From Malaciobacter mytili LMG 24559 (GTDB taxonomy: Bacteria; Campylobacterota; Campylobacteria; Campylobacterales; Arcobacteraceae): a DNA stretch of 64,000 nucleotides. Numbering within the stretch: position 1 is the stretch's first letter; every line of letters starts with the position of its first letter. The stretch lies in contig NZ_CP031219.1 in NCBI RefSeq assembly GCF_003346775.1, positions 434,001 through 498,000 on the forward strand. Direction: 5' to 3'. Under the pieces are notes generated by a model. That model searched no databases and was not told where the DNA came from. It saw only the letters and a program-made list of their open reading frames with translations. Positions 1-64,000 of this stretch are shown here, piece after piece. Position numbers and translations under genes: made by a program.

Positions 1-1798
1 CTTGTTGTCTCCAATGTTGAGTTCTTCTTTCTGCATTACCATAAGCTCCCCATTTTTCATAAATCATAGCAGTTGGTAAAATAAGGTCAGATACTTTTGC
101 TGAAATACCTGGGTAACCATCAGAAGTTACAATAAAGTTATCCATTTCTCTTGCTGCTTTAATCCAGTGACTAGCACTTGCAGTATCTTGATATGGATTA
201 CATACATTAACCCATGCAAATTTAACAACACCATCTTCAATATCTCTATGGATTTTCATAATATGTTGATTTCCAACAGGGTTAATTGTTCCTAATGGAA
301 CATTCCATGCTTTTTCAGTGATTTCTCTATGTTTTGCATTTGCTACCATCATATCTGCTGGTAATCTATGTGTAAATGTACCAACTTCTCTTGCAGTTCC
401 ACAAGCACTTGGCTGACCAGTTAAAGAAAATGCTCCTGAACCTGGAATTGCTTGTTTATTTAATAAAAAGTGAACATTATATGCAAGTGTATTTACCCAA
501 GTACCTCTTGTATGTTGGTTCATACCCATTGTCCAGAAAGATACAACTTTTCTTCCTTTTTCAATATATAAATCAGCTAATTCTTTAATTTTTTTCTTAA
601 ATACTGCATCTGATTCATCAGGGTTACCTTTAGATACTTTTGTTACATAATCAGCATTATAAGGCTCTAAGAATTTTTTATACTCTTCAAAAGAGATTTC
701 CCAGTGTTTTAATCCAGCTGGGTTATTAACCATAACATCACCAGCTTTATAACCATATGGTGCAAGTGCTGGAGCTTCATCTTCAGAAACTACTTTTTTC
801 ATCTCTTTTTCAATGATTTCCATCTCTTTAGCTGTATATTTACCTTCAGTAATGGCTTTTTCACCAGCTCTTCTCATACCATAACCCATATTTACTGGGC
901 TTGCTGCAAAGATAATATGTTTTTTAATAAAATCCCAGTCAATTGATTCAGGGTTGTTATATACAATTTCTCTTGCAATATAGTTCCATAAAGCTAAGTC
1001 TGAATTTGGTTTGAAGATAATTTCAATGTCTGCTATATCAGAAGTTCTGTGTCTATAAGTAGAAAGGTTAATTATCTTTACTCTTTCTGGATCTGATAAT
1101 TTTCTATCAGTTACCCTTGACCATAAAATTGGGTGCATTTCTGCCATATTTGAACCCCAAGATACTACAGTATCAGTTAGTTCAATATCATCATAACATC
1201 CAGATGGCTCATCAATACCAAAAGTTTGATAGAAACCAACAACAGCAGATGCCATACAATGTCTTGCATTTGGGTCAATTGCGTTACTTCTAAATCCAGC
1301 TTTCATCATTTTTTGAGCTGCATAACCTTCCATAACTGTATATTGTCCAGAAGCAAATACTCCAACACCTTCAGGTCCAGAAGCTTTTAATGCTTTTCTA
1401 ATATGAAATTCCATTTCATCAAATGCTCTTTCCCATGAAACAGGAGCAAATTTACCATTTTTGTCAAATTCACCTTTTTCATTTACTCTTAATAAAGGTT
1501 GCTTTAATCTATCTGCACCATACATTATTTTAGCGTTAAAATAACCTTTAATACAGTTAAGACCTCTATTTACTGGTGCTGCTGGGTCACCTTTTACTGC
1601 TACAATTTTTCCATTTTTAGTAGCTAACATAATCCCACAACCAGTACCACAGAAACGACAAGCTGCTTTGTCCCATCTCCAGTCACCCTCAGTTTTACTT
1701 GCTGCTGCTTGTAAAGGCGCAGGTACATTCATACCAATCGCTGCGGCTGCAGAAGCTGCGGCTGAACTTTTAAGAAAATCTCTTCTTGAAAGCGACAT
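1..1798 (-). CDS. napA: Periplasmic nitrate reductase catalytic subunit NapA (5' part, runs off the left edge)
   Basis: Reduces nitrate to nitrite in the periplasm using bis-MGD molybdenum and one [4Fe-4S] cluster. My translation gives 599 codons in one intact frame from the ATG at 1798. It opens with a Tat signal ([15 protein letters not shown]) and then a CX2CX3C cluster motif (CRFCGTGCG), with the fourth Cys in GLNCIKG. The Mo-ligand Cys is in ARHCMASAV. Epsilonproteobacterial NapA is about 920 residues, so roughly a third is missing beyond the window edge. Downstream nap genes would lie off the window. The start has an SD-like GGAGATAAA just upstream, and a Crp/Fnr-type promoter precedes the gene. 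Confidence 0.97.
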
Positions 1799-1828
1799 TT
1801 TATCTCCTTTGTTTTTTGTTTCATATGA

Positions 1829-1870
1829 ATTGTAACACTTATTTTTCTTATAATTATTGACCTTAGTCAA
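1829..1870 (-). promoter_or_regulatory. Class II Crp/Fnr-type promoter of napA
   Basis: A perfect palindrome TTGACCTTAGTCAA lies at 1857-1870 (TTGAC-N4-GTCAA). On the minus strand a TACAAT hexamer occupies 1834-1829. If the transcript starts at 1822, the -10 falls at -12 to -7 and the palindrome centre exactly at -41.5, the class II activator position known for FNR/DNR-type proteins. The start point is inferred, not measured. The half-site carries C/G where classical FNR boxes carry T/A. Confidence 0.8.
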
Positions 1871-2180
1871 ATTTTATAAGTTTTAATTAAGATAATAATT
1901 GTCCTTTTTAATGACACTTTATAGTTATAAAGTTTTAATTAAAAAACACACCAAAGAGCGAATTTAAAAATAAGAATTTATTTTAGGAGGCTAAATAACT
2001 CATATTGAAGCCTTTTATTTTATTTGGAAGCTAAAAGAGATTACAATTACTAAAGATAGTAAAAGAACTAGATATTGATTATTTAATTATAATTTATCAT
2101 AATTACAAAAAAGTTACAATAAAATGAGTTTAAGGTTTAAAATTTTGATTAAAGTTCTTTTTTTAGGTATTTTAAAGTAG
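1871..2180. other. Gene-free AT-rich stretch upstream of the napA promoter
   Basis: No credible coding region is visible between the napA promoter and the terminator of the next minus-strand gene. A 13-base direct repeat, AAGTTTTAATTAA, occurs at 1878-1890 and 1930-1942, 52 bases apart. Between the copies are TTGTCC and ATGACA elements that weakly echo the operator half-site. This could be an upstream regulatory region for napA, but nothing more specific can be supported. Confidence 0.4.
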
Positions 2181-2212
2181 TTTAAGAATTAAAAAAAGTT
2201 TTAATTCTTAAA
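2181..2212 (-). terminator. Hairpin after the 129-residue membrane protein gene
   Basis: A perfect 14-base inverted repeat (TTTAAGAATTAAAA and its complement) with a 4-base loop begins about 20 bases past the stop of the minus-strand gene at 2232. It is AT-only apart from two G-C pairs, so stability is modest. Its position suits a terminator separating this operon from napA. Confidence 0.55.
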
Positions 2213-2231
2213 AAAATAAATTAGTATGGGG

Positions 2232-2621
2232 TTACTTAATTTTAAGTTCTATTGGAAAATACTCAATACATCTAGCACTAAAAAAATCTCTTTTATAATT
2301 TGCAGAGCTGAAAAGATGGTTATTTAAACTCCAATCATTTGATTTTTCAATAATTACACTTTGAGCAACTTTTCTTAAGGCTTTACTTTCACAAATAACT
2401 TTTTTACCTTCATTAAAGGCAGTTTCTACTTTGTGTATTCTATTTGTAGTAACAAAATAGTGTGTTCCAATAAAAATACTAAGCATAATACTTATAATTA
2501 AGACTCCTTTTTTAAGAGCATTTGGAGGCATAAATTTTCTTGTTGTTACAAAAATAGTAATTATTAAAATAAAAGCTGCAATAGCTAAATATCCCGCTTC
2601 AAGTTTTAAAAATAGTTCCAT
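2232..2621 (-). CDS. Unknown small membrane protein downstream of the siroheme decarboxylase
   Basis: 129 residues. Two hydrophobic segments are visible at about 12-27 (AIAAFILIITIFV) and 41-58 (VLIISIMLSIFIGTHYF). A polar C-terminal part of about 70 residues follows, with two cysteines (ICESK and SARCIEY). Only 11 bases separate it from the siroheme decarboxylase gene upstream, so the two probably form one operon. I do not recognise the family. The operon suggests a link to haem d1 or denitrification, but that is association only. A hairpin follows the gene. Confidence 0.75.
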   Translation of the reverse strand: MELFLKLEAGYLAIAAFILIITIFVTTRKFMPPNALKKGVLIISIMLSIFIGTHYFVTTNRIHKVETAFNEGKKVICESKALRKVAQSVIIEKSNDWSLNNHLFSSANYKRDFFSARCIEYFPIELKIK

Positions 2622-2632
2622 TTGTAAATCCT

Positions 2633-3688
2633 TTATAAATATTTATCTTCCCAAAGTTTAAAATCATCACTAAAATATTTAATTCTAGTTTTTTTAAACT
2701 CTTTAGAAGAGTAAAGTGGTAAGTTTGATTTATAGTCAATCTCTTTTTCTATATTTTTTATAACTTCATTTGTCTCTTTTTGTGTTTTTCCATGAATCAT
2801 AGTAAATAAGTTATAGTTCCAGTTTTTATATTTAGGTCTTAAATAACAATGGGAAACATTTGAAAAACTTGCAGCAATTTTGCCTATTTTTGAAGCATCT
2901 TTTTCTTCTATATCCCATACAACCATTGCATTTGCATTAAATCCTGCTTGTCTATGATTTAAAATAGAAGCAAATCTTCTCATAATACCACACTCTTCAA
3001 ACTGTTTTAAAATAGTAAAAAATTCTTTATAATCCAAATTTAGTTTTTCTACTATATGTTTAAAAGGCTCACTTATAAATTCAATATCATTTTGTATTTC
3101 TTTTATAACATTTAAGTGTATTTGATTAAGTTGCATAGTTTTAAACTCTTTATTTATAACTTTTTCTTTTTTATCTTGTTTATTTGTAGTATCTAATTTA
3201 ACAGAGATTTTAAAAAGTTTTAAAGTGGGTAAAACTATATAATCTTCTGCTTTGCATAAATTTGCAAGGCACTTAACAGTTTTTTCTAAAGTAGTTTTTG
3301 AATTTGGAGAAATAGCAAGAGTGAACCATATATTATACCTATGGTTTCTTTCATAATTATGAGAAATTCCAGGATGAGAGTTTAGTATCTCTACTGCTTT
3401 ATTAATATTTTCTTCTTTTACTTCAAAGGCAACTAAAGAGGACGTAAAGCCTAGTTTTTTTGTATCTAATATAGCAGAGGTTTGTCTTATAATCTTGTTT
3501 TTTTTCTCATCTTGAAGTATTTTTAACACCTCTTCTTCACTTATATTTAACTCTTGAGCAATTTTAAAAAAAGGTCTTTTAGTAAGAGGAAAATTTTTTT
3601 GTATTCTATATAAAATTTCATTTCTCATTTTTATATCCAAATTAAATTTTTCAAGTATAACAATAATTTTACTTCTAAACATTGACAT
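2633..3688 (-). CDS. nirDL: Fused siroheme decarboxylase (NirD-L/G-H type, two AsnC-like units)
   Basis: Siroheme decarboxylases remove two acetate carboxyls from siroheme to give didecarboxysiroheme, an early step to haem d1. The 351 residues contain two AsnC/Lrp-like units of about 160 residues each, joined by a lysine-rich linker near 170-185. Each has a winged-helix part (FPLTKRPFFKIAQELNISEE in the first) and a regulatory-type fold with the family's His/Arg signature: YERNHRYNIWFT in unit 1 and CYLRPKYKNWNYNLFTM in unit 2. One fused gene therefore replaces separate nirD, nirL, nirG and nirH. The start is uncertain. ATG 3688 and 3682 lack a clear SD, and ATG 3628 (MRNEILYRI) aligns better with the usual family start and has a weak GGA upstream. 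Confidence 0.85.
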   Translation of the reverse strand: MSMFRSKIIVILEKFNLDIKMRNEILYRIQKNFPLTKRPFFKIAQELNISEEEVLKILQDEKKNKIIRQTSAILDTKKLGFTSSLVAFEVKEENINKAVEILNSHPGISHNYERNHRYNIWFTLAISPNSKTTLEKTVKCLANLCKAEDYIVLPTLKLFKISVKLDTTNKQDKKEKVINKEFKTMQLNQIHLNVIKEIQNDIEFISEPFKHIVEKLNLDYKEFFTILKQFEECGIMRRFASILNHRQAGFNANAMVVWDIEEKDASKIGKIAASFSNVSHCYLRPKYKNWNYNLFTMIHGKTQKETNEVIKNIEKEIDYKSNLPLYSSKEFKKTRIKYFSDDFKLWEDKYL

Positions 3689-3698
3689 AAAACAATAA

Positions 3699-3740
3699 TT
3701 GATTTAAGTTAAGGTTTTTAGGTATAAATTTAAATATAAT
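3699..3740 (+). promoter_or_regulatory. Weak Crp/Fnr-like box with perfect -10 before the precorrin-2 dehydrogenase gene
   Basis: TTGATTTAAGTTAA at 3699-3712 keeps a perfect TTGAT left half but only a partial right half (GTTAA instead of ATCAA). A perfect TATAAT lies at 3735-3740, placing the box centre at -41.5 from a start at 3747, the same geometry as the napA and nor promoters. The geometry argues that it is real; the degenerate half-site argues for weaker control. Confidence 0.5.
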
Positions 3741-3770
3741 TACTCATTAAGAATAAGTAAAAGAGAATAT

Positions 3771-4346
3771 ATGGCATATTTCCCAGCATTTATAAAATTT
3801 GAAAAAAAAAGAGTATTAATAATTGGTGGAGGCATTATTGCCCAAGAAAAATTAGTACATCTACTTGAATTTACATCTGATATAACACTTCTTTCAAAAG
3901 ATTTTACTGAAAATATTTTGGATTTAATTACTTTAAATTCTTTAAAATATATAAAAAAAGAGTATGAGATTGGTGATATAAAGGGCTATGATATTATTAT
4001 TGTAGCAATTGATGATATTTCTTTACAAGAAAAAATATATATTGAAACAAAAAAGTTTAATTGTTTATGTAATTGTGTGGATTTACCTAATTGTTGTGAT
4101 TTTATTTTTCCTTCATATATAAAAAAAGGAGATTTAACAATTGCAATTTCTACTTCAGGAACTTCTCCTGCTTTTGCAAAAAATCTTAGAATTTATTTAG
4201 AAAAAATTATACCCAATAATGTAAATGAATTTTTAAAAAAGATGAAAGAGTATCGAAAAACTATGCCTAAAGGTAAAGATAGAATGAAGTTTTTAGATAA
4301 GCAAGCAAAAGAGTATATAGAAAAATGGAATAAAAATGAAATCTAA
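3771..4346 (+). CDS. Precorrin-2 dehydrogenase / sirohydrochlorin ferrochelatase (Met8/CysG-N type)
   Basis: Oxidises precorrin-2 to sirohydrochlorin with NAD+ and may insert iron to give siroheme, the substrate of the divergently encoded siroheme decarboxylase. The 191 residues begin with a Rossmann dinucleotide motif (RVLIIGGGIIAQEKL, about 14-28). The conserved stretch CNCVDLPNCCDFIFPSYIKK (about 106-125) and the loop ISTSGTSPAFAK follow, as in Met8 and the N-terminal half of CysG. There is no methyltransferase half here; that function is supplied by the separate SUMT gene at 5406. The gene overlaps the next one by 11 bases, so they are probably co-transcribed. Confidence 0.9.
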   Translation: MAYFPAFIKFEKKRVLIIGGGIIAQEKLVHLLEFTSDITLLSKDFTENILDLITLNSLKYIKKEYEIGDIKGYDIIIVAIDDISLQEKIYIETKKFNCLCNCVDLPNCCDFIFPSYIKKGDLTIAISTSGTSPAFAKNLRIYLEKIIPNNVNEFLKKMKEYRKTMPKGKDRMKFLDKQAKEYIEKWNKNEI

Positions 4347-4716
4347 ACCCCTATTAATTATCGCTTTTTTTATTATCTTTATGTTTTTAAGTATTTTTGC
4401 TTTAAAAGAATCAATGCCCTCATATAAAAATAAAAGAGTTTATACCATATTAGAAAATTATATACCTTATATTATTGAAAAAAGAGCAGGGGGCTTATCT
4501 ATTGTTGATAAAACAACTGGGGTTAAAGAAAAGCCACCTGCAAAGCAAGTTTTTTTAAGATTGGAACAACTAGAAAAGATGTGGGGAAAAGAGTTTTTAA
4601 AATTAGATAAAAATATATTAATTATTTATAATAAAGATAAAAAAGAAGTTACAAAAATAACTTTAAAAACAGATGAGGAATTAAATTGGGTAAGAGAGTA
4701 TTTTCAACTAAAATAA
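4336..4716 (+). CDS. Unknown membrane-anchored periplasmic protein
   Basis: 126 residues. One N-terminal hydrophobic segment (LLIIAFFIIFMFLSIFAL, about 6-23) acts as anchor or uncleaved signal. A charged domain of about 100 residues, probably periplasmic, follows. It has no cysteine or haem motif. It overlaps the precorrin-2 dehydrogenase gene by 11 bases and lies 41 bases before a Crp/Fnr gene, inside the haem d1/denitrification island. I do not recognise the family. A role in haem d1 trafficking or regulation would be guesswork. Confidence 0.75.
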   Translation: MKSKPLLIIAFFIIFMFLSIFALKESMPSYKNKRVYTILENYIPYIIEKRAGGLSIVDKTTGVKEKPPAKQVFLRLEQLEKMWGKEFLKLDKNILIIYNKDKKEVTKITLKTDEELNWVREYFQLK

Positions 4717-4757
4717 ACTCTTCTTTAATTTAATGGCATATTAAAAAAGGGATTCTT

Positions 4758-5399
4758 ATGAAAGCTAAATTAAAAGAGATTTTTCTATTTAAAGATTTAG
4801 ATGACAATACCTTAGATAAAATTGCGAAAATAACTTCTATACTAAGATTATCAAAAGATAATATTTTATTTTATGAAGGAGAAGAATCAAAGTTTTTGTA
4901 TCTTCTTACAAAAGGTATTATAAAAGTGTATAAAACCTCTTCCAATGATAAAGAGATAATCTTAAAATATTTTCATGCCAATGAGTTTATTGCAGAAGTT
5001 GCAAATTTTGAAAATATTGCTTATCCAGCTACTGCTCAATGTTTTATTGATTCAGAAGTTTTAAAAATAGATTTTTTTAAATTAAAAGAGATTATTTATT
5101 CAGATCCAAAACTTGCTTTTGTAATACAAACTTCTTTAATAAAAAAAATAAGAAATTTAGAAAAATTAGTCTCTTTACATATTGTTTTAGACTCAAAAGA
5201 AAGAATAGCAAAATATATTTATGAGCAGCCAGAGCAGTTTTTTAATACTAAAAATATAATTATTGCAGAGATTTTAAATATCTCTCCTGAAACCTTGTCT
5301 AGAATGTTAAAGGGCTTTAAAGATGAAGGTATAATTGATATAAAAAATAAAACAATAAATAAAGAAAAATTAGAAGATATTTTTAGACTACAAAAATAA
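4758..5399 (+). CDS. Crp/Fnr family transcription regulator (DNR-like), copy 1
   Basis: 213 residues with an N-terminal cyclic-nucleotide-type beta barrel (about 5-115), a long dimer helix (about 120-145) and a C-terminal winged helix whose recognition helix reads SPETLSRMLKGF. The E..SR pattern is that of FNR/DNR proteins that read TTGA half-sites. No N-terminal cysteine cluster is present; there is a single Cys near 96. An FNR-type [4Fe-4S] oxygen sensor is therefore unlikely and a DNR/NnrR-type NO or nitrogen-oxide sensor is more plausible. It is clearly paralogous to the regulator at 17816 (same length class, shared FYEGE/D.SK.L.LL.KGI.K motifs). It converges on the haem d1 operon. Confidence 0.92.
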   Translation: MKAKLKEIFLFKDLDDNTLDKIAKITSILRLSKDNILFYEGEESKFLYLLTKGIIKVYKTSSNDKEIILKYFHANEFIAEVANFENIAYPATAQCFIDSEVLKIDFFKLKEIIYSDPKLAFVIQTSLIKKIRNLEKLVSLHIVLDSKERIAKYIYEQPEQFFNTKNIIIAEILNISPETLSRMLKGFKDEGIIDIKNKTINKEKLEDIFRLQK

Positions 5400-5426
5400 A
5401 AGTGGTTATTTAAACCACTTTATTTT
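5398..5426. terminator. Bidirectional terminator between the Crp/Fnr gene and nirE
   Basis: Nine-base inverted repeat AAAGTGGTT / AACCACTTT with a 5-base loop, A-rich on one side and T-rich on the other. It overlaps the stop codons of both converging genes, so the hairpin is encoded partly within the last codons of the methyltransferase. Confidence 0.75.
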
Positions 5427-6137
5427 CTCTCTTAAATTTACTACTTCCCCAATAATTATAATAGCAGGTGTACACATATCTTTTGAAGCTTCAACAATCT
5501 TTTCTAAAGTTGAAACTATTACTTTTTGATTTTTTGTAGTACCTTCTGAAATTACTGCACAGGGATAATCTTTACTTTTGCCTAAACTAAGAAGCTTATT
5601 TGTAATAAGTTTAATATTATGAAAACCCATTAAAAAAACAATAGTTTCATCATTTAAAAAGCTTTCCCATTGAATTTGTGAGATTTTTTTATTTGAAGTT
5701 TCATGTCCTGTAACTACTCTAAAAGAAGTAGTAATTCCCCTATGTGTTACTGGAATCCCTGCATATGCTGGAACACTAATACAAGAAGTTATACCTGGAA
5801 TAATTTCAAATTCTATATCTTTATTATAAAGATAAATAGCCTCTTCTCCACCTCTTCCAAACACAAAAGGATCTCCACCTTTTAATCTAACTACATTTTC
5901 ATATTTTAAAGCTGCTTGGTAGATTATCTCATTTATTTGTTCTTGTGGAACACAGTGCTTTCCATCTTTTTTTCCCACATAGATTTTTTCACAAGTTTTT
6001 TTTGCTAAGTTTAAAATCTGTGGATTTGCAAGTCTATCATAAATAATTATATCTGCTTGTTCAACTACTTTTACTGCTTTTAAAGTTAGTAATTCCATAT
6101 CTCCTGGACCTGCTCCTGTTAAATATACTTTTCCCAT
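5406..6137 (-). CDS. cobA: Uroporphyrinogen-III C-methyltransferase (SUMT, NirE/CobA)
   Basis: Adds two SAM-derived methyl groups to uroporphyrinogen III to make precorrin-2, the entry to siroheme and haem d1. The 243 residues match the single-domain SUMT length. Motifs include VYLTGAGPGDMELLTLKA at the N terminus, the VVRLKGGDPFVFGRGGEE loop (about 81-98) and PGITSCISVPAYAGIPVTHR (about 113-132). Its ATG overlaps the nirF stop (TAATG), indicating translational coupling. As the last gene of the nir operon it is best read as NirE, though it could serve cell-wide siroheme synthesis too. Confidence 0.95.
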   Translation of the reverse strand: MGKVYLTGAGPGDMELLTLKAVKVVEQADIIIYDRLANPQILNLAKKTCEKIYVGKKDGKHCVPQEQINEIIYQAALKYENVVRLKGGDPFVFGRGGEEAIYLYNKDIEFEIIPGITSCISVPAYAGIPVTHRGITTSFRVVTGHETSNKKISQIQWESFLNDETIVFLMGFHNIKLITNKLLSLGKSKDYPCAVISEGTTKNQKVIVSTLEKIVEASKDMCTPAIIIIGEVVNLREKIKWFK

Positions 6138-7231
6138 TATTCACTCCTTTTATAAATAAATATTCCAGAAGGTTTTTTAATATCTAAAATCTCTTTTTGA
6201 ACTATCCATTTTTTAGTATTAATTACTGCAACTTTATTTGAATCATTTATAGACACATATAATTTAGGTTTTTCTTCTGACCATCTTAAATGTAAAACTT
6301 TTCCATCAAATGTAAAACTTTTTATAATTTTTAAAGTTTTTGTATCAATTATTTCAATTATTGGAAAATCTTTTCCTGAATAAGTAACAGCAAGAAAATC
6401 TTTTTTAGGGCTTAAACTTGTAAATACAGGTAATCCTTTTGTTTGTATATTTTTAATAAATTTAAAATTATTATCATATACCAATACTTTTTTATCTCCT
6501 ACAGCTGGTACAAATACTTTGTCTCCACCAATAGACCAAAATCCAAAATGTGGAACTTTTAAAACCATTTGTCTATTTTCATCTAAGAAAATCTTTACTT
6601 TTTGAAATTCCATTTTCTTTAAATCAACTACTCCAAAATGCTTAGAAGTAAAAAAACCAACAATATATTTTTCATCTTTTATCATGGCATCAAAAGGAAG
6701 TTCTCCAACTTCTTTAAATTCTTTATAAAGTTTAAAATTAGGCTCTTTTTCTCCTAGATTTAAATCTTTATATATGGAAATAGTATCTTTATTCATTTGT
6801 GAAAAAATTAGATAATTGTTATAAATTTTTATACCTACGTTTTTAGAATCAGTAAAGATTTTTTTAATAGGTTTTAAATCTCTTGTTAAAATATCTACGC
6901 TTTTATCATCATAATTTGCAACTGCCACATAATACTTTGCTACAACAAAACCAATTGCAGATTTTGAAGTTTTATAAGTAGCTGTTATTTTTTCTAAAAT
7001 AGGATCAAATTTAATTATATATCCATCTCTTGAAATAACATAGCCATCTTTATCTTTAAACTTTACAACACCATGATTCATATTTTTCATATTTTTTATT
7101 GTGTTCTTTTTAGAGTCTTTAGAAATAACTGCAAGTGACGAGTCTTCTCTTTCAACTATAAAAATCTTCTCTTTTGCTTGTAAAGAATTTAATATTATAA
7201 ATACAAATAAATATATTTTAAAAAGCTTCAT
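6137..7231 (-). CDS. nirF: Haem d1 biosynthesis protein NirF
   Basis: NirF is a periplasmic beta-propeller related to the d1 domain of NirS and acts late in haem d1 synthesis. I chose the start at 7231: it has AGGAG seven bases upstream and gives a signal peptide (KLFKIYLFVFIILNSLQA) on a 364-residue protein. An in-frame ATG at 7252 would overlap nirJ. The body shows repeated propeller-like blades (for example YYVAVANYDDKSVDILTRD, and KLYVSINDSNKVAVINTKKW near the C terminus). Some NirF proteins are lipoproteins; here no lipobox Cys is seen. It lies between nirJ and nirE. Confidence 0.88.
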   Translation of the reverse strand: MKLFKIYLFVFIILNSLQAKEKIFIVEREDSSLAVISKDSKKNTIKNMKNMNHGVVKFKDKDGYVISRDGYIIKFDPILEKITATYKTSKSAIGFVVAKYYVAVANYDDKSVDILTRDLKPIKKIFTDSKNVGIKIYNNYLIFSQMNKDTISIYKDLNLGEKEPNFKLYKEFKEVGELPFDAMIKDEKYIVGFFTSKHFGVVDLKKMEFQKVKIFLDENRQMVLKVPHFGFWSIGGDKVFVPAVGDKKVLVYDNNFKFIKNIQTKGLPVFTSLSPKKDFLAVTYSGKDFPIIEIIDTKTLKIIKSFTFDGKVLHLRWSEEKPKLYVSINDSNKVAVINTKKWIVQKEILDIKKPSGIFIYKRSE

Positions 7232-7232
7232 T

Positions 7233-8354
7233 TTAACTCCTAATCTCTTCATTTGTTAAATAACAAGAAGGATCTTCTTGCCATAAATCACCACTTAAAG
7301 CATAAGCTCTTGCCCTTGAGCCTCCATTGCAAATATTGATATATTTGCATATTTTGCATTTTCCTTTTATTTTTCTTGGAAAATTTCTTAATTTATTTAA
7401 AATCTCATTTTTTGAATTATTCCAAATTTCATTAAAAGACATTTGTAGATAATTACCAATAGCAAAAGGGAAAAAAGGATCTGGTTTTACAACTCCTTGC
7501 CAATTTATATTTCCTAATCTGCTTCCACAAGAGTTACCTTTCCAGTTTAATAATCTCTTTTCTAAATTTAAAGCTTTATGGGGATAATCTTTTTTAAATC
7601 TATTTAAAAGAATTATGGCATCCATCTCCATATTACCTGTAACAATATCTATATCTTTTTTTTCTTTGTAATATTCAAAAGCTTTATCTATAATATATTC
7701 AACATATTCTCTTCTTTTTTCTTTTGAAATATCAATATCTAAATTCTCTTTTCCTCGTCCTGAATATACTAGATGAGAGATATAAAATTTTTTTACATTT
7801 AACTTTTCTACTAACTCAAACATCTTATAAAAACTATCTTGAGTCTCTTTTGTAAGAGTAAATCTAATACCTACATTTCCACCATGTTCTTGTATTAGTT
7901 TAATAGAGTCAATAGCTTTTTTATAGGCACCTTTGTGTCCTCTGAAATTATCATGTATATCCTCAATTCCATCAATAGAAATACCTATATAATTAAAAGT
8001 ATTTATGATTTTTTCTACATTTTTCTTATTTATATAAAATCCATTTGTTGATAAATAAGTAAAAATTTTTTGTTCTTTCATATAAGAGGCTATTTCAAAA
8101 ATATCTTTTCTTAAAAGAGGTTCTCCCCCTGAAAAGATTACAAAGTTTATATTTGATTGTTTTAGTTCTTTTGTGGTTTTTTTTATTTGTTCTAAAGTAA
8201 GAGTATCTTTTTCATAAATATCTGCTTTACTATAACAGTGATGACAAAGTAAATTACAGCGATTTGTAAAATTCCAAATTATTATTGAGCCATTTAACAT
8301 TTTAGAGTGAGTCTCTTCAAATGTTGATTTTATTAGATTTGATAGACGTAACAT
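7233..8354 (-). CDS. nirJ: Haem d1 biosynthesis radical SAM protein NirJ
   Basis: NirJ is thought to replace the propionate groups of the d1 precursor with oxo groups. The 373 residues carry the radical SAM motif CNLLCHHC (about 33-40), the GGEPLLR segment (about 76-82) and a SPASM-like C terminus with extra cysteines (SCGSRLG; CKICKYINICNGG; DPSCYL) for auxiliary clusters. It begins one base after the upstream cytochrome gene and runs into nirF without a gap. Confidence 0.93.
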   Translation of the reverse strand: MLRLSNLIKSTFEETHSKMLNGSIIIWNFTNRCNLLCHHCYSKADIYEKDTLTLEQIKKTTKELKQSNINFVIFSGGEPLLRKDIFEIASYMKEQKIFTYLSTNGFYINKKNVEKIINTFNYIGISIDGIEDIHDNFRGHKGAYKKAIDSIKLIQEHGGNVGIRFTLTKETQDSFYKMFELVEKLNVKKFYISHLVYSGRGKENLDIDISKEKRREYVEYIIDKAFEYYKEKKDIDIVTGNMEMDAIILLNRFKKDYPHKALNLEKRLLNWKGNSCGSRLGNINWQGVVKPDPFFPFAIGNYLQMSFNEIWNNSKNEILNKLRNFPRKIKGKCKICKYINICNGGSRARAYALSGDLWQEDPSCYLTNEEIRS

Positions 8355-8355
8355 T

Positions 8356-8667
8356 TTAGTTTTCTTTTTTAAATGAGATTATAAAATTTGTAATTTCATC
8401 TAATTGTTTAATAGTTAGTTTATCTTTAAAACTTGGCATAACTGATCTTTTATAGCCTAGTTGTATATAAGTAGACCTAGGTGCAATTATATGACCTTGA
8501 ATTTCTCCATAAGTTCTTTTACTTGCAATTTCTTCAAAAGAAGGACCAAAAGCAACAGATGTTTGATGATGGCAACCCCAACAATACTCTTTAAATACCT
8601 TATCATTTGAAAAAACCGATGTGTAAAGAGACATTAGTACAAGTGGTATTTTAAATACAAGCCACAT
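8356..8667 (-). CDS. Small periplasmic c-type cytochrome heading the haem d1 operon (NirC-like)
   Basis: 103 residues with a signal peptide (about 1-20) and one haem c site, CWGCH at 29-33. A likely axial Met is in RSVMPSFKDKLT. The size and position match NirC, a monohaem cytochrome proposed to mature or reduce NirS, but sequence alone does not separate NirC from other small cytochromes. It is the first gene of the operon cytochrome-nirJ-nirF-nirE, directly behind the FNR-type promoter at 8726. Confidence 0.85.
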   Translation of the reverse strand: MWLVFKIPLVLMSLYTSVFSNDKVFKEYCWGCHHQTSVAFGPSFEEIASKRTYGEIQGHIIAPRSTYIQLGYKRSVMPSFKDKLTIKQLDEITNFIISFKKEN

Positions 8668-8697
8668 TTTGTACTCCTTTATGCTTTAACTATAATA

Positions 8698-8739
8698 ATC
8701 TTATCATAATAGAACAATCTTGTACTTGATGTTTATCAA
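8698..8739 (-). promoter_or_regulatory. FNR-consensus box and -10 of the haem d1 operon; box shared with a divergent small gene
   Basis: TTGATGTTTATCAA at 8726-8739 is a perfect FNR/DNR palindrome (TTGAT-N4-ATCAA). On the minus strand TAAGAT at 8703-8698 puts the box at -41.5 from a start at 8691, 24 bases before the cytochrome ATG. On the plus strand a perfect TATAAT lies at 8768-8773, where the box would sit near -47.5 for the 61-residue protein gene. One box may therefore serve both directions. Confidence 0.8.
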
Positions 8740-8792
8740 TAAATAAAAAATAAAATAAGATAAAATATATAATAAAAGTCTAAGGATTTAAG

Positions 8793-8978
8793 ATGCAAAT
8801 AGTAATGATATTAGTTTTTTCAATTGTTCTTTTAATTTTTATGATATATCCAGCTATGAAAATAGTTGAATATCTAGAAAAATTTATAAATATTAGTGAT
8901 AAAATGTATGATTTTTTAACTGTAGCAATTACAATAGCTTTATCTTTGATATTTGGAGTAGGATTATACTTTTTATAA
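8793..8978 (+). CDS. Unknown 61-residue two-helix membrane protein divergent from the nir operon
   Basis: Two hydrophobic segments (about 4-20, VMILVFSIVLLIFMIYP; about 42-60, FLTVAITIALSLIFGVGLYF) are joined by a charged loop (KIVEYLEKFINISDKMYD). An AAGGAT SD-like element precedes the ATG. The gene lies in the divergent FNR-type promoter region and ends 10 bases before the converging nirN-like gene. Length, SD and promoter position support a true small gene. I know no family for it. Confidence 0.7.
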   Translation: MQIVMILVFSIVLLIFMIYPAMKIVEYLEKFINISDKMYDFLTVAITIALSLIFGVGLYFL

Positions 8979-8987
8979 GTATAATCC

Positions 8988-10556
8988 CTATTTTAAGGTT
9001 TTTAAAAAAGCATCTAAACTCTTTTTTTCATAAGTATTTAATTTTAAGTTTTCACAAGGAAGCATATTTTTACACTTTTGCTTAAAAATATCCCAACCAA
9101 AAAGTCTAGGATAAAATTTTCTATTTTTATTTATATAGTTATATTTACCAACAGGAATATTAGCTTTATAAGAGGCAAGTTGTTTAAAGCTATTTGTATC
9201 TAAAACTATAATTTCTCCATCTTTTTCATAAATACTTAAATAAGTATATTTGCCATCTCCACTATATTCTGTATGAATATATTGTTTATTTTTTCTTGGT
9301 ATAAAACTTTTAATAGAGTAATCTTCTTTATTTATTAAAATAAGTTTATCACTTCCATTATCAGCCCAAAGATAAGCAGTATTTGGATGAGTTTTTACAA
9401 AAAAACCATCTCCTTTTATATCAATTTGTTTAATAAACTGCCAATTATACATTTTCCAAACAGTTATATAAGGCTTTTTTATATGGGGTGTTGCAAAATA
9501 AAAGTTTCCATTTTTATACCAATATGTTGCAGAAAAAAGATGTGGCATTCCCTTCATCTTATATTCAAATACCATTTTTGAAGTTTTTAAATCAAATACT
9601 CTTAAAACTTCACCTTTTCTTGCTGTTCCTATTAAATACTCTTCAAAAGGATCTATAAAAAAATCTTCAATGGGCTCTTTTATATTTATATAATTTATTT
9701 TAAAAGTATTAGTATTTATACTAGCAAGTAAAGGTTTATTTCTAAAAGTAAATATTGCTTTATCTTGTGAATATAGTTCATATAAAGCAGAAACTTTTCC
9801 TTCTAGTTTTTTTACTTCTAGTGGTATCATACTTTTAGTATCTATTATTACTATTTGTTCAGGAAGTAAACAAGTGGCAAAAAGATATTCTCCATTATTA
9901 CTTAAAGAGATATTTCGTAAATTTATACAAGCTCTTACTTTATTTAATCTTTGAGCTGTTTTTAAAGAGTAATTTTGTATCCAACCATCTCTTGTGGGAA
10001 CATAGATATTTTTTGCATCATTGCTATATTTTATACCTCCATGCACATTTGCCAAATTAAATTTACTTAAAACTCTTGTATCCTCCATAATCCAAACTTT
10101 AGAACCATCCCTTTCAACAACAGGCAAAACTTGTTCTATATCTTTTATTTTTAAAGGATTTAAAGGGTCATTAAATGAAGTAATTGAGTTATAAATATCT
10201 TCTTTATTCCATTGAATTTTCTCTTTTATAGGAGATTTTATATATCTTGCTATTGAAGTTAATTCATAAGGATTTAAAAAATCATATTTTGGCATTAAAG
10301 TTTGAGGAAAACCATCTTTTATTTTTAAAGCTAACTGTTTTTCACTAAATTTTTTTAAAAATTTGGGTAATAAAGGAGGGCCTTCTAGACCTATTCTTTT
10401 TTTATGATGGCAAGTTGCACAGTATTTATTATATAACTCTTTACCAACTTCTTTTTTAGGCAATGCTTCAACTGCATGAACAAAAGCACCATCTAAGGCA
10501 AAAACATTACTTAAAAAAATAGTTAATAAAAAAAAGACTTTTATTTTAGTTTTCAT
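8988..10556 (-). CDS. nirN: Cytochrome c / d1-propeller protein, NirN-like
   Basis: NirN is a NirS relative that acts as dihydro-haem d1 dehydrogenase in the last step of haem d1 synthesis. The 522 residues have a signal peptide (1-20), a cytochrome c domain with CATCH at 46-50 and a d1-type eight-bladed propeller (about 150-480) with NirS-like phrases (VHGGIKYS; HTEYSGDGKYTYLSIYEKDG). It is much more divergent from NirS than a duplicated reductase would be, hence the NirN call. The C-terminal 35 residues hold two extra cysteines (KCKNMLPCENL) and end like a cytochrome helix, which I cannot explain. It follows nirS after a 12-bp hairpin. Confidence 0.8.
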   Translation of the reverse strand: MKTKIKVFFLLTIFLSNVFALDGAFVHAVEALPKKEVGKELYNKYCATCHHKKRIGLEGPPLLPKFLKKFSEKQLALKIKDGFPQTLMPKYDFLNPYELTSIARYIKSPIKEKIQWNKEDIYNSITSFNDPLNPLKIKDIEQVLPVVERDGSKVWIMEDTRVLSKFNLANVHGGIKYSNDAKNIYVPTRDGWIQNYSLKTAQRLNKVRACINLRNISLSNNGEYLFATCLLPEQIVIIDTKSMIPLEVKKLEGKVSALYELYSQDKAIFTFRNKPLLASINTNTFKINYINIKEPIEDFFIDPFEEYLIGTARKGEVLRVFDLKTSKMVFEYKMKGMPHLFSATYWYKNGNFYFATPHIKKPYITVWKMYNWQFIKQIDIKGDGFFVKTHPNTAYLWADNGSDKLILINKEDYSIKSFIPRKNKQYIHTEYSGDGKYTYLSIYEKDGEIIVLDTNSFKQLASYKANIPVGKYNYINKNRKFYPRLFGWDIFKQKCKNMLPCENLKLNTYEKKSLDAFLKTLK

Positions 10557-10582
10557 GGTTTCAAGCCTTTCATTTTAGATAT

Positions 10583-10611
10583 TTAGTATCAAGCATATAG
10601 CTTGATACTAA
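10583..10611 (-). terminator. Perfect 12-bp intercistronic hairpin between nirS and nirN
   Basis: TTAGTATCAAGC and its exact complement flank a 5-base loop, starting 9 bases after the nirS stop. No run of T follows on the minus strand, so a processing or mRNA-stabilising hairpin, or partial terminator, fits better than a full intrinsic terminator. It could set nirS expression above nirN. Confidence 0.55.
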
Positions 10612-10619
10612 GAGATAAA

Positions 10620-12269
10620 TTAATATGTATCTGTCATTGTATTAGTTACATTAAATTTACCAGTTGGTGTAATTAATCTTTTATCATCAATTACAGATTT
10701 TAGTTCTAAAGTTTTTGAATCATAGATTAAAATTGGGCTAGCTTTTAGCTTATTACCCCAAATTGATGTCCAAACTTCAGATCCATCTGCATTAAACTCA
10801 AAATGTACAGGTCCTCTTGAAGCTACCTCTTTACCATCTTCAGTTTTTGCAGGAGTTAAATATTTTTTAGGAATAGGTATAGTTTTAACCACTTCTAAAC
10901 TCTCTTTATCTATTACATAAATTTGTGTTTGAAGTTTTCTATCTGGATTAACTGGTCTATCTGCAAAAATATATGGTGAGTTTGGATGTCCTTTTATAAA
11001 TAAGTTTCCTCCTCCTTCACCTGGAAGTGAGATTTTTTTCACAACTTTCCATGCATTTTGTGGATAATTTACAGGATCAGTTCCAATAAAAATAATATCA
11101 TTTGAACCAATATGTCCTGAACCCCAAATTGGACCATATTTTTTAGAATTAACATTTACACCTCTACCTGGATGAGGCTTAATTCCTTGTGAAGGTATAT
11201 TAGCAACTAAATTGCCTTTTACTGTATCAATTACAGATATTATATTTCTAGCATTTGCTGCTGTCATAAAATATCTTTTAGATAAGTCCCATCCACCATC
11301 ATGTAAATATCTTTCAGCATCTACCATAGTAATTTTTGGATTTTTAATATCTGAGTAATCATATAGCCAAACTTGACCTGTCTCTTTTATATTAACTACC
11401 CATTCAGGTCTTTCATGTGAAGCAATAATTGCTGCAACTCTAGCTTCTCTTGTAAATTCTTGTGTATCATAAGTATAACTTGCAGTTGAAACAATTTTTA
11501 AAGGTTCAAGAGTATCTGCTTCTAATGTTACAATTGAAGGTGGCCAGTAGCATCCAACAATTGCATATTTATCTTTATAGTCTGGATGTTTAGATGTATC
11601 AATAGCTCTTGCATCATTACAAGTTCTAATTTCAGCTACATTTTTAGGAACTTTCATCCATAAATCAATCATTGAGGCTTTTCCATCTCTTCCTATAACA
11701 TACATATATCTTCCTGAAGCCCCTGTTCTTGTAATATGTGTTGCAAATCCAGATGGTACCACTGAAACTACTTTTTTTGTAACACCATCAATAATAGCAA
11801 TTTCTCCCACATCTCTTAAGATAACTGCAAAGTAATCTTTCCAATTTTCAGCTTCTGGAGCTTTTGGTCTATCTTTTACTGGAATAAGTATCTTATGAGA
11901 CTTCTTCATATCAGCCATAGATTTTTCAGGAGGAAGAGGGGCTTCTATTTGAATATATTTAGCCATTAATTCAGTCTCTTCTTTTGTTAATTCTCCTGTT
12001 TTTCCCCAACCTGGCATTCCTCCAGGTGTTCCAAAATTAATAATGTGTTTTAATGTTTCTGTTCCAAATTCTTTTGATCTTGTAGCTTCTAAACTAGGTC
12101 CCAATGCCCCTTTTCTTAACATTCCATGGCACCCAGCACACCTATCAAAATATACTTGTGTTGCTTTTTGCATCTCTTCTTTTGATAATTTAATCTCTTT
12201 TGCATTAACTAATGATGTTAATCCTAAACAACTAATAGTTAATATACCTAATACTCTTCTTATTTTCAT
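10620..12269 (-). CDS. nirS: Cytochrome cd1 nitrite reductase NirS
   Basis: Reduces nitrite to nitric oxide in the periplasm. The 549 residues include a signal peptide (1-23), a cytochrome c domain with CAGCH at 44-48 and GTPGGMPGWG, and the d1 propeller (from about 140) with the characteristic phrases THITRTGASGRYMYVIGRDG, VASHERPEW-like SHERPEWVVNIKETG and GRGVNVNSKKYGPIWGSGHI. Length is typical. A strong SD (AAGGAG) lies 10 bases before ATG. The gene has no Crp/Fnr box of its own; a hairpin and the nor operon lie upstream, so read-through from nor is possible. Confidence 0.97.
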   Translation of the reverse strand: MKIRRVLGILTISCLGLTSLVNAKEIKLSKEEMQKATQVYFDRCAGCHGMLRKGALGPSLEATRSKEFGTETLKHIINFGTPGGMPGWGKTGELTKEETELMAKYIQIEAPLPPEKSMADMKKSHKILIPVKDRPKAPEAENWKDYFAVILRDVGEIAIIDGVTKKVVSVVPSGFATHITRTGASGRYMYVIGRDGKASMIDLWMKVPKNVAEIRTCNDARAIDTSKHPDYKDKYAIVGCYWPPSIVTLEADTLEPLKIVSTASYTYDTQEFTREARVAAIIASHERPEWVVNIKETGQVWLYDYSDIKNPKITMVDAERYLHDGGWDLSKRYFMTAANARNIISVIDTVKGNLVANIPSQGIKPHPGRGVNVNSKKYGPIWGSGHIGSNDIIFIGTDPVNYPQNAWKVVKKISLPGEGGGNLFIKGHPNSPYIFADRPVNPDRKLQTQIYVIDKESLEVVKTIPIPKKYLTPAKTEDGKEVASRGPVHFEFNADGSEVWTSIWGNKLKASPILIYDSKTLELKSVIDDKRLITPTGKFNVTNTMTDTY

Positions 12270-12301
12270 AATATTTATCTCCTTCCTTTGAAATAAATAA
12301 A

Positions 12302-12321
12302 AAACTAATTATTATTAGTTT
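12302..12321 (-). terminator. Weak intrinsic terminator or attenuator between the nor operon and nirS
   Basis: AAACTAAT / ATTAGTTT with a 4-base loop. On the minus strand it is followed by TTTTTATTTATTT, so it looks like an AT-rich intrinsic terminator located 24 bases after the 50-residue gene and about 33 bases before the nirS ATG. Because no separate promoter for nirS is evident, partial read-through is likely. Confidence 0.5.
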
Positions 12322-12344
12322 AAGCCTTAACTGTAAACCTTATC

Positions 12345-12497
12345 TCAACTCTCTTCCTCTAATCTTTTTTTCTCTGCTTTGTAAATCCAAAACATTGGAA
12401 GTACAATTATTGTATGTAAAAATAGAGTTAAAGTTAATGGACCTTGATTTAATGTAGCAAAAAAACTTGGTACTACATCTACAAATGGATCTATCAT
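12345..12497 (-). CDS. 50-residue single-helix membrane protein between norB and nirS
   Basis: Translation from ATG 12497 gives 50 residues ending at TGA 12347-12345. One hydrophobic segment (LTLTLFLHTIIVLPMFWIY, about 21-39) is followed by a charged tail (KAEKKRLEEES). AAGGAG sits six bases before the ATG, and the gene starts 12 bases after the norB stop. It resembles in size the small extra subunits of haem-copper oxidases such as CcoQ, and a small nitric oxide reductase subunit is a reasonable guess, not a demonstrated fact. A longer ORF in another frame here (12340-12660) is a shadow of norB. Confidence 0.72.
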   Translation of the reverse strand: MIDPFVDVVPSFFATLNQGPLTLTLFLHTIIVLPMFWIYKAEKKRLEEES

Positions 12498-12509
12498 TTT
12501 TTCTCCTTA

Positions 12510-13925
12510 TTAATAAATATGTCTTGGACTTTTTGAAGTTGTTAATAAATCTTTTATTAAGAATATAAATCCAATAAAAGTTACAACACCCATAACAAGT
12601 CTCCAACCTATACCTTGTACAAACCATGGTAAACTTTGTGAAATAAAATAAGCTTGCCAAGTTGCTCCCATTTGAGCTCTTTCAACTAATACTTGTCCAT
12701 AACCTGCAATAGTTAAAGATACAGTCATTCCTAATACTCCAATAGTAATTAATGAAATTGCCATTTTAGAAGCAAATGTTGCTTTTAAAACTTTGATACC
12801 ATTTTTACCTTGTAATCCTAAATAAAACATACCTATTAAAATTGTTGCGTATGCTCCAAAAAAGGCTAAGTGTCCGTGAGCAGAAGTAAACTGCGTACCG
12901 TGCGTATAGATATTTATTTGTGGTAAAGTGTGGAAAAATCCCCAAACACCTGCACCTAAAAAGTTACCAAAAGCATTTGTAACAAACCAAGCAAAAGCAG
13001 GAGTATTGTTCATAGTTTTTTCTTCTGTTCCTTCTTTTAACCCAGTCTCTTTTCCCCAATCATAAATTACATGCACAAACATTGCAACTAAAGGTACTGG
13101 CTCAAGTGCAGAAAACAGTGCTCCAATTTCCCACCAATATTCAGGTGTTCCAATCCAAAAATAGTGATGTCCTAATCCTAAAATACCAGAACCAAAAAGC
13201 ATAGTTACTTCAATCCATAACCACATTTCAACTATTTCTCTTCTAGCACCAATAATTTTAATAAGTCCATATGCTGCTAAACATCCAACAAATACTTCCC
13301 AAGTAGCTTCAACCCATAAGTGAATTACCCACCACCACCAATATTGATCAACTGAAATATTTTCTGTAAAGAACATACCTGCAAGATATAAACCAGCTAA
13401 GGCTAAAACATCTGCCATAAGAACTGTTACAATACCTGTTTGTTTTCCTTTTGCAGCTGTTGCAAAAAGGTTAAAAACAAATACTAAAACCACTACAACA
13501 ATACCTATATCAGCCCATCTTGGTGCTTCAATATATTCTCTACCTTCATTAATAAACCAAATTGTACTTTCAGTTGCAGGCCCTACTTGAACTAAAATAT
13601 ATACTAATACAACAACTGTAACGGCAGCTGTTAATATATAAAAAGCAATATTTCCAAGTTTAATTCCTACTGTTTCAATTTCTGTTTCATCAGGTAGTAA
13701 GTAATATACTGAACCAATCATTGCATAAAGCATCCATACTACTAAAGCATTAATATGAACCATTCTTGCAACATTAAAATCAAATACTTCAAAAAGAAAG
13801 CTTGGAAATAAAAATTGAGTTGCTGCAATAAGTCCCATAAGTAATTGTGCACCAAATAATATAGCTGCAACAGTAAAATACTTAATTGCTAATTTTTTTG
13901 ATTCAAATTGTAAATTATTTGCCAT
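12510..13925 (-). CDS. norB: Nitric oxide reductase cytochrome b subunit NorB
   Basis: Reduces two NO to N2O in the inner membrane, receiving electrons from NorC. With the ATG at 13925, which has AGGAG upstream (an upstream ATG at 13946 has none), the protein is 471 residues with about 12 membrane helices. Haem and non-haem iron ligands are recognisable: RMVHINALVVWM (about 45-56), HLWVEATWEVFVG with His and Glu, MFVHVIYDW, and THGTQFTSAHGHLAFFGAYA near 340-360. The start overlaps the norC stop by 11 bases. No norQ or norD is nearby. Confidence 0.97.
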   Translation of the reverse strand: MANNLQFESKKLAIKYFTVAAILFGAQLLMGLIAATQFLFPSFLFEVFDFNVARMVHINALVVWMLYAMIGSVYYLLPDETEIETVGIKLGNIAFYILTAAVTVVVLVYILVQVGPATESTIWFINEGREYIEAPRWADIGIVVVVLVFVFNLFATAAKGKQTGIVTVLMADVLALAGLYLAGMFFTENISVDQYWWWWVIHLWVEATWEVFVGCLAAYGLIKIIGARREIVEMWLWIEVTMLFGSGILGLGHHYFWIGTPEYWWEIGALFSALEPVPLVAMFVHVIYDWGKETGLKEGTEEKTMNNTPAFAWFVTNAFGNFLGAGVWGFFHTLPQINIYTHGTQFTSAHGHLAFFGAYATILIGMFYLGLQGKNGIKVLKATFASKMAISLITIGVLGMTVSLTIAGYGQVLVERAQMGATWQAYFISQSLPWFVQGIGWRLVMGVVTFIGFIFLIKDLLTTSKSPRHIY

Positions 13926-14580
13926 GAATCGCTCCTGTCTTACCATCTAAAGACATTCTTCCAAAGTTTCTTGGGAATCCATTTGTATCAATAGATGACA
14001 TATGTTTTAAGAAAGCTACAAGTCCCATCGCTTCTTTTTGTGTAATACCAAGATTTGGCATCATTCTTTCATGTGATGGATACATTGAAGGATTTTGTAA
14101 AAATTTTGACATTGCTTCTTCTTTTGTTTTAGAATCTGTCATTAAAATATAATTCTCCCATGCTGGATCTAACCAAGCTTTTGTTAAATCAGGAGCATAA
14201 TATGCACCATTTCCTAATAGGGTATGGCAATTCATACAGTTTTTAGCTTGAGAAGCTAATTTCCCAAGTCTTAAAAGAGATGAAGCTTCTTCTTCAGACC
14301 AATCATCTCTTCCAAAGAATTTTTCTTTTTCACCAATTTTTGGCACCTCATGACCTCTTTTTATATCCATTTCATAAGTAATTTTATAATTAATTACTGT
14401 TGGAGCGGGTACTCTTTTGGTAATACCATTTCTAAGATCTGTATCTGTTCCCATACTAATTTGACTCATAGAGTCAAAAGTAAGCCAAATTAATAATATA
14501 GCGGCAAATCCAGTTACCCAAGCAGCAGATTTTCTCCAAAAAGGGATACTCGTCCATACTGAAACAACTTTTCTAGACAC
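13915..14580 (-). CDS. norC: Nitric oxide reductase cytochrome c subunit NorC
   Basis: Membrane-anchored cytochrome c that feeds electrons to NorB. The 221 residues show an N-terminal helix (SAAWVTGFAAILLIWLTF, about 18-35) and one haem site CMNCH at 115-119 followed by the typical TLLGNGAYYAPDLTKAW. The likely Met ligand is in HERMMPNLGIT. It is longer than the roughly 150-residue proteobacterial NorC because of about 60 extra residues between the membrane helix and the haem domain. It lies second in the operon orf108-norC-norB-orf50. Confidence 0.96.
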   Translation of the reverse strand: MSRKVVSVWTSIPFWRKSAAWVTGFAAILLIWLTFDSMSQISMGTDTDLRNGITKRVPAPTVINYKITYEMDIKRGHEVPKIGEKEKFFGRDDWSEEEASSLLRLGKLASQAKNCMNCHTLLGNGAYYAPDLTKAWLDPAWENYILMTDSKTKEEAMSKFLQNPSMYPSHERMMPNLGITQKEAMGLVAFLKHMSSIDTNGFPRNFGRMSLDGKTGAIHGK

Positions 14581-14597
14581 CTTGTTCCTCCTAAGAT

Positions 14598-14924
14598 TTA
14601 TTGTTCATATCTTTCTTCTGAACGAAGATTTAAGTAATAATACAAGTGGGGAAGAATTAGATAACAAATCATTGTTACCATAAGTACTTTAACTGTAAAA
14701 GAATCACTTTGTATCTTCGTTGCAAAAAAATACATACAATATGTTTGCAAACCCCAAAATATATATGCAAATGGCATATATATTCTTTTTAGTTTGTCCA
14801 TTTTTACTAGCGTATAAATAGCTACAAAAAATAGTCCAAATAACAATACAAATGAAGAAGATAAAAATATTGGTAAAAAATCATCCAATGCAATTTCTGG
14901 TCTTCTTATAAAAACAACATCCAT
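14598..14924 (-). CDS. Unknown 108-residue membrane protein heading the nor operon
   Basis: Three to four hydrophobic segments (about 18-41, 51-68, 77-96) and a short charged tail. The product begins MDVVFIRRPE and has no cysteine cluster or haem motif. It is the first gene after the Crp/Fnr-type promoter and lies 17 bases before norC, so it is very probably co-expressed with norCB. Some denitrifiers carry small membrane proteins NorE/NorF near nor genes; whether this one is related cannot be told by eye. Confidence 0.8.
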   Translation of the reverse strand: MDVVFIRRPEIALDDFLPIFLSSSFVLLFGLFFVAIYTLVKMDKLKRIYMPFAYIFWGLQTYCMYFFATKIQSDSFTVKVLMVTMICYLILPHLYYYLNLRSEERYEQ

Positions 14925-14964
14925 ATTTTCTCTCCTTTATTGACAATATATGAACCATAAAAAA

Positions 14965-15006
14965 ATTCTAGTCTAAAAATAAACTTAAAAAAATGACATA
15001 TGTCAA
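14965..15006 (-). promoter_or_regulatory. Class II Crp/Fnr-type promoter of the nor operon
   Basis: On the minus strand TTGACATATGTCAT occupies 15006-14993 (TTGAC-N4-GTCAT, one base short of a perfect palindrome). TAGAAT at 14970-14965 then lies at -12 to -7 for a start at 14958, which places the box centre at exactly -41.5. It shares the TTGAC/GTCA half-site with the napA promoter rather than the TTGAT/ATCAA of the nir promoter. Confidence 0.8.
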
Positions 15007-15111
15007 TTTTTTATAATTATTGAAGTTATTTGAAATTATTAAACAAAAAATGTTTAGAAAATAAACAAATTAGATAAATAAAGTAAATTTTATAATTAAG
15101 CAATAATAGAG

Positions 15112-15144
15112 AAAAAAAGGGCCTTTTATCTAAAGGCCCTTTTT
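15112..15144 (-). terminator. Strong intrinsic terminator after the PilJ-domain sensor gene
   Basis: GGGCCTTT / AAAGGCCC stem extended by flanking A and T runs, with a 5-base loop, six bases past the stop of the gene at 15150. The minus-strand product ends in a run of T, typical of intrinsic termination. Confidence 0.85.
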
Positions 15145-15149
15145 ATGGA

Positions 15150-16127
15150 TTATTTATTTTTACAATTAATTGCAAGGGTATTTAATTCTTTTTTTAATTC
15201 TTGAAGTTTATGTGTAAAGTTTAAAAGATTTTCTTGAGATTCTATAACCATATCTTCACTTTTATAAAGTTGATTTGACAGGTCTTGTGAATCTTTTAAT
15301 TCATCTAAAATTTGATCAAATTCATTAGTTAAATCTTCTAATCTTTTTGAAGCATTATTTGAATAATCCATTGCAGCATTTATTTTATGAATAAAACAAT
15401 TTAGAGTATCAGTTGCTTCAACAATCTCTTTTTCAGCTTCAAAGTTTATTAAATCAATAGGTTCAGTAATATTTTCTTCTTTTAATTTTTTTGATAACTC
15501 AAGGAACTTTTTAGCATTTTCTTCCATTGATTTTAATTGATAAAAACTATAAATTACTAAAAGAATAATCATAAGTGCAAAAATATATTGAAAATACTTT
15601 ATAGAGTCAGTTTTTTTCTCTGCATAAGTTGTATATAAACTTACAATAACATCTACTTCATTTAATAAATTGTTATTTGTTTCATAAATTGTATCTACTA
15701 AGTTTTTTAATATTTTTTGATTTGTTTCATTTCTATTTTCTAGTAATTCTTTAATTTTTAAAATATTTGAATAAAAATTACTCCATAAAATTTCAACTTT
15801 TGAAATTTGATTTGAAATTGAAGTAGTTGGGGCTTTTTCAATACCCAATAAAGAATTTCCATCTTTTAAAGATTTTAAATTATATATAAATTCTTGCGTA
15901 GCATTATCTAATTCTGAAAAGCTATGTTTATTATTATGATATAAGTAAAATACATTTTTGGAAATTCTTTGGGTAAGCATTCTTTGTTTTCCAGCAATAT
16001 TTATAATAAGTGCATCTTTTTCATTTTTTGCATTTAAATAAATAGTTGTTCCTATAATACTAGACATTAAGATTATAAATAATAATCCAATTGTTTTAAT
16101 TTTTGTACTAATTGTTGTTTGTTTCAT
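15150..16127 (-). CDS. PilJ/NarX-type nitrate-sensor-like membrane protein without an output domain
   Basis: 325 residues: membrane helix at about 12-31, a periplasmic helical domain and a second helix at about 180-198, then a cytoplasmic coiled-coil of about 120 residues. Directly after helix 1 is AGKQRMLTQRISK (45-57), the P-box-like motif of the PilJ/type IV pili MCP N-terminal domain found in NarX, NarQ and nitrate chemoreceptors. After helix 2 there is a HAMP-like/coiled-coil region but no methyl-accepting hairpin, kinase or cyclase domain. The gene overlaps the stop of the upstream Crp/Fnr gene by 4 bases, so the two are coupled. A nitrate or nitrite sensing role is inferred from the domain and locus. 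Confidence 0.82.
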   Translation of the reverse strand: MKQTTISTKIKTIGLLFIILMSSIIGTTIYLNAKNEKDALIINIAGKQRMLTQRISKNVFYLYHNNKHSFSELDNATQEFIYNLKSLKDGNSLLGIEKAPTTSISNQISKVEILWSNFYSNILKIKELLENRNETNQKILKNLVDTIYETNNNLLNEVDVIVSLYTTYAEKKTDSIKYFQYIFALMIILLVIYSFYQLKSMEENAKKFLELSKKLKEENITEPIDLINFEAEKEIVEATDTLNCFIHKINAAMDYSNNASKRLEDLTNEFDQILDELKDSQDLSNQLYKSEDMVIESQENLLNFTHKLQELKKELNTLAINCKNK

Positions 16128-16789
16128 ATCCCAATTCCTTTAAAAATTGATACAAGTGCCTCTTTATTTATAACTGAAACTATACTATTTTCAATCTCTA
16201 TTATTTGGTTTCTGCTTAATCTTTTTAGTACTCTTGAAAGTGTTTCTGGCTGAATATGAAGCATAAAAGAAACCTCTTGTCTTTTTAACTTATTAAACAT
16301 ATCTAAATCTTGATTTAGCATAAAAGCAACTTTTGCTGTTGCATCAAATACTAATTCTCTATTTATAATACATTGAAGTTGATGTGTTTTATTTAGTAAA
16401 GCTTCCATTAGTTTAGAAGTAAGTATATTTTTATCTAAAAATTCTTCTTTAAATTTAACAAAATCAATTGATAAGATAATTGAGTCCTCAATAAATTCAG
16501 CATTTGAAAAACAATATATATTGTTTGTATTTATTGATGAAAGCTCTGAAATCATATTGTTTTTATAAATATGATATAAAAATATTTCATTACCAAATTT
16601 ATCAACTTTATAGATTTTTATTAATCCACTAACTAAAAACATAAGTGAATTATTAATATCACTTTCATAATATAAAATAGAGTTTTGTGGATAACTATTT
16701 ATTCTTGAAATTTCTGATAGTTTTTTTACTTGTTCTTGTGATAATTCATTAAAAAAATCTATTGAGCTTATGACTTCTTGTAGTGACAA
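16124..16789 (-). CDS. Crp/Fnr family transcription regulator coupled to the PilJ-domain sensor
   Basis: 221 residues with an N-terminal cNMP-like barrel (about 5-115), dimer helix and winged helix with recognition helix QPETLSRVLKRLSRN. There is no FNR-type N-terminal cysteine set; the two cysteines (YCFSN, LQCIIN) are internal. It is more distant from the two paralogous regulators at 4758 and 17816 than they are from each other. Its stop overlaps the ATG of the PilJ-domain gene. It probably controls part of the denitrification regulon, but which box it reads is unknown. Confidence 0.9.
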   Translation of the reverse strand: MSLQEVISSIDFFNELSQEQVKKLSEISRINSYPQNSILYYESDINNSLMFLVSGLIKIYKVDKFGNEIFLYHIYKNNMISELSSINTNNIYCFSNAEFIEDSIILSIDFVKFKEEFLDKNILTSKLMEALLNKTHQLQCIINRELVFDATAKVAFMLNQDLDMFNKLKRQEVSFMLHIQPETLSRVLKRLSRNQIIEIENSIVSVINKEALVSIFKGIGI

Positions 16790-16888
16790 AATTAAACCTT
16801 ATTAATGTTTTTGTTTAAGCTATTCTATATTATCCTATTATAAATCTTAATTAAATAAGTTATAAACTAAGTTTATTCAAGGAAAAAA

Positions 16889-17806
16889 ATGAGTTTTAAA
16901 AGATATATAAAAGCCGTAGGTACGGGGATAAAAGGTAATAGAAATTTAGAAGAATTTGAAGTAATTGATGCAATTACTCAAATCTTAAATAGGCAAGCAA
17001 CTGATGCACAAATTGGTGCTTTTTTAATTGGTTTTAGGGTAAAGCTAGAATCTGATGAAGAATTAAAAGCTTGTGTAAAAGCTTTAAGAAACTTTATAAA
17101 GTTTTCAAATATAGAAAATTCTTTAGAACTTGGTTACTCTTTTGATGGAAAAGTACGAAATCCTTTTTTATTCCCCTTATATAAAGATATTTTAAAAGAA
17201 TTTCATCTAAAAAATAGTGATATTAAACCTTTAAATTTAGTTATTTCAACAGATTTTTTGCAACCTGCTAAAAATGGAATTTGTGCAAATGATTTTGTAA
17301 AAGATTATGATTTAGGTGAAAATATTTATATTTTTAATAGACAAGAATATTTAAAACAATTAAGCGATTTAACTTCTTTACGGCAAGAATTAGCACTTAG
17401 AACAGTATTTAATACAGTTGAGAAACTATTAGGAGTTGCAAAAAGTGAATATGCTGTAACTACTGCTTTTCATCGACCGTATGTAAAAAAGTATATTGAA
17501 GTATTTAAAGACTATTATAAAAATATAGTTGTTGTAAAAGGTGCAGAAGGTAGTCCTGAAGTATTTAGTGATGGAAAATATTGGAAATTAGAAGGTGATG
17601 AAATAAAAGATTATAGTTTTGAACTTAAAGATTTTGGAATTAATTATTCTAAAGAATATAATAATATTTCTTTAAATGAAGCAAAAGCTATAATAAATAG
17701 TCCAGATGAAGAAATAATTAAATTATGTAAATTTAATATTGCATTATATTTAGTATTTGCAAATAGAGTAAACTCTTTAAATGAAGCATGGGAAAGATTA
17801 AATTAG
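16889..17806 (+). CDS. TrpD2/YbiB-like protein (anthranilate phosphoribosyltransferase fold)
   Basis: 305 residues resembling the TrpD family: the N-terminal helical part includes ATDAQIGAFLIGFRVKLESDEEL (quoted in two blocks as ATDAQIGAFLIGF and RVKLESDEEL), and the end has VVKGAEGSPEVFSDGKYWK. The canonical TrpD PRPP loop (GTGGD) is absent, as in TrpD2/YbiB proteins, which are reported to bind nucleic acids and not to make tryptophan. An SD-like AAGGAA precedes ATG. It lies 9 bases before a Crp/Fnr gene, suggesting one operon. Confidence 0.75.
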   Translation: MSFKRYIKAVGTGIKGNRNLEEFEVIDAITQILNRQATDAQIGAFLIGFRVKLESDEELKACVKALRNFIKFSNIENSLELGYSFDGKVRNPFLFPLYKDILKEFHLKNSDIKPLNLVISTDFLQPAKNGICANDFVKDYDLGENIYIFNRQEYLKQLSDLTSLRQELALRTVFNTVEKLLGVAKSEYAVTTAFHRPYVKKYIEVFKDYYKNIVVVKGAEGSPEVFSDGKYWKLEGDEIKDYSFELKDFGINYSKEYNNISLNEAKAIINSPDEEIIKLCKFNIALYLVFANRVNSLNEAWERLN

Positions 17807-17815
17807 AGGTTTGAA

Positions 17816-18442
17816 ATGAATTTAGAAGATATATACTTTTTTAAGAATTTAGATGAAAAAATTTTAGAAAATATAAAAGAGTATTCAACTATTATAAAAT
17901 ATTCAAAAGAGAATATAATTTTTTATGAAGGTGATGATTCTAAATATCTTCACCTTTTAGTTAAAGGAATTGTAAAACTTTATAAAAGTGGAAGTAATAA
18001 TAAAGAAATTGTTATGAAGTATTTTTATGATAATGAACTAATTGCTGAACTTAGTAACTTTGAACAAATCCCTTATCCAGCCACTGCATTGGCTTATACT
18101 GATTGTGAAATTTTAAAAATAGATTTTGAAAAGTTTAGAAAAATTATCTATTCAAATGAAGAGTTAGCTTTAAAAATTCAAGCTTCATTAATAAAAAAAA
18201 TAAAGAATTTAGAAAGAATTATTTCGTCACAATTAGTTTTAGATACCCATCAAAGAGTTGCCAAATATATTGTGGAAAATAAAGATGATTTCTTTAAAAC
18301 AAAGAATATTTTAATAGCTCAATTATTAAATATAACTCCTGAAACACTATCAAGAGTTCTTAGAAATTTTAAAGATAATGGCTATATAAATATAAAAAAT
18401 AAAAGTATAAATACAGAAGAATTAATTTTACTTTATAATTAA
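17816..18442 (+). CDS. Crp/Fnr family transcription regulator (DNR-like), copy 2
   Basis: 208 residues, laid out as the regulator at 4758: barrel with FYEGDDSKYLHLLVKGIVKL (about 39-58), dimer helix, and winged helix with TPETLSRVLRNFKDNG. No N-terminal cysteine cluster. The two proteins are clearly paralogous over their whole length, so one island carries two near-equivalent DNR-like regulators plus a third divergent one. It follows the TrpD2-like gene by 9 bases and precedes moaA, whose product supplies the molybdenum cofactor needed by NapA. Confidence 0.92.
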   Translation: MNLEDIYFFKNLDEKILENIKEYSTIIKYSKENIIFYEGDDSKYLHLLVKGIVKLYKSGSNNKEIVMKYFYDNELIAELSNFEQIPYPATALAYTDCEILKIDFEKFRKIIYSNEELALKIQASLIKKIKNLERIISSQLVLDTHQRVAKYIVENKDDFFKTKNILIAQLLNITPETLSRVLRNFKDNGYINIKNKSINTEELILLYN

Positions 18443-18508
18443 AATTTAATAAAATTAAGCTTTTTTATAATATGCTTTTAAAATTTTTAAAAAAAAAGTG
18501 AGAAAAAA

Positions 18509-19477
18509 ATGTTAATAGATGGACACAACAGAATTGTTGATTATTTAAGAGTGTCTGTAACAGAAAGATGTAATTTTAGATGCCAATACTGTATGCCTGA
18601 AAAACCTTTTTCATGGGTACCAAAAGAGAACCTACTTTCTTATGAAGATTTATTTAAATTTATACAAGTTGCAATTGATGAAGGTATTAAGAAAGTTCGA
18701 ATTACAGGTGGTGAACCTCTACTTAGAGAAGGTTTAGACTGTTTTGTAAAAATGATATATGATTATAAAAGTGATATTGATTTAGCTTTAACAACAAATG
18801 GTTACCTTTTACCTAAAGTTGCTCAACAGTTAAAAGATGCAGGATTAAAAAGAATAAATGTTTCTTTAGATACTTTAAAAAAAGATGTTGCTGCAAAAAT
18901 TGCACAAAAAGATGTTTTAGAAAAAGTTTTAGAAGGAATTGCAAAAGCTCATGAAGTTGGGCTAAAAATAAAAATTAATTGTGTTCCTATGAAGGGCATA
19001 AATGATAATGAACTTATTGATCTTTTAGAGTTTTGTAAAGAAAAAGGCTATGTAATTAGATTTATTGAGTTTATGGAAAATAAACATGCAAAAGATACTG
19101 CAAAGGGACTTACTTCACTAGAAATACAAAATATAATTTCAAGAAAATATAATTTTGAAGTAGTACCAAGGGATTCAAGTTCTCCTGCTCAATATTATAA
19201 ATTAGAAGATGGATATGAATTTGGGATTATAGAACCCCATAAAGATGATTTTTGTGCTTCATGTAATAGAATTAGATTAACTGCTGAGGGATATTTAATA
19301 CCATGTTTATATTTTGAAGATGCAATGAGTATTAAAGAGGCAGTTCAAAACAATGAAATTGATAAAGCTGTAAATATTTTAAAAGAAGTGTTAAAAAATA
19401 AACCTGAAAAAAATAAATGGTCTCAAGAAGATACAAGCGAAACTTCTACAAGAGCCTTTTATCAAACAGGGGGATAA
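18509..19477 (+). CDS. moaA: GTP 3',8-cyclase MoaA
   Basis: Radical SAM enzyme that starts molybdenum cofactor synthesis from GTP. The 322 residues carry CNFRCQYC (about 21-28), the GGEPLLR segment, the C-terminal second cluster cysteines ([20 protein letters not shown], with a third Cys in PCLYF) and end in the diagnostic Gly-Gly tail (YQTGG). Standard length. Its place beside Crp/Fnr genes fits the demand of NapA for molybdopterin. No other moa genes are in the window. Confidence 0.97.
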
Positions 19478-19480
19478 TAT

Positions 19481-19510
19481 AGGTACTAGTTTTTAACTAG
19501 TACTTATTTT
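19481..19510. terminator. Bidirectional terminator between moaA and the converging gene
   Basis: GTACTAGTT / AACTAGTAC with a 3-base loop directly after the moaA stop. The right arm abuts the stop codon of the minus-strand gene, and a T-rich stretch follows on the plus side. Confidence 0.75.
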
Positions 19511-20340
19511 CTAACTATATTTGCTAGTTTATTTTTAATAGTAGCACCTTTAAACTCATTTAGCATTTTAAGTTCAGGTTTTTTATTTACATTATAAAAC
19601 TCTACCATATATCCAATAGCATTTGATTTTAGATGAATATAACTATTTTTAACTTCTAAGTTTTCAACTAAATATTCATTTACACTGTTTTTTTTAATAT
19701 CATTGTATCCTTTATATACTGCTTCAATTTGTAATCTTAAAGCTAAAAACTCTTTTTTATTATTTGAAATAACTCCCACAATGTATGAGTTTTGCATTTT
19801 TTTTGTAAATTTTTGCTCTTTTTTTATATCAATATTTAATTGCTTTACTAAATTTGCAAACTCTATATCTTTTGGTTCACCTAAATTATGTTCTAATAAG
19901 TATCTAGCTATTTCATGAGCTTTCTCTATACCAATATCATATAAAATGCCATCTGTAAAAGTTATTATTGAATTATCTTTTAAAGTAAAAGTAATAGTAA
20001 AATTTGAGTAGATATTTCCTGTTAAATAATTTATTTCAGTTTTAGTTTCTTTTATCTCATCTAATTTTATTTTTTGTTGTTTATATATCTTATTATTATC
20101 ATAAATACTCCAAGAAATATAGTTCTCATCAATAGAAATTTCAGCTTTTCTTTTAATAAAAAGTACATATAAAATACAAGCAATTTGAAAGGCCATTAAA
20201 AATAAAGATATAAACATCAAAATAGAATAAATACCACCTTTTTGTATATGCCCTTGATACATTACTAAAGCAAACATGATAAAAGCAATTAGCATATAAA
20301 GTTTATGAATAATCTCTTTTTTATATGTTATATTTAACAT
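19504..20340 (-). CDS. Unknown membrane protein with two N-terminal helices
   Basis: 278 residues. Two hydrophobic segments at about 12-29 and 37-62 form a hairpin. A beta-rich cytoplasmic part (about 68-150) follows, with the look of a bacterial PH-like domain (EISIDENYISWSIY; SNFTITFTLKDNSIITFTDG), then a mixed C-terminal region. No catalytic motif is visible. It converges on moaA and is divergent from rpsO. I do not recognise the family. Confidence 0.75.
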   Translation of the reverse strand: MLNITYKKEIIHKLYMLIAFIMFALVMYQGHIQKGGIYSILMFISLFLMAFQIACILYVLFIKRKAEISIDENYISWSIYDNNKIYKQQKIKLDEIKETKTEINYLTGNIYSNFTITFTLKDNSIITFTDGILYDIGIEKAHEIARYLLEHNLGEPKDIEFANLVKQLNIDIKKEQKFTKKMQNSYIVGVISNNKKEFLALRLQIEAVYKGYNDIKKNSVNEYLVENLEVKNSYIHLKSNAIGYMVEFYNVNKKPELKMLNEFKGATIKNKLANIVRK

Positions 20341-20412
20341 TAATTTCCTTTTTATTTTATTCTTGAAACCTTAGTTTCTTTTAACTTAAACTAACTTTAA
20401 TGATAGTTTACA

Positions 20413-20473
20413 TATAATTCGCGTTCATTTAATTGTAAGTGAAATTAATTATATACCTATTAGGAGGTCAATT
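20413..20473 (+). promoter_or_regulatory. rpsO: rpsO promoter -10 and strong ribosome binding site
   Basis: A perfect TATAAT lies at 20413-20418 in the region upstream of rpsO, and TAGGAGGT is placed 6-7 bases before the ATG at 20474. This is one of the strongest Shine-Dalgarno sequences in the window, as expected of a ribosomal protein gene. Confidence 0.6.
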
Positions 20474-20746
20474 ATGGCTTTAGATCAGGAAGTAAAAGCA
20501 AGTATTATTGCAAAATTCCAAAGAGCGGAAAAAGATACAGGTTCTTCAGAAGTACAAATTGCTATTTTATCTGAGCAAATTAAAGTATTAACTGAGCATT
20601 TAAAAATTAATAAAAAAGATCACTCTTCAAGATTAGGTCTATTAAAAATGGTTGGTAAAAGAAAAAGACTTTTAAACTACCTAAAAAGAACTAACTATGA
20701 GAAATTTACTTCAATAGTTGCTGAATTAGGAATTAGAGCTAAATAA
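20474..20746 (+). CDS. rpsO: 30S ribosomal protein S15
   Basis: 90 residues, full length for S15. S15 binds 16S rRNA early in 30S assembly. Typical segments are [20 protein letters not shown] and the basic [22 protein letters not shown] region, including the conserved DxxSRxGL. Monocistronic here, with its own promoter and a strong terminator. Confidence 0.98.
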
Positions 20747-20767
20747 TTTTAGTTTTAAATTTAGTTC

Positions 20768-20802
20768 AAAAGGTTGCAAGATTTCTTGCAACCTTTTTTT
20801 TT
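20768..20802 (+). terminator. rpsO intrinsic terminator
   Basis: AAAAGGTTGCAAG / CTTGCAACCTTTT, a 13-base perfect stem with a 4-base loop, followed by a run of T. Clear intrinsic terminator 20 bases after the stop. Confidence 0.92.
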
Positions 20803-20899
20803 GAACTTTTTATAAAAACAAAAATTTAGTTTATAAAAATAATTAATATTAATTTTAGTTCTAGTAGAATAATATTTATTAAAAATTATTAGGAAAAAT

Positions 20900-21301
20900 A
20901 TGTTATTAACAAAAAAGAGCGAATATGCTTTACTCTCTTTAATATCAATTGCAAAAAGTGAAAATCCTAAAAATGTTGATGTTTTATCAAAAGAATTAAA
21001 TATTTCAAAATCATTTTTAGCAAAAATCATGCAAAATTTAGCAAAACATGATATTGTTGTATCTCATAGGGGAGTAAATGGAGGATTTGCTTTAAAAAAG
21101 CCATATGATGAACTTACAATATTAGAAATTACAACTGCTGCAGAAGAAAGAATACCTTCAGTTTTTGAATGTTCTCCCTCTCAACATTCATGTCCTTCTG
21201 ATATTGCAAATACTTGTACTATTTGGCCTTTGTTAAATAACCTTCAAAATAAAATAAATTTGTTCTTAGAGAATCTAACTCTTAAGGACATAGCTTCATG
21301 A
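20900..21301 (+). CDS. Rrf2 family transcription regulator with three clustered cysteines
   Basis: 133 residues. Winged helix in the first 80 (KKSEYALLSLISIAKSE; LNISKSFLAKIMQNLAKHDI; RGVNGGFALKKP) as in IscR/NsrR/RsrR. The C-terminal loop has three cysteines spaced C-X6-C-X7-C (about 94-109), likely ligands of an Fe-S cluster. The spacing differs from that recalled for E. coli IscR and NsrR. It overlaps the DHH gene by 4 bases. An NO or redox sensing role near a denitrification island is plausible but unproven. Confidence 0.9.
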   Translation: MLLTKKSEYALLSLISIAKSENPKNVDVLSKELNISKSFLAKIMQNLAKHDIVVSHRGVNGGFALKKPYDELTILEITTAAEERIPSVFECSPSQHSCPSDIANTCTIWPLLNNLQNKINLFLENLTLKDIAS

Positions 21302-22350
21302 GGCTATTTCATATCTCTCACACTGATTTGGATGGTTACTCTTGCCAGCTTTTAACAAAAGAGTTTTTTAAAACAGGATTTTTTCTTAATGCTAATTATG
21401 GACTAGAAGTAAAATTAAGTATTAAAAAAGTAATTGAGTTAATAAAACAGCTTAATACTAATGATGAAATACTTTTTTTAATTACAGATTTAAATTTAAC
21501 TTATCAAGAATCAAAAGATTTAGATAGTGAAATAAAAAAATTAAAAAAAGATGGTTATCAAATTAAATTACAAGTATTAGACCACCACGCAACTGGTCAA
21601 AAAAGTGCAGAAAAATTTGATTGGTATTTTTTGGACTTAAAAAGATGTGCTGCTAAGATTACATATGATTATTTAAATGAAGAATTTAATGGTTTTTCAA
21701 AAGAGATAGATACTTGGATAAACCCTTTAATAAACTGTGTAAATGCCATTGATATATGGCTTGAAGAGGAAGAACAAAACTTTGAATTTGGAAAAGTTCT
21801 TTTAAGTATGATTAGTCGTGTAAGAGAGATAAATAATGTATTATTTGCTGATTTAAATAGAGAACTAAGACTATTTTTACTTAAAAAAGCAGCAACATAT
21901 ATAAGTTTAGAAAATGGAAATATAAAACTTGATAATGATGTTCATTTATTAAAAAAACAGTTTTTAAATGTGGATGGAATTGATGATACAATTGATAATT
22001 TAAGTGCAAAATATTTAGTTAATTCACTTGAGGATTTAAAAGAAAGTTTAACAGTATTTTATAAAGAGCATAAAGGTCTTTTAACTTATACTTTAGGTTC
22101 TATTTCAATCCCTGCAAATGCCTTTTTAAAAGCAAATAGTGATTATGGCTTTTTTATAGACATCGGTAAAAAAGGAAATGCAAGTTTTAGAGCCAATGGC
22201 AAAGTTGATGTTTCTTTAATGGCTCAAAAGTTAGCAAATGGTGGTGGGCATATTAATGCTAGTGGTGCTAAATTTGAAGATTTTAAAGAGACAATAGATT
22301 ATACTGAAGTAAAAAACTACTTACAAGAAAAACTAAAAGCAATAGAGTAA
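21298..22350 (+). CDS. DHH family phosphoesterase
   Basis: 350 residues with the DHH metal motifs: HTDLDGYSCQLL (about 7-18), TDLNLT, LDHHATG (about 93-99) and the C-terminal DHHA1 GGGHINASGAKF (about 320-331). DHH proteins hydrolyse short oligonucleotides, pAp, cyclic dinucleotides or polyphosphate. The DHH-DHHA1 layout resembles NrnA-like oligoribonucleases but the substrate cannot be assigned. Translationally coupled to the Rrf2 gene through an ATGA overlap. Confidence 0.88.
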   Translation: MRLFHISHTDLDGYSCQLLTKEFFKTGFFLNANYGLEVKLSIKKVIELIKQLNTNDEILFLITDLNLTYQESKDLDSEIKKLKKDGYQIKLQVLDHHATGQKSAEKFDWYFLDLKRCAAKITYDYLNEEFNGFSKEIDTWINPLINCVNAIDIWLEEEEQNFEFGKVLLSMISRVREINNVLFADLNRELRLFLLKKAATYISLENGNIKLDNDVHLLKKQFLNVDGIDDTIDNLSAKYLVNSLEDLKESLTVFYKEHKGLLTYTLGSISIPANAFLKANSDYGFFIDIGKKGNASFRANGKVDVSLMAQKLANGGGHINASGAKFEDFKETIDYTEVKNYLQEKLKAIE

Positions 22351-22362
22351 TTATTACTCTAT
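22342..22362. terminator. Candidate bidirectional hairpin between converging genes
   Basis: ATAGAGTA / TACTCTAT with a 5-base loop at the meeting point of the DHH gene and the 114-residue gene, overlapping both stop regions. There is no strong T run, so confidence is limited. Confidence 0.4.
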
Positions 22363-22703
22363 CCCAAACATTTATTATTTGAAAAATCTACTTCGGCTAA
22401 GGAGTCTTTTTTATATGCAAATGTAATTAATACATCTCCTTCTTCAAGTCTTTGTATTTCAAAATCAAATACTTTATCAATTTTTGGAAAAAGTCCATTT
22501 GGAAGTTGATGATTTTTCATAATTAGTTTTTTATTAGTATCATTTATAGCTTTTAATCCTGCCATTGCATTTATCATAGGCTCAGGTACTCCACATAATG
22601 AAGTATCAAAATATAAATATGTGATATTATCTTTTTCAAACTCATAAAAATCTACAGTTGTATTTTCTATTTGTATTTTAGTTGCATTATTGGGTAATAA
22701 CAT
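22359..22703 (-). CDS. Unknown 114-residue soluble protein
   Basis: No signal peptide or membrane segment. The N-terminal half reads as beta-rich (TVDFYEFEKDNITYLYFDTS), followed by LCGVPEPMINAMAGLKAI; the C terminus ends in NNKCLG. Two cysteines only. It lies 8 bases downstream of the histidine kinase gene and is likely co-transcribed with it. I recognise no family. Confidence 0.75.
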   Translation of the reverse strand: MLLPNNATKIQIENTTVDFYEFEKDNITYLYFDTSLCGVPEPMINAMAGLKAINDTNKKLIMKNHQLPNGLFPKIDKVFDFEIQRLEEGDVLITFAYKKDSLAEVDFSNNKCLG

Positions 22704-22711
22704 TTTTTTCC

Positions 22712-24517
22712 TTATAGGGGTATATTTATATAAAAAATTGCGCCATTTATACTATTATTCACTTCCAAAGAGCCTTTTAGTCTATTTACAATTGCTTTTC
22801 TTGTAAGGTGTAAACCAAGTCCTACTCCTTGCGCTTGATGTTTTGTAGTAAAATATGGATCAAAAATTTTTGGCATAATCTCTTTTTCTATACCCTTTGC
22901 ATTATCTTCTATAATTATAGTAAAAAATTTCTCTTTTTTTAATAGAGATATTTTTATCCAAGGTGCTTCTATTTTATTTATAAGAAGAGCATCTTTTGCA
23001 TTATTTACTATATTTATAATTGCTTGTATTAAATCATTTGCAAGCAAATTTTTAATAATTAATTCATCTGTTATATCTGTAATAAGTTTTATTTTTTCAT
23101 TTTTAAGTGTAGCAGATAAAATATCTATTGTTTCATAAATTAAATCTTGAATTATCACATCTTTTATATTAGAATTTTTAAAAGTATAATCCCTAAATAT
23201 ATCAATTGTATTTGATAGATAATTTGTATTTTTTATAATTACATTTGCATAATTTTTTATTTCATGTTTATCTAAAATATTAAGTTCATCTGCAAGTTTT
23301 AATCCAGAACTAGCAACAGAAATTGCAGTTAATGGCTGTCTCCATTGATGGGCAATATTTCCTATCATCTCTCCCATTTGAGCCATTTTTTCATATTGAT
23401 ACAATTGTTCTTCTTGTTTTAAACTTTTTTCTACTTCTTCTTGAATTCTATTTTCTAAAGATTGATTTAATTCATTTAATTCTTTAGTTTTAAAAAAAAC
23501 TTTTTCTTCAAGTTGTTTTTTTATTGAAACTTCTTTTAAAATATATGCAAGAATTAAAAAATAAATTAGTGAAAAAATCAGATAATTTTCATTAAGCTGT
23601 TTTTCTATATCCCCTAATTCTTTATTATTTTGATAAACTACAAAATAACCAATTTTTTCTTTTTGTATATTATATAACTCTAAGAAAGTAACTATTTTAT
23701 GAAAATGTTTATCATTTTTTGGAAAAATTTTCATTTCAAAACTAAAATTATTTTTATTTTTTATACTATCTTCAATAAATAGTTTTAAAGAAGATTCATA
23801 TTGTTCTTTTATATATTTCTCTTGACTTCTAATTTTATAAAAATTTTCTCTTTTTAATAAAATATAATTTTTTGATTCTATACTTGTTTCATAATAGTCT
23901 TTAAAAATATCAAAAATTTTTTTATTAAATACTTCTTTATCCAATAAAAAATGAACATGTACATTATATACTTTTTCAAGTCTATTTATAAAAGCATTTA
24001 TACTAAAAGAAGTCTCAATACTTCCCAAATATTTCTCTTCTTTATGTAAAGGATATACATATCTAAAACCTGGAATAATTTTACCTGTTTCTAATCCACT
24101 AATTGGTCTTTTATATCTATTTACATATTTAACACTAAATCTAATATCTGATAAATCATCAGAGTGAAGAGATGGGTTATGCATTCTTAAAAATGAGTAA
24201 TTATTGGGAAGATGAAAATGAAGTTGATTAAAATTAATAGATGTTAAATAATCATAATCTTTTTTTAAAAGATTATATAATTGTTCTCTATTTCTATTTT
24301 CAAAAGAATTTAATATTTCAGGTCTATTAATATAGCCAAAAAATACCGTATTTGCTAAAGTATCAAAAGAGTCAAAAATAGTATTGTATTGTGCCATTAC
24401 TGTATTAGTAGCATTTGTTAATATATTTTTCTTTTTATAGCTATAATTCTTTGATAATAAGCTAAAAGTGATAAATGTAATAATTATAAATATACAAATA
24501 ATATAAAATTTTTTCAT
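22712..24517 (-). CDS. Membrane sensor histidine kinase with large periplasmic sensor
   Basis: 601 residues: membrane helix at about 5-23, a periplasmic region of about 280 residues containing LHFHLPNNYSFLRMHNPS and the PISGLETGKIIPGFRYVYPL segment (dCache-like, often annotated as double sensory domain), a second helix near 310-328, a coiled coil, then a kinase core with phospho-His in GNIAHQWRQPLTAIS and ATP-site motifs NAKDALL, DNAKGI and GVGLGLHLT. The HQWRQPL form is typical of Campylobacterota. No response regulator is adjacent, so its partner is unknown. Confidence 0.92.
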   Translation of the reverse strand: MKKFYIICIFIIITFITFSLLSKNYSYKKKNILTNATNTVMAQYNTIFDSFDTLANTVFFGYINRPEILNSFENRNREQLYNLLKKDYDYLTSINFNQLHFHLPNNYSFLRMHNPSLHSDDLSDIRFSVKYVNRYKRPISGLETGKIIPGFRYVYPLHKEEKYLGSIETSFSINAFINRLEKVYNVHVHFLLDKEVFNKKIFDIFKDYYETSIESKNYILLKRENFYKIRSQEKYIKEQYESSLKLFIEDSIKNKNNFSFEMKIFPKNDKHFHKIVTFLELYNIQKEKIGYFVVYQNNKELGDIEKQLNENYLIFSLIYFLILAYILKEVSIKKQLEEKVFFKTKELNELNQSLENRIQEEVEKSLKQEEQLYQYEKMAQMGEMIGNIAHQWRQPLTAISVASSGLKLADELNILDKHEIKNYANVIIKNTNYLSNTIDIFRDYTFKNSNIKDVIIQDLIYETIDILSATLKNEKIKLITDITDELIIKNLLANDLIQAIINIVNNAKDALLINKIEAPWIKISLLKKEKFFTIIIEDNAKGIEKEIMPKIFDPYFTTKHQAQGVGLGLHLTRKAIVNRLKGSLEVNNSINGAIFYINIPL

Positions 24518-24656
24518 AACTTCTTCTTGGGAATTGTATAAAAATTATATCATTATATTACTAAATTATAAATATATGACACTTTTTAAGATTTGAGATT
24601 TTACAAAATCAATAGAATGTATTATAATATGTATAAATTTCATAAAAGGATAAAAA

Positions 24657-25082
24657 ATGCAGTGTGAATTTGCAACTATAAACTCTGATTCAAAACAGAT
24701 AAAAGAGATTTTTGAAAATACAAAAACAATAGCTATTATAGGATGTTCTCCTGATAGTTCAAAAGCTAGTAATATTGTAGCTAATTATTTAAAAAATGTT
24801 GGGTTTAAAATTGTTCCGGTGTATCCTAAAGAAGAAGAGATTTTAGGTGAAAAAGTTTATAGAACTTTGGCAGAAATTCCTTTTAAAATAGATATGGTTG
24901 ATATATTTAGAAAACCAGATGTTATTGCACAAGTTGTAGATGAAGCAATAAAAAGAGGTGATGTTGATACAGTTTGGACACAGTTAGGATTAGTTAATAA
25001 TGAAGCTGCAAAAAAGGCACTTGATGCTGGAATAAAAGTAGTACAAAATCATTGTACTAAGATAGAACATCAAGCTTTATGA
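24657..25082 (+). CDS. CoA-binding domain protein (YccU type)
   Basis: 141 residues. Rossmann-like CoA-binding fold with IAIIGCSPDSSKASNIVANY (about 27-46), VPVYPKEEEILGEKVYRTL and VDIFRKPD, all typical of the stand-alone YccU/succinyl-CoA-ligase-like family of unknown physiological role. Likely cytoplasmic. Its 3' end overlaps the converging kinase gene by 6 bases. Confidence 0.92.
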   Translation: MQCEFATINSDSKQIKEIFENTKTIAIIGCSPDSSKASNIVANYLKNVGFKIVPVYPKEEEILGEKVYRTLAEIPFKIDMVDIFRKPDVIAQVVDEAIKRGDVDTVWTQLGLVNNEAAKKALDAGIKVVQNHCTKIEHQAL

Positions 25083-26369
25083 TAGTTTACATACAGGATT
25101 GTTGTAAAGCGTAAGTTTTGCAATACATCCTGTTTTACCATCTTTTCTGTTTTCTAAAGCAATTTTAGCACCCATAGCATCTGCTGCATTTTTAGCTAAA
25201 AATAATCCAAGACCTGCACCACTTTCATTTCCTACTCTTTTAAATGGAGCAAAAAGATCAATTTTTTCATCTATTCCTATACCTTCATCAGTTACAGTAA
25301 TAGTAGTAAATTCTTTATTTTTTTCTAATCTAATAGCAATATTTTTATTTTCAGGAGTAAATTTAATAGCATTTTGTACAAAATTTTGAATAATTTGATT
25401 TAATAAAGTTACTTGTAATAAAGTATTATAATAATTTACATTTGCATAAAAAGTAATTGTGATTTTCTTTTGGGCACTAAGCATTCTATAATCATTAGTT
25501 TTTCTTTGCATATATTGAACTAAATCTATTTCTGTTGGTTTTTCAAACTGTGCACCCTCAGCTCTTCCTATATCCAAAATAGAACTAATCATTTTATTCA
25601 TATCATCAATTTGTTTAATTGTTAGTTTTAATGTTTCTTGATATTTTTCAGGTTCTCTTTGCTTCATTAAAGTTACTTCATTTTTTAACTTCATAACTGC
25701 AAGGGGAGTTTTTAATTCGTGTGCAGCACCTATAAATAACTCTTTTTTAAATTTTACATATGTTTCTATTCTATTTGTTAGGGAGTTAATTGAATCTGCA
25801 AGGGGATGAAACTCAATAGGTAAAGAACTTTTATTAATTTGAGTTAGATAATTTTCATTCATATTTGATAGTTTTTTATTTATTTGTAAAATAGGTTTTA
25901 AAAGAGTTTTAGAAACAGTAAAAGCGTATAAAACAACTAATATTAACCCACCAAGAGATAAAAATAATAGATTATTAAAAATATTTGTAAGCATCTCTCT
26001 TGATGAATTGATATTTTTTACAATTTTTATAAATTTCTTACTTTTTATATCAAAGGGGTAAAGAAGTTCTACAAAATGATCTTCTCCACTTTTAAAAGTT
26101 TCAAAACTAAGTTCTGAAAGATTATCTATTGTTACTAAATCTACAGTTATACCTGTATGAGTAATAATATTAAAATTTGTTTGGTTAGCACCTTTACTTT
26201 TACTAATTTTGTAAATTAGTTGAGCATCAGATACTAAACTCTCTTTAAGCTCTTCATATATAGTAGCTTTAGTATATCCATAGAAAATAAAAGAAAGAGT
26301 TGTTATGAACAGCGAAGTTGCAAGTATTAGTTTTTGGTAAAACTGAGTATATATGCTCTTTGTGTTCAT
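25077..26369 (-). CDS. Sensor histidine kinase paired with the CosR/HsrA-type regulator
   Basis: 430 residues: helix at about 13-30, a periplasmic domain of about 100 residues, second helix near 132-152, HAMP-like linker, then HisKA with AAHELKTPLAVMK and HATPase with NAIKFTP, DEGIGID and GAGLGLFLAKNAA. It follows the response regulator by 35 bases in the same direction, an ordinary two-component operon. In Campylobacter and Helicobacter the orthologous regulator is described as an orphan, so this kinase is notable. Confidence 0.92.
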   Translation of the reverse strand: MNTKSIYTQFYQKLILATSLFITTLSFIFYGYTKATIYEELKESLVSDAQLIYKISKSKGANQTNFNIITHTGITVDLVTIDNLSELSFETFKSGEDHFVELLYPFDIKSKKFIKIVKNINSSREMLTNIFNNLLFLSLGGLILVVLYAFTVSKTLLKPILQINKKLSNMNENYLTQINKSSLPIEFHPLADSINSLTNRIETYVKFKKELFIGAAHELKTPLAVMKLKNEVTLMKQREPEKYQETLKLTIKQIDDMNKMISSILDIGRAEGAQFEKPTEIDLVQYMQRKTNDYRMLSAQKKITITFYANVNYYNTLLQVTLLNQIIQNFVQNAIKFTPENKNIAIRLEKNKEFTTITVTDEGIGIDEKIDLFAPFKRVGNESGAGLGLFLAKNAADAMGAKIALENRKDGKTGCIAKLTLYNNPVCKLS

Positions 26370-26404
26370 AATAGACTCCCCTTATTTTTATTTTTTATAT
26401 AAAA

Positions 26405-27088
26405 TTATTCAGAATCACTTTGTGCTTCTGGATAGCAGAATCTATAACCTCTTCTTCTAATTGTTTCAATAGTTGAAATATTTAAAGGTTTATCCATTTT
26501 TTGTCTAATTTGGTTAATTGCTACTTCAATTACGTTTGGAGTTACTAATTCTGGCTCTTCCCAAATAGCATCTAATAATTGTTCTTTAGAAACAATTTGA
26601 TCTCTATGTCTAGCAAGATGAGTTAGAACTTCAAATGGTTTACCTTTTAATTCAATTTCTTCATCATTGTAGATGATTTTTTCTTCATCAGGATTAATGA
26701 TTAAATCATCAATCTCAATTACATTTGTACCACCAAATCTTAATCTTGCTTCAATTCTTGCAAGTAAAATATCAAAATCAAATGGTTTTTTAATATAATC
26801 ATCAGCCCCAGATTTAAGTGCTTCAATTTCACTTTCTTTATCATCTCTTGCTGAAATAATTACAACAGCAGTTCTTGAACTTCTATTTTTTACGATTTTA
26901 CACAATTCAATACCATCACCATCTGGTAACATCCAGTCAGTTAATACTAAATCATAGTTTCTAATATCGATAAAATATTCTGCATCTTTATAATTTTCTG
27001 CTGCATCAACTTGGTATCCAAAGTCAGTAAGCCCTTCTTGCAGCGTTCTATTTAAAGTTATTTCATCTTCTATAATTAAAATTCTCAT
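26405..27088 (-). CDS. cosR: OmpR-family response regulator, CosR/HsrA orthologue with intact phosphoacceptor
   Basis: 227 residues. The receiver domain has the acidic pocket (IIEDE, E7/D8), the phosphoacceptor Asp51 in LTDWMLPDGDG, Ser in VIISARDD and Lys in YIKKPF, so phosphorylation should be possible. The DNA-binding half (KGKPFEVLTHLARH, IVSKEQLLDAIWEEPE, TPNVIEVAINQIRQKMDKPL, IETIRRRGYRFCYP) is almost word for word what I recall of H. pylori HP1043 (HsrA) and C. jejuni CosR, essential regulators whose receivers are atypical or not phosphorylated. Those regulators control oxidative stress and metabolic genes. Adjacent kinase present. Confidence 0.93.
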   Translation of the reverse strand: MRILIIEDEITLNRTLQEGLTDFGYQVDAAENYKDAEYFIDIRNYDLVLTDWMLPDGDGIELCKIVKNRSSRTAVVIISARDDKESEIEALKSGADDYIKKPFDFDILLARIEARLRFGGTNVIEIDDLIINPDEEKIIYNDEEIELKGKPFEVLTHLARHRDQIVSKEQLLDAIWEEPELVTPNVIEVAINQIRQKMDKPLNISTIETIRRRGYRFCYPEAQSDSE

Positions 27089-27104
27089 ATAATATTCCCT
27101 TAAA

Positions 27105-27170
27105 TTTAAGTTAAGTTTAAATTTGTGCGAATTGTACCATAAAAAATGAAAAATTTAAAGGCTTTTTAAG
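27105..27170. promoter_or_regulatory. Candidate CosR/HsrA autoregulatory sites and cosR promoter
   Basis: Two tandem sites with 11-base spacing: TTTAAG-N5-TTTAAA at 27105-27121 and TTTAAA-N5-TTTAAG at 27154-27170. From memory, HP1043 binds a tandem TTTAAG-like repeat with this kind of spacing. On the minus strand TACAAT (27136-27131, preceded by TGG) can serve as -10 of cosR. The second site would then cover the -35 region and the first the start point, compatible with autoregulation. In AT-rich DNA such words also arise by chance. Confidence 0.45.
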
Positions 27171-27223
27171 TTAAATATTAAAATTTGATTAAAAAGACAC
27201 AATTTTATAAAGAAAAAATTAGA

Positions 27224-27229
27224 TATAAT
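27224..27229 (+). promoter_or_regulatory. Candidate -10 of the peb4-fba operon
   Basis: A perfect TATAAT preceded by TTAGA in the divergent region between cosR and peb4, about 90 bases before the ATG. No clear -35 is seen. Confidence 0.4.
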
Positions 27230-27317
27230 CGGCCTTTTATTTATTAGTTTTAATAAATTAACTCTTTGTTAATAAAATATAGATAGAATAAACCCATAAT
27301 TAAACAAAAGGAAAATT

Positions 27318-28124
27318 ATGAAAAAAATTGTATCAAGTGTAATAGCGACTTTAGCTTTAGCAGCAAGTTTAAATGCAGCTGATTACTATGCAACTGTAAA
27401 TGGTGAAAAAATTACTAAAGAAGATTTAGAAATAGTATTAAGAAATCCAAATATAGATTTTGACATATTACCTAAAGAGAGAAAAGATAAAGCAATTGAG
27501 CAAGCAATTGAGAAAAAACTTTTAACTAATGCTGCTTTAAAAAGTGGTGTTGAAAAAGATAAAAGTTATAAAGAAGCTTTAGAAAAAATTAAAAAAGATT
27601 TAGCATTAGAAATTTGGATGCAAAATCAATTTAAAGCTATTAAAGTTACAGATAAAGAGCAAAAAGATTATTATAACAATAATAAAGAGAGATTTAAACA
27701 ACCTGCTACTTTAGAAGCAAGACATATCTTATTAGAAAATGAAGCTGATGCTAAAGATGTAATTAAACTTTTAGATAAAGCATCAAATAAAAAAGATGAG
27801 TTTATTAAATTAGCTGCAGAAAAATCTAAAGGTCCTACTGCTTCAAAAGGTGGATATTTAGGAAAATTTTCTGAAGATAGAATGGTTCCTGAGTTTAGTG
27901 CAGGTGCAAAAGCCTTAAATGCAGGTGAATATTCAAAAGCTCCTGTAAAAACTCAATTTGGATACCATGTAATCTATTTAGAGTCAAAAGAGCCTGCAAA
28001 AACTTTAGAGTTTGATGTAATTAAAAATAAAATTAAAGAGTTTTTATTACAAGATAAATTTAGAAAAATTATAAGTGATAAAGCTGAAAAACTTAAAAAA
28101 GAAGCAAAAATAGTTATTAAATAA
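27318..28124 (+). CDS. peb4: Periplasmic peptidyl-prolyl isomerase/chaperone (PEB4/SurA type)
   Basis: 268 residues with a signal peptide (KKIVSSVIATLALAASLNA, cut about 20), an N-terminal SurA-like helical chaperone region and a parvulin domain (about 130-230) with ARHILLENEADA, GGYLGKFSEDRMVPEF and TQFGYHVIYLES. Family members fold outer-membrane proteins. The order peb4 then class II fba matches C. jejuni as I recall it, supporting orthology with PEB4/CBF2. Confidence 0.93.
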   Translation: MKKIVSSVIATLALAASLNAADYYATVNGEKITKEDLEIVLRNPNIDFDILPKERKDKAIEQAIEKKLLTNAALKSGVEKDKSYKEALEKIKKDLALEIWMQNQFKAIKVTDKEQKDYYNNNKERFKQPATLEARHILLENEADAKDVIKLLDKASNKKDEFIKLAAEKSKGPTASKGGYLGKFSEDRMVPEFSAGAKALNAGEYSKAPVKTQFGYHVIYLESKEPAKTLEFDVIKNKIKEFLLQDKFRKIISDKAEKLKKEAKIVIK

Positions 28125-28139
28125 ATTAAGGAGACAAAC

Positions 28140-29207
28140 TTGGGTGTATTAGATGTAGTTAAGCCTGGAGTATTAAGTGGTAGTGAAGCTAAAAAACTTT
28201 TCTCTTATGCAAAAGAGAATGGTTTTGCTATTCCAGCTGTAAATGTTGTAGGAACAGATTCTGTTAATTCAGTTTTAGAAGCTGCAAGTAAAGTAAACTC
28301 ACCAATTATAATTCAATTTTCAAATGGTGGAGCACAATATTTTGCAGGTAAAGGTTTAAAAGTAGATAATGCTGCTATTTTAGGAGCTATTTCTGGGGCT
28401 AAGCATGTTCACTTATTGGCTGAGGCTTATGGAATTCCTGTAATTTTACATACTGACCATGCTGCAAGAAAACTATTACCTTGGATTGATGGGTTATTAG
28501 AAGCTTCAAAAGAGCACTTTAAAGCAACAGGTAAGCCTTTATACACATCTCATATGTTAGATTTAAGTGAAGAGAGTTTAGAGGAAAATATTTCAACTTG
28601 TGTTGAATACTTTAAAACTATGAATGAACTTGATATGATGATTGAAATTGAATTGGGTATTACTGGTGGAGAAGAAGATGGTGTAGATAATACAGGAATT
28701 GATAATTCTCTTTTATATACTCAACCTCAAGAAGTTTGTTATGCTTATGAAGAGTTAAGTAAAGTAGGAGAAAACTTTACAATTGCAGCATCATTTGGAA
28801 ATGTACATGGAGTATATAAACCAGGTAATGTAAAATTATCTCCAATTATTTTAAATAATTCTCAAAAATATATTCAAGAAAAATTAAATTGTGATGCAAA
28901 ACCAGTTGATTTTGTATTTCATGGTGGTTCTGGTTCTAGCCTTTCTGAAATTAGAGAAGCCATCTCTTATGGTGTTATTAAAATGAATATTGATACAGAT
29001 ACTCAATGGGCATTTTGGGATGGTGTTAGAGCTTATGAAGCTAAATATAAAGGTTATTTACAAGGTCAAATTGGAAACCCTGAAGGTGAAGATAAACCAA
29101 ATAAAAACTATTATGACCCAAGAAAATGGCTAAGAGCTGGTCAAGAGACTATGATAGCTAGACTTGAAACTGCATTTTCAGATTTAAATGCACTAAATAA
29201 GAACTAA
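28140..29207 (+). CDS. fba: Class II fructose-bisphosphate aldolase
   Basis: 355 residues. Cleaves fructose 1,6-bisphosphate to dihydroxyacetone phosphate and glyceraldehyde 3-phosphate, or runs in reverse in gluconeogenesis, which is the usual direction in this phylum. Zinc ligands and active-site segments are visible: ILHTDHAARK, EIELGITGGEEDGVDN, SFGNVHGVYKPGN and VFHGGSGSS. The start is TTG at 28140, supported by AAGGAGA nine bases upstream; no nearby ATG would give the conserved N terminus. Confidence 0.97.
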   Translation: MGVLDVVKPGVLSGSEAKKLFSYAKENGFAIPAVNVVGTDSVNSVLEAASKVNSPIIIQFSNGGAQYFAGKGLKVDNAAILGAISGAKHVHLLAEAYGIPVILHTDHAARKLLPWIDGLLEASKEHFKATGKPLYTSHMLDLSEESLEENISTCVEYFKTMNELDMMIEIELGITGGEEDGVDNTGIDNSLLYTQPQEVCYAYEELSKVGENFTIAASFGNVHGVYKPGNVKLSPIILNNSQKYIQEKLNCDAKPVDFVFHGGSGSSLSEIREAISYGVIKMNIDTDTQWAFWDGVRAYEAKYKGYLQGQIGNPEGEDKPNKNYYDPRKWLRAGQETMIARLETAFSDLNALNKN

Positions 29208-29221
29208 AAGTTCTTATTTAG
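29193..29221. terminator. Bidirectional terminator nested in the ends of fba and exbD
   Basis: A perfect 13-base stem CTAAATAAGAACT / AGTTCTTATTTAG with a 3-base loop. It begins inside the last codons of fba and reaches into the last codons of the converging exbD, so both stop codons are part of the hairpin. Confidence 0.7.
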
Positions 29222-29603
29222 CACTCTCATTAGTAATTAAAGCTAAATTTGTAAGATTATACTTTTGAAGTAAGTCTAAAACTTTTACTACTCTTTCATA
29301 TTTAACATTTTTATCTATTCTTACAACAATTGGTTTTGTTTTGTTTTTTACTTCTTTTAGATTATCTTCTAAGGATATAAAAGAGACTTCTATACCTTTT
29401 ATAGCTAGTTTTTCTTGGCTTAATTCAATAAATACTTGTTCTTCATTTACTTCCATAGCTTTTGCATTTGAGCTAGGTAAATCAAGCATAAGTGCTAGTT
29501 CTTCTTTTTTAAATACTGAAGTTACAATAAAAAAGATTAGTAAAATAAATACCACATCAATAATAGGTGTTAAATCAGCACCTAGGGGTTCTCTTCTTTT
29601 CAT
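29214..29603 (-). CDS. exbD: ExbD/TolR-type energy-transducing protein
   Basis: 129 residues. N-terminal signature LTPIIDVVFILLIFFIVTS with the essential Asp in the single membrane helix (about 10-29), then a periplasmic domain (IEVSFISLEDN; VVRIDKNVKYERVVKVLD). Works with ExbB to couple proton flow to TonB-dependent transport. The ATG overlaps the exbB stop (ATGA). The TonB receptor at 57521 may be a client, though other ExbBD sets may exist. Confidence 0.92.
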   Translation of the reverse strand: MKRREPLGADLTPIIDVVFILLIFFIVTSVFKKEELALMLDLPSSNAKAMEVNEEQVFIELSQEKLAIKGIEVSFISLEDNLKEVKNKTKPIVVRIDKNVKYERVVKVLDLLQKYNLTNLALITNESAK

Positions 29604-30076
29604 TTGCTTATTAACTCTTTTTTTGCTTTTAATTCAATAGCATCAATTTGAGAGATAAAATGATTGTAAGCTATATGATGAGGAATGGCAACTATAAGTC
29701 CTGCAATTGTTGTTATAAGAGCAATAGAAATTCCATTTGAAAATAGTGTTGGATCACCTAATCCTTTAGCTGTAATAGTTTCAAAAGCCTTAAATACCCC
29801 ATATACAGTTCCTAAAAGTCCTAAAAGAGGAGCAACTGAAGCTATGTTTTTTATATATGTTAAACCAATTTCTAATTTTTGTACTTCATATTCAATTTGA
29901 GCTTTTAGATTTTCATTTGGTGAAGCAAGAGTTTTTTCTTTTATTTTTCTAACCATTGCATTTTTTCTTGGAAGTGTAAAAAATTTCCAAATAATAATAG
30001 TAAAACCAATAATATTTAAAAAAATTAAGATATAAACTATTATTCCACCTTTATCAATATATTCTAACAAATTCAT
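29600..30076 (-). CDS. exbB: ExbB/TolQ/MotA-family proton channel protein
   Basis: 158 residues with three membrane helices (about 13-32, 76-98, 119-141). The middle region ASVAPLLGLLGTVYGVFKAF is the ExbB/TolQ signature. Shorter than E. coli ExbB, as usual in this phylum. Forms the motor complex with the overlapping exbD. A TolQ role cannot be excluded because no tolB or pal gene is nearby to decide. Confidence 0.9.
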   Translation of the reverse strand: MNLLEYIDKGGIIVYILIFLNIIGFTIIIWKFFTLPRKNAMVRKIKEKTLASPNENLKAQIEYEVQKLEIGLTYIKNIASVAPLLGLLGTVYGVFKAFETITAKGLGDPTLFSNGISIALITTIAGLIVAIPHHIAYNHFISQIDAIELKAKKELISK

Positions 30077-30123
30077 CTAAAACCTTTATTTTTTTTGTAA
30101 TTGTACTAAAGTTTTATTAACAA

Positions 30124-31026
30124 ATGCTACAATTACATATGAATTTTACAAACTCACCCATACAAAAAGTTATATTTAGAAATAAAGAGATTTATATAAA
30201 AAGAGATGATTTATTGCATAAGGATTTTTCCGGAAATAAAGCAAGAAAGTTTTATTACTTTTTAAATAATGATTTTAAAAATATAAAAAAACTAATATCT
30301 TACGGTTCGGCTCAAGCTAATTCTTTATATACAATGTCTGTTTTAGCAAAATTAAGAGGTTGGGAATTTGATTTTTATGTAAAGCATATTTCAAACTTTT
30401 TAAAAGATAATCCAGCAGGTAATTATAAAGCTTCTTTAGAAAATGGTGCAAATATTATAGAAAAAGAAGTTGAGGATTTGCACTCTTATATAAGTGAAAA
30501 TTTATTAAGTAAAGAGATTTTATATATTCAAGAGGGCGGAAGAGTAAAAGAGGCTAGTTATGGAATAGAAATTTTATCAAACGAGATAAAAAGTTGGGCA
30601 AAACAAAATAATATAAAACAATTAAAAGTAATGTTACCAAGTGGAACAGGAACAACCGCTCTTTTTTTACAAAAATATTTACCTTTTGAAGTTTTAACTT
30701 GTCCTTGTGTGGGAAAAGAAGAGTATTTAAAAAAACAATTTTTTTCATTGGAAGAAAATGAAAAATTTCATCCCACAATTTTAAAACTTTCAAAAAATTA
30801 TCATTTTGGAAAGCTATATAAGGAGTTTTATGAAATTTACCTTGAATTAAAAAAGCAGACAAATATAGAATTTGAACTATTATATGATCCTTTAGGTTTT
30901 ATAAGTTTAGTAAACTCTGATTATTTTTTTTCACAAACACCTGTTTTATATATACATCAAGGAGGTATTTTAGGTAATAAAACTATGATAGAGAGATATA
31001 AAAGAAAGTTAAATTTTAATAATTAA
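30124..31026 (+). CDS. PLP-dependent D-cysteine desulfhydrase / ACC deaminase family protein
   Basis: 300 residues of fold-type II PLP enzyme. The Schiff-base Lys is in KDFSGNKARKFYYF (about 33-46), followed by SYGSAQANSLYTMSVLAK, a glycine-rich phosphate-binding loop (LPSGTGTTALFLQK) and a C-terminal IHQGGILG. The family includes D-cysteine desulfhydrase and 1-aminocyclopropane-1-carboxylate deaminase; I cannot choose the substrate. Start is ATG 30124, with a second ATG at 30139 equally possible since neither has a clear SD. Confidence 0.85.
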   Translation: MLQLHMNFTNSPIQKVIFRNKEIYIKRDDLLHKDFSGNKARKFYYFLNNDFKNIKKLISYGSAQANSLYTMSVLAKLRGWEFDFYVKHISNFLKDNPAGNYKASLENGANIIEKEVEDLHSYISENLLSKEILYIQEGGRVKEASYGIEILSNEIKSWAKQNNIKQLKVMLPSGTGTTALFLQKYLPFEVLTCPCVGKEEYLKKQFFSLEENEKFHPTILKLSKNYHFGKLYKEFYEIYLELKKQTNIEFELLYDPLGFISLVNSDYFFSQTPVLYIHQGGILGNKTMIERYKRKLNFNN

Positions 31027-31061
31027 TGGTATAATTTTGTAACATTTTTTGAAGGTTAAAG

Positions 31062-33977
31062 TTGAAGATTAAAAATTATTTTTTTATCTTTTTTATATTG
31101 TATTTTTCATTATCTTTAAATGCCAATGAACTAAAAAAAGCTAGTATTCAATTAAATTGGAAATATCAATTTGAATTTGCAGGATATATAGCAGCAATTG
31201 AAAAAGGTTTTTACAAAGAAATTGGGTATGATGTTGAATTAAGAGAGTTAAATGAAAATATAAATGTTGTAGATGAAGTTAAAAATCAAAGGGCAACATT
31301 TGGTATTTATGACTCATCAATTTTAGATAAGTATGATAATACAAAACCTATAATTTTACTTGCAAATTATCTTAAAAAATCTCCTTTAGTTTTTGTAACA
31401 AAGCAAGATATTTATTCTCCTACAGATTTAAAAAATAAAAAAATAATGATTTCAAATTTTGAACTTGAAAACTCTTCTTTATCAAAACTTTTAGAGAAAT
31501 TTAAAATAAAAAAAGAGGATTTTACAGTAATTGCACATGAAATTTCTATTGAGAAGTTTATAAAAGGTGAAGTTGATGTAACAACAGCTTATATTACAAA
31601 TCAACTTTATTATTTACAAAAAGAAAAAGTACCTTTTAATATTTTAAATCCAATGAATTATGAAATCTATGGTTTTGGTGGTAATTTATTTTCTTCTTTA
31701 GAGTATGTAAAAAATAATACTTCAAATATAAATAACTTTATTAAAGCTACAAATAAAGGGTGGAAGTATGCTTTAGAAAATAAAGAAGAGATAATAAATA
31801 TAATTTATAATAAATATTCAAAACAAAAAAGTAAAGAAGCCTTATTATATGAGGCTAAAATGATAGAAAATATTATGCTTTTAGATGTTTATAAATTAGG
31901 AGAAGTTAGAAAAACTCTAGTTTTAGATGAATTAATAAGAGCACAAAATATAAATTTAATAGATAAATCAGTAACTTTAAATGATATTATTTATTCTTTA
32001 AGTAAATATTCAAAAAATTATAATTTTTCATTGGATGAATTGGACTATTTAAATAGAAAAAAACAAATACTTATGTGTACTGATCCTTCTTGGATGCCTT
32101 ATGAAAAAATAGAAGAAGGAAAGCATACAGGAATAATTAGTGATTATATATCTTTTTTTGAAAAAGAGATTAATATTCCTATTAAATTATATGTAACAAA
32201 AAGTTGGAATGAGAGTTTAAAAGCAATAAGTGAAAAAAAATGTGATATTCTCTCAGGTGTTATTCCCACAGAAATTCGTACAAAAAATATGGATATAACA
32301 AAACCATATATAAATTTTCCTTTAGTTATTGCCACTAAAAAAGAAGAGATGTTTATTTCAAATCTTGATGAAGTTATAGAAACAAAAAAAATAGCAGTTG
32401 TAAGAGACTATGCTTATTCAGAGGTTTTTAAAAAAAGGTATCCAAAAAATAAAATAGTTTTAGTTAATAATGTAGAAGAGGGCTTAGAAAAAGTTTTACA
32501 TGGTGAAATCTTTGGTTTTATTGATAGTATTACTACAATTGGTTATAAGTTACAAAGAGAGTATTTTTCTGAATTAAAAATAGCTGGAAAATTTGATGAA
32601 AAATATTCTCTTGGAATTGGTGTTAGAAATGACGAGCCCCTTTTATTTTCTATTTTTGATAAACTTGTATTAAAACTTGATATTTCAACTAAACATGAGA
32701 TTTTAAAAAAATGGATAAATGTTCAATATGATGGGGATTTTGACTATAAACTATTTTGGAAAATTTTTATAATTTTTATTATTATAATTTTTATTATTAC
32801 TTATAGATATAAAGAAGTAGTTAATAATAAAGAAAATCTTCAAAAAGAAAGAAAAAAACTTGAAGAGAAAAATGCAGAATTAAAGAAAATGCAAAAAGCT
32901 TTAAAAGACTCACTTCAAAACTTTGAAATATTACTTGATTCTACAATGGAAGCTGTTCTTGTATTTAAAGAACATGACTGTATTGATATAAATAAAGTTG
33001 GATATAAACTATTAGGCTATAAAAGTAAATCTGAGGTTATAGGAAAAAGTTTATATCATCATGTGCATGAAGATTTTATCGTAACTTTAAAAGAATCTTT
33101 AAATAAAAACTTAGAGTCATATGAAATAGAGTTTGTAAGAACTGATGGCTCAACTTTTCCTGCACTTGTAAAAGATAGATATATTTATTTAAATAATGAA
33201 AGAGTAAAGCTTTTTACAATTGTTGATTTAACAGAACTTAAAAATAAAGAAAATCTTTTATTTAAGCAATCTAAACTTGCTTCAATGGGAGAAATGATAG
33301 GAAATATTGCCCATCAATGGAGACAACCTCTTAGTTTAATTTCAACTATAGCAACAGGCTTAAAATTAAAAATCGAGACACAAACAGAAGATAAAAATGA
33401 ATCAATAGAGTTTTTAGATAGGTTAAATACTACTGCACAACATCTTTCTTCAACTATTGATGATTTTAGAAATTTCTTTGCTGCTGATAAAAGAAAAGAA
33501 GAGTTTTATGTTTATTCTTTAATTGAGCAAAATTTAGTTTTATTAGATAGTATTTTTAAAACAAATTTTATTGAAGTAAAAATAGATATAGATAAAAATA
33601 TTAAGTTAAATACTTATAAAAATGAATTAACTCAAGCTTTATTAAATATTTTAAATAATGCTAATGATGCTTTTAAAGAAAAGAGTTTAGAAGAGGATAA
33701 ATATATTTTTATAAGAGTTTATAAAAAACATAAAAATGTATTTATTTGCATAAAAGATAATGCAGGTGGAATTCCTACTACTATTATAGATAAAATCTTT
33801 GAACCATATTTTACTACAAAGCATAAAAGTAATGGAACAGGAATAGGGCTATATATGACTTATCAAATAATAAATGAGCATATTCATGGCAAAATTGAAG
33901 TGGAAAATTGCACTTATATTTATAATAATGAAACTCATAAAGGTGCTAAATTTATAATAACTATTCCTAATAAGTGA
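31062..33977 (+). CDS. Multi-sensor histidine kinase with two solute-binding domains and PAS
   Basis: 971 residues from a TTG start (GAAGG upstream). Signal peptide (about 1-21), an NMT1/THI5-like solute-binding domain (about 25-240; ASIQLNWKYQFEFAGYIAAI), a family-3 solute-binding domain (about 325-555; LMCTDPSWMPYEKIEEGKHT, DILSGVIPTEIRTKNMDITK), a membrane helix near 568-586, a coiled coil, a PAS domain (about 622-725), and a kinase core with GNIAHQWRQPLSLIS, NANDAFK, DNAGGIP and GTGIGLYMT. It probably senses two small ligands in the periplasm. No adjacent response regulator. Confidence 0.93.
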   Translation: MKIKNYFFIFFILYFSLSLNANELKKASIQLNWKYQFEFAGYIAAIEKGFYKEIGYDVELRELNENINVVDEVKNQRATFGIYDSSILDKYDNTKPIILLANYLKKSPLVFVTKQDIYSPTDLKNKKIMISNFELENSSLSKLLEKFKIKKEDFTVIAHEISIEKFIKGEVDVTTAYITNQLYYLQKEKVPFNILNPMNYEIYGFGGNLFSSLEYVKNNTSNINNFIKATNKGWKYALENKEEIINIIYNKYSKQKSKEALLYEAKMIENIMLLDVYKLGEVRKTLVLDELIRAQNINLIDKSVTLNDIIYSLSKYSKNYNFSLDELDYLNRKKQILMCTDPSWMPYEKIEEGKHTGIISDYISFFEKEINIPIKLYVTKSWNESLKAISEKKCDILSGVIPTEIRTKNMDITKPYINFPLVIATKKEEMFISNLDEVIETKKIAVVRDYAYSEVFKKRYPKNKIVLVNNVEEGLEKVLHGEIFGFIDSITTIGYKLQREYFSELKIAGKFDEKYSLGIGVRNDEPLLFSIFDKLVLKLDISTKHEILKKWINVQYDGDFDYKLFWKIFIIFIIIIFIITYRYKEVVNNKENLQKERKKLEEKNAELKKMQKALKDSLQNFEILLDSTMEAVLVFKEHDCIDINKVGYKLLGYKSKSEVIGKSLYHHVHEDFIVTLKESLNKNLESYEIEFVRTDGSTFPALVKDRYIYLNNERVKLFTIVDLTELKNKENLLFKQSKLASMGEMIGNIAHQWRQPLSLISTIATGLKLKIETQTEDKNESIEFLDRLNTTAQHLSSTIDDFRNFFAADKRKEEFYVYSLIEQNLVLLDSIFKTNFIEVKIDIDKNIKLNTYKNELTQALLNILNNANDAFKEKSLEEDKYIFIRVYKKHKNVFICIKDNAGGIPTTIIDKIFEPYFTTKHKSNGTGIGLYMTYQIINEHIHGKIEVENCTYIYNNETHKGAKFIITIPNK

Positions 33978-33981
33978 TAAA

Positions 33982-34024
33982 TTGATTTCAATCATTTAGA
34001 GTTTTACTTTATTTTAGATATAAT
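33982..34024 (+). promoter_or_regulatory. Candidate Crp/Fnr-like box and -10 before aroK-hisD-hemA
   Basis: TTGATTTCAATCAT at 33982-33995 differs from the FNR palindrome at one base. A perfect TATAAT at 34019-34024 would place the box centre near -42.5, one base off the class II optimum. If real, the biosynthetic operon that includes hemA would respond to the same regulators as the denitrification genes. Chance occurrence in AT-rich DNA is possible. Confidence 0.4.
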
Positions 34025-34059
34025 ATTAACCTATGATAAAAATCATGAGGAATGTTTTA

Positions 34060-34569
34060 TTGAATAAGAGTAATATTATACTTATAGGTTTTATGGGAGT
34101 AGGAAAAGGAACAGTTGCAAGAGCACTTGTAAAAAACTCTACATTATTCTCAATAGATACTGATGACTTAATTGAAAGTATTGAAAGTAGAAAAATCAAA
34201 AAAATTTTTGAAACAGATGGGGAAGCTTATTTTAGAGCACTTGAAAAAAGATGTGCTTTATGGCTAGAAAATAGTGTAAATAATACAATCATCTCAACAG
34301 GTGGTGGATTTTATAAGCAAGAAAATCTACAAAAAATTGGAAAAGTAATCTACTTAAAATCTAGTTTTGAAGGTATCTTAGAAAGAATTAGAAATTCTGA
34401 AAATGCAGAGAAAAAGTTTAAGAAAAGACCTCTTCTAAAAAATCTTGAAGAAGCAAAAAAATTATATGACTTAAGAGCAAGGGAATACGAAGCTGTTGCT
34501 AATGTAGTTATAAATGTTGAAAATAGAGATATTTTAGATATTGTAAATGAGATATTAGAAGTAATTTAG
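34060..34569 (+). CDS. aroK: Shikimate kinase
   Basis: Phosphorylates shikimate in the chorismate pathway. From TTG 34060 the protein is 169 residues; GAGGAA lies seven bases upstream and the family normally starts a few residues before IILIGFMGVGKG. An ATG at 34033 in the same frame would add nine residues but lies next to the predicted transcription start. The P-loop reads GVGKGT, with Gly where shikimate kinases usually have Ser or Thr, though GKGT is normal in adenylate kinases. DTDDLIE, STGGGFY and RPLL motifs are present. Confidence 0.92.
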   Translation: MNKSNIILIGFMGVGKGTVARALVKNSTLFSIDTDDLIESIESRKIKKIFETDGEAYFRALEKRCALWLENSVNNTIISTGGGFYKQENLQKIGKVIYLKSSFEGILERIRNSENAEKKFKKRPLLKNLEEAKKLYDLRAREYEAVANVVINVENRDILDIVNEILEVI

Positions 34570-34578
34570 AGGGAAATT

Positions 34579-35877
34579 ATGAAGATTATTAGTACAAAAC
34601 AGGAAAATTTTAAAGAAGAATTTGAAGCTATTTTAGCAAGAGCTAAAACAGATATTCAAGGTGTTTCAGCCATAGTAACAAATATTATAAATGAAATTGT
34701 TGAAGAAAAAAATAGTGCTTTAAAAAGACATATTGAAAAGTTTGATAAGTGGGAAGTAAAAAGTGATGAAGAACTTTTAATTTCAAAAGATGATATGAAA
34801 AAAGCCTATGATAATATAAATGCTGATTTAAAAAAGGCTTTACATACTGCTTATGATAGAATTAAAGCATATCATGAAAAACAACTTCCAAAATCTTGGT
34901 TGGATTTTGAAAAAAATGGAACTGTTTTAGGACAAAAAGTATCTCCTGTTGATAGAGCTGGTTTATATATTCCAGGAGGAAAAGCTGCATATCCTAGTTC
35001 TTTACTTATGAATGCAATTCCTGCTATTGTTGCAGGTGTTGAAGAGATAGTTGTATGTACGCCAACTCCTAATAATGAGATAAATGAATTACTACTTGCA
35101 GCTTGTCATATTTGTAATATTTCTAAAGCTTTTAAAGTTGGAGGAGCAAGTGCAATTGCAGCAATGGCTTATGGAACACAAACTATTCCCAAAGTTGATG
35201 TAATAACAGGTCCAGGAAATATCTTTGTTGCTACTGCTAAAAAGCTAGTTTTTGGTGAAGTAAATATTGATATGATTGCTGGTCCTTCTGAAATTGGGAT
35301 ATTATCAGATAGTACAGCAAAACCAAAATATTTAGCAATAGATTTACTTTCTCAAGCAGAACATGATGAAATGGCTAGTTCTATTATGATTACAATTGAT
35401 GAAGAAATAGCAAAACAAACTTCTATTGAAGTAGATAATTATTTAAAAGTATTAAGTAGAAGTGAAATTGCTTCAAAATCAATAAATGAAAGAGGTGCAA
35501 TTATTATTGCAACTTCAATGGATGAAGCTTGTTCTTTAATGAATGAAATAGCTCCTGAGCATTTAGAAGTTATGACAGCAAATCCTTTTGAACTTCTTTC
35601 AAAAATTAAACATGCAGGTGCTATTTTCTTAGGTGAAAATACTCCTGAACCTATTGGAGATTATATTGCTGGTCCAAATCATACTCTTCCAACAGGAAGT
35701 ACAGCAAAATTTTATAGTCCTTTAAATGTAGAGAATTTTATGAAAAAATCTTCAATTATAAATTTCTCATCACAAGCAATTGATGAATTAGGAGAAGCTT
35801 GTGCAATTTTAGCTGATACTGAAGGTTTAACAGCACACGCTGAGTCAGTAAGAGTAAGGTTAAGAAAGGATTTTTAA
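34579..35877 (+). CDS. hisD: Histidinol dehydrogenase
   Basis: 432 residues, typical length. Oxidises L-histidinol to histidine in two NAD+ steps. Recognisable segments: VDRAGLYIPGGKAAYPSSLL (about 119-138), GPGNIFVATAKK, IAGPSEIGILSD, SQAEHDEMAS (zinc region), APEHLEVM (catalytic Glu-His) and AGPNHTLPTGSTAKFYSPL. Clean SD (GAGGGAA) before ATG. Lies in the aroK-hemA biosynthetic operon rather than with other his genes. Its stop shares its last base with the next ATG. Confidence 0.97.
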   Translation: MKIISTKQENFKEEFEAILARAKTDIQGVSAIVTNIINEIVEEKNSALKRHIEKFDKWEVKSDEELLISKDDMKKAYDNINADLKKALHTAYDRIKAYHEKQLPKSWLDFEKNGTVLGQKVSPVDRAGLYIPGGKAAYPSSLLMNAIPAIVAGVEEIVVCTPTPNNEINELLLAACHICNISKAFKVGGASAIAAMAYGTQTIPKVDVITGPGNIFVATAKKLVFGEVNIDMIAGPSEIGILSDSTAKPKYLAIDLLSQAEHDEMASSIMITIDEEIAKQTSIEVDNYLKVLSRSEIASKSINERGAIIIATSMDEACSLMNEIAPEHLEVMTANPFELLSKIKHAGAIFLGENTPEPIGDYIAGPNHTLPTGSTAKFYSPLNVENFMKKSSIINFSSQAIDELGEACAILADTEGLTAHAESVRVRLRKDF

Positions 35878-36167
35878 TGGGAAAATTTGAAGCACTTTTT
35901 AATGAAGATGAAAATGATATTTTAATAGGAAGTGCAAAATCAAAATTTCTTGATGTATTAAAAAATGCAAATAGTGAAGTAGTAGCAGAAGAACTTGATA
36001 AAATTATTGAGAAATTTGCTGCAATGGAGCTATTATTAACTCAAAATGATGAGTTTGAAAAAGTTTTACAAGAATATATATTTAAAAATAGTAGTGAAGT
36101 TCACCAAATGAAAAAATCACTTTATATGGAATTTACTGGTGAAATTATCTCAAGACTAGATTCATAA
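35877..36167 (+). CDS. Small conserved protein, DUF2018-like
   Basis: 96 residues, acidic, helical, no signal peptide. The opening GKFEALFNEDENDILIGSAK and its position before a polyprenyl synthase and hemA match a small Campylobacterota-specific family I recall as DUF2018 of unknown function. The ATG overlaps the hisD stop by one base, so it is translated in step with hisD. Confidence 0.8.
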   Translation: MGKFEALFNEDENDILIGSAKSKFLDVLKNANSEVVAEELDKIIEKFAAMELLLTQNDEFEKVLQEYIFKNSSEVHQMKKSLYMEFTGEIISRLDS

Positions 36168-36177
36168 GGTTTTAAAA

Positions 36178-37074
36178 TTGGTAGAGTTAGAAAAAGTAAA
36201 AGAGCAAATAAAAAAATTTGTTGAAGAGTGTAATGATAAAAAATCTTTAGAGTTATTAGATAAGCTAGCAACAGGAAAGATGCTAAGAAGTAAATTAATA
36301 CTTAAAATAGCTGGAGTAAATGAGACTTCAATTAGATTATGTGCAATTGTAGAGATGATTCATGCAGCCTCACTTTTACATGATGATGTAATAGATGAAG
36401 CAGATACTAGAAGAGGTAAACCCTCTGTAAATGCCCTTTATGATAATAAAACTTCAATTATGTTTGGAGATGTTTTATATTCAAAAGCTTTTACAGAATT
36501 AACTAATATGCCTCAAGAAGTGGCTTATACAATTTCAAATGCAGTTACACTTTTAAGTATTGGTGAAATGTTAGATGTGGATTTAACAAAAGAGTTTAAT
36601 ACTTCATATGATAAATACTTAGATATGATTTATAAAAAAACTGCTTCATTAATTGAAGCTAGTGCAAAAGCTGCTGCTATTTTAGCTAATAAAGATAAAG
36701 ACAAATTTGCTTTATATGGTAAAAATCTAGGTTTAGCATTTCAAATGATAGATGATATTTTAGATATTACACAAGATAGTCAAACTTTAGGAAAGCCTGC
36801 CTTATTGGATTTTATTGAAGGTAAAGTAACAATTCCATATTTATTACTATTTGATAGAACTTTACAAAAAGATAAATTAAAATCCCTATATAAAAAAGAG
36901 TTATCACAAGAAGAGAGTTTTTGGATTAAAAATGAAATGAAAGCTACAAAAGCTTTAGAAGATAGTATAAATCAAGCAAAAACTTTAGGTATAGAAGCAA
37001 TTAATGCTGTAAAAAATGAAAATGATGACTCTTTAGTTCAAATAATGAAAGCAATGATAGAAAGAGAGTTTTAA
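36178..37074 (+). CDS. Polyprenyl diphosphate synthase
   Basis: 298 residues from a TTG start (AAGG 10 bases upstream; no suitable ATG). Condenses isopentenyl diphosphate with allylic diphosphates. Both Asp-rich motifs are present: LLHDDVIDEADTRRG (first DDxxD, about 67-81) and MIDDILDITQD (second, about 190-200). Probably supplies the quinone side chain (octaprenyl-type) rather than farnesyl diphosphate, but chain length cannot be fixed by eye. Confidence 0.9.
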   Translation: MVELEKVKEQIKKFVEECNDKKSLELLDKLATGKMLRSKLILKIAGVNETSIRLCAIVEMIHAASLLHDDVIDEADTRRGKPSVNALYDNKTSIMFGDVLYSKAFTELTNMPQEVAYTISNAVTLLSIGEMLDVDLTKEFNTSYDKYLDMIYKKTASLIEASAKAAAILANKDKDKFALYGKNLGLAFQMIDDILDITQDSQTLGKPALLDFIEGKVTIPYLLLFDRTLQKDKLKSLYKKELSQEESFWIKNEMKATKALEDSINQAKTLGIEAINAVKNENDDSLVQIMKAMIEREF

Positions 37075-37075
37075 T

Positions 37076-38386
37076 ATGAGTTATTTAGTAATTAGCTTTT
37101 CTCATAAAAATACAGATATTCAAACAAGAGAAAAGTTAGCTTTCCCCGATGAAGAAAATAAAGATAGATTTTTAAGACAGATATTAGAAGAAAAAGTAAT
37201 AAGAGAAGCAATTTTACTTTCAACATGTAATAGAGTTGAAATAATAATTTCCACATCAAGTGTAGCTTATGCAACCGCTTTTATTATTGAAAAATTATCA
37301 AAATATTCTGGTATTTCATATGATGATTTATATGATAGAGCTGATATTTATGATAATGAAGGAGCAATTCACCATTTATTTTCTGTTGCTTCTGCACTTG
37401 ACTCTTTAGTAATAGGTGAGACACAAATTGTAGGGCAATTAAAAGATGCCTTTAGATTTTCATTAAATAAAAATTACTGTCAGCAAAACTTGCCAAGGGC
37501 TTTACATTATGCTTTTAAATGTGCAGCAGCAGTTAGAACAGCTACAAGTTTAGGAACAGGTTCTGTATCAGTTGCAAGTACAGCTGTAATTAAAGCAAAA
37601 GAAGTTATTGGGGATACAAATGAGGTTAAAGCTTTAGTAATTGGAGCAGGAGAGATGAGTGAGCTTACTGTTAAGCATCTTATCTCAAGAGGTTTTAAAG
37701 TTACTATAATAAGTAGAGATATTAAAAAAGCTACAATTTTAGCAGAAAGTTTTGAAGAACATGTGGAAGTTGAAGAGTATAGTAAATTAACACAGTTATT
37801 AAATCAAATACCAGTTATGATAACTGCTACATCAGCACCTTACCCCATTATTACAGAGAATATGGTTTATGAGTGTGATTTTAATAGATATTGGTTTGAT
37901 ATAGCTGTTCCAAGAGATATTGCAGATAATATAAAATCACCAAATCTTACAATATTTTCTGTGGATGACCTTCAGTATATTGTTGATTCAAATATGCAAC
38001 TAAAAGCAAAACAAGCAAAAGTTGCTTTTAGCATTGTGGGAAAAATGTCTGTTGAATTTTTTGAGTGGCTAAAAACTTTAGAAGTAGAACCTGTTATTAA
38101 ACATCTATATTTAAGAGGTGATGAAATAATTGAGAAAAAAGTTAAAAATGCTATAAAAAAAGGTTTTATTTCTTGTGAACACGAAGCAAATATAAAAAAA
38201 CTTTGTCAAACAGTATTAACAGAATATTTACATCATCCTTCAAAAAAAATGAAGCATATTTCGAAAAATATGGAGTGTGATATTGTTTTAGGAGCTGTTC
38301 AATCAATGTTTGATTTAAAAACAGATTCAAATATGTTAAATAAATATAAGTGCGAGCATGCATTACAAATAAATGAAAGAGGATAA
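37076..38386 (+). CDS. hemA: Glutamyl-tRNA reductase
   Basis: 436 residues. First committed step of tetrapyrrole synthesis by the C5 pathway: reduces glutamyl-tRNA to glutamate-1-semialdehyde. The catalytic Cys is in LLSTCNRVEI (about 47-56); the NADPH-binding region is LVIGAGEMSELTVKHL (about 186-201). It also contains ASALDSLVIGETQIVGQLKD. Relevant to this window because haem c, haem d1 and siroheme all draw on this pathway. Confidence 0.97.
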   Translation: MSYLVISFSHKNTDIQTREKLAFPDEENKDRFLRQILEEKVIREAILLSTCNRVEIIISTSSVAYATAFIIEKLSKYSGISYDDLYDRADIYDNEGAIHHLFSVASALDSLVIGETQIVGQLKDAFRFSLNKNYCQQNLPRALHYAFKCAAAVRTATSLGTGSVSVASTAVIKAKEVIGDTNEVKALVIGAGEMSELTVKHLISRGFKVTIISRDIKKATILAESFEEHVEVEEYSKLTQLLNQIPVMITATSAPYPIITENMVYECDFNRYWFDIAVPRDIADNIKSPNLTIFSVDDLQYIVDSNMQLKAKQAKVAFSIVGKMSVEFFEWLKTLEVEPVIKHLYLRGDEIIEKKVKNAIKKGFISCEHEANIKKLCQTVLTEYLHHPSKKMKHISKNMECDIVLGAVQSMFDLKTDSNMLNKYKCEHALQINERG

Positions 38387-38393
38387 GATTTAA

Positions 38394-40097
38394 ATGAAAT
38401 TTTCTAGAATGTTTATACCAACTACTAAAGAAGCACCAAAAGATGCAACTTTACCATCTCACCAATATTTAGTAAGAGGTGGATTTATAAATCAAGTAGG
38501 AGCTGGTATTTATAACTTTATGCCTTTAGGAAAAATAGTTTTAGATAAAATTAGAGCTATTGTAAAAGAAGAGATGGATAATGCAGGAGCAAATGAAGTT
38601 CTTATGAGTTTTGTAACGCCCCTTGAACTTTGGGAAGAATCAGGTAGAGCAAATGTTATGGGACATGAGCTTTTAAAGTTTAAAGATAGAAAAAATGCTG
38701 GATATGTTTTATCTCCAACAAATGAAGAATCAGTTGTTGATATTGTGAAAAATAGAGTAACTTCATATAAGGATTTACCTTTAAATTTATACCATATAAA
38801 TACTAAGTTTAGAGATGAAGCAAGACCTAGATTTGGTCTTATGAGAGGAAGAGAGTTTTTAATGAAAGATGCTTACTCTTTCCATGCTACACAAGAAGAT
38901 TTAGTAAGAGAATTTAACCTTATGGAAGAGACTTATAAAAAAGTTTATTCAAGACTAGGTTTAGAGTTTAGAGTAGTTGAAGCTGATAGTGGTGCTATTG
39001 GTGGAAGTGGTTCTAAAGAGTTTATGATTTTAGCAAACTCAGGTGAAGATACAATTGTAGTATGTGACTCTTGTGATTATGGAGCTAATATTGAAGCTGC
39101 AAAAAGAAAAGAGCTAAAAAAAGAAAAACTTGAAACTAAACAAATAGAAAAAGTACATACTCCAAATTTAAAATCTATTGAAGAAGTAACTAACTTTTTA
39201 CAAATTGACCCATACTATTCAATAAAAGCTGTGATTAAAAAAGCAATTTTTAAGAATAGTGTTGAAACTGTAGTATTTTTTGTAAGAGGAGTTGATGAAC
39301 TTGAAGAGACAAAAGCTTGTAACGCAGTTGATGCTATTGATTTAGAAGATGCAACACCAGAAGATTTAGAAAAAGCAAATTTAATTGCAGGTTTTTGTGG
39401 AATAATTGATTTTCCAAAAAATATTAAAGTTGTTTTTGATAAAGAATTAATTGGAGAAAATAATATTGTTTGTGGGGCAAATGAAGAAGATTATCACTTA
39501 ACAGGTGTAGATTTAACTGCTTTAGATTTAGAATATAAAGATTTAGTTGTGGTTAAAGAAGGTGATACTTGTGCTTGTTGTGGTGGAAAATTAACTTATA
39601 CAAAAGGAATTGAAGCTGGACATATTTTCCAATTAGGAACAAAATACTCAAGTGCTATGAATGCAACATTTTTAGATTCAAATGGAAAAGCTCAGCCTTT
39701 TATTATGGGATGTTATGGAATAGGAGTTTCTAGATTAGTAGCTGCTGTTATTGAGCAAAACCATGATGAAAAAGGTTGTATTTGGACAAAATCTACTGCC
39801 CCATTTATGGTAGATATTATTGTCTCTAATTCTAAAAAAGAAGAAGAAGCACAAGCTGGTGAAAAAATTTATAATGAATTAAAAGCAAATGGAGTAGAAG
39901 TTTTATTAGATGATAGAATAAATGCAAGATTTGGTTTTAAAATGGGAGATTTCGAGCTTATTGGTTTTCCATATGCTGTTGTAATAGGTAAAAAATTACA
40001 AGAAGGGTTAGTGGAAATTATTGATAGAAAAACTTTAGAAAAAGTAGATGTTGCTTTAGAAGAAGTAACTTCTAAACTTCTAGAATTTATAAAGTAA
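38394..40097 (+). CDS. proS: Prolyl-tRNA synthetase
   Basis: 567 residues, the bacterial-type ProRS with an insertion (editing) domain between class II motifs 2 and 3 (about 225-400). Motif 2 is [20 protein letters not shown] (about 140-159) and motif 3 is [14 protein letters not shown] (about 441-454). TNEES is present. A CX2C pair (VCDSCDYG) and CACCGG look like a zinc site in the insertion. The gene order polyprenyl synthase-hemA-proS is as in Campylobacter. Confidence 0.97.
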
Positions 40098-40106
40098 GGT
40101 GAAAAA

Positions 40107-40922
40107 ATGCAAGAGAGTGTTCAAACTGTTTCAGATTTAATTGGTATGTATGCTTTAAATATAGCATTATCAATTGTTATTTTTGTAGTTGGAAAATGGA
40201 TTGTTGGAAAATTAACTGATGTTAGTGTAAGACTTTTAGAAAAAAGTAAAAAAGTTGATGATACATTAATTAAATTTCTAAGAAATATTATTTATTATAC
40301 TTTATTGGTTATTGTTGTTTTAACAGCATTAAAACAATTAGGTATTGATACAACTTCATTTTTTGCAATTTTAGGTGCAGCAGGTCTTGCTATTGGTTTA
40401 GCTTTAAAAGATTCACTTGGTAACTTTGCTTCAGGAGTTATGATAGTTGTTTTTAGACCATTTAAAGTGGGTGATTTTATAACTGCTGCTGGTTCTAGTG
40501 GAACTGTTGAAGAGATTTCTATTTTTAATACTATTTTAAAAACAGGAGATAATCAAAAACTAATAATTCCAAATGGTTCTATTACAAGTGGAACAATAAT
40601 AAATGTTAATGCAAATGATACTAGAAGAGTAGATTTAGTTGTTGGTATTGGTTATGATGATGATATTAAAAAAGCAAAAGAGATTTTAGAAACTATTTTA
40701 AAATCACATGATAAAGTTTTATTAGATAAAGGAATAACTGTTGCAGTTTCAGAACTTGCAAACTCTTCTGTTAATTTTGTAGTTAGAGCTTGGGTTAATA
40801 CTCCTGATTATTGGGCAGTTAAATTTGATTTAACTGAAGCTGTTAAAACTACTTTTGATAAAGAAGGTATTTCTATTCCTTATCCTCAAACAGATGTACA
40901 TGTTTACAAACATAAAGTTTAA
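40107..40922 (+). CDS. Small-conductance mechanosensitive channel (MscS family)
   Basis: 271 residues with three membrane helices (about 13-32, 57-78, 87-108) and the pore-lining Gly/Ala helix FAILGAAGLAIGLALKDSLG (about 86-105), then the FRPFKVGDFI linker and NGSI beta-domain typical of MscS. Releases solutes on hypo-osmotic shock. Its 3' end overlaps the cca start in another frame. Confidence 0.93.
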   Translation: MQESVQTVSDLIGMYALNIALSIVIFVVGKWIVGKLTDVSVRLLEKSKKVDDTLIKFLRNIIYYTLLVIVVLTALKQLGIDTTSFFAILGAAGLAIGLALKDSLGNFASGVMIVVFRPFKVGDFITAAGSSGTVEEISIFNTILKTGDNQKLIIPNGSITSGTIINVNANDTRRVDLVVGIGYDDDIKKAKEILETILKSHDKVLLDKGITVAVSELANSSVNFVVRAWVNTPDYWAVKFDLTEAVKTTFDKEGISIPYPQTDVHVYKHKV

Positions 40923-42300
40923 TCTACCTAAAATCTTAGAAAAAATCTTATACAACTTACAAGAAATTGGTGTAAAACCAATTCTTGTTGGTGGTTGTGT
41001 TAGAGATACTCTTTTAAATATTCCTTGTAAAGACTATGATATTGAACTTTTTAATATTGATGAACTTCAAATTGTTGAAAAAGTTTTGCAAAAGTATGGA
41101 AATGTAAAGCTTGTAGGTAAATCTTTTGGAGTTTTAACTTTAAAAGTACAAGAGTATGATTTTGATTTTGCCCTTGCAAGAGTTGAAAAAAAAGTTGGAA
41201 GTGGTCATAGGGGCTTTGAAGTTATAAACAATAAAAATTTAAATTTTCAAGAAGCTAGTTTAAGAAGAGATTTTACTATTAATTCTATTGGGTATGATTT
41301 TTTTGCTAAAGAGTTTTTAGACCCTAATAATGGTTTAGAAGATTTAAACAAGAAAAGATTAAAACATATAAAAGATGAAACTTTTGTAGAAGATCCTTTA
41401 AGAGTATATAGGGCAATTCAACTTTGTGCAAGATTTAATTTACAACTTGATAAAAAGACTTTTTTATTATGTAAAAAAATAGTTGAAAATAATGAACTTG
41501 AAGAATTACCAAAAGAGAGAATTTATGAAGAGTTTAAAAAACTTTTATTAAAATCTTCTAAGCCTTCAATTGGTTTTGAGTTATTAAAACAGCTAGGAAT
41601 TTTAAAATATTTTAAAGAACTTGAAGCTTTAGTTGGCTGTGTACAAGATAAAGTATATCATCCTGAAGGAGATGTTTGGGTTCATACTTTAATGGCTTTA
41701 GATGAATTAGCAAAAATTTTAAAAACAGAAAAAATAGAAGATGAATATAGAAAATTATATTTATTTTATGCTACTTTATGCCATGACTTAGGTAAACCTT
41801 ATTGCACAGAAATTTTAGAAAATAAGGTAACTTCTCATAAACATGAAACCTTAGGTGTTGAACCAACTATTTCTTTTTTATCAAAATTAACAAATGAAAA
41901 AAAACTAATAGAAAAAGTAATACCAATAGTTAAAAATCATTTAACACCTTTTCAACTATATCTTGCAAACTCTTCATTAAAAGCTGTAAAAAGATTATCT
42001 TTAAAAGTAAATATACAAGATTTATGTTTAGTTTGTTTAGCTGATTGTTTAGGTAGAGATATTAAAGATAAAGAAAAATGCCCAAAAGCAACCTCTTGGC
42101 TTTTAGAGCAAGCTACTTTACTAAATATTCAAAATAATGCTTTAAAACCACATATTCTTGGAAGAGATTTAATAACTTTAGGATTAAAACCCTCAAAAGA
42201 GTTTAAACAAATACTTGATTATGCTTTAGATTTACAAATAGATGAAAATTTAACTAAAGAAGAGATATTATACTTTATAAAAGAAAGATATTGTAACTAA
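40894..42300 (+). CDS. cca: CCA tRNA nucleotidyltransferase with HD domain
   Basis: Adds or repairs the 3' CCA of tRNAs. Head motifs ILVGGCVRDTLL and CKDYDIELF (catalytic acidic pair), then LRRDFTINSIGYD and EDPLRVYRAIQLCARF, followed by an HD phosphohydrolase domain (CHDLGKPYCT, HKHETLG). 468 residues from ATG 40894; ATG 40900 is an alternative and the ATG at 40855 is probably too early. All overlap the mscS 3' end, and none has a strong SD, so start choice is uncertain. Confidence 0.93.
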   Translation: MYMFTNIKFNLPKILEKILYNLQEIGVKPILVGGCVRDTLLNIPCKDYDIELFNIDELQIVEKVLQKYGNVKLVGKSFGVLTLKVQEYDFDFALARVEKKVGSGHRGFEVINNKNLNFQEASLRRDFTINSIGYDFFAKEFLDPNNGLEDLNKKRLKHIKDETFVEDPLRVYRAIQLCARFNLQLDKKTFLLCKKIVENNELEELPKERIYEEFKKLLLKSSKPSIGFELLKQLGILKYFKELEALVGCVQDKVYHPEGDVWVHTLMALDELAKILKTEKIEDEYRKLYLFYATLCHDLGKPYCTEILENKVTSHKHETLGVEPTISFLSKLTNEKKLIEKVIPIVKNHLTPFQLYLANSSLKAVKRLSLKVNIQDLCLVCLADCLGRDIKDKEKCPKATSWLLEQATLLNIQNNALKPHILGRDLITLGLKPSKEFKQILDYALDLQIDENLTKEEILYFIKERYCN

Positions 42301-42329
42301 CTTTATTTATAAATAAAAAAAGTTAGTTA
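42294..42329. terminator. Bidirectional terminator between cca and lnt
   Basis: TAACTAACTTT / AAAGTTAGTTA stem with an AT-only loop of 14 bases that can extend pairing. The left arm includes the cca stop and the right arm the lnt stop. Confidence 0.6.
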
Positions 42330-43631
42330 AGGTTTAATTATATAATTTTCACTTCCATTTGCCACATGATAGATAATAACATTATATTTTTTAGCATAAT
42401 ATTTCATTAGAAGTTTTTGTAAAATTGGCTCAATTGATGGGGTAAACCAAGCATTATTTGATATTGCTATCATATATTTTGTATCATTTATATTTTCAAA
42501 GATTTTATTTGTTGTTGCTTCATAACAAATTGCACTCCTAAATTTATAACCATTTATATTAAAATCAGTTGGAGTTACAGCTTTTATATAATCTTGTGCT
42601 CCATTATAAAACCATTTATTTATTAAATCTGTTAAGAAACTTGAAAGTGGTATTTCTTCTCCAAAAGGAACTAAAACTACTTTATTTGCAATAACTACTT
42701 TTTCTTTTGAAAAGAAAAATGAAGAGTTATAAAATCCTTTTTCATCACTTGACATAGCACCTATTACTATATCAATTTTTTGAGATTTTTCTTTTAAATA
42801 TTGCATTAAAAATTCATCTTTATTTAATAATAAAGGAAGAGTAGTCTCTGGTAAGATAACTAAATCATAATTTAAATCAATTGCTTTATCTATTTCATTT
42901 ATATTTTTATTTACTATTAAATGTTGATTTTGTTTTAGCCATTTTTGGTCTTGCTTGATATTTATTTTAGACATATATATTTTTAAATTTGGCTCTTTTA
43001 TTTTTAAATTAGGGTTATAATCAAAGGCAAAAAGTAAAGGAATAATAGCTAAAAATTTATATTTTAATTTTTCTGTTAATAAAAAAACTGCTAATAAAAT
43101 TAAAATAAATGCAATTTTAGAAGTTTGTAAATATGAATCAATAAAAAGTAATTCTAATTTAAACCAATTAAAATTAAAAGGTTCTATAAAACTTAATGCA
43201 AAAATAGCACAAATTCTTAAAAATTTTTTATTTATTACTAAATTAAAAATTATTGGTGAAAAATATGAACTTACAAGACAATATAGAGGTCTAAATGTTC
43301 TAATTACAAAATCTGTAAAGTAAAATAAAAATGCAATTATAAATCCAAAACCAAGGATTACAAAGGGTATTAAATAAGCTACTTCATAATAAAAAAAACT
43401 ATTTGCTATCCAATAAAACCAAAAAATTCCTGTAAAAAATCCTGCATAAATTAAAGAATTTTTAGGAATTGTAATTAAAAAGTATAAACCAAGAAGACCT
43501 AAAAAGGTGTTTAATATTTTAAAATTAAAGTTTAAATACTCTAAGTAAATAAAAGCACTTAGCAATATAGCTGTTATCAAGCCTTTTATTATAATAGTTT
43601 TGTTAAAATATTCAGGTTTTACTAAAAACAT
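42327..43631 (-). CDS. lnt: Apolipoprotein N-acyltransferase
   Basis: 434 residues. Adds the third acyl chain to lipoproteins in the inner membrane. About 8 hydrophobic segments occupy the first 220 residues, followed by a nitrilase-like domain with the Glu in VILPETTLPLL and the catalytic Cys in RSAICYEATTNK. Slightly shorter than E. coli Lnt, as usual in the phylum. Its start is only 25 bases from the divergent yajC ATG, so the yajC promoter must lie inside lnt. Confidence 0.92.
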   Translation of the reverse strand: MFLVKPEYFNKTIIIKGLITAILLSAFIYLEYLNFNFKILNTFLGLLGLYFLITIPKNSLIYAGFFTGIFWFYWIANSFFYYEVAYLIPFVILGFGFIIAFLFYFTDFVIRTFRPLYCLVSSYFSPIIFNLVINKKFLRICAIFALSFIEPFNFNWFKLELLFIDSYLQTSKIAFILILLAVFLLTEKLKYKFLAIIPLLFAFDYNPNLKIKEPNLKIYMSKINIKQDQKWLKQNQHLIVNKNINEIDKAIDLNYDLVILPETTLPLLLNKDEFLMQYLKEKSQKIDIVIGAMSSDEKGFYNSSFFFSKEKVVIANKVVLVPFGEEIPLSSFLTDLINKWFYNGAQDYIKAVTPTDFNINGYKFRSAICYEATTNKIFENINDTKYMIAISNNAWFTPSIEPILQKLLMKYYAKKYNVIIYHVANGSENYIIKP

Positions 43632-43656
43632 AGAAAATACTTTAAAAGGAAGTTTA

Positions 43657-43929
43657 ATGCAAGGTCAAAGTGCTGATTTAATAAGCTCATTATTACCTCT
43701 AGTTGCGTTATTTGCAATTTTTTATTTTTTAATTATCAGACCACAACAAAAACAAGCTAAAGCTCATAAGGCTATGATTGCTGAATTAAAAAAGGGTGAT
43801 AAGATTGTAACAAATGGTGGCTTAATGGTTGAAATTATTAAAGTTGAAGAGACTTTTTTAATTGTTAAAAATCATGATAATACTGAAATGAAATTAATGA
43901 AAGAGTTTGTTGCAAAACTTTTAGACTAA
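43657..43929 (+). CDS. yajC: Preprotein translocase subunit YajC
   Basis: 90 residues from ATG 43657, chosen because AAAGGAAG lies about eight bases upstream; the frame is open to an ATG at 43600 but that part overlaps lnt. One membrane helix followed by FLIIRPQQKQAKAHKAMI, the YajC hallmark. Accessory to SecDF, whose genes follow after a hairpin. Confidence 0.95.
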   Translation: MQGQSADLISSLLPLVALFAIFYFLIIRPQQKQAKAHKAMIAELKKGDKIVTNGGLMVEIIKVEETFLIVKNHDNTEMKLMKEFVAKLLD

Positions 43930-43941
43930 TTTAACTTATAT

Positions 43942-43979
43942 TTTAAAACATACAATTTTTGTATGTTTTAAATTTTTTT
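43942..43979 (+). terminator. Hairpin with T run between yajC and secD
   Basis: Perfect 14-base stem TTTAAAACATACAA / TTGTATGTTTTAAA, 3-base loop, followed by seven T. It looks like an intrinsic terminator inside what is otherwise an operon, so it may lower secDF expression relative to yajC. Confidence 0.75.
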
Positions 43980-44007
43980 CTATGTACTAACAAGCTAAGG
44001 AAAAAGA

Positions 44008-45573
44008 TTGAAAATCTTAAATTATAGACTCATAATATTTATACTAAGCATTATATTTGGAGTTGTATTTTCTATACCTTCATTTATGCAAACAAATAGT
44101 GGTAAAAAAATCTCATTAGGATTAGATTTACAAGGTGGACTTCATATGCTTCTTGGAGTTCAAACGGATGAGGCAGTTACTTCAAAAATCAAAACAATAG
44201 CAACTTCAATTAAATATTTTGCCGAAGACGAAGATTTATTAATAGAAGATTTAAGTATCAATGGTGATAGCATAACTTTTACTATTTTAGATAAAGATGA
44301 AGCACCTAAAATTGAAACAATGTTAGAAAAAATAGGTGGTTTAGAAGTTGGATTAGATGAACTTACTTTTAATGTAAGTTTAACTGATGATGAGATTGTT
44401 CGAACAAAAGATTTATCTGTTGCGCAAGCTGTTGAAACTATTAGAAATAGACTTGACCAATTTGGACTTGCTGAACCAACTGTTATTAGACAAGGTGAAA
44501 CTGATATTGTTGTTCAACTTCCAGGAATTAGATCTCAAGAAGATGAAAAAGCTGCAAGAGAACTTATTTCTAAGCCAGCTAATTTAGAACTTATGGCAGT
44601 AGATGAAGAAAGAGCAGACCAAGTTTATACTATGAGTGATGCTCAAGCAGCTTCATATGGAGATATTATTTTAGAGGATGTAAAAAATCCAAATACTTTA
44701 TATTTAGTAAAAGAGATACCTATTTTAAATGGGGAGCAAGTAATTGATGCAAAAGTTGCTTTTGACCAATCAAATCAGCCTATTATTAATTTTACATTAA
44801 ATTCAAGTGGTGCAAGAATTTTTGGTGATTTTACAGCAAAAAGTATAGGAAAAAGACTTGCAGTTGTTCTTGATGGGAAAGTTTATTCAGCTCCTTCAAT
44901 TAGAGAAAGAATTGGTGGAGGAAGTGGACAAATTTCTGGTGGTTTTACTATGATTGAAGCTGGAAATGTTGCAATTGCTCTTAGAAGTGGAGCTTTACCA
45001 GCTTCTGTAAAATTACTTGAAAAAAGAAGTGTGGGACCATCACTTGGAGCAGACTCTATTCAAGCTTCTATGGTTGCACTTATTTTAGGATTTGTACTAG
45101 TTGTAGTATTTATGATTGTATATTATAAAACTGCTGGAATTATTGCAAATATTGCACTTATTACAAATATTTTTATTATAGTATCAGTTATGGCAATGTT
45201 TGGTGCAACTCTTACTTTACCTGGTATGGCAGGGATTGTATTAACCGTGGGTATGGCAGTTGATGCCAATGTAATTATTACTGAAAGAATTAGAGAATTA
45301 TTAAGACAAGGATTATCAATTCAAAAAGCAATAGAAGATGGTTACTCAAATGCAATGAGAGCTATTTTAGATGCAAATATTACTACTTTATTGGTTGCTG
45401 TAATTCTTTATGCTTATGGAACAGGACCAATAAAAGGTTTTGCAATTACTATTTCTATTGGTATTTTAGCTTCAATGCTTACGGCAATTTTGGGAACTCA
45501 TGGTATTTATGAAGCCTTAATGCCAAAAATATCAAAAGATAAAAATATAAAAAAATGGTTTGGGGTTAGCTAA
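44008..45573 (+). CDS. secD: Protein translocase subunit SecD
   Basis: 521 residues from TTG 44008 (AAGGAAAAA upstream). Uses the proton gradient to help late steps of Sec export. N-terminal helix, a large periplasmic domain with the SecD signature GLDLQGGLHMLLGV (about 38-51) and DQFGLAEPTVIRQGETDIVVQL-type P1 region (quoted only in part), then five C-terminal helices with MAVDANVIITERIRE. Overlaps secF by one base. Confidence 0.97.
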   Translation: MKILNYRLIIFILSIIFGVVFSIPSFMQTNSGKKISLGLDLQGGLHMLLGVQTDEAVTSKIKTIATSIKYFAEDEDLLIEDLSINGDSITFTILDKDEAPKIETMLEKIGGLEVGLDELTFNVSLTDDEIVRTKDLSVAQAVETIRNRLDQFGLAEPTVIRQGETDIVVQLPGIRSQEDEKAARELISKPANLELMAVDEERADQVYTMSDAQAASYGDIILEDVKNPNTLYLVKEIPILNGEQVIDAKVAFDQSNQPIINFTLNSSGARIFGDFTAKSIGKRLAVVLDGKVYSAPSIRERIGGGSGQISGGFTMIEAGNVAIALRSGALPASVKLLEKRSVGPSLGADSIQASMVALILGFVLVVVFMIVYYKTAGIIANIALITNIFIIVSVMAMFGATLTLPGMAGIVLTVGMAVDANVIITERIRELLRQGLSIQKAIEDGYSNAMRAILDANITTLLVAVILYAYGTGPIKGFAITISIGILASMLTAILGTHGIYEALMPKISKDKNIKKWFGVS

Positions 45574-46544
45574 TGGAAATTTTTAAAACTGATAGAATAT
45601 ATAATTTTATGGGAAGAAGACTTCCTTTTTTAGGTCTTTCTTCTATTTTATTTATTGCCTCAATAGTAATTTTATTTACTAAAGGTTTAAACTTTGGTAT
45701 TGATTTTGCTGGTGGAACAATTATTCAAGTAAAATATGAGAAACAAGCCCCAATTTCAGATATTAGAACTGTATTAAAAACAAAACCTGAATATGCAAAT
45801 GCAATTATTTCAGAGTTTGGAAGTAAAGAAGAGGTTGTTATTAGATTATCTGGTACTTCTTCTGATTTATCAACTGATATAAGTGATAAAATACATAATG
45901 TATTAGCAAGTACAGGAAATTTTGAAGTAAGAAGAGTTGATATAGTTGGACCTAAAGTTGGAGGAGAATTAAGAGAAAAAGGTGTAATGGCTTTAGGTTT
46001 AGCTATTATTATAATCTTAATTTATGTAAGTTTTAGATTTGAATGGAGATTTGCTATTGCTTCAATTTTAGCATTAATTCACGATATTACTATTGCTATG
46101 GGAGCTTTATCACTTTTTTCTATAGAAGTAAATCTTGATATTTTAGCAGCAATTCTTACTCTTTTAGGATACTCTCTAAATGATACAATTATTGTATTTG
46201 ATAGAATTCGAGAAGGAATACAAACTTCTAAAGAGACTTTATTAGATACTATTGTAAATGAATCAGTAAGTAAAACTTTATCAAGAACAACACTTACTTC
46301 ATTAACAACATTTTTTGTTGTTGTTACTTTATTTGCCTTTGGTGGTGAGATTATTCATGGATTTGCCTTTACTTTACTTGTAGGTATTATTGTGGGTACA
46401 TATTCATCTATTTTTATTGCAGCATCTTTTTTAGTTCAATTAAAATTTTCAATAACTGATTTTAGAAGTAAAGAAGCTGAAAAATTAAAAAGACAAAAAG
46501 AAAAAGAAAAAATAAGAGCTATGTATGAAAAAGGTACAGTATAA
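45573..46544 (+). CDS. secF: Protein translocase subunit SecF
   Basis: 323 residues, six helices. The N-terminal GLNFGIDFAGGTIIQVKY and the second signature LLGYSLNDTIIVFDRIRE (about 204-221) identify SecF. Ends with a Lys/Glu-rich tail. Immediately follows secD, with its ATG overlapping the secD stop. Confidence 0.97.
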   Translation: MEIFKTDRIYNFMGRRLPFLGLSSILFIASIVILFTKGLNFGIDFAGGTIIQVKYEKQAPISDIRTVLKTKPEYANAIISEFGSKEEVVIRLSGTSSDLSTDISDKIHNVLASTGNFEVRRVDIVGPKVGGELREKGVMALGLAIIIILIYVSFRFEWRFAIASILALIHDITIAMGALSLFSIEVNLDILAAILTLLGYSLNDTIIVFDRIREGIQTSKETLLDTIVNESVSKTLSRTTLTSLTTFFVVVTLFAFGGEIIHGFAFTLLVGIIVGTYSSIFIAASFLVQLKFSITDFRSKEAEKLKRQKEKEKIRAMYEKGTV

Positions 46545-46760
46545 AGTATCTTATTAAAAAAAGAATTTAGTGGGCTATTTGTTTTTTACAAATTCCCTCT
46601 TAAATTCTATTTTGTGTCTTTACTTTTAAAAATCTCAAAATTCATAATTATTTTATAAATAATCTTATATATACTTCTACAATAGCTTTGTTTAAAGAAA
46701 AATGCAATAAAATAATATTTCTTTAATAAGATAATTTCCTTTTAATTATAAAGGTAAAAA

Positions 46761-47252
46761 ATGGTTACTGATATTAAAAAATCTAATAATTCTAAATTAA
46801 AAAATATAAAATATACTTTTGATAAAATATCTTCAAATAATGCAACAGATTGGCAATTAGCACTTTTTTGGATAGTTCTTTTTGAAATTTCAGCAGTGAT
46901 TTTTGAATATTTTTTTGTAAAAAAATCGCATATTTATATAGAGTATATACCTCAAAGTTTTTATAAAGAGATTTTTGTAGCTTCTCTTGTGGTTCCTTTT
47001 GTATGGTTGTGTGTTTATAATTTAATTTTTATAAATAAGAGCAATTTATTATATTTAGGGCTTTATGCAGTTATAGGTTTATATTTAGTAATTACTCAAG
47101 ATGTAACTTTTAATTTGCTTTTACATAATTTAAATCCTTTGGAATTGGATATTGGTGGAAGTATATATTTTACAATTCAGCTTATTTTTAAATTAGTTAC
47201 CACATATTTGATTTTTCAATTAGTAATAGCTTTAAGGTACAAAAGAGTTTAA
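46761..47252 (+). CDS. Unknown four-helix membrane protein, tandem paralogue A
   Basis: 163 residues, about four hydrophobic segments (about 30-52, 70-91, 98-114, 134-158). It shares with the next gene the motifs N-[AG]-T-DW-x-LAL-x-W (NATDWQLALFWI here), E-x(5)-EYF, and ITQDVTFNLLLHNLNP. The gene sits between secF and the DUF6394-like gene, a position that in Helicobacter, as I recall, holds no extra gene. Family not recognised. Upstream is a 216-base AT-rich region without other genes. Confidence 0.75.
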   Translation: MVTDIKKSNNSKLKNIKYTFDKISSNNATDWQLALFWIVLFEISAVIFEYFFVKKSHIYIEYIPQSFYKEIFVASLVVPFVWLCVYNLIFINKSNLLYLGLYAVIGLYLVITQDVTFNLLLHNLNPLELDIGGSIYFTIQLIFKLVTTYLIFQLVIALRYKRV

Positions 47253-47378
47253 AGCCAATAAATTACAATTTTAATAATAAATTTCTTTATTTTGTTAAAA
47301 AAGCGTTTATATTTTCTTGATATTATATATTTAATAAGAATTTGCAAAGATTTTTTGCAATATATAAGGAGAGAACAA

Positions 47379-47873
47379 ATGCAAACTTCAACTACAGCAA
47401 ATAAAGAGAGTTTTTTTTATCTTTTTGATAAATATACTTCAAGGAATGGTACAGATTGGTACTTAGCATTGACTTGGATATTTGTTTTAGAATTAATATC
47501 TTCATTAATTGAGTATTTTTATTTACCCATAGCAAAAACTTATATAGTTGATATTCAAGAAGGCTTATTTAAAGAGGCTTTAATAGCAATATTTATCTCT
47601 TTTTTTGTCTGGCACTTTATTTATAGTATTGTACAAATGAGAAAAAATCAATTTTTTTCACTAGTTATGTATGTTTTACTTGGAATTTATTTTTATATTA
47701 CAAAAGATGTAACATTTAATTTACTTTTTCATAATATTATAAATCCATTTGAATTTGAATTTAGTGGTTTTAGTCTATATACAATTGTTCAAATTTTTAT
47801 AAAAGTAGTTATCATATATCTTATTGTAAAAATGATAGTTTCTATTAAAAATAGAAAAAAACTAGACAATTAG
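47379..47873 (+). CDS. Unknown four-helix membrane protein, tandem paralogue B
   Basis: 164 residues from ATG 47379, which has AAGGAGAG upstream; an ATG at 47292 in the same frame lacks support. It aligns end to end with the preceding gene: NGTDWYLALTWIFVLELIS, IEYFYLP, ITKDVTFNLLFHNIINP. A GCAA-rich imperfect hairpin (TTGCAAAGATTTTTTGCAA) lies just before the SD and could modulate translation. Function unknown; the pair most likely arose by tandem duplication. Confidence 0.78.
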   Translation: MQTSTTANKESFFYLFDKYTSRNGTDWYLALTWIFVLELISSLIEYFYLPIAKTYIVDIQEGLFKEALIAIFISFFVWHFIYSIVQMRKNQFFSLVMYVLLGIYFYITKDVTFNLLFHNIINPFEFEFSGFSLYTIVQIFIKVVIIYLIVKMIVSIKNRKKLDN

Positions 47874-47975
47874 TTTTCTTCAAAAACCTTAATACCATAG
47901 TTTTAAAGCCTTTTTTATCCTTTTTTAGGTAATATATTTGCCTAATATTAAAAGTAAAACTTTAAAAGGATAACT

Positions 47976-48320
47976 ATGGATTGGGGTAAGGTAACTTATA
48001 TATTTTTCTCACTCATGTCACTCACAACTACAGCAGGGTTTATTTATGAGCCAAATGCAGTAGCATTGTTCTTAGCTGCAGGTGTAAATGTAATCTCTAC
48101 AATTTTAAAAATTGGTGTAAAAAATCTTTTAGCAGCAGAACTATTAGCAAGTTCATTAGTGGCAGACTTACACCTAATTCCTGCGTTTATGGTATTAACT
48201 TTTATAGGTGATGAAAGAATGGCAATTGCTTTAGCAATAGGTGCAGTTGTAGCAAATCTTTTCTCAATAGCATTAGCGCTAATAGAAAGTGCAAAAAGTC
48301 AAGATAAGGATGATTATTAA
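47976..48320 (+). CDS. Small integral membrane protein, DUF6394-like
   Basis: 114 residues with three to four helices (about 5-22, 26-45, 50-75, 83-104): [20 protein letters not shown] and [20 protein letters not shown]. In Helicobacter a conserved integral membrane protein occupies the same place between secF and leuS, and I recall this family as DUF6394. The stop overlaps the leuS ATG by one base, so expression is coupled to leuS. Role unknown. Confidence 0.85.
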
Positions 48321-50785
48321 TGGAATATAATCCACAACAACTAGAAAAAAAATGGCAAACTTTTTGGAGTGAAAATAAAAGTTTTGAGCCATCTGATGAT
48401 ACAAAACAAGAAAAAAAATATATTTTAAGTATGTTCCCATATCCAAGTGGTAGAATTCATATGGGACATGTTAGAAACTACTGTTTAGGTGATGCAATAG
48501 CTAGATATTTTAGAAAAGCAAACTTTAATGTTTTACATCCAATTGGTTGGGATAGTTTTGGTATGCCAGCAGAAAATGCAGCTATTAAACATAAGCTTCA
48601 TCCAAAAAAATGGACATATGAAAATATTGATTATATGAGAGATGAGCTAAGAGCTTTAGGTTTATCTTTTAGCCAAACAAGAGAATTTGCAACTTCTGAT
48701 GAACTTTATACAAAATGGGAACAAGAGTTTATTATTAAAATGTATGAAGCTGGACTTTTATATAGAAAATCAACAGTAGTAAATTGGTGTGAACCTTGCC
48801 ATACTGTTTTAGCAAATGAGCAAGTAGAAGAGGGTTGTTGTTGGAGATGTGGAACTCCTGTTGAGCAAAAAGAGATGCCAGGATATTATATTGCTATTAC
48901 AAAATATGCACAAGAATTACTTGATGATTTAAAAACATTAGAAGGTTCATGGCCATCACAAGTTCTTACAATGCAAGAAAATTGGATAGGAAGAAGTGAA
49001 GGTTTAGAGTTTGATTTAGAATTATCTAAAGATTCAAGATTTAAATTAAATAAACAATTTGCTTCATATAAAGTATTTACAACAAGACCAGATACAATTT
49101 ATGGTATTTCTTATTCAGCTTTAGCACCAGAACATCCAATTGTAAAATATATAGTTGAAAATAATTTACTTCCAAATGATAAAATTGAAGCTATTAAAGC
49201 TATGCAAAAAGTAAGTGAAAGAGATAGAGCAACTCAAGATAAACAAGGAGTTTCTTTAGAAATTGATGTAATTCATCCTTTAACAGGTGAACTTATCCCT
49301 GTATGGGTAGCTAACTTTGTATTGGCTTCTTATGGTGGTGGAGCAGTTATGGCAGTTCCAGCCCATGACCAAAGAGATTTTGAGTTTGCAAAGCAATACT
49401 CTTTACCTATAAAACAAGTAATTGTAGGAAGTGAGGGAATTATTGAAAATCCAACTGAAGCCTTTACAGGTGAAGGTGAGCTAATAAATTCAGAAAGTTT
49501 TACTGGACTTAAAAATATAAAAGCAAAAAAAGCAATAATTTATCATTTTGAACAAAACTCAATTGGAAAAAAACAAGTTAATTTTAAACTAAGAGATTGG
49601 GGAGTATCAAGACAAAGATATTGGGGAGCACCTATTCCTTTTGTACATTGTGATTCTTGTGGATTAGTTCCAGAAAAGGTTGAAAATTTACCTATTGCTC
49701 TTCCTGAAGATGTAGAAATTACAGGACATGGAAATCCATTAGATACTCATGAAACATGGAAAAAATGTGCTTGTCCAAAATGTGGTAAAGAGGCTTTAAG
49801 AGAGACAGATACTTTAGATACTTTTGTACAATCTTCTTGGTATTTTTTAAGATATGCAACAAATCATAAAAAATGGGAAAAAGAGGGAATTTCTAAAAAA
49901 GATGCTGATTACTGGATGGATGTTGATCAATATATTGGTGGAATTGAACATGCAATTTTACACCTTTTATATGCAAGATTTTTCACTAAAGTATTAAATG
50001 ATTTAGGATATGTAAATTCAAGAGAACCTTTTAAAAGATTACTTACTCAAGGTATGGTACTTAAAGATGGTGCTAAAATGTCTAAATCAAAAGGAAATGT
50101 TGTAGATCCTGATTCTATTGTTGAAGAGTTTGGTGCAGATACAGCTAGATTATTTATTTTATTTGCAGCACCTCCAACTAAAGAGTTAGAGTGGAATGAT
50201 AGTGCAGTAGAAGGTGCATATAAATTTATTAAAAAATTTGTACAAAGAAGTAGTAATATCTCAAAAGAAGCTGCATTAAATTTTGAAAATATTGAGCATA
50301 GTTCATTAAATAAAGAAGAAAAAGAAGCTAGAAGAAAAGTTTATGATGCATTAAAAAGAGCAAATGATGTATTTACAAAAACTTTTACATTTAATACACT
50401 AATTGCTGGAGCTATGGAAGCTTTAAATGCATTACAAGCTCAAAATAATGAATTAGTATGGGCAGAAGGATACTATATTCTTACAAATATTTTAGAGCCA
50501 ATAATTCCTCATACTTGTTGGGAATTAGCTGATAATTTATTTGAAAGAAAAAATTTCAATAACAAAATTGAAGTAAAAGAAGAAGTTTTTGCTTTAGATT
50601 CAATTGTTTTAGCTGTAACAATTAATGGTAAAAAAAGATGTGAAGTGGAAGTATCTCCTAGTGCTTCAAAAGAAGAAATTTTAGAAATTGCTAAAAAACA
50701 GGCTAATAAATGGCTTGAAGGTAATGAAATTATCAAAGAGATAGTTGTACCAAATAAGTTAGTAAACTTAGTAATTAAAGGATAA
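48320..50785 (+). CDS. leuS: Leucyl-tRNA synthetase
   Basis: 821 residues. Class I synthetase with HIGH-type motif [15 protein letters not shown] (about 38-52), the CP1 editing domain (about 220-410; [12 protein letters not shown]), a zinc-ribbon-like set of CxxC motifs (CEPCHT, CCWRCG; CDSCG, CACPKCG) and KMSKSKGN (about 585-592). Standard bacterial length and order. Confidence 0.98.
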
Positions 50786-50787
50786 AA

Positions 50788-51297
50788 ATGAAAAAAAGTC
50801 TATTAGTACTATTATTTTTTATTGTTATACTTTTTTCAGGATGTGGATATAAGCCATCTAGTTATTATGCAAAAGAGCAAATAAATGGTAATGTTTTTGT
50901 AGATTTATATGTAGATTTAAAAGATCCAAAAAATGCTGTATTAATTAAAGATGCAATGAATGAAATTTTAGTACACAGACTTAATGCAAAATTAGTTGAT
51001 AATAGAAAAGATGCAGATACTATAATGAAACTTAGATTAGGTTCTGTATCTTTAAGTGAATCTTCATATGATGATGAAGGATATACAAAACTATATAAAG
51101 CATATGTAAGTGTTTTTGTTTCTTATGAAAATGCTAAAGTAAAAAATGCATTTACTGTAACTGGTACACATGATTTCTCACTGGATAATAGTGCAACTAT
51201 AACAGATACAAAGAGATTTGAGGCTATTAAAATAGCAGCATCTAAAGCTTTAGAAGAGGTAATATCAAAAATAGCTGTTTACTCTTTTAAAAAGTAG
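50788..51297 (+). CDS. lptE: LPS-assembly lipoprotein LptE-like
   Basis: 169 residues. Signal peptide with lipobox FSGC (Cys about 19), then a small alpha/beta domain (GYKPSSYYAKEQ; NGNVFVDLYVDLKDPKNAVL) as in LptE, which plugs the LptD barrel in the outer membrane. Sequence similarity in this family is low; the position after leuS matches other Campylobacterota. Three-base gap from leuS. Confidence 0.82.
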   Translation: MKKSLLVLLFFIVILFSGCGYKPSSYYAKEQINGNVFVDLYVDLKDPKNAVLIKDAMNEILVHRLNAKLVDNRKDADTIMKLRLGSVSLSESSYDDEGYTKLYKAYVSVFVSYENAKVKNAFTVTGTHDFSLDNSATITDTKRFEAIKIAASKALEEVISKIAVYSFKK

Positions 51298-51305
51298 AAT
51301 AAGTA

Positions 51306-52475
51306 ATGCAAGAAAATTTAAAAAATTGTACTTTAGAAAAGTTTTTAGAACATAAAACTTTATATTATGACAAAATAGATTTCTCAATAGTAAAAAACTC
51401 TTGGGAAATCTTAAAAAATCATATAAAACTTCCTTTTGTTATACATATAGTTGGAACAAATGGTAAAGGAAGTACAGGGAGATTTTTAGCTCATTATTTA
51501 TATAAAAAAGAGTATAAAGTTCTTCATTATAGTTCACCACATATTTCTAAATTTAATGAAAGAATTTGGATAAATGGAAGTGATGTTAGTGATAATAATT
51601 TAGAAGAAGCTCATAAAAAAATACAAAATATCTTACCTCTAGAACTTTTGCAAAAGCTTACATATTTTGAATATACTACTTTAATAGCTCTATTTTTAAG
51701 CTCAAATTTTGATTATATTGTATTGGAAGCTGGACTTGGTGGTGAGTTTGATGCCACAAATGTTGTAGAAAATAATTTAAGTTTAATTACAACAATTGAT
51801 TTAGACCATCAATCTTTTTTAGGTAATAGTGTAGAAGAAATTGCAAGAACAAAAATGCGAGCTTGCAATAACCATATGATAGTTGGTTATCAAATTCATA
51901 ATAAAGTAAAACTCGAAGCTTTTAAAGTAAAAGAACAATTAGAACAAGAGTTTGGATATTTAATTGATATTACTTTTGTTGAAGAGTTTGAAAAATATAC
52001 AATAAATGATAAATTTGCTAAATATTTAAAAAGAAATCTTCATTTAGTAATAGAAGCTTTAAAATATCTAAAAATTGATATTGATATAAAATTATTTGAT
52101 GATGTAACTTTACAAGGAAGATGTCAAAAAATTGCACCAAATATTACAATAGATGTGGGACATAACCCTTTGGCTGCGCAGGTTTTAAAATCAGAGTTTG
52201 AACATAAAAAAATCATTTTGATATATAACTCTTATGAAGATAAAGATTATAAAGAGGTTTTAAGAATACTAAAACCTATAATAAAAGAGCTAATTATATT
52301 GGAAATTGAAGATAAAAGAATAGCAAATAAAAATAATTTATTAAATATTTGTAAAGATTACAATATAATGACAACTTTTAATCTTGAAATAAAAGAAAAT
52401 GAAGAATATTTAGTATTTGGTTCTTTTTTAGTAATTGAAAAATTTTTAAAATTAATAGGGTTTAATGAAAAATAG
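51306..52475 (+). CDS. folC: Folylpolyglutamate / dihydrofolate synthase
   Basis: 389 residues, Mur-ligase fold. P-loop VGTNGKGSTGRFLAHYL (about 49-65), the YSSPHISKFNERI segment, EAGLGGEFDATNV and DVGHNPLAAQ in the C-terminal domain. Adds glutamates to folate. Its 3' end overlaps the M23 peptidase gene by 11 bases. Confidence 0.95.
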   Translation: MQENLKNCTLEKFLEHKTLYYDKIDFSIVKNSWEILKNHIKLPFVIHIVGTNGKGSTGRFLAHYLYKKEYKVLHYSSPHISKFNERIWINGSDVSDNNLEEAHKKIQNILPLELLQKLTYFEYTTLIALFLSSNFDYIVLEAGLGGEFDATNVVENNLSLITTIDLDHQSFLGNSVEEIARTKMRACNNHMIVGYQIHNKVKLEAFKVKEQLEQEFGYLIDITFVEEFEKYTINDKFAKYLKRNLHLVIEALKYLKIDIDIKLFDDVTLQGRCQKIAPNITIDVGHNPLAAQVLKSEFEHKKIILIYNSYEDKDYKEVLRILKPIIKELIILEIEDKRIANKNNLLNICKDYNIMTTFNLEIKENEEYLVFGSFLVIEKFLKLIGFNEK

Positions 52476-53367
52476 GTTAATCATCACAGTATCTGATGTA
52501 AGTGGTACAAAATCATATAATGTACATCAGTTTATAAGAAAATTTGTAGTTATATTTTCGATTATTGCACTTTTTGTTTTAGGGCTTAGTTTTTGGCTTA
52601 TCACATATTTGCATAGTGAAGTGTCAAATATTAAAGAATCAAAAAGAGAAGAGATTGCACAATTAACTAAAAAAGAAAAAGAATTATTAGCTCAAAATAG
52701 TTTTTATTCAAAGCAGATACAAGGTAAAATTGAGGATATAGAAGAACTTAGTTCTAAATTAGACCATCTTGAAGAGATAATTGGTATAAAAAAAGATGAG
52801 GATATAGACTTAATTAAAAGGGCAACACTAGCTACAATGACTACTGTTGAAAAAGTTTATATGTTAAGAACTATACCAAATGGAAGTCCTTTAAAACTCA
52901 CAAGAGTTACTTCAAATTATGGTTATAGAATCCACCCTATTTCAAATAAAAAAATATTTCATAGAGGAATTGATTTAAAAGCAGCTATGAGAACAGAAAT
53001 TTTTGCAACTGCTGATGGAGTTGTTAGTTATGTGGAACCAAATGATAGGGGTGGTTTTGGGCGAGTTATTAAGATAATGCATGGATATGGTTTCCAAACT
53101 CTTTATGCTCATTTAAATAAAACAAAAGTTAAAATAGGTCAAGTTGTAAAAAAAGGAGACCTAATTGGTCTTAGTGGAAATAGTGGAAATAGTTCTGGAC
53201 CACATTTACACTATGAAATGAGATATGGAACAAAAGTATTAAATCCAAGAGATTTTATTTTTTGGGATATTAAAAATTATGAATCTATTTTCAAAAAGCA
53301 AAGGAGAATTCCGTGGGAATCTTTGGTAAATCTAATAAGCGAACACAACAAAATAGTGCGACAGTAA
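52465..53367 (+). CDS. M23 (LytM) peptidoglycan endopeptidase, cell-shape type
   Basis: 300 residues: N-terminal helix (about 27-48), a coiled coil (about 52-110), then an M23 domain with zinc motifs HRGIDLKAAMRTEIFA (HxxxD, about 167-182) and GPHLHYEMRYG (HxH, about 249-259). Probably trims peptide crosslinks in the periplasm. With the following bactofilin it matches the Csd1/CcmA cell-shape pair of Helicobacter. Only one M23 gene is present here, whereas Helicobacter has two in a row. It overlaps both neighbours. Confidence 0.9.
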   Translation: MKNRLIITVSDVSGTKSYNVHQFIRKFVVIFSIIALFVLGLSFWLITYLHSEVSNIKESKREEIAQLTKKEKELLAQNSFYSKQIQGKIEDIEELSSKLDHLEEIIGIKKDEDIDLIKRATLATMTTVEKVYMLRTIPNGSPLKLTRVTSNYGYRIHPISNKKIFHRGIDLKAAMRTEIFATADGVVSYVEPNDRGGFGRVIKIMHGYGFQTLYAHLNKTKVKIGQVVKKGDLIGLSGNSGNSSGPHLHYEMRYGTKVLNPRDFIFWDIKNYESIFKKQRRIPWESLVNLISEHNKIVRQ

Positions 53368-53753
53368 TTGCACAAGGTACTTGCATAATTGGTGGAATAA
53401 GTACAGAAGGGACTGTTCATATTGATGGTAAGTTTGAAGGTGTTATTTTAGAAGCTGATGTAATTACAATTGGTCAAACTGGTGAAGTAATCGGTGATAT
53501 TAAAGCAAATAATTTAATTGTTAGTGGGCTTTTTGATGGAAAAATAGATTGTAATGAAGTACATGTTTTATCAACAGGAAAAGTAATAGGTGAAATTAAA
53601 TATAATGAACTTGTTATTGAAGAGAATGGTAAGTTTGAAGGTAGAGGTATTAGAAAAAGTTCAAGCTTAACAAGTAGATATGGTGAAATTGAACAAAAAA
53701 TCAATAATATCATAATCTCACCAACACCAATTAGTCATGATAAAAATTCGTGA
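53313..53753 (+). CDS. Bactofilin (CcmA-like cytoskeletal protein)
   Basis: 146 residues from GTG 53313, supported by AAGGAG eight bases upstream. The central beta-helix repeats (GTCIIGGISTEGTVHIDGKF, VITIGQTGEVIGDIKANNLI, GLFDGKIDCNEVHVLSTGKV) define bactofilins, polymer-forming scaffolds for cell curvature. The first 55 bases overlap the M23 gene in another frame, tying the synthesis of the two shape proteins together. The 3' end overlaps the helicase gene by 17 bases. Confidence 0.93.
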   Translation: MGIFGKSNKRTQQNSATVIAQGTCIIGGISTEGTVHIDGKFEGVILEADVITIGQTGEVIGDIKANNLIVSGLFDGKIDCNEVHVLSTGKVIGEIKYNELVIEENGKFEGRGIRKSSSLTSRYGEIEQKINNIIISPTPISHDKNS

Positions 53754-55860
53754 GAAATTAAATCAACTATACCAAGAAAAACTTAAAATTGAAGAAGAGA
53801 TTAGACTTTTAGAGTCTAAGCTTCATGACACAAAAAAACACCTTTCAAAATATGAAAAAATAGATTTATTTAAAGATTTATTTGTAAGTAGAACAGATAT
53901 TTTTGCTAAAAAATGGATTAGTAAAGATGGGAAAAAAGAAGGTTTTTTCCCTGTTACTCAAACCTTTAAAGCTGAAGATTATCTTCCTTTAACTAATAAT
54001 GAAATAGAACAACATTTAAGAGGTTTATGCTTTTTAGCTTCTTATGTTATAGATAATACTAACCAATGCAAATATATTGTTTTAGAAATTTTGCAAGAGG
54101 ATAAGTTTAAACTTCAAATAGCTTTAAATTCTTTAAATATTAGAGCTTATTATGAAGTTTCACAGCATAATAGTTTAAAAGCTTGGATATTTTTTGAAGA
54201 AAAAGTAAGTGCAAAAATTGCAAATTCTTTGGCTAAAACTATTATAAAAAAAGCAGCAATTAGTGCTAAAGTTTTTCCAAATGAAGAGTTTGCAACAAAA
54301 GCTAGTTTAGGTTCAAGTATTACTTTGCCTTTACAATTAAAGTTTAGAAAAGAGCATAAAACAGAATTTATAGATATAAATACTTCAAAGGTTTATGAAG
54401 ATCAATGGAGTGTTTTATCAAATGTATTAAAAATAAAAAAAGCTGAGATATTAAAGCTTACACAAAGTGATGATGTAAGTAGTTTTGATAGTGATACTTT
54501 TGAAAGTATTGAATATCCACAAGTTTTATTAAATTTAATAATTTATGATTTTTTATATATTCCTACAAAGGATTTATCAAAATCATTTTTAAATAAATTA
54601 AAGGCATTTGCTTCTTTTGATAATCCACAAATAAAAGTGCTTTTATCTTTAAGAAAACCTTTATACAATACTCCAAGGGTAATTAAAAACTTTGAAGAAG
54701 ATGAAAAGTATCTAAAATTGCCAAGGGGTTTAATTTATAAAGTTTTAGAGTATTTTGATAAACATAATATAAAATATAAGCTTGAAGATAAAAAATTTTT
54801 AGAAAAAATTGAAACTAAAAAAATTACTTTTACTTTAAGAGAAGAACAGCAAGAAGCTATAAAAAATATTTTAAAAACAGATTTTTCTATATGTGTTGCA
54901 CCTCCTGGTTTTGGTAAGACTTTAATTGGTGCAAAAATGACAGAACTTAGAGCTTGTTCCACATTAATAGTAGTAAATAAAAATATGCTATTAACTCAAT
55001 GGATTCAAAGATTTGTTGATTATTTTGGATATGAAAAAAAAGATATAGGATATTTGGGCAAAGGGAAAAATAAATTAACTGGAATTATTGATGTTGCTAC
55101 AATGCAAAGTTTAAAAAATGATGCTTCAATTATAAATAATTATTCATTTGTAATTGTAGATGAATGTCATCATATTCCAGCAGTTACCTTTGAGCAGATA
55201 ATAAAACAATTTCATGGTAAATATGTTTTAGGTCTTAGTGCAACTCCAAAAAGAAAAGATGGTCTTGATCCAATTTTATTTCAGCAACTTGGAAATATCT
55301 CTTATGAATATAAAAAGAAAAAGAGTGGTTATAATGATTTATTAGTTATAAAAACACAATTTTCAAGTCAAGCAGATAATTATGCAACCTTGATAAATGA
55401 ACTTTGTTCTAATCAAACTAGAAATAATTTAATTTTAGAGCAAATAAAACAAAATATTAAAAGAAAAATTTTGGTATTAAGTGATAGAATAGAACATTTA
55501 AATCTCTTGGAAGCTATGTTAAAACAAGAGGGAATCGACTATGTTTGTATTCATGGAAGTATGAATAAAAAAGAACAAAGTGAAAATATGCAGCAAGTAG
55601 AAACCAAAAGTTTGATACTTGCAACTACTTCATACTTTGGTGAAGGTATAGATTTTCCTCATTTAAATACAATTTTATTTGCAACTCCTATTTCTTACTA
55701 TGGAAGACTTATACAATATTTAGGAAGAATAGGAAGAGATGGACAAGAGTGTTTAGCAATTGATTTTTTAGATTCAAAAAATGCAATGTTAAATTCAGCT
55801 TTTAAAAAAAGGCTTGAAGGATATAAACAGATGCATTACAAACAAATTATAGGAAGGTAA
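53737..55860 (+). CDS. SF2 helicase with a degenerate TOTE-type primase (AEP) domain
   Basis: 707 residues. Residues 1-40 are a coiled coil. Residues about 41-230 follow the layout of the AEP-TOTE primase family: LFKDLFVSRTDIFAKKW, YLPLTNNEIEQHLRG, KYIVLEI, KAWIFFEEKV, VFPNEE and SITLPLQ. The catalytic Asp pair of the usual FLAxDFD is reduced to Glu117 plus Leu119, and the His before WxFF is Lys148, so primase activity is probably lost. From about 365 comes an SF2 helicase: APPGFGKTLIGAK (Walker A), VDECHH, LSATPKRKDG and QYLGRIGRDGQ (motif VI). Located at the end of the shape operon; function unknown. Confidence 0.82.
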   Translation: MIKIREKLNQLYQEKLKIEEEIRLLESKLHDTKKHLSKYEKIDLFKDLFVSRTDIFAKKWISKDGKKEGFFPVTQTFKAEDYLPLTNNEIEQHLRGLCFLASYVIDNTNQCKYIVLEILQEDKFKLQIALNSLNIRAYYEVSQHNSLKAWIFFEEKVSAKIANSLAKTIIKKAAISAKVFPNEEFATKASLGSSITLPLQLKFRKEHKTEFIDINTSKVYEDQWSVLSNVLKIKKAEILKLTQSDDVSSFDSDTFESIEYPQVLLNLIIYDFLYIPTKDLSKSFLNKLKAFASFDNPQIKVLLSLRKPLYNTPRVIKNFEEDEKYLKLPRGLIYKVLEYFDKHNIKYKLEDKKFLEKIETKKITFTLREEQQEAIKNILKTDFSICVAPPGFGKTLIGAKMTELRACSTLIVVNKNMLLTQWIQRFVDYFGYEKKDIGYLGKGKNKLTGIIDVATMQSLKNDASIINNYSFVIVDECHHIPAVTFEQIIKQFHGKYVLGLSATPKRKDGLDPILFQQLGNISYEYKKKKSGYNDLLVIKTQFSSQADNYATLINELCSNQTRNNLILEQIKQNIKRKILVLSDRIEHLNLLEAMLKQEGIDYVCIHGSMNKKEQSENMQQVETKSLILATTSYFGEGIDFPHLNTILFATPISYYGRLIQYLGRIGRDGQECLAIDFLDSKNAMLNSAFKKRLEGYKQMHYKQIIGR

Positions 55861-57489
55861 ATGTTAGGAATTATTGTTTGGACAATTTTTATTGCAGTTG
55901 TAGTTAATCTTATTTTAAAAAGATTTAATTTACCTACAATTATAGGATATATAGTAACAGGTACTATTATTGCATATTTATTTGATTTACACGCGGCTGT
56001 AAATAATCATGACTTAAAAGAAATAGCCGAGTTTGGTGTTGTTTTTCTAATGTTTACAATTGGTTTAGAGTTCTCCCTAGAACATCTAAATAAAATGAAA
56101 AAAGAAGTGCTTGTTACAGGTTCTTTACAAATATTAGTAACTACAACTTTTGTAGTATTAATTTGTATGTATATTTTAAACTTTGATTATAAAACTTCTT
56201 TGATTTTAGGAGCTGCATTATCTTTATCTTCAACAGCTATTGTACTTAAAATATATAATGAAAATGGAGATATAAAAAAGCCTTATGGAAGGAGAGTTTT
56301 AGGTATTTTAATTATGCAAGATATTGCTGTTATTCCAATACTTTTAATGATCTCTATTTTTAGTATGGGAGATGATAAATCTGTTGCTAATATAATTTTT
56401 GAAACTACTATTGCAGCTATGATTTTAATACTTTTATTATATGTATCTGGAAGATACCTTTTAGAACCATTTTTTGAATATGTAAGTCAATCAAAATCTG
56501 AAGAGTTATTTGTAGGTTCAGTTTTATTAATAGCAATAGGGGCCTCATATTTAGCTCATTATTTTGGTTTTTCATATTCTTTAGGAGCTTTTATTGCTGG
56601 TATGATGATTAGTGAAACAAAGTTTAAGCATCAAGTTGAAGCAGACTTAATACCTTTTAGAAACTTATTGCTTGGAGTTTTCTTTATAACTGTTGGTATG
56701 CAAATAAACTTTACAGTAATTGCTCAAAATATAGTTACGATTTTAATATTACTTCCAATTTTACTTGGATTAAAGTATATTATTATTTACTTAATTGTTA
56801 GAATTGATGATACAAAAAGAGTTGCATTTAAAACAGCCTTATCTTTAGTTCAAATTGGTGAATTCTCTCTTGCTGTTTTAGAATTAGCAAGAAGTAAATC
56901 TTTAATTGATCCAACATATTCTCAAGTACTTATAGTAACAATAGTTATTTCTATGATTTTAACACCAATCGTACTTAAAAATCTTTCATCTTTTGCTTCA
57001 AAATTAATTCCAGAAGATACTATGCAAATATTAAATACTTTACAAGTTGATTCTGATACACAAGGGCATATTGTAGTAATTGGATATGGTCATTTAGGAC
57101 AAGAAATTGTAAAAAAGTTAAAAGAAGAGCATAGAAATTATGTAATTATTGAGCATAATATGAAGTATTATAAAATAGGTAAAGATGAAAATGAACCAAT
57201 TATTTTTGGAAATGCTGCAAGTAAAACTATTTTAAAATCTGTAAATATTAAAAAGTGTTCAGCAACAATTGTAGCTATTGATAACCCAGAAAAATTACAT
57301 CTTATTTGTGAAGTTATTAATGACTTAATTGATAATAGTAAAACAATAGTAAAAGTTGGAAGACCAAGTGAGAAAAAAGAGCTTGAGGGGTTAAATTTAG
57401 AACATATTATTGTTGAAGATGAGGTCTTATCAAAAGCAATAGTAGAAGAGACAAGAAGTTGTCAGCTTCCAATTTTTAAGAATATATAA
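55861..57489 (+). CDS. KefB-type monovalent cation:proton antiporter with RCK domain
   Basis: 542 residues. About 12 hydrophobic segments in the first 390 (FGVVFLMFTIGLEFSLEHL, ALSLSSTAIVLKIY), then a TrkA-N/RCK_N Rossmann domain (HIVVIGYGHLGQEIVKKLKE, about 400-419). Likely exchanges K+ or Na+ for H+. The ATG directly follows the helicase stop. No KefF/G-type partner gene is adjacent. Confidence 0.92.
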   Translation: MLGIIVWTIFIAVVVNLILKRFNLPTIIGYIVTGTIIAYLFDLHAAVNNHDLKEIAEFGVVFLMFTIGLEFSLEHLNKMKKEVLVTGSLQILVTTTFVVLICMYILNFDYKTSLILGAALSLSSTAIVLKIYNENGDIKKPYGRRVLGILIMQDIAVIPILLMISIFSMGDDKSVANIIFETTIAAMILILLLYVSGRYLLEPFFEYVSQSKSEELFVGSVLLIAIGASYLAHYFGFSYSLGAFIAGMMISETKFKHQVEADLIPFRNLLLGVFFITVGMQINFTVIAQNIVTILILLPILLGLKYIIIYLIVRIDDTKRVAFKTALSLVQIGEFSLAVLELARSKSLIDPTYSQVLIVTIVISMILTPIVLKNLSSFASKLIPEDTMQILNTLQVDSDTQGHIVVIGYGHLGQEIVKKLKEEHRNYVIIEHNMKYYKIGKDENEPIIFGNAASKTILKSVNIKKCSATIVAIDNPEKLHLICEVINDLIDNSKTIVKVGRPSEKKELEGLNLEHIIVEDEVLSKAIVEETRSCQLPIFKNI

Positions 57490-57492
57490 AAA

Positions 57493-57518
57493 ATCAAGTG
57501 GATTTTTATCCACTTGAT
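57493..57518. terminator. Bidirectional terminator between kefB-like gene and TonB receptor
   Basis: Perfect 11-base stem ATCAAGTGGAT / ATCCACTTGAT with a TTTT loop, between two converging genes; a run of T follows on the minus strand. Confidence 0.85.
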
Positions 57519-57520
57519 AA

Positions 57521-59716
57521 TTAAAATTTAATATTAAGACTTAGCCATAGTTCTCTTCTTTTTTGTGCAAGATTATAAGCATAAGTTTCTACAGTATCTC
57601 CATTATCATTTTTATAACTTGTCATTTTTGTAAAATCTTTATCTAATAAATTATTAATTCTTGCATTAAAAATTACATCTTTAGATATTTTATATGATGT
57701 TCCTAAATCAAATACTTGATAGTTATCATAATATTTTAGCTTATCATCTCCTCTCCATCTATCTTTTTCTCCTACTATTCTTAAAAAATTATTCCATTTA
57801 GAAGTTGTTTGCCAATTTAAAGTTGCACTATATAAATGTTTTGCTGTTGAAGAAAGAGGATTTTTATTATCATCTCTTTTTGAATCAGTATAAGTATAAT
57901 TGGCTTTAATTGTTAAATTATCTAGAATTTTATATTTACCTGATAGTTCAATACCTTTAATTTGTGCATTTCCAATATTTTGTTTTTGTCTCATAGAACT
58001 TGCAATTGTATTCCATTGAGAAGGAAGTTGATTTTGTTGAACATTAACACTTTCAATTTTATTATTAAAATTATTTTTAAATAAAGTAATATTAAAATCA
58101 TGTCCAGCATTATGTTGGTAATAAGCAGCTATTTCTGTATTTAGACTCTCTTCGGGTTTTAAATTTGGGTTTCCAACCCAGGGTAAAGTCCCTTGTCCTC
58201 CAAAACCTGTAATTCCTGAAAAAAGATCTGTTGTTTTGGGAGTTTTATATCCTGTTGCAACACCACCTTTAAAAATTAAGTTAGAATTTGCATTGTAAAC
58301 TAAATAAGCTCTTGGACTAAGGTGACTTCCAAAAGTTTCATGGTCATCATATCTAATTCCTGTGGTAAATGTTAAATCTTTTAGTATATCCCAACTATCT
58401 TCTAAAAATAGTGCCCATTGCTTATATGAACTTGTAACTGCTTTTTTTGTTTTATTTGTTATTCCAAATACACCATCTTCTAATTGTGCATCAATATATT
58501 GTGTTCCTAAAACTAAAAAATGTTTTTCAAAAGGAATTTCAATTTTTCCATTATAGGTTATATTTTTTGACTCTAAGACTCTTTTTGGTCTTGGTAACAA
58601 TGAATTAAATTGTGCTAATTGTGTACTTGAACCATTGGTTTCAAAATCATTTAAACTTGAATAGTTAGCATATAAATCATTCATAAAAAGTCGTTCTGAA
58701 GGGTTTAATGGTAAGCTTCTTCCATTATTTGAAGTTTTTATATGATGAATACCTATTGTACTTTTCCCTATTTCCCAAAAGCCTTCATGTAAAATAGAGT
58801 ATTGTTCCCTTTGCATTCTTTGAATAGGAGCATATCCAACTCTTGGAGAAAAATTACCCCTTCTTTTAAACCATAAATTTTCTTTACTATCAACAGTTCC
58901 TACATTACTGCTTGTATTATCATATTTTTGTTTCATAATATCATAATCAAATCTTAAAATATGTTTATCACTAGGTGTAAAAGTCAAACTTGCACCTAAA
59001 GTCCAATTTTGATTATCCACAGTTTTTCCTGCCCCTCCAAAAGTTGTACCTGAACTTGTTTGGGGATTTGAAGCTTCTTTATCATAATAGCTTCCTCTTA
59101 AACTTAATCCTAATTTATCTTTAATTATAGGACCTCTTATGGCAAAATCGCTTGTTTTATTATTTCCAAATTGATTATCTGTTTGAAAAGTTTGACCTTG
59201 TGTAAATGAGCCTCTCCATTTAGTAAAAGTTTTTTTAGTAATTATATTTATTACTCCTCCCATTGCATCAGCACCATATAAAGTACTCATAGGACCTCTA
59301 ATTATTTCTATTCTTTCAATTGCTTCTAAAGGAGGAATATTTACATACTGAAATCCTCCAAAATTATTTGGATAAATATCTCCATTATTGTTTTGCTTTT
59401 TCCCATCAATTAAAATTAAAGTATAATCTCCTCCCATTCCTCTAATACTAATTGTTCCTTGTCCTGATTTATCCCTAGTTTCTCCAATATCAACTCCTTC
59501 AATATCTCTCATTGCATCAAGTAAGTTTGTATATGAATTTTTATGTAATTGCTCTTGTGTAATCACAGAAATACTTGCTGGTGCTTTAACTAACTTTTGT
59601 TCATAACCACTTGCACTTATTACGGTTACTTCCCCCATATTAGATGGATTATTTGCTGATAAGTTGTTTATTGTGGCTATTATAGTTATTGATAATAGAC
59701 TTTTTTTTATTTTCAT
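57521..59716 (-). CDS. TonB-dependent outer-membrane receptor (siderophore/Cir-like)
   Basis: 731 residues from ATG 59716, with GGAGGA just upstream (an ATG at 59728 would start before that SD). Signal peptide about 1-22, TonB-box-like VTVISASG, plug domain (SIRGMGGDYTLILIDGKKQN; IERIEIIRGPMSTLYGADAM; GGVINIITKK) and a beta barrel ending in a terminal Phe (LWLSLNIKF). Resembles catecholate siderophore and colicin I receptors; the exact ligand is unknown. A Fur-like box upstream points to iron repression. Confidence 0.93.
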   Translation of the reverse strand: MKIKKSLLSITIIATINNLSANNPSNMGEVTVISASGYEQKLVKAPASISVITQEQLHKNSYTNLLDAMRDIEGVDIGETRDKSGQGTISIRGMGGDYTLILIDGKKQNNNGDIYPNNFGGFQYVNIPPLEAIERIEIIRGPMSTLYGADAMGGVINIITKKTFTKWRGSFTQGQTFQTDNQFGNNKTSDFAIRGPIIKDKLGLSLRGSYYDKEASNPQTSSGTTFGGAGKTVDNQNWTLGASLTFTPSDKHILRFDYDIMKQKYDNTSSNVGTVDSKENLWFKRRGNFSPRVGYAPIQRMQREQYSILHEGFWEIGKSTIGIHHIKTSNNGRSLPLNPSERLFMNDLYANYSSLNDFETNGSSTQLAQFNSLLPRPKRVLESKNITYNGKIEIPFEKHFLVLGTQYIDAQLEDGVFGITNKTKKAVTSSYKQWALFLEDSWDILKDLTFTTGIRYDDHETFGSHLSPRAYLVYNANSNLIFKGGVATGYKTPKTTDLFSGITGFGGQGTLPWVGNPNLKPEESLNTEIAAYYQHNAGHDFNITLFKNNFNNKIESVNVQQNQLPSQWNTIASSMRQKQNIGNAQIKGIELSGKYKILDNLTIKANYTYTDSKRDDNKNPLSSTAKHLYSATLNWQTTSKWNNFLRIVGEKDRWRGDDKLKYYDNYQVFDLGTSYKISKDVIFNARINNLLDKDFTKMTSYKNDNGDTVETYAYNLAQKRRELWLSLNIKF

Positions 59717-59774
59717 ATGTTCCTCCAAATATGTTTTAACAATATTTTATTTATAAATAATGATGAAAAAATGA

Positions 59775-59793
59775 TATTTTGATAATCATTATT
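59775..59793. promoter_or_regulatory. Fur-like box upstream of the TonB receptor
   Basis: The window TATTTTGATAATCATTATT matches the 19-base Fur consensus at 15 positions, including a perfect GATAATCATTAT core at 59781-59792. It lies 59 bases before the receptor ATG on one side and about 80 bases before the divergent response regulator on the other. Confidence 0.65.
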
Positions 59794-59874
59794 ATAATAA
59801 AGAGATATTTTAAGAAAATATTTAATATAATAATAAGAATAATTATTAAATCAAGATTTTATTAAGGAGTTATT

Positions 59875-60609
59875 TTGTCAAATAATTTAATTATAAATAA
59901 AAAATTTAAAATATTAATTGTTGAAGATGAATTAGTTTTTGCAATGGCAATAGAATCCAAACTTAAAAAAATTGGACTTAATCTTAGTAAAATAGCTACT
60001 TCTGCAAATGTTGCAATTATTTATGCTCAAAATAATTATCCTGATCTTGCTTTAATTGATATTAATTTAAATAGTTCAAAAACAGGAATTGATGTGGCAA
60101 ACTATTTATGGAAAAATCTTAATATTCCTATAATATTTTTAACTTCATATTATGATGATAAAATTATTAAGCAGGCAATGGAGTGCGAGCCTTATGCTTA
60201 TTTACTAAAACCTTGCAGACAAGAAGAATTAAAAGTTGCTATTAATACAACTTTACATAAACATTATTTCTTTTTTAAAAATAGAAAAATATTTAATCAA
60301 CAAAAAAAAGAGTTTATATATTTTGAAAATAATCTAAAATACAGTAAAACTACTTCTGAATTATTTGTTAATGATATAGTTTTTAAACTAACAAAAAATG
60401 AAAAAAAATTTTTTGAAATTCTTACAAAATATGCAGGTAAAGTTATAAGTTTTAATACTATTTATAATTTTATTTGGCGAGAAGATGTATATGATTTATC
60501 AAAACTAAGATCACTTGTTTATAGATTAAAAGTTAAATTAGGATGTAATCTTTTTGAAAACTTTTATGAACAAGGATATAGGATAAAAAATATTGAAAAA
60601 CTTATTTGA
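59875..60609 (+). CDS. Response regulator with winged-helix output
   Basis: 244 residues from a TTG start (AAGGAG upstream). The receiver domain has VEDE, the phosphoacceptor Asp in LALIDINLNSSKTG (about 62), LTSYYD and KPCRQEE. After a linker, the C-terminal part (about 160-240; LTKNEKKFFEILTKYAGKVI, KLRSLVYRLKVKLG, YEQGYRI) is an OmpR-type winged helix. It overlaps the kinase gene that follows by 17 bases. Divergent from the TonB receptor. Confidence 0.9.
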   Translation: MSNNLIINKKFKILIVEDELVFAMAIESKLKKIGLNLSKIATSANVAIIYAQNNYPDLALIDINLNSSKTGIDVANYLWKNLNIPIIFLTSYYDDKIIKQAMECEPYAYLLKPCRQEELKVAINTTLHKHYFFFKNRKIFNQQKKEFIYFENNLKYSKTTSELFVNDIVFKLTKNEKKFFEILTKYAGKVISFNTIYNFIWREDVYDLSKLRSLVYRLKVKLGCNLFENFYEQGYRIKNIEKLI

Positions 60610-61318
60610 TTTAAAATGTTTTTTATTTATCGAGATTTTATTAGTTATTATTATTTTTTTATTTGCATTTTTACTAAAAAAAGTTTTTGAAAATAAAAAA
60701 AGTTTAAAATCTTTAAAAGAAAAAGATTTGCTATTAAAAGAAGTACAACATAGAGCTAAAAATAATTTAGCTTTAATTATTGGATTAATACAACTACAAG
60801 AAGAACTTAGTGATAAAAAAACAAAAAAAGCTCTTATTGATATTCAAGAAAGAATTTTTTCTATGGAACTTTTACATAGAAAACTTTATAAATCTAAAAA
60901 TATAAATTATATCTCTTTTAAAAGTTATGTGATAGATTTAGTTAAAATTATCTCTCATTCATACGATATTTCAAATAATGTTTTGGTTGAATTTAAAATA
61001 GAAGAAATAAATTTAAATCTTGAAAAAGCAATACCTTGCGGAATTGTTTTAAATGAACTAATTACAAATGCATATAAATATGCTTTTACAAAACAAAATA
61101 AATCTATGTTAAAAATAATTATTTATAAAAAAGAAACAAATTTGATAATAATAGTAAAAGATAATGGAAAAGGATTAAAGGAAAATTTTAAGAAAATAAA
61201 TAATAAAACTTTAGGTTTAAAACTTATAAATAAAATTGTGAAACTTCAGTTACTTGGGACCATTGAGTATATTTATGAAAAGGGTTCGAAATTTATAATT
61301 AAAATAAAGGATATATAG
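60593..61318 (+). CDS. Membrane-anchored HisKA_2-type sensor histidine kinase
   Basis: 241 residues with a single N-terminal helix (FLFIEILLVIIIFLFAFLL, about 10-29) and no evident sensor domain. The phospho-His box LLKEVQHRAKNNLALIIGLI (about 51-70) is the HisKA_2/HWE-like form; the ATP site has VLNELITNAYKYAF, DNGKGL and LGLKLI. It is translated from within the end of the response regulator gene. Pairing a HisKA_2 kinase with an OmpR-type regulator is less common than with other outputs. Confidence 0.9.
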   Translation: MKNLFDLKCFLFIEILLVIIIFLFAFLLKKVFENKKSLKSLKEKDLLLKEVQHRAKNNLALIIGLIQLQEELSDKKTKKALIDIQERIFSMELLHRKLYKSKNINYISFKSYVIDLVKIISHSYDISNNVLVEFKIEEINLNLEKAIPCGIVLNELITNAYKYAFTKQNKSMLKIIIYKKETNLIIIVKDNGKGLKENFKKINNKTLGLKLINKIVKLQLLGTIEYIYEKGSKFIIKIKDI

Positions 61319-61337
61319 GGTTACTCACCTATATATC
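61310..61337. terminator. Bidirectional hairpin between kinase and olsF
   Basis: GATATATAGG / CCTATATATC, 10-base perfect stem with an 8-base loop, overlapping the stop codons of both converging genes. Confidence 0.55.
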
Positions 61338-63030
61338 TCTTTCTTTGTGAGACTTTTAATTTATCTATATGAACTAAAATAAATCCATCTACACAATCAC
61401 TAAAATTTGGGTCAATATTAAAAGCAAAAAATTCAACACCACCCTCTTCACAAACTTCACTATACTGCTTAAATAAAGTAGGAACTGCAACTCCCATATT
61501 ATTTAAAGATGATTTTAAGATTTTAAAATCATTTTTCTTATCATTTAAAACAAATAACTCTTTAATATCTTGAATATTTGAAGAGTATTGATAAGCCAAT
61601 CGTGCTTCAACAAAATTATTATCATTTAAATAATAGTGTGAATAATAAAAAATTAACATATCTTTTGCAATTTTAGGAAATGAAGCAGAAATAGAAACAG
61701 GACCAAACATATATTTAATATGTGGATTTTTCTTTAAATATGCACCTATTCCATACCATAAATAATCTAATGCTCTTGTTCCCCAATATTTAGGTTGAAC
61801 AAAACTTCTTCCAAGCTCAATAGAGTTTCTTAGATATTCTGAAAATCCATTATGATATTTAAATAAAGTATTTGAATAAAAACCTTTTACTCCAATGTTT
61901 TTATTTATAAAGTCTCCATCTCCTATTCTATATGAACCAACTATTTCCAAATCATTTTCATCCCATAAAATAATATGTCTATAATAAATATCATATTTAT
62001 CTGTATCTCTTTTTTTATTTATTCCCTCTCCAACTTTTCTAAAACTAAGTTCTCTTAATCTTCCTAACTCTTTTAAAACAATAGAGTCTTCACTATAGTC
62101 ATACAAATAGATTTTTTTGCCATCTTTTGTTTCACCTATTAGTTCAGATTTTTTAAGCTCAGCAATTAAATCTTTTCTATTTTGAGGATGTGCAATTGCT
62201 TTTTGAGTTATAAAAAAAGATTTTTTTGTTTTTTTCAAAGAATATAGGTGCTTTTTATATAAATTAATAAGATATTTTTTATCAATACCTTTTGGTTTAA
62301 TATGCTCATTTGAGATAAGTTCACCTATTTTAATATTAATATTTTTTGATTTTTTCTTAAACATTTCATGGGATAAAAGTAAAGTTGAAAAAGTTTTATT
62401 AATCACAGAAATAGTATAGAAAATTTTTGAATTTTTTCCATCAATAAAAATGGGTAGAATAGGAGCATTTGAATTTACTGCAAAGTTTAAAAAACCTTTA
62501 TTCCAAATAGGGTCTTTTATTCCTTTTGCACTTGCTCGGCTAACTTCACCAGCTGGAAAAATAATAATTGCTTCATCATTATTTAATGCTTCATAAACTG
62601 CTTTAATATCATTTTTTGATTGCCTATTTTTAAAGTTATCAATAGGAATCATTAAAGTTTTTAAAGCCTCAAATCCTACTAAAAAATCATTTGCAACAAT
62701 CTTTACATCTTGTCTAATACTTCCAATTAATTTTAATAAACATAAGGCATCAAGACCACCTAATGGATGATTTGCAATAATTACAACTTTCCCTGATGTG
62801 GGTATATTTTGTAAGTCGTTGCTTGAAACTGTATAGTCAAAATCAAAGTAATCTAAAACTGCATCTACAAATTCAAAACCTTTTAAATGAGAATTTTTAA
62901 TTAAAAAATCATTTATATGTTCTTCATGAACTATTTTTTTTGCAATATTTAAAATTGATTTGCTTAAAAAATTGCCTTTTTCTTTAATTTTAGGGAATTT
63001 TTTTATAATCTCTTCTTCTACATTTATCAT
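61321..63030 (-). CDS. olsF: OlsF-like bifunctional ornithine-lipid synthase (acyltransferase plus GNAT)
   Basis: 569 residues. N-terminal PlsC/hemolysin-like acyltransferase (about 60-260) with ANHPLGGLDALCLL, which corresponds to the HPxGGxD variant of the family, and FPAGEVSRA. The C-terminal GNAT-like half (about 290-530) contains ELGRSFVQPKYWGTRALDYL and YMFGPVSISASFP, as in OlsB. The N-O order fits OlsF, which makes ornithine lipids by acylating first the amino group (C-terminal half) and then the hydroxyl (N-terminal half). Phosphorus-free membrane lipid synthesis is therefore likely. Substrate amino acid is inferred. Confidence 0.85.
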   Translation of the reverse strand: MINVEEEIIKKFPKIKEKGNFLSKSILNIAKKIVHEEHINDFLIKNSHLKGFEFVDAVLDYFDFDYTVSSNDLQNIPTSGKVVIIANHPLGGLDALCLLKLIGSIRQDVKIVANDFLVGFEALKTLMIPIDNFKNRQSKNDIKAVYEALNNDEAIIIFPAGEVSRASAKGIKDPIWNKGFLNFAVNSNAPILPIFIDGKNSKIFYTISVINKTFSTLLLSHEMFKKKSKNINIKIGELISNEHIKPKGIDKKYLINLYKKHLYSLKKTKKSFFITQKAIAHPQNRKDLIAELKKSELIGETKDGKKIYLYDYSEDSIVLKELGRLRELSFRKVGEGINKKRDTDKYDIYYRHIILWDENDLEIVGSYRIGDGDFINKNIGVKGFYSNTLFKYHNGFSEYLRNSIELGRSFVQPKYWGTRALDYLWYGIGAYLKKNPHIKYMFGPVSISASFPKIAKDMLIFYYSHYYLNDNNFVEARLAYQYSSNIQDIKELFVLNDKKNDFKILKSSLNNMGVAVPTLFKQYSEVCEEGGVEFFAFNIDPNFSDCVDGFILVHIDKLKVSQRKRYIGE

Positions 63031-63145
63031 TACAATCCTTTTTTTTAAGTTTAATAAATCATAGTTACAACTAAGTTACAAAAGGTTACTTTTCATTCTT
63101 TGATAAAACTTATGGTAAAATCCCAAAAAATATTAAGGAAGGTTT

Positions 63146-63856
63146 ATGAATAAGTCTTTTATTTCAAATTTTTTAGCTGTTTTACTAATATTAATAGGGT
63201 TCTTTGCTAACAATGAGATTTTACTTATGATTGGCCTTTTTGCATTTAGTGGAGCAATAACAAATGCTATTGCAATACATATGCTATTTGAGAGAGTACC
63301 CTTTTTATATGGAAGTGGCGTAGTTGAGAGTAGATTTGAAGAGTTTAAAAAAGGAATCTACTCTTTAATGATGAATGAGTTTTTTACAAAAGAGAATTTA
63401 AATAGATTTTTTCAAGAAGAAATTGGAAGTAAAAAAACACATTTTGACCTATCAAATATTTTAGAAAAAACTGATTTTACTCCTGCTTTTGACTCCCTAA
63501 AAGAAGCTGTTATGAATTCTTCTTTTGGTGGAATGTTAAATATGTTTGGAGGAGTACAAGCCTTAGAACCATTAAAAGAGCCATTTGTTGAAAAACTTCA
63601 AAGTGCAATTGTAAATATCTCTAAAAATGAAAGCTTTCAAGAAGCACTTCATAGTTCACTTTCAAGTAAAGATGTAAGTGATGATATTTATGAAAAAGTA
63701 AGTAATATTGTTAATAAAAGATTAGATGAATTAACACCTAAAATGGTAAAAGAAATAGTTCAAAAGATGATTAAAGAACATCTTGGTTGGTTAGTTGTTT
63801 GGGGTGCAGTATTTGGTGGACTTATAGGATTTATTACAACTATTTTAGTAGGATAA
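63146..63856 (+). CDS. DUF445 family membrane protein
   Basis: 236 residues with an N-terminal hydrophobic pair (about 8-45; GLFAFSGAITNAIAIHMLFE), an amphipathic helical middle part and a C-terminal helix (VVWGAVFGGLIGFITTILV). The ITNAIAIHMLFERVPFLYGSG-type stretch is the DUF445/YheB signature. AAGGAAGG precedes ATG. Function unknown. The start of the next gene lies four bases after its stop. Confidence 0.88.
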   Translation: MNKSFISNFLAVLLILIGFFANNEILLMIGLFAFSGAITNAIAIHMLFERVPFLYGSGVVESRFEEFKKGIYSLMMNEFFTKENLNRFFQEEIGSKKTHFDLSNILEKTDFTPAFDSLKEAVMNSSFGGMLNMFGGVQALEPLKEPFVEKLQSAIVNISKNESFQEALHSSLSSKDVSDDIYEKVSNIVNKRLDELTPKMVKEIVQKMIKEHLGWLVVWGAVFGGLIGFITTILVG

Positions 63857-63859
63857 GAA

Positions 63860-64000
63860 ATGGAAGAATTAAAAGAATTAGAAGTATTAGTAGTTTTAGA
63901 AGTAACAGGATTACAAAATAAAGAAAAGCTTGAAAAACATGTAAAAAAAGAGGGTTTTTTAATAGTTGAAGGCGAAGAATTTGCTTATTCAGGAAAAAGT
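63860..64000 (+). CDS. Unknown gene, 5' part only (runs off the right edge)
   Basis: 47 codons from ATG 63860 in an open frame to the window end. The start reads EELKELEVLVVLEVTGLQNK, charged and soluble-looking, and then a Lys-rich stretch. It is four bases behind the DUF445 gene and probably in the same operon. Too little is visible to assign a family. Confidence 0.6.
   Translation, partial: MEELKELEVLVVLEVTGLQNKEKLEKHVKKEGFLIVEGEEFAYSGKS

Follow-up and report, generated by a model that had tools for sequence, protein, structure and literature searches.

The window analysed here, a stretch of 64,000 nucleotides of Malaciobacter mytili LMG 24559, contains at positions 15150-16789 two minus-strand genes encoding a Crp/Fnr-family regulator and a membrane sensor with a PilJ domain, and elsewhere holds nap, nir and nor genes. 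The crp gene is the upstream one, and its open reading frame (ORF) shares 4 nt with the sensor ORF (junction GGGATATGAAACAAAC), an overlap that the sequence-only reading of this region had noted. The features are listed below by their positions in the window.

1-1792, minus strand: 5' part of napA (whole gene: G000 C1:432985-435792)
1857-1870, plus strand: TTGACCTTAGTCAA, exact Dnr/Fnr-type box about 65 bp upstream of napA
8726-8739, plus strand: TTGATGTTTATCAA, exact box upstream of the minus-strand ORF starting at 8667
10620-14924, minus strand: nirS, norB, norC and a small ORF (ORFs, Pfam)
14993-15006, plus strand: ATGACATATGTCAA, one-mismatch box upstream of the minus-strand ORF 14598-14924 and the nor genes
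15114-15144, minus strand: terminator-like hairpin 3' of the sensor gene (consensus scan, sequence)
15150-16127, minus strand: membrane sensor of 325 aa with PilJ domain, HAMP-like segment and coiled coil, no output enzyme domain (ORF, Pfam, fold)
15168-15272, minus strand: conserved C-terminal helix of the sensor, residues 286-320, candidate output or docking tail
15378-15536, minus strand: HAMP-like segment, about residues 198-250, helix, 15-residue connector, helix (model, NarQ alignment)
15534-15602, minus strand: TM2, about residues 176-198 (hydropathy and model helix)
15969-16004, minus strand: N-box INIAGKQRMLTQ, residues 42-53, with the nitrate-contact motif G46-x-x-R49 (sequence and the consensus of PMC6381276)
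16035-16100, minus strand: TM1, about residues 10-31 (hydropathy and model helix)
16124-16789, minus strand: Crp/Fnr-family regulator of 221 aa, TTG start (ORF, Pfam)

Because a terminator-like hairpin follows the sensor gene, the crp-sensor pair looks like a transcription unit of its own, set apart from the nor genes. Two such sites were found by the consensus scan in the scanned stretch against 0.2 expected, whereas the 14 sigma-70-like promoters near the pair do not exceed the chance level of 18.8. The surroundings of the pair also include a second cytochrome d1-type gene (ORFs, Pfam). The ORF starting at 8667 encodes a small protein with a CxxCH motif, and the genes after it are putative further nir accessory genes. 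The closest named relative found by scanning contigs is Malaciobacter halophilus, with 82% identity.

PilJ (PF13675; residues 30-135, 78 bits against a cut-off of 26.6) is the sole Pfam domain of the sensor above cut-off, and the sensor is the single PF13675 match in its genome. Kinase, MCPsignal, GGDEF and cyclase domains gave no match in the sensor at E 0.1 (Pfam), in line with the earlier description of a protein lacking kinase, MCP and cyclase domains. The two membrane helices of that description correspond to hydrophobic stretches at about residues 6-33 and 174-201 (hydropathy), and to helices of the model. Its NarX/McpN-type motif also holds, since INIAGKQRMLTQ meets exactly the N-box consensus for nitrate-binding PilJ domains, [IVL]-[ND]-x-A-G-x-Q-R-M-L-[ST]-Q, as given in the part of the McpN report covered here (PMC6381276). 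According to the same part of that report, the N-box arginine of McpN provides two hydrogen bonds to nitrate (PMC6381276).

The AlphaFold2 model of the sensor has a mean pLDDT of 77 and a pTM of 0.54. In Foldseek its best matches are NarQ fragments, with 5jeq reaching a TM-score of 0.80 by target (E 1.5e-4). A second aligner superposed this NarQ sensor-TM-HAMP fragment on model residues 1-257 with an rmsd of 2.8 Å over 223 residues (Z 13.8). Its top rank was shared by McpN and PilJ at Z 17.6; the McpN ligand-binding domain (LBD; 6gcv) aligns with the predicted model over 124 residues with an rmsd of 2.0 Å, a score to be read with the general tendency of helical bundles to score high. Because unrelated four-helix bundles in the same list reach Z values of up to about 15, we place the weight on the long co-linear NarQ alignment and on the N-box. 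By sequence, a profile of 47 relatives searched against solved structures retrieved PilJ (E 9e-12) and the McpN-LBD (2.9e-9), and NarQ only at E 0.22.

The sequence-only reading had assigned only a coiled coil to the part behind the membrane helices. The coiled coil is retained here, but the NarQ fold alignment places a HAMP-like segment (about residues 198-250) before it, with model helices extending to residue 217 and resuming from residue 233. Pfam HAMP gave no match in the sensor at E 0.1, so the assignment is based on the fold together with weak NCBIfam matches, namely NarQ on residues 1-314 (18.1 bits, cut-off 553; positions 2-277 of 565) and VicK on residues 173-265 (17.8 bits, cut-off 680; positions 6-98 of 448). 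Past the HAMP-like part follows a helical stretch of about 75 residues, with pLDDT block means of 45-52 from residue 261. Sequence and model together suggest that the protein corresponds to the front half of a nitrate sensor, with the order TM1-PilJ-TM2-HAMP-like segment-C-terminal helix, and that it probably binds nitrate.

The regulator contains cNMP_binding and HTH_Crp_2 domains, both above the Pfam cut-off, and gave no Pfam match to a receiver domain. Among solved structures, its sequence profile comes closest to Pseudomonas aeruginosa DNR. The FNR-type N-terminal cysteine set is absent, 124 of 125 members having 0 or 1 Cys within the first 35 columns. In E. coli CRP, R82 is the arginine that contacts the cyclic phosphate of cAMP; in the alignment this arginine is also absent, with no Arg at 86-97 in the window Crp or in 92 of 100 nap-type members. 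The only cysteines of the window Crp are Cys93 and Cys140. They are present in 97 and 93, respectively, of 100 single-PilJ nap-type Crps, in 13 of 15 double-PilJ-type Crps each, and in none of 10 nos-type Crps. Their retention in most nap-type and double-type proteins leaves room for a second input. The recognition helix, PETLSRV, is of the E-x-x-SR type, which fits a TTGA half-site.

The two genes are kept together far beyond the window, which was one of the two points on which the sequence-only reading could have failed. Within Arcobacteraceae, the sensor is matched in 87 of 104 genomes, representing 16 of the 20 genera of the family, and a Crp match (at least 42% identity) lies upstream on the same strand for 90 of 98 sensor matches, or in 85 of the 87 genomes. 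Three of the 90 paired matches show gaps of about 500 nt, because they are the second halves of double-PilJ proteins. The eight unpaired matches comprise fragments in G088, G089 and G098, whose crp is located on a different contig or adjoins another fragment (in G089, locus L181, a truncated sensor lacks an adjoining crp, which is on another contig), and weak matches of 23-44% identity (G006, G035, G059, G074, G100). Across Campylobacterota, the sensor matched 155 of 397 genomes at E 1e-5, a figure in which weak matches are counted as listed rather than individually confirmed. Among 86 listed sensor matches (85 outside Arcobacteraceae, plus G102), 77 have an adjoining Crp match; of the other nine, one (G295) is cut by the contig start and eight proved to be paired once the DNA was read. 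Conversely, 17 Crp matches had no listed sensor. Thirteen of them were paired on reading, two (G272, G440) fall outside the reading, and two have no adjoining sensor. In these last two the related Crp is located directly upstream of napA (G112) or divergent from it (G070), which implies that the regulator may work without the sensor.

Reading of the loci themselves gave the same picture. In loci L097-L194 the Crp gene is directly upstream in 94 of 98, the exceptions being contig starts (L150, L166) and partial genes (L181, L187), and further loci chosen as doubtful or distant were all paired (20 of 20). Before these twenty were added, 194 of the 199 sensor ORFs in the collected loci were paired, corresponding to 131 unique pairs in Campylobacterota after deduplication, which was applied because the two sources of loci share organisms. 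Of these pairs 72 overlap by exactly 4 nt, and all gaps range from -56 to +18 nt. Pairing thus goes far beyond chance across loci, and a chance overlap of unrelated genes was rejected. Of the 125 unique pairs that are full length, 115 carry G-x-x-R-M; among more distant paired sensors, those of G216 (which reads ERERM) and G292 deviate from the full nitrate motif. The contig scan found 129 relatives, of which 78 loci were retained, titled Campylobacterota or generic 'bacterium'; since 49 of the 129 were not retained, the scan is no proof of a restriction to Campylobacterota.

The distribution and surroundings of the pair support the co-occurrence with nap, nir and nor genes that had been suggested for follow-up. 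In Arcobacteraceae, 82 genomes contain both a nap-type pair and napA, 2 the pair only, 13 napA only and 7 neither (Fisher p = 1e-4), so that 13 of 95 napA genomes have no recorded pair. In many loci napA follows the sensor gene at a distance of 25-220 bp or is located divergently upstream of crp, and in others the nearest marker is nor, cobA or moaA. TTGA-N6-TCAA boxes occur within 250 bp upstream of napA in 29 of 34 cases, of nosZ in 5 of 9 and of the paired crp in 13 of 61, compared with 58 of 881 other ORFs, in a position test covering 62 related, non-independent loci. No exact box was found within 250 bp for norC (0/8), norB (0/8), nirS (0/4) or nirN (0/4). With one mismatch allowed, the window alone contains 15 boxes against 17.6 expected, which is chance level, and support for the boxes therefore comes from the multi-locus position test. 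Other Crp/Fnr paralogs in the same genome can also bind such boxes. Judged by gene content and promoter boxes, the pair belongs to nitrate respiration.

The ten full-length unique pairs without the G-x-x-R-M motif form a second type. In nine of them nosZ is directly downstream, and the tenth (L192) is cut by the contig end. Outside Arcobacteraceae, all 21 nos-type paralogs read as motif-less, and nosZ lies 100-154 bp downstream in 20 of them, the 21st being on another contig than nosZ. One pair with the N-box (L062, the same genome as L136) is an exception, being located 312 bp upstream of nosZ; L133, with a broken sensor, is outside the 125 pairs. At the two Arcobacteraceae nos loci read (L043, L047), nosZ is separated from unrelated genes further upstream by the sensor and crp genes only. 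In the nos-type sensors, G-x-x-R is replaced by a differently conserved helix of about N-x-QK-x-FTQEISKNIFYIYKN, and three of them searched in Pfam gave no PilJ score at E 0.01. The nos-type pairs form one clade in the sensor tree and one in the Crp tree, with support of 1.0 each, when row L059 is left out; this row was dropped for a masked stretch (X) in the sensor and an altered N-box, and with it included the nos-type tips formed no clade. The class label 'nbox' is defined by the motif itself, hence circular, and was kept out of the evidence. As far as these sequences tell, the nos-linked pair is a co-duplicated sister pair, in which the nitrate motif has been lost, the C-terminal tail kept and the target operon changed.

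The conservation of this tail is also seen in the comparison of sensor groups. Between nap-type and nos-type sensors, mean identity is 0.27 in the periplasmic part, 0.15 in the coil (residues 251-285) and 0.43 in the tail (residues 286-320); between nap-type and double-type sensors the corresponding values are 0.36, 0.20 and 0.40. Among the regions compared, the tail is thus the best kept between groups, with the N-box helix of double types as the exception. When the tail was searched on its own, at least 133 of 397 genomes matched at E 0.001, and the strong matches are members of the paired-sensor family wherever coordinates agreed or the DNA was read. Among the weak tail matches listed (E 5e-7 to 7e-5) are a 337-aa protein in G080, proteins of 689-815 aa from genus g29 (G211, G441) and proteins of about 530 aa (G110, G300, G429). 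Reading of their loci (L214-L218, L223) showed no Crp gene next to them, and neither g29 protein matched the tail again in a local scan; such matches outside the family were therefore taken as coiled-coil noise. The pattern of tail conservation would look like a fixed output surface combined with exchangeable inputs. Mean-field direct coupling analysis (DCA) of 125 aligned pairs placed none of its top 50 couplings between tail and Crp (6 expected), and it recovered no sensible contacts within the proteins either, its top inter-protein pairs falling in the few columns that dominate the intra-protein list; the analysis is uninformative and lends no support to direct contact.

A relation to a known regulator emerges from a further genome, G263, which we take to be very probably Wolinella succinogenes. 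A transposase-like gene interrupts its nosZ, as it does in W. succinogenes DSM 1740. Three Crp matches are found in G263 at E 0.01, of which the paired one adjoins a double-PilJ sensor gene about 0.9 kb from napA. The two Crps of another genome (G153) are 45.2/28.6/25.5% and 33.2/48.8/28.2% identical to these three, and the published values for Nitrosophilus labii against NssA/NssB/NssC are 44.8/29.2/26.1 and 33.3/50.0/28.2 (PMC11539149). For three genomes of one genus the identities track the N. labii table within about 2-3 points, from which we infer that these genomes are Nitrosophilus. Because the identity matrix agrees with that table (PMC11539149), we take the G263 Crp beside the double-PilJ sensor for NssA. 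With this presumed NssA the window Crp shares 44% identity, with NssB 31% and with NssC 23%. Being closest to NssA among the three and linked to nap, it appears to be an NssA-type regulator.

NssA acts in the nitrate response of Wolinella, as stated in the portion of a review covered here (PMC6682613), and another review, in the passage on this response, calls the way nitrate is sensed open (PMC8139620). The literature passages on NssA mention no sensor partner, the original NssA study lying outside their coverage. NssA is cytoplasmic whereas the Nap nitrate reductase is periplasmic, and the kinase-free sensor is a specific candidate for the missing step between the two.

We consider it probable, though by no means assured, that the two proteins form a dedicated pair in which a transmembrane sensor without a kinase informs an NssA-type Crp/Fnr activator of nitrate in the periplasm, probably through direct contact. 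In this scheme, the four-helix PilJ domain would bind periplasmic nitrate at a dimer-interface site containing G46 and R49, as in McpN, NarX and NarQ, and the signal would run from TM2 through the HAMP-like segment into the C-terminal helix. This helix, replacing the kinase, may control the Crp/Fnr protein translated along with the sensor, most likely by binding it directly, so that the regulator would be either freed from the membrane or pushed into its DNA-binding form. The activator would then switch on nap and related genes from TTGAY-N4-RTCAA boxes.

Four other explanations were weighed against this dedicated pair. The sensor could report nitrate to the Crp through a third partner, such as a small molecule, an adaptor encoded elsewhere or a separate kinase. 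The contact between sensor and Crp is a predicted one, and the coupling analysis is silent on it, which leaves a place for such an intermediate. Yet no constant third neighbour appears among the markers tested (nap, nor, cobA, moaA and nosZ vary), the Crp has no receiver domain match, and L043 and L047 hold just the two genes before nosZ; we regard a third partner as rather unlikely. It also seems quite unlikely that the Crp itself senses NO or redox through Cys93 and Cys140, with the membrane protein only tuning or limiting it. The retention of both cysteines in most nap-type and double-PilJ-type Crps, the similarity to DNR and the sensor-less Crps of G112 and G070 agree with such self-sensing, but nearly all carriers read have retained the sensor, and G-x-x-R-M is kept in all of the 125 pairs other than the ten of nos type, with distant exceptions in G216 and G292. 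Moreover, the review passage cited above assigns to NssA a response to nitrate (PMC6682613).

Chemoreceptors such as McpN do contain PilJ domains, as described in the McpN report (PMC6381276), and 27 of 30 carriers tested have both MCPsignal and CheW, so a chemoreceptor-like array subunit with crp adjacent only for co-expression might be imagined. The sensor, however, has no MCPsignal domain, and since three carriers (G270, G286, G427) have the pair with neither an MCPsignal nor a CheW match, chemotaxis was rejected as the core function and this explanation is very improbable. For these three genomes a role solely in chemoreceptor complexes, the other outcome that would have told against the sequence-only reading, is excluded; in the other 27, it may have a side role in chemotaxis. 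Hardly credible, finally, is the view that the protein is a sensor kinase in decay that no longer has a function. It does lack the part that is the kinase in NarQ, but its sequence is conserved over 47 aligned relatives (chosen as full length), the tail is conserved between groups, and matches extend over 16 of the 20 genera of the family. The dedicated pair thus remains our preferred explanation.

On a broader scale, it is possible, and offered tentatively, that the pairs represent a new, modular class of bacterial transmembrane signalling, seen here in Campylobacterota only, in which kinase-free receptors made of periplasmic sensor, TM, HAMP and docking helix are wired directly to dedicated Crp/Fnr activators, with the nap branch sensing nitrate and the nos branch sensing N2O or some other signal specific to nos. 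Among the Campylobacterota are bacteria that respire nitrate and N2O in sediments, vents and guts. The nos-linked pair is a candidate for the control of N2O reductase, which bears on greenhouse gas release; if its branch senses N2O, it could be the N2O-sensing mechanism that has so far been missing. Direct contact between sensor and regulator would provide a route from membrane to gene that involves neither phosphorylation nor a second messenger.

Both components come from known families, and transmembrane control of a transcription factor is already known. Mlc-PtsG, anti-sigma factors and other cases of membrane sequestration share the principle of a transcription factor bound at the membrane; to our knowledge, the Mlc-PtsG and anti-sigma systems consist of unrelated proteins and are not known to have a HAMP-type sensor. 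The literature searched, with the original NssA study outside its coverage, yielded no description of a kinase-less sensor paired with crp. In the CyaC-Clr-CycR system of Sinorhizobium meliloti, a membrane signal protein likewise contacts a Crp-like regulator, according to the covered part of that study (PMC10463352); CyaC is an adenylate cyclase acting via cAMP, whereas the window sensor has no cyclase and the window Crp lacks the cAMP-phosphate arginine. McpN of P. aeruginosa has a PilJ ligand domain with the same N-box, and differs from the window sensor in its MCP signalling domain; the sensor also occurs in the three genomes without MCPsignal and CheW. The closest architectural relatives are NarQ and NarX of Escherichia coli, with which the sensor shares TM1, a PilJ-type four-helix sensor domain with G-x-x-R, TM2 and HAMP, and model residues 1-257 align accordingly. 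Unlike them, it has no DHp and catalytic kinase part, and its partner is a Crp/Fnr protein rather than a NarL-type response regulator. On the regulator side, the nearest known counterpart is NssA of W. succinogenes, which, as identified here by inference, is 44% identical to the window Crp and is itself encoded beside a double-PilJ sensor gene.

In loci L043, L047, L098, L100, L101, and L103 of related genomes, nosZ is directly preceded by a co-duplicated crp and sensor pair (nos-type) that lacks the nitrate motif. The nos-type sensor is a candidate for sensing N2O or a nos-specific signal. Genome G053 gave no sensor match in the earlier family-wide sensor search, yet it holds a contig-end tail fragment of a nos-type sensor just upstream of nosZ (L219:2864-3151).

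L100:7006-8623, nos-type crp and sensor pair (example)

The Crp/Fnr protein of the window pair (16124-16789, - strand) has cysteines at codons 93 and 140, which are mostly conserved across the nap-type (single-PilJ sensor with G-x-x-R-M) and double-PilJ-type Crps and are replaced, mostly by serine, in 10/10 nos-type Crps.

In four loci, the gene immediately preceding the nos-type crp encodes a conserved small protein of about 142-157 aa with an N-terminus resembling a signal peptide; the protein is absent from this position in L043 and L047. A Pfam search with the L100 protein returned no match. The small protein is possibly a partner of the nos-type sensor.

Small protein upstream of nos-type crp
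L098:9707-10135, - strand
L100:6560-6997, + strand
L101:9890-10339, - strand
L103:9372-9845, - strand

In L050, L071, L105-L106, and L109-L116 the sensor takes a double-PilJ form of about 440-460 aa, mostly with G-x-x-R-M on both PilJ copies. Distant paired sensors of double-PilJ length in genomes G216 and G292 lack the full motif.

L050:8806-10125, double-PilJ sensor
L071:9762-11078, double-PilJ sensor
L227:2258-3643 (G216), distant paired sensor without full motif
L258:1713-3089 (G292), distant paired sensor without full motif

Divergent from the window pair lies a glycosyltransferase family 3/TrpD2-like gene (16889-17806, + strand), which keeps this relative position in many Arcobacteraceae loci. 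An Arcobacter-like pair was also found in L164; this locus comes from a MAG (isolate MiH-14oct19-106) whose title, Helicobacter pylori PMSS1, is probably wrong. The Arcobacter statement of a 2019 review gives no FNR/CRP homologue for the Arcobacter treated there (PMC6682613), to be compared with the paired-type Crp present in Aliarcobacter loci L131, L137, and L140.

The window contains two further paralogs of the Crp/Fnr family, which share 58% identity.

4758-5399, + strand, Crp/Fnr paralog
17816-18442, + strand, Crp/Fnr paralog

The Wolinella succinogenes regulators NssA, NssB, and NssC were putatively assigned to genes of genome G263 from an identity matrix. In this genome nosZ is immediately preceded by the inferred NssC gene, with no sensor gene in between; this nosZ (L207:10522-14425) is split by a transposase-like gene at 11763-12953. 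Both window paralogs are nearer the inferred NssB (37-38% identity) than NssA.
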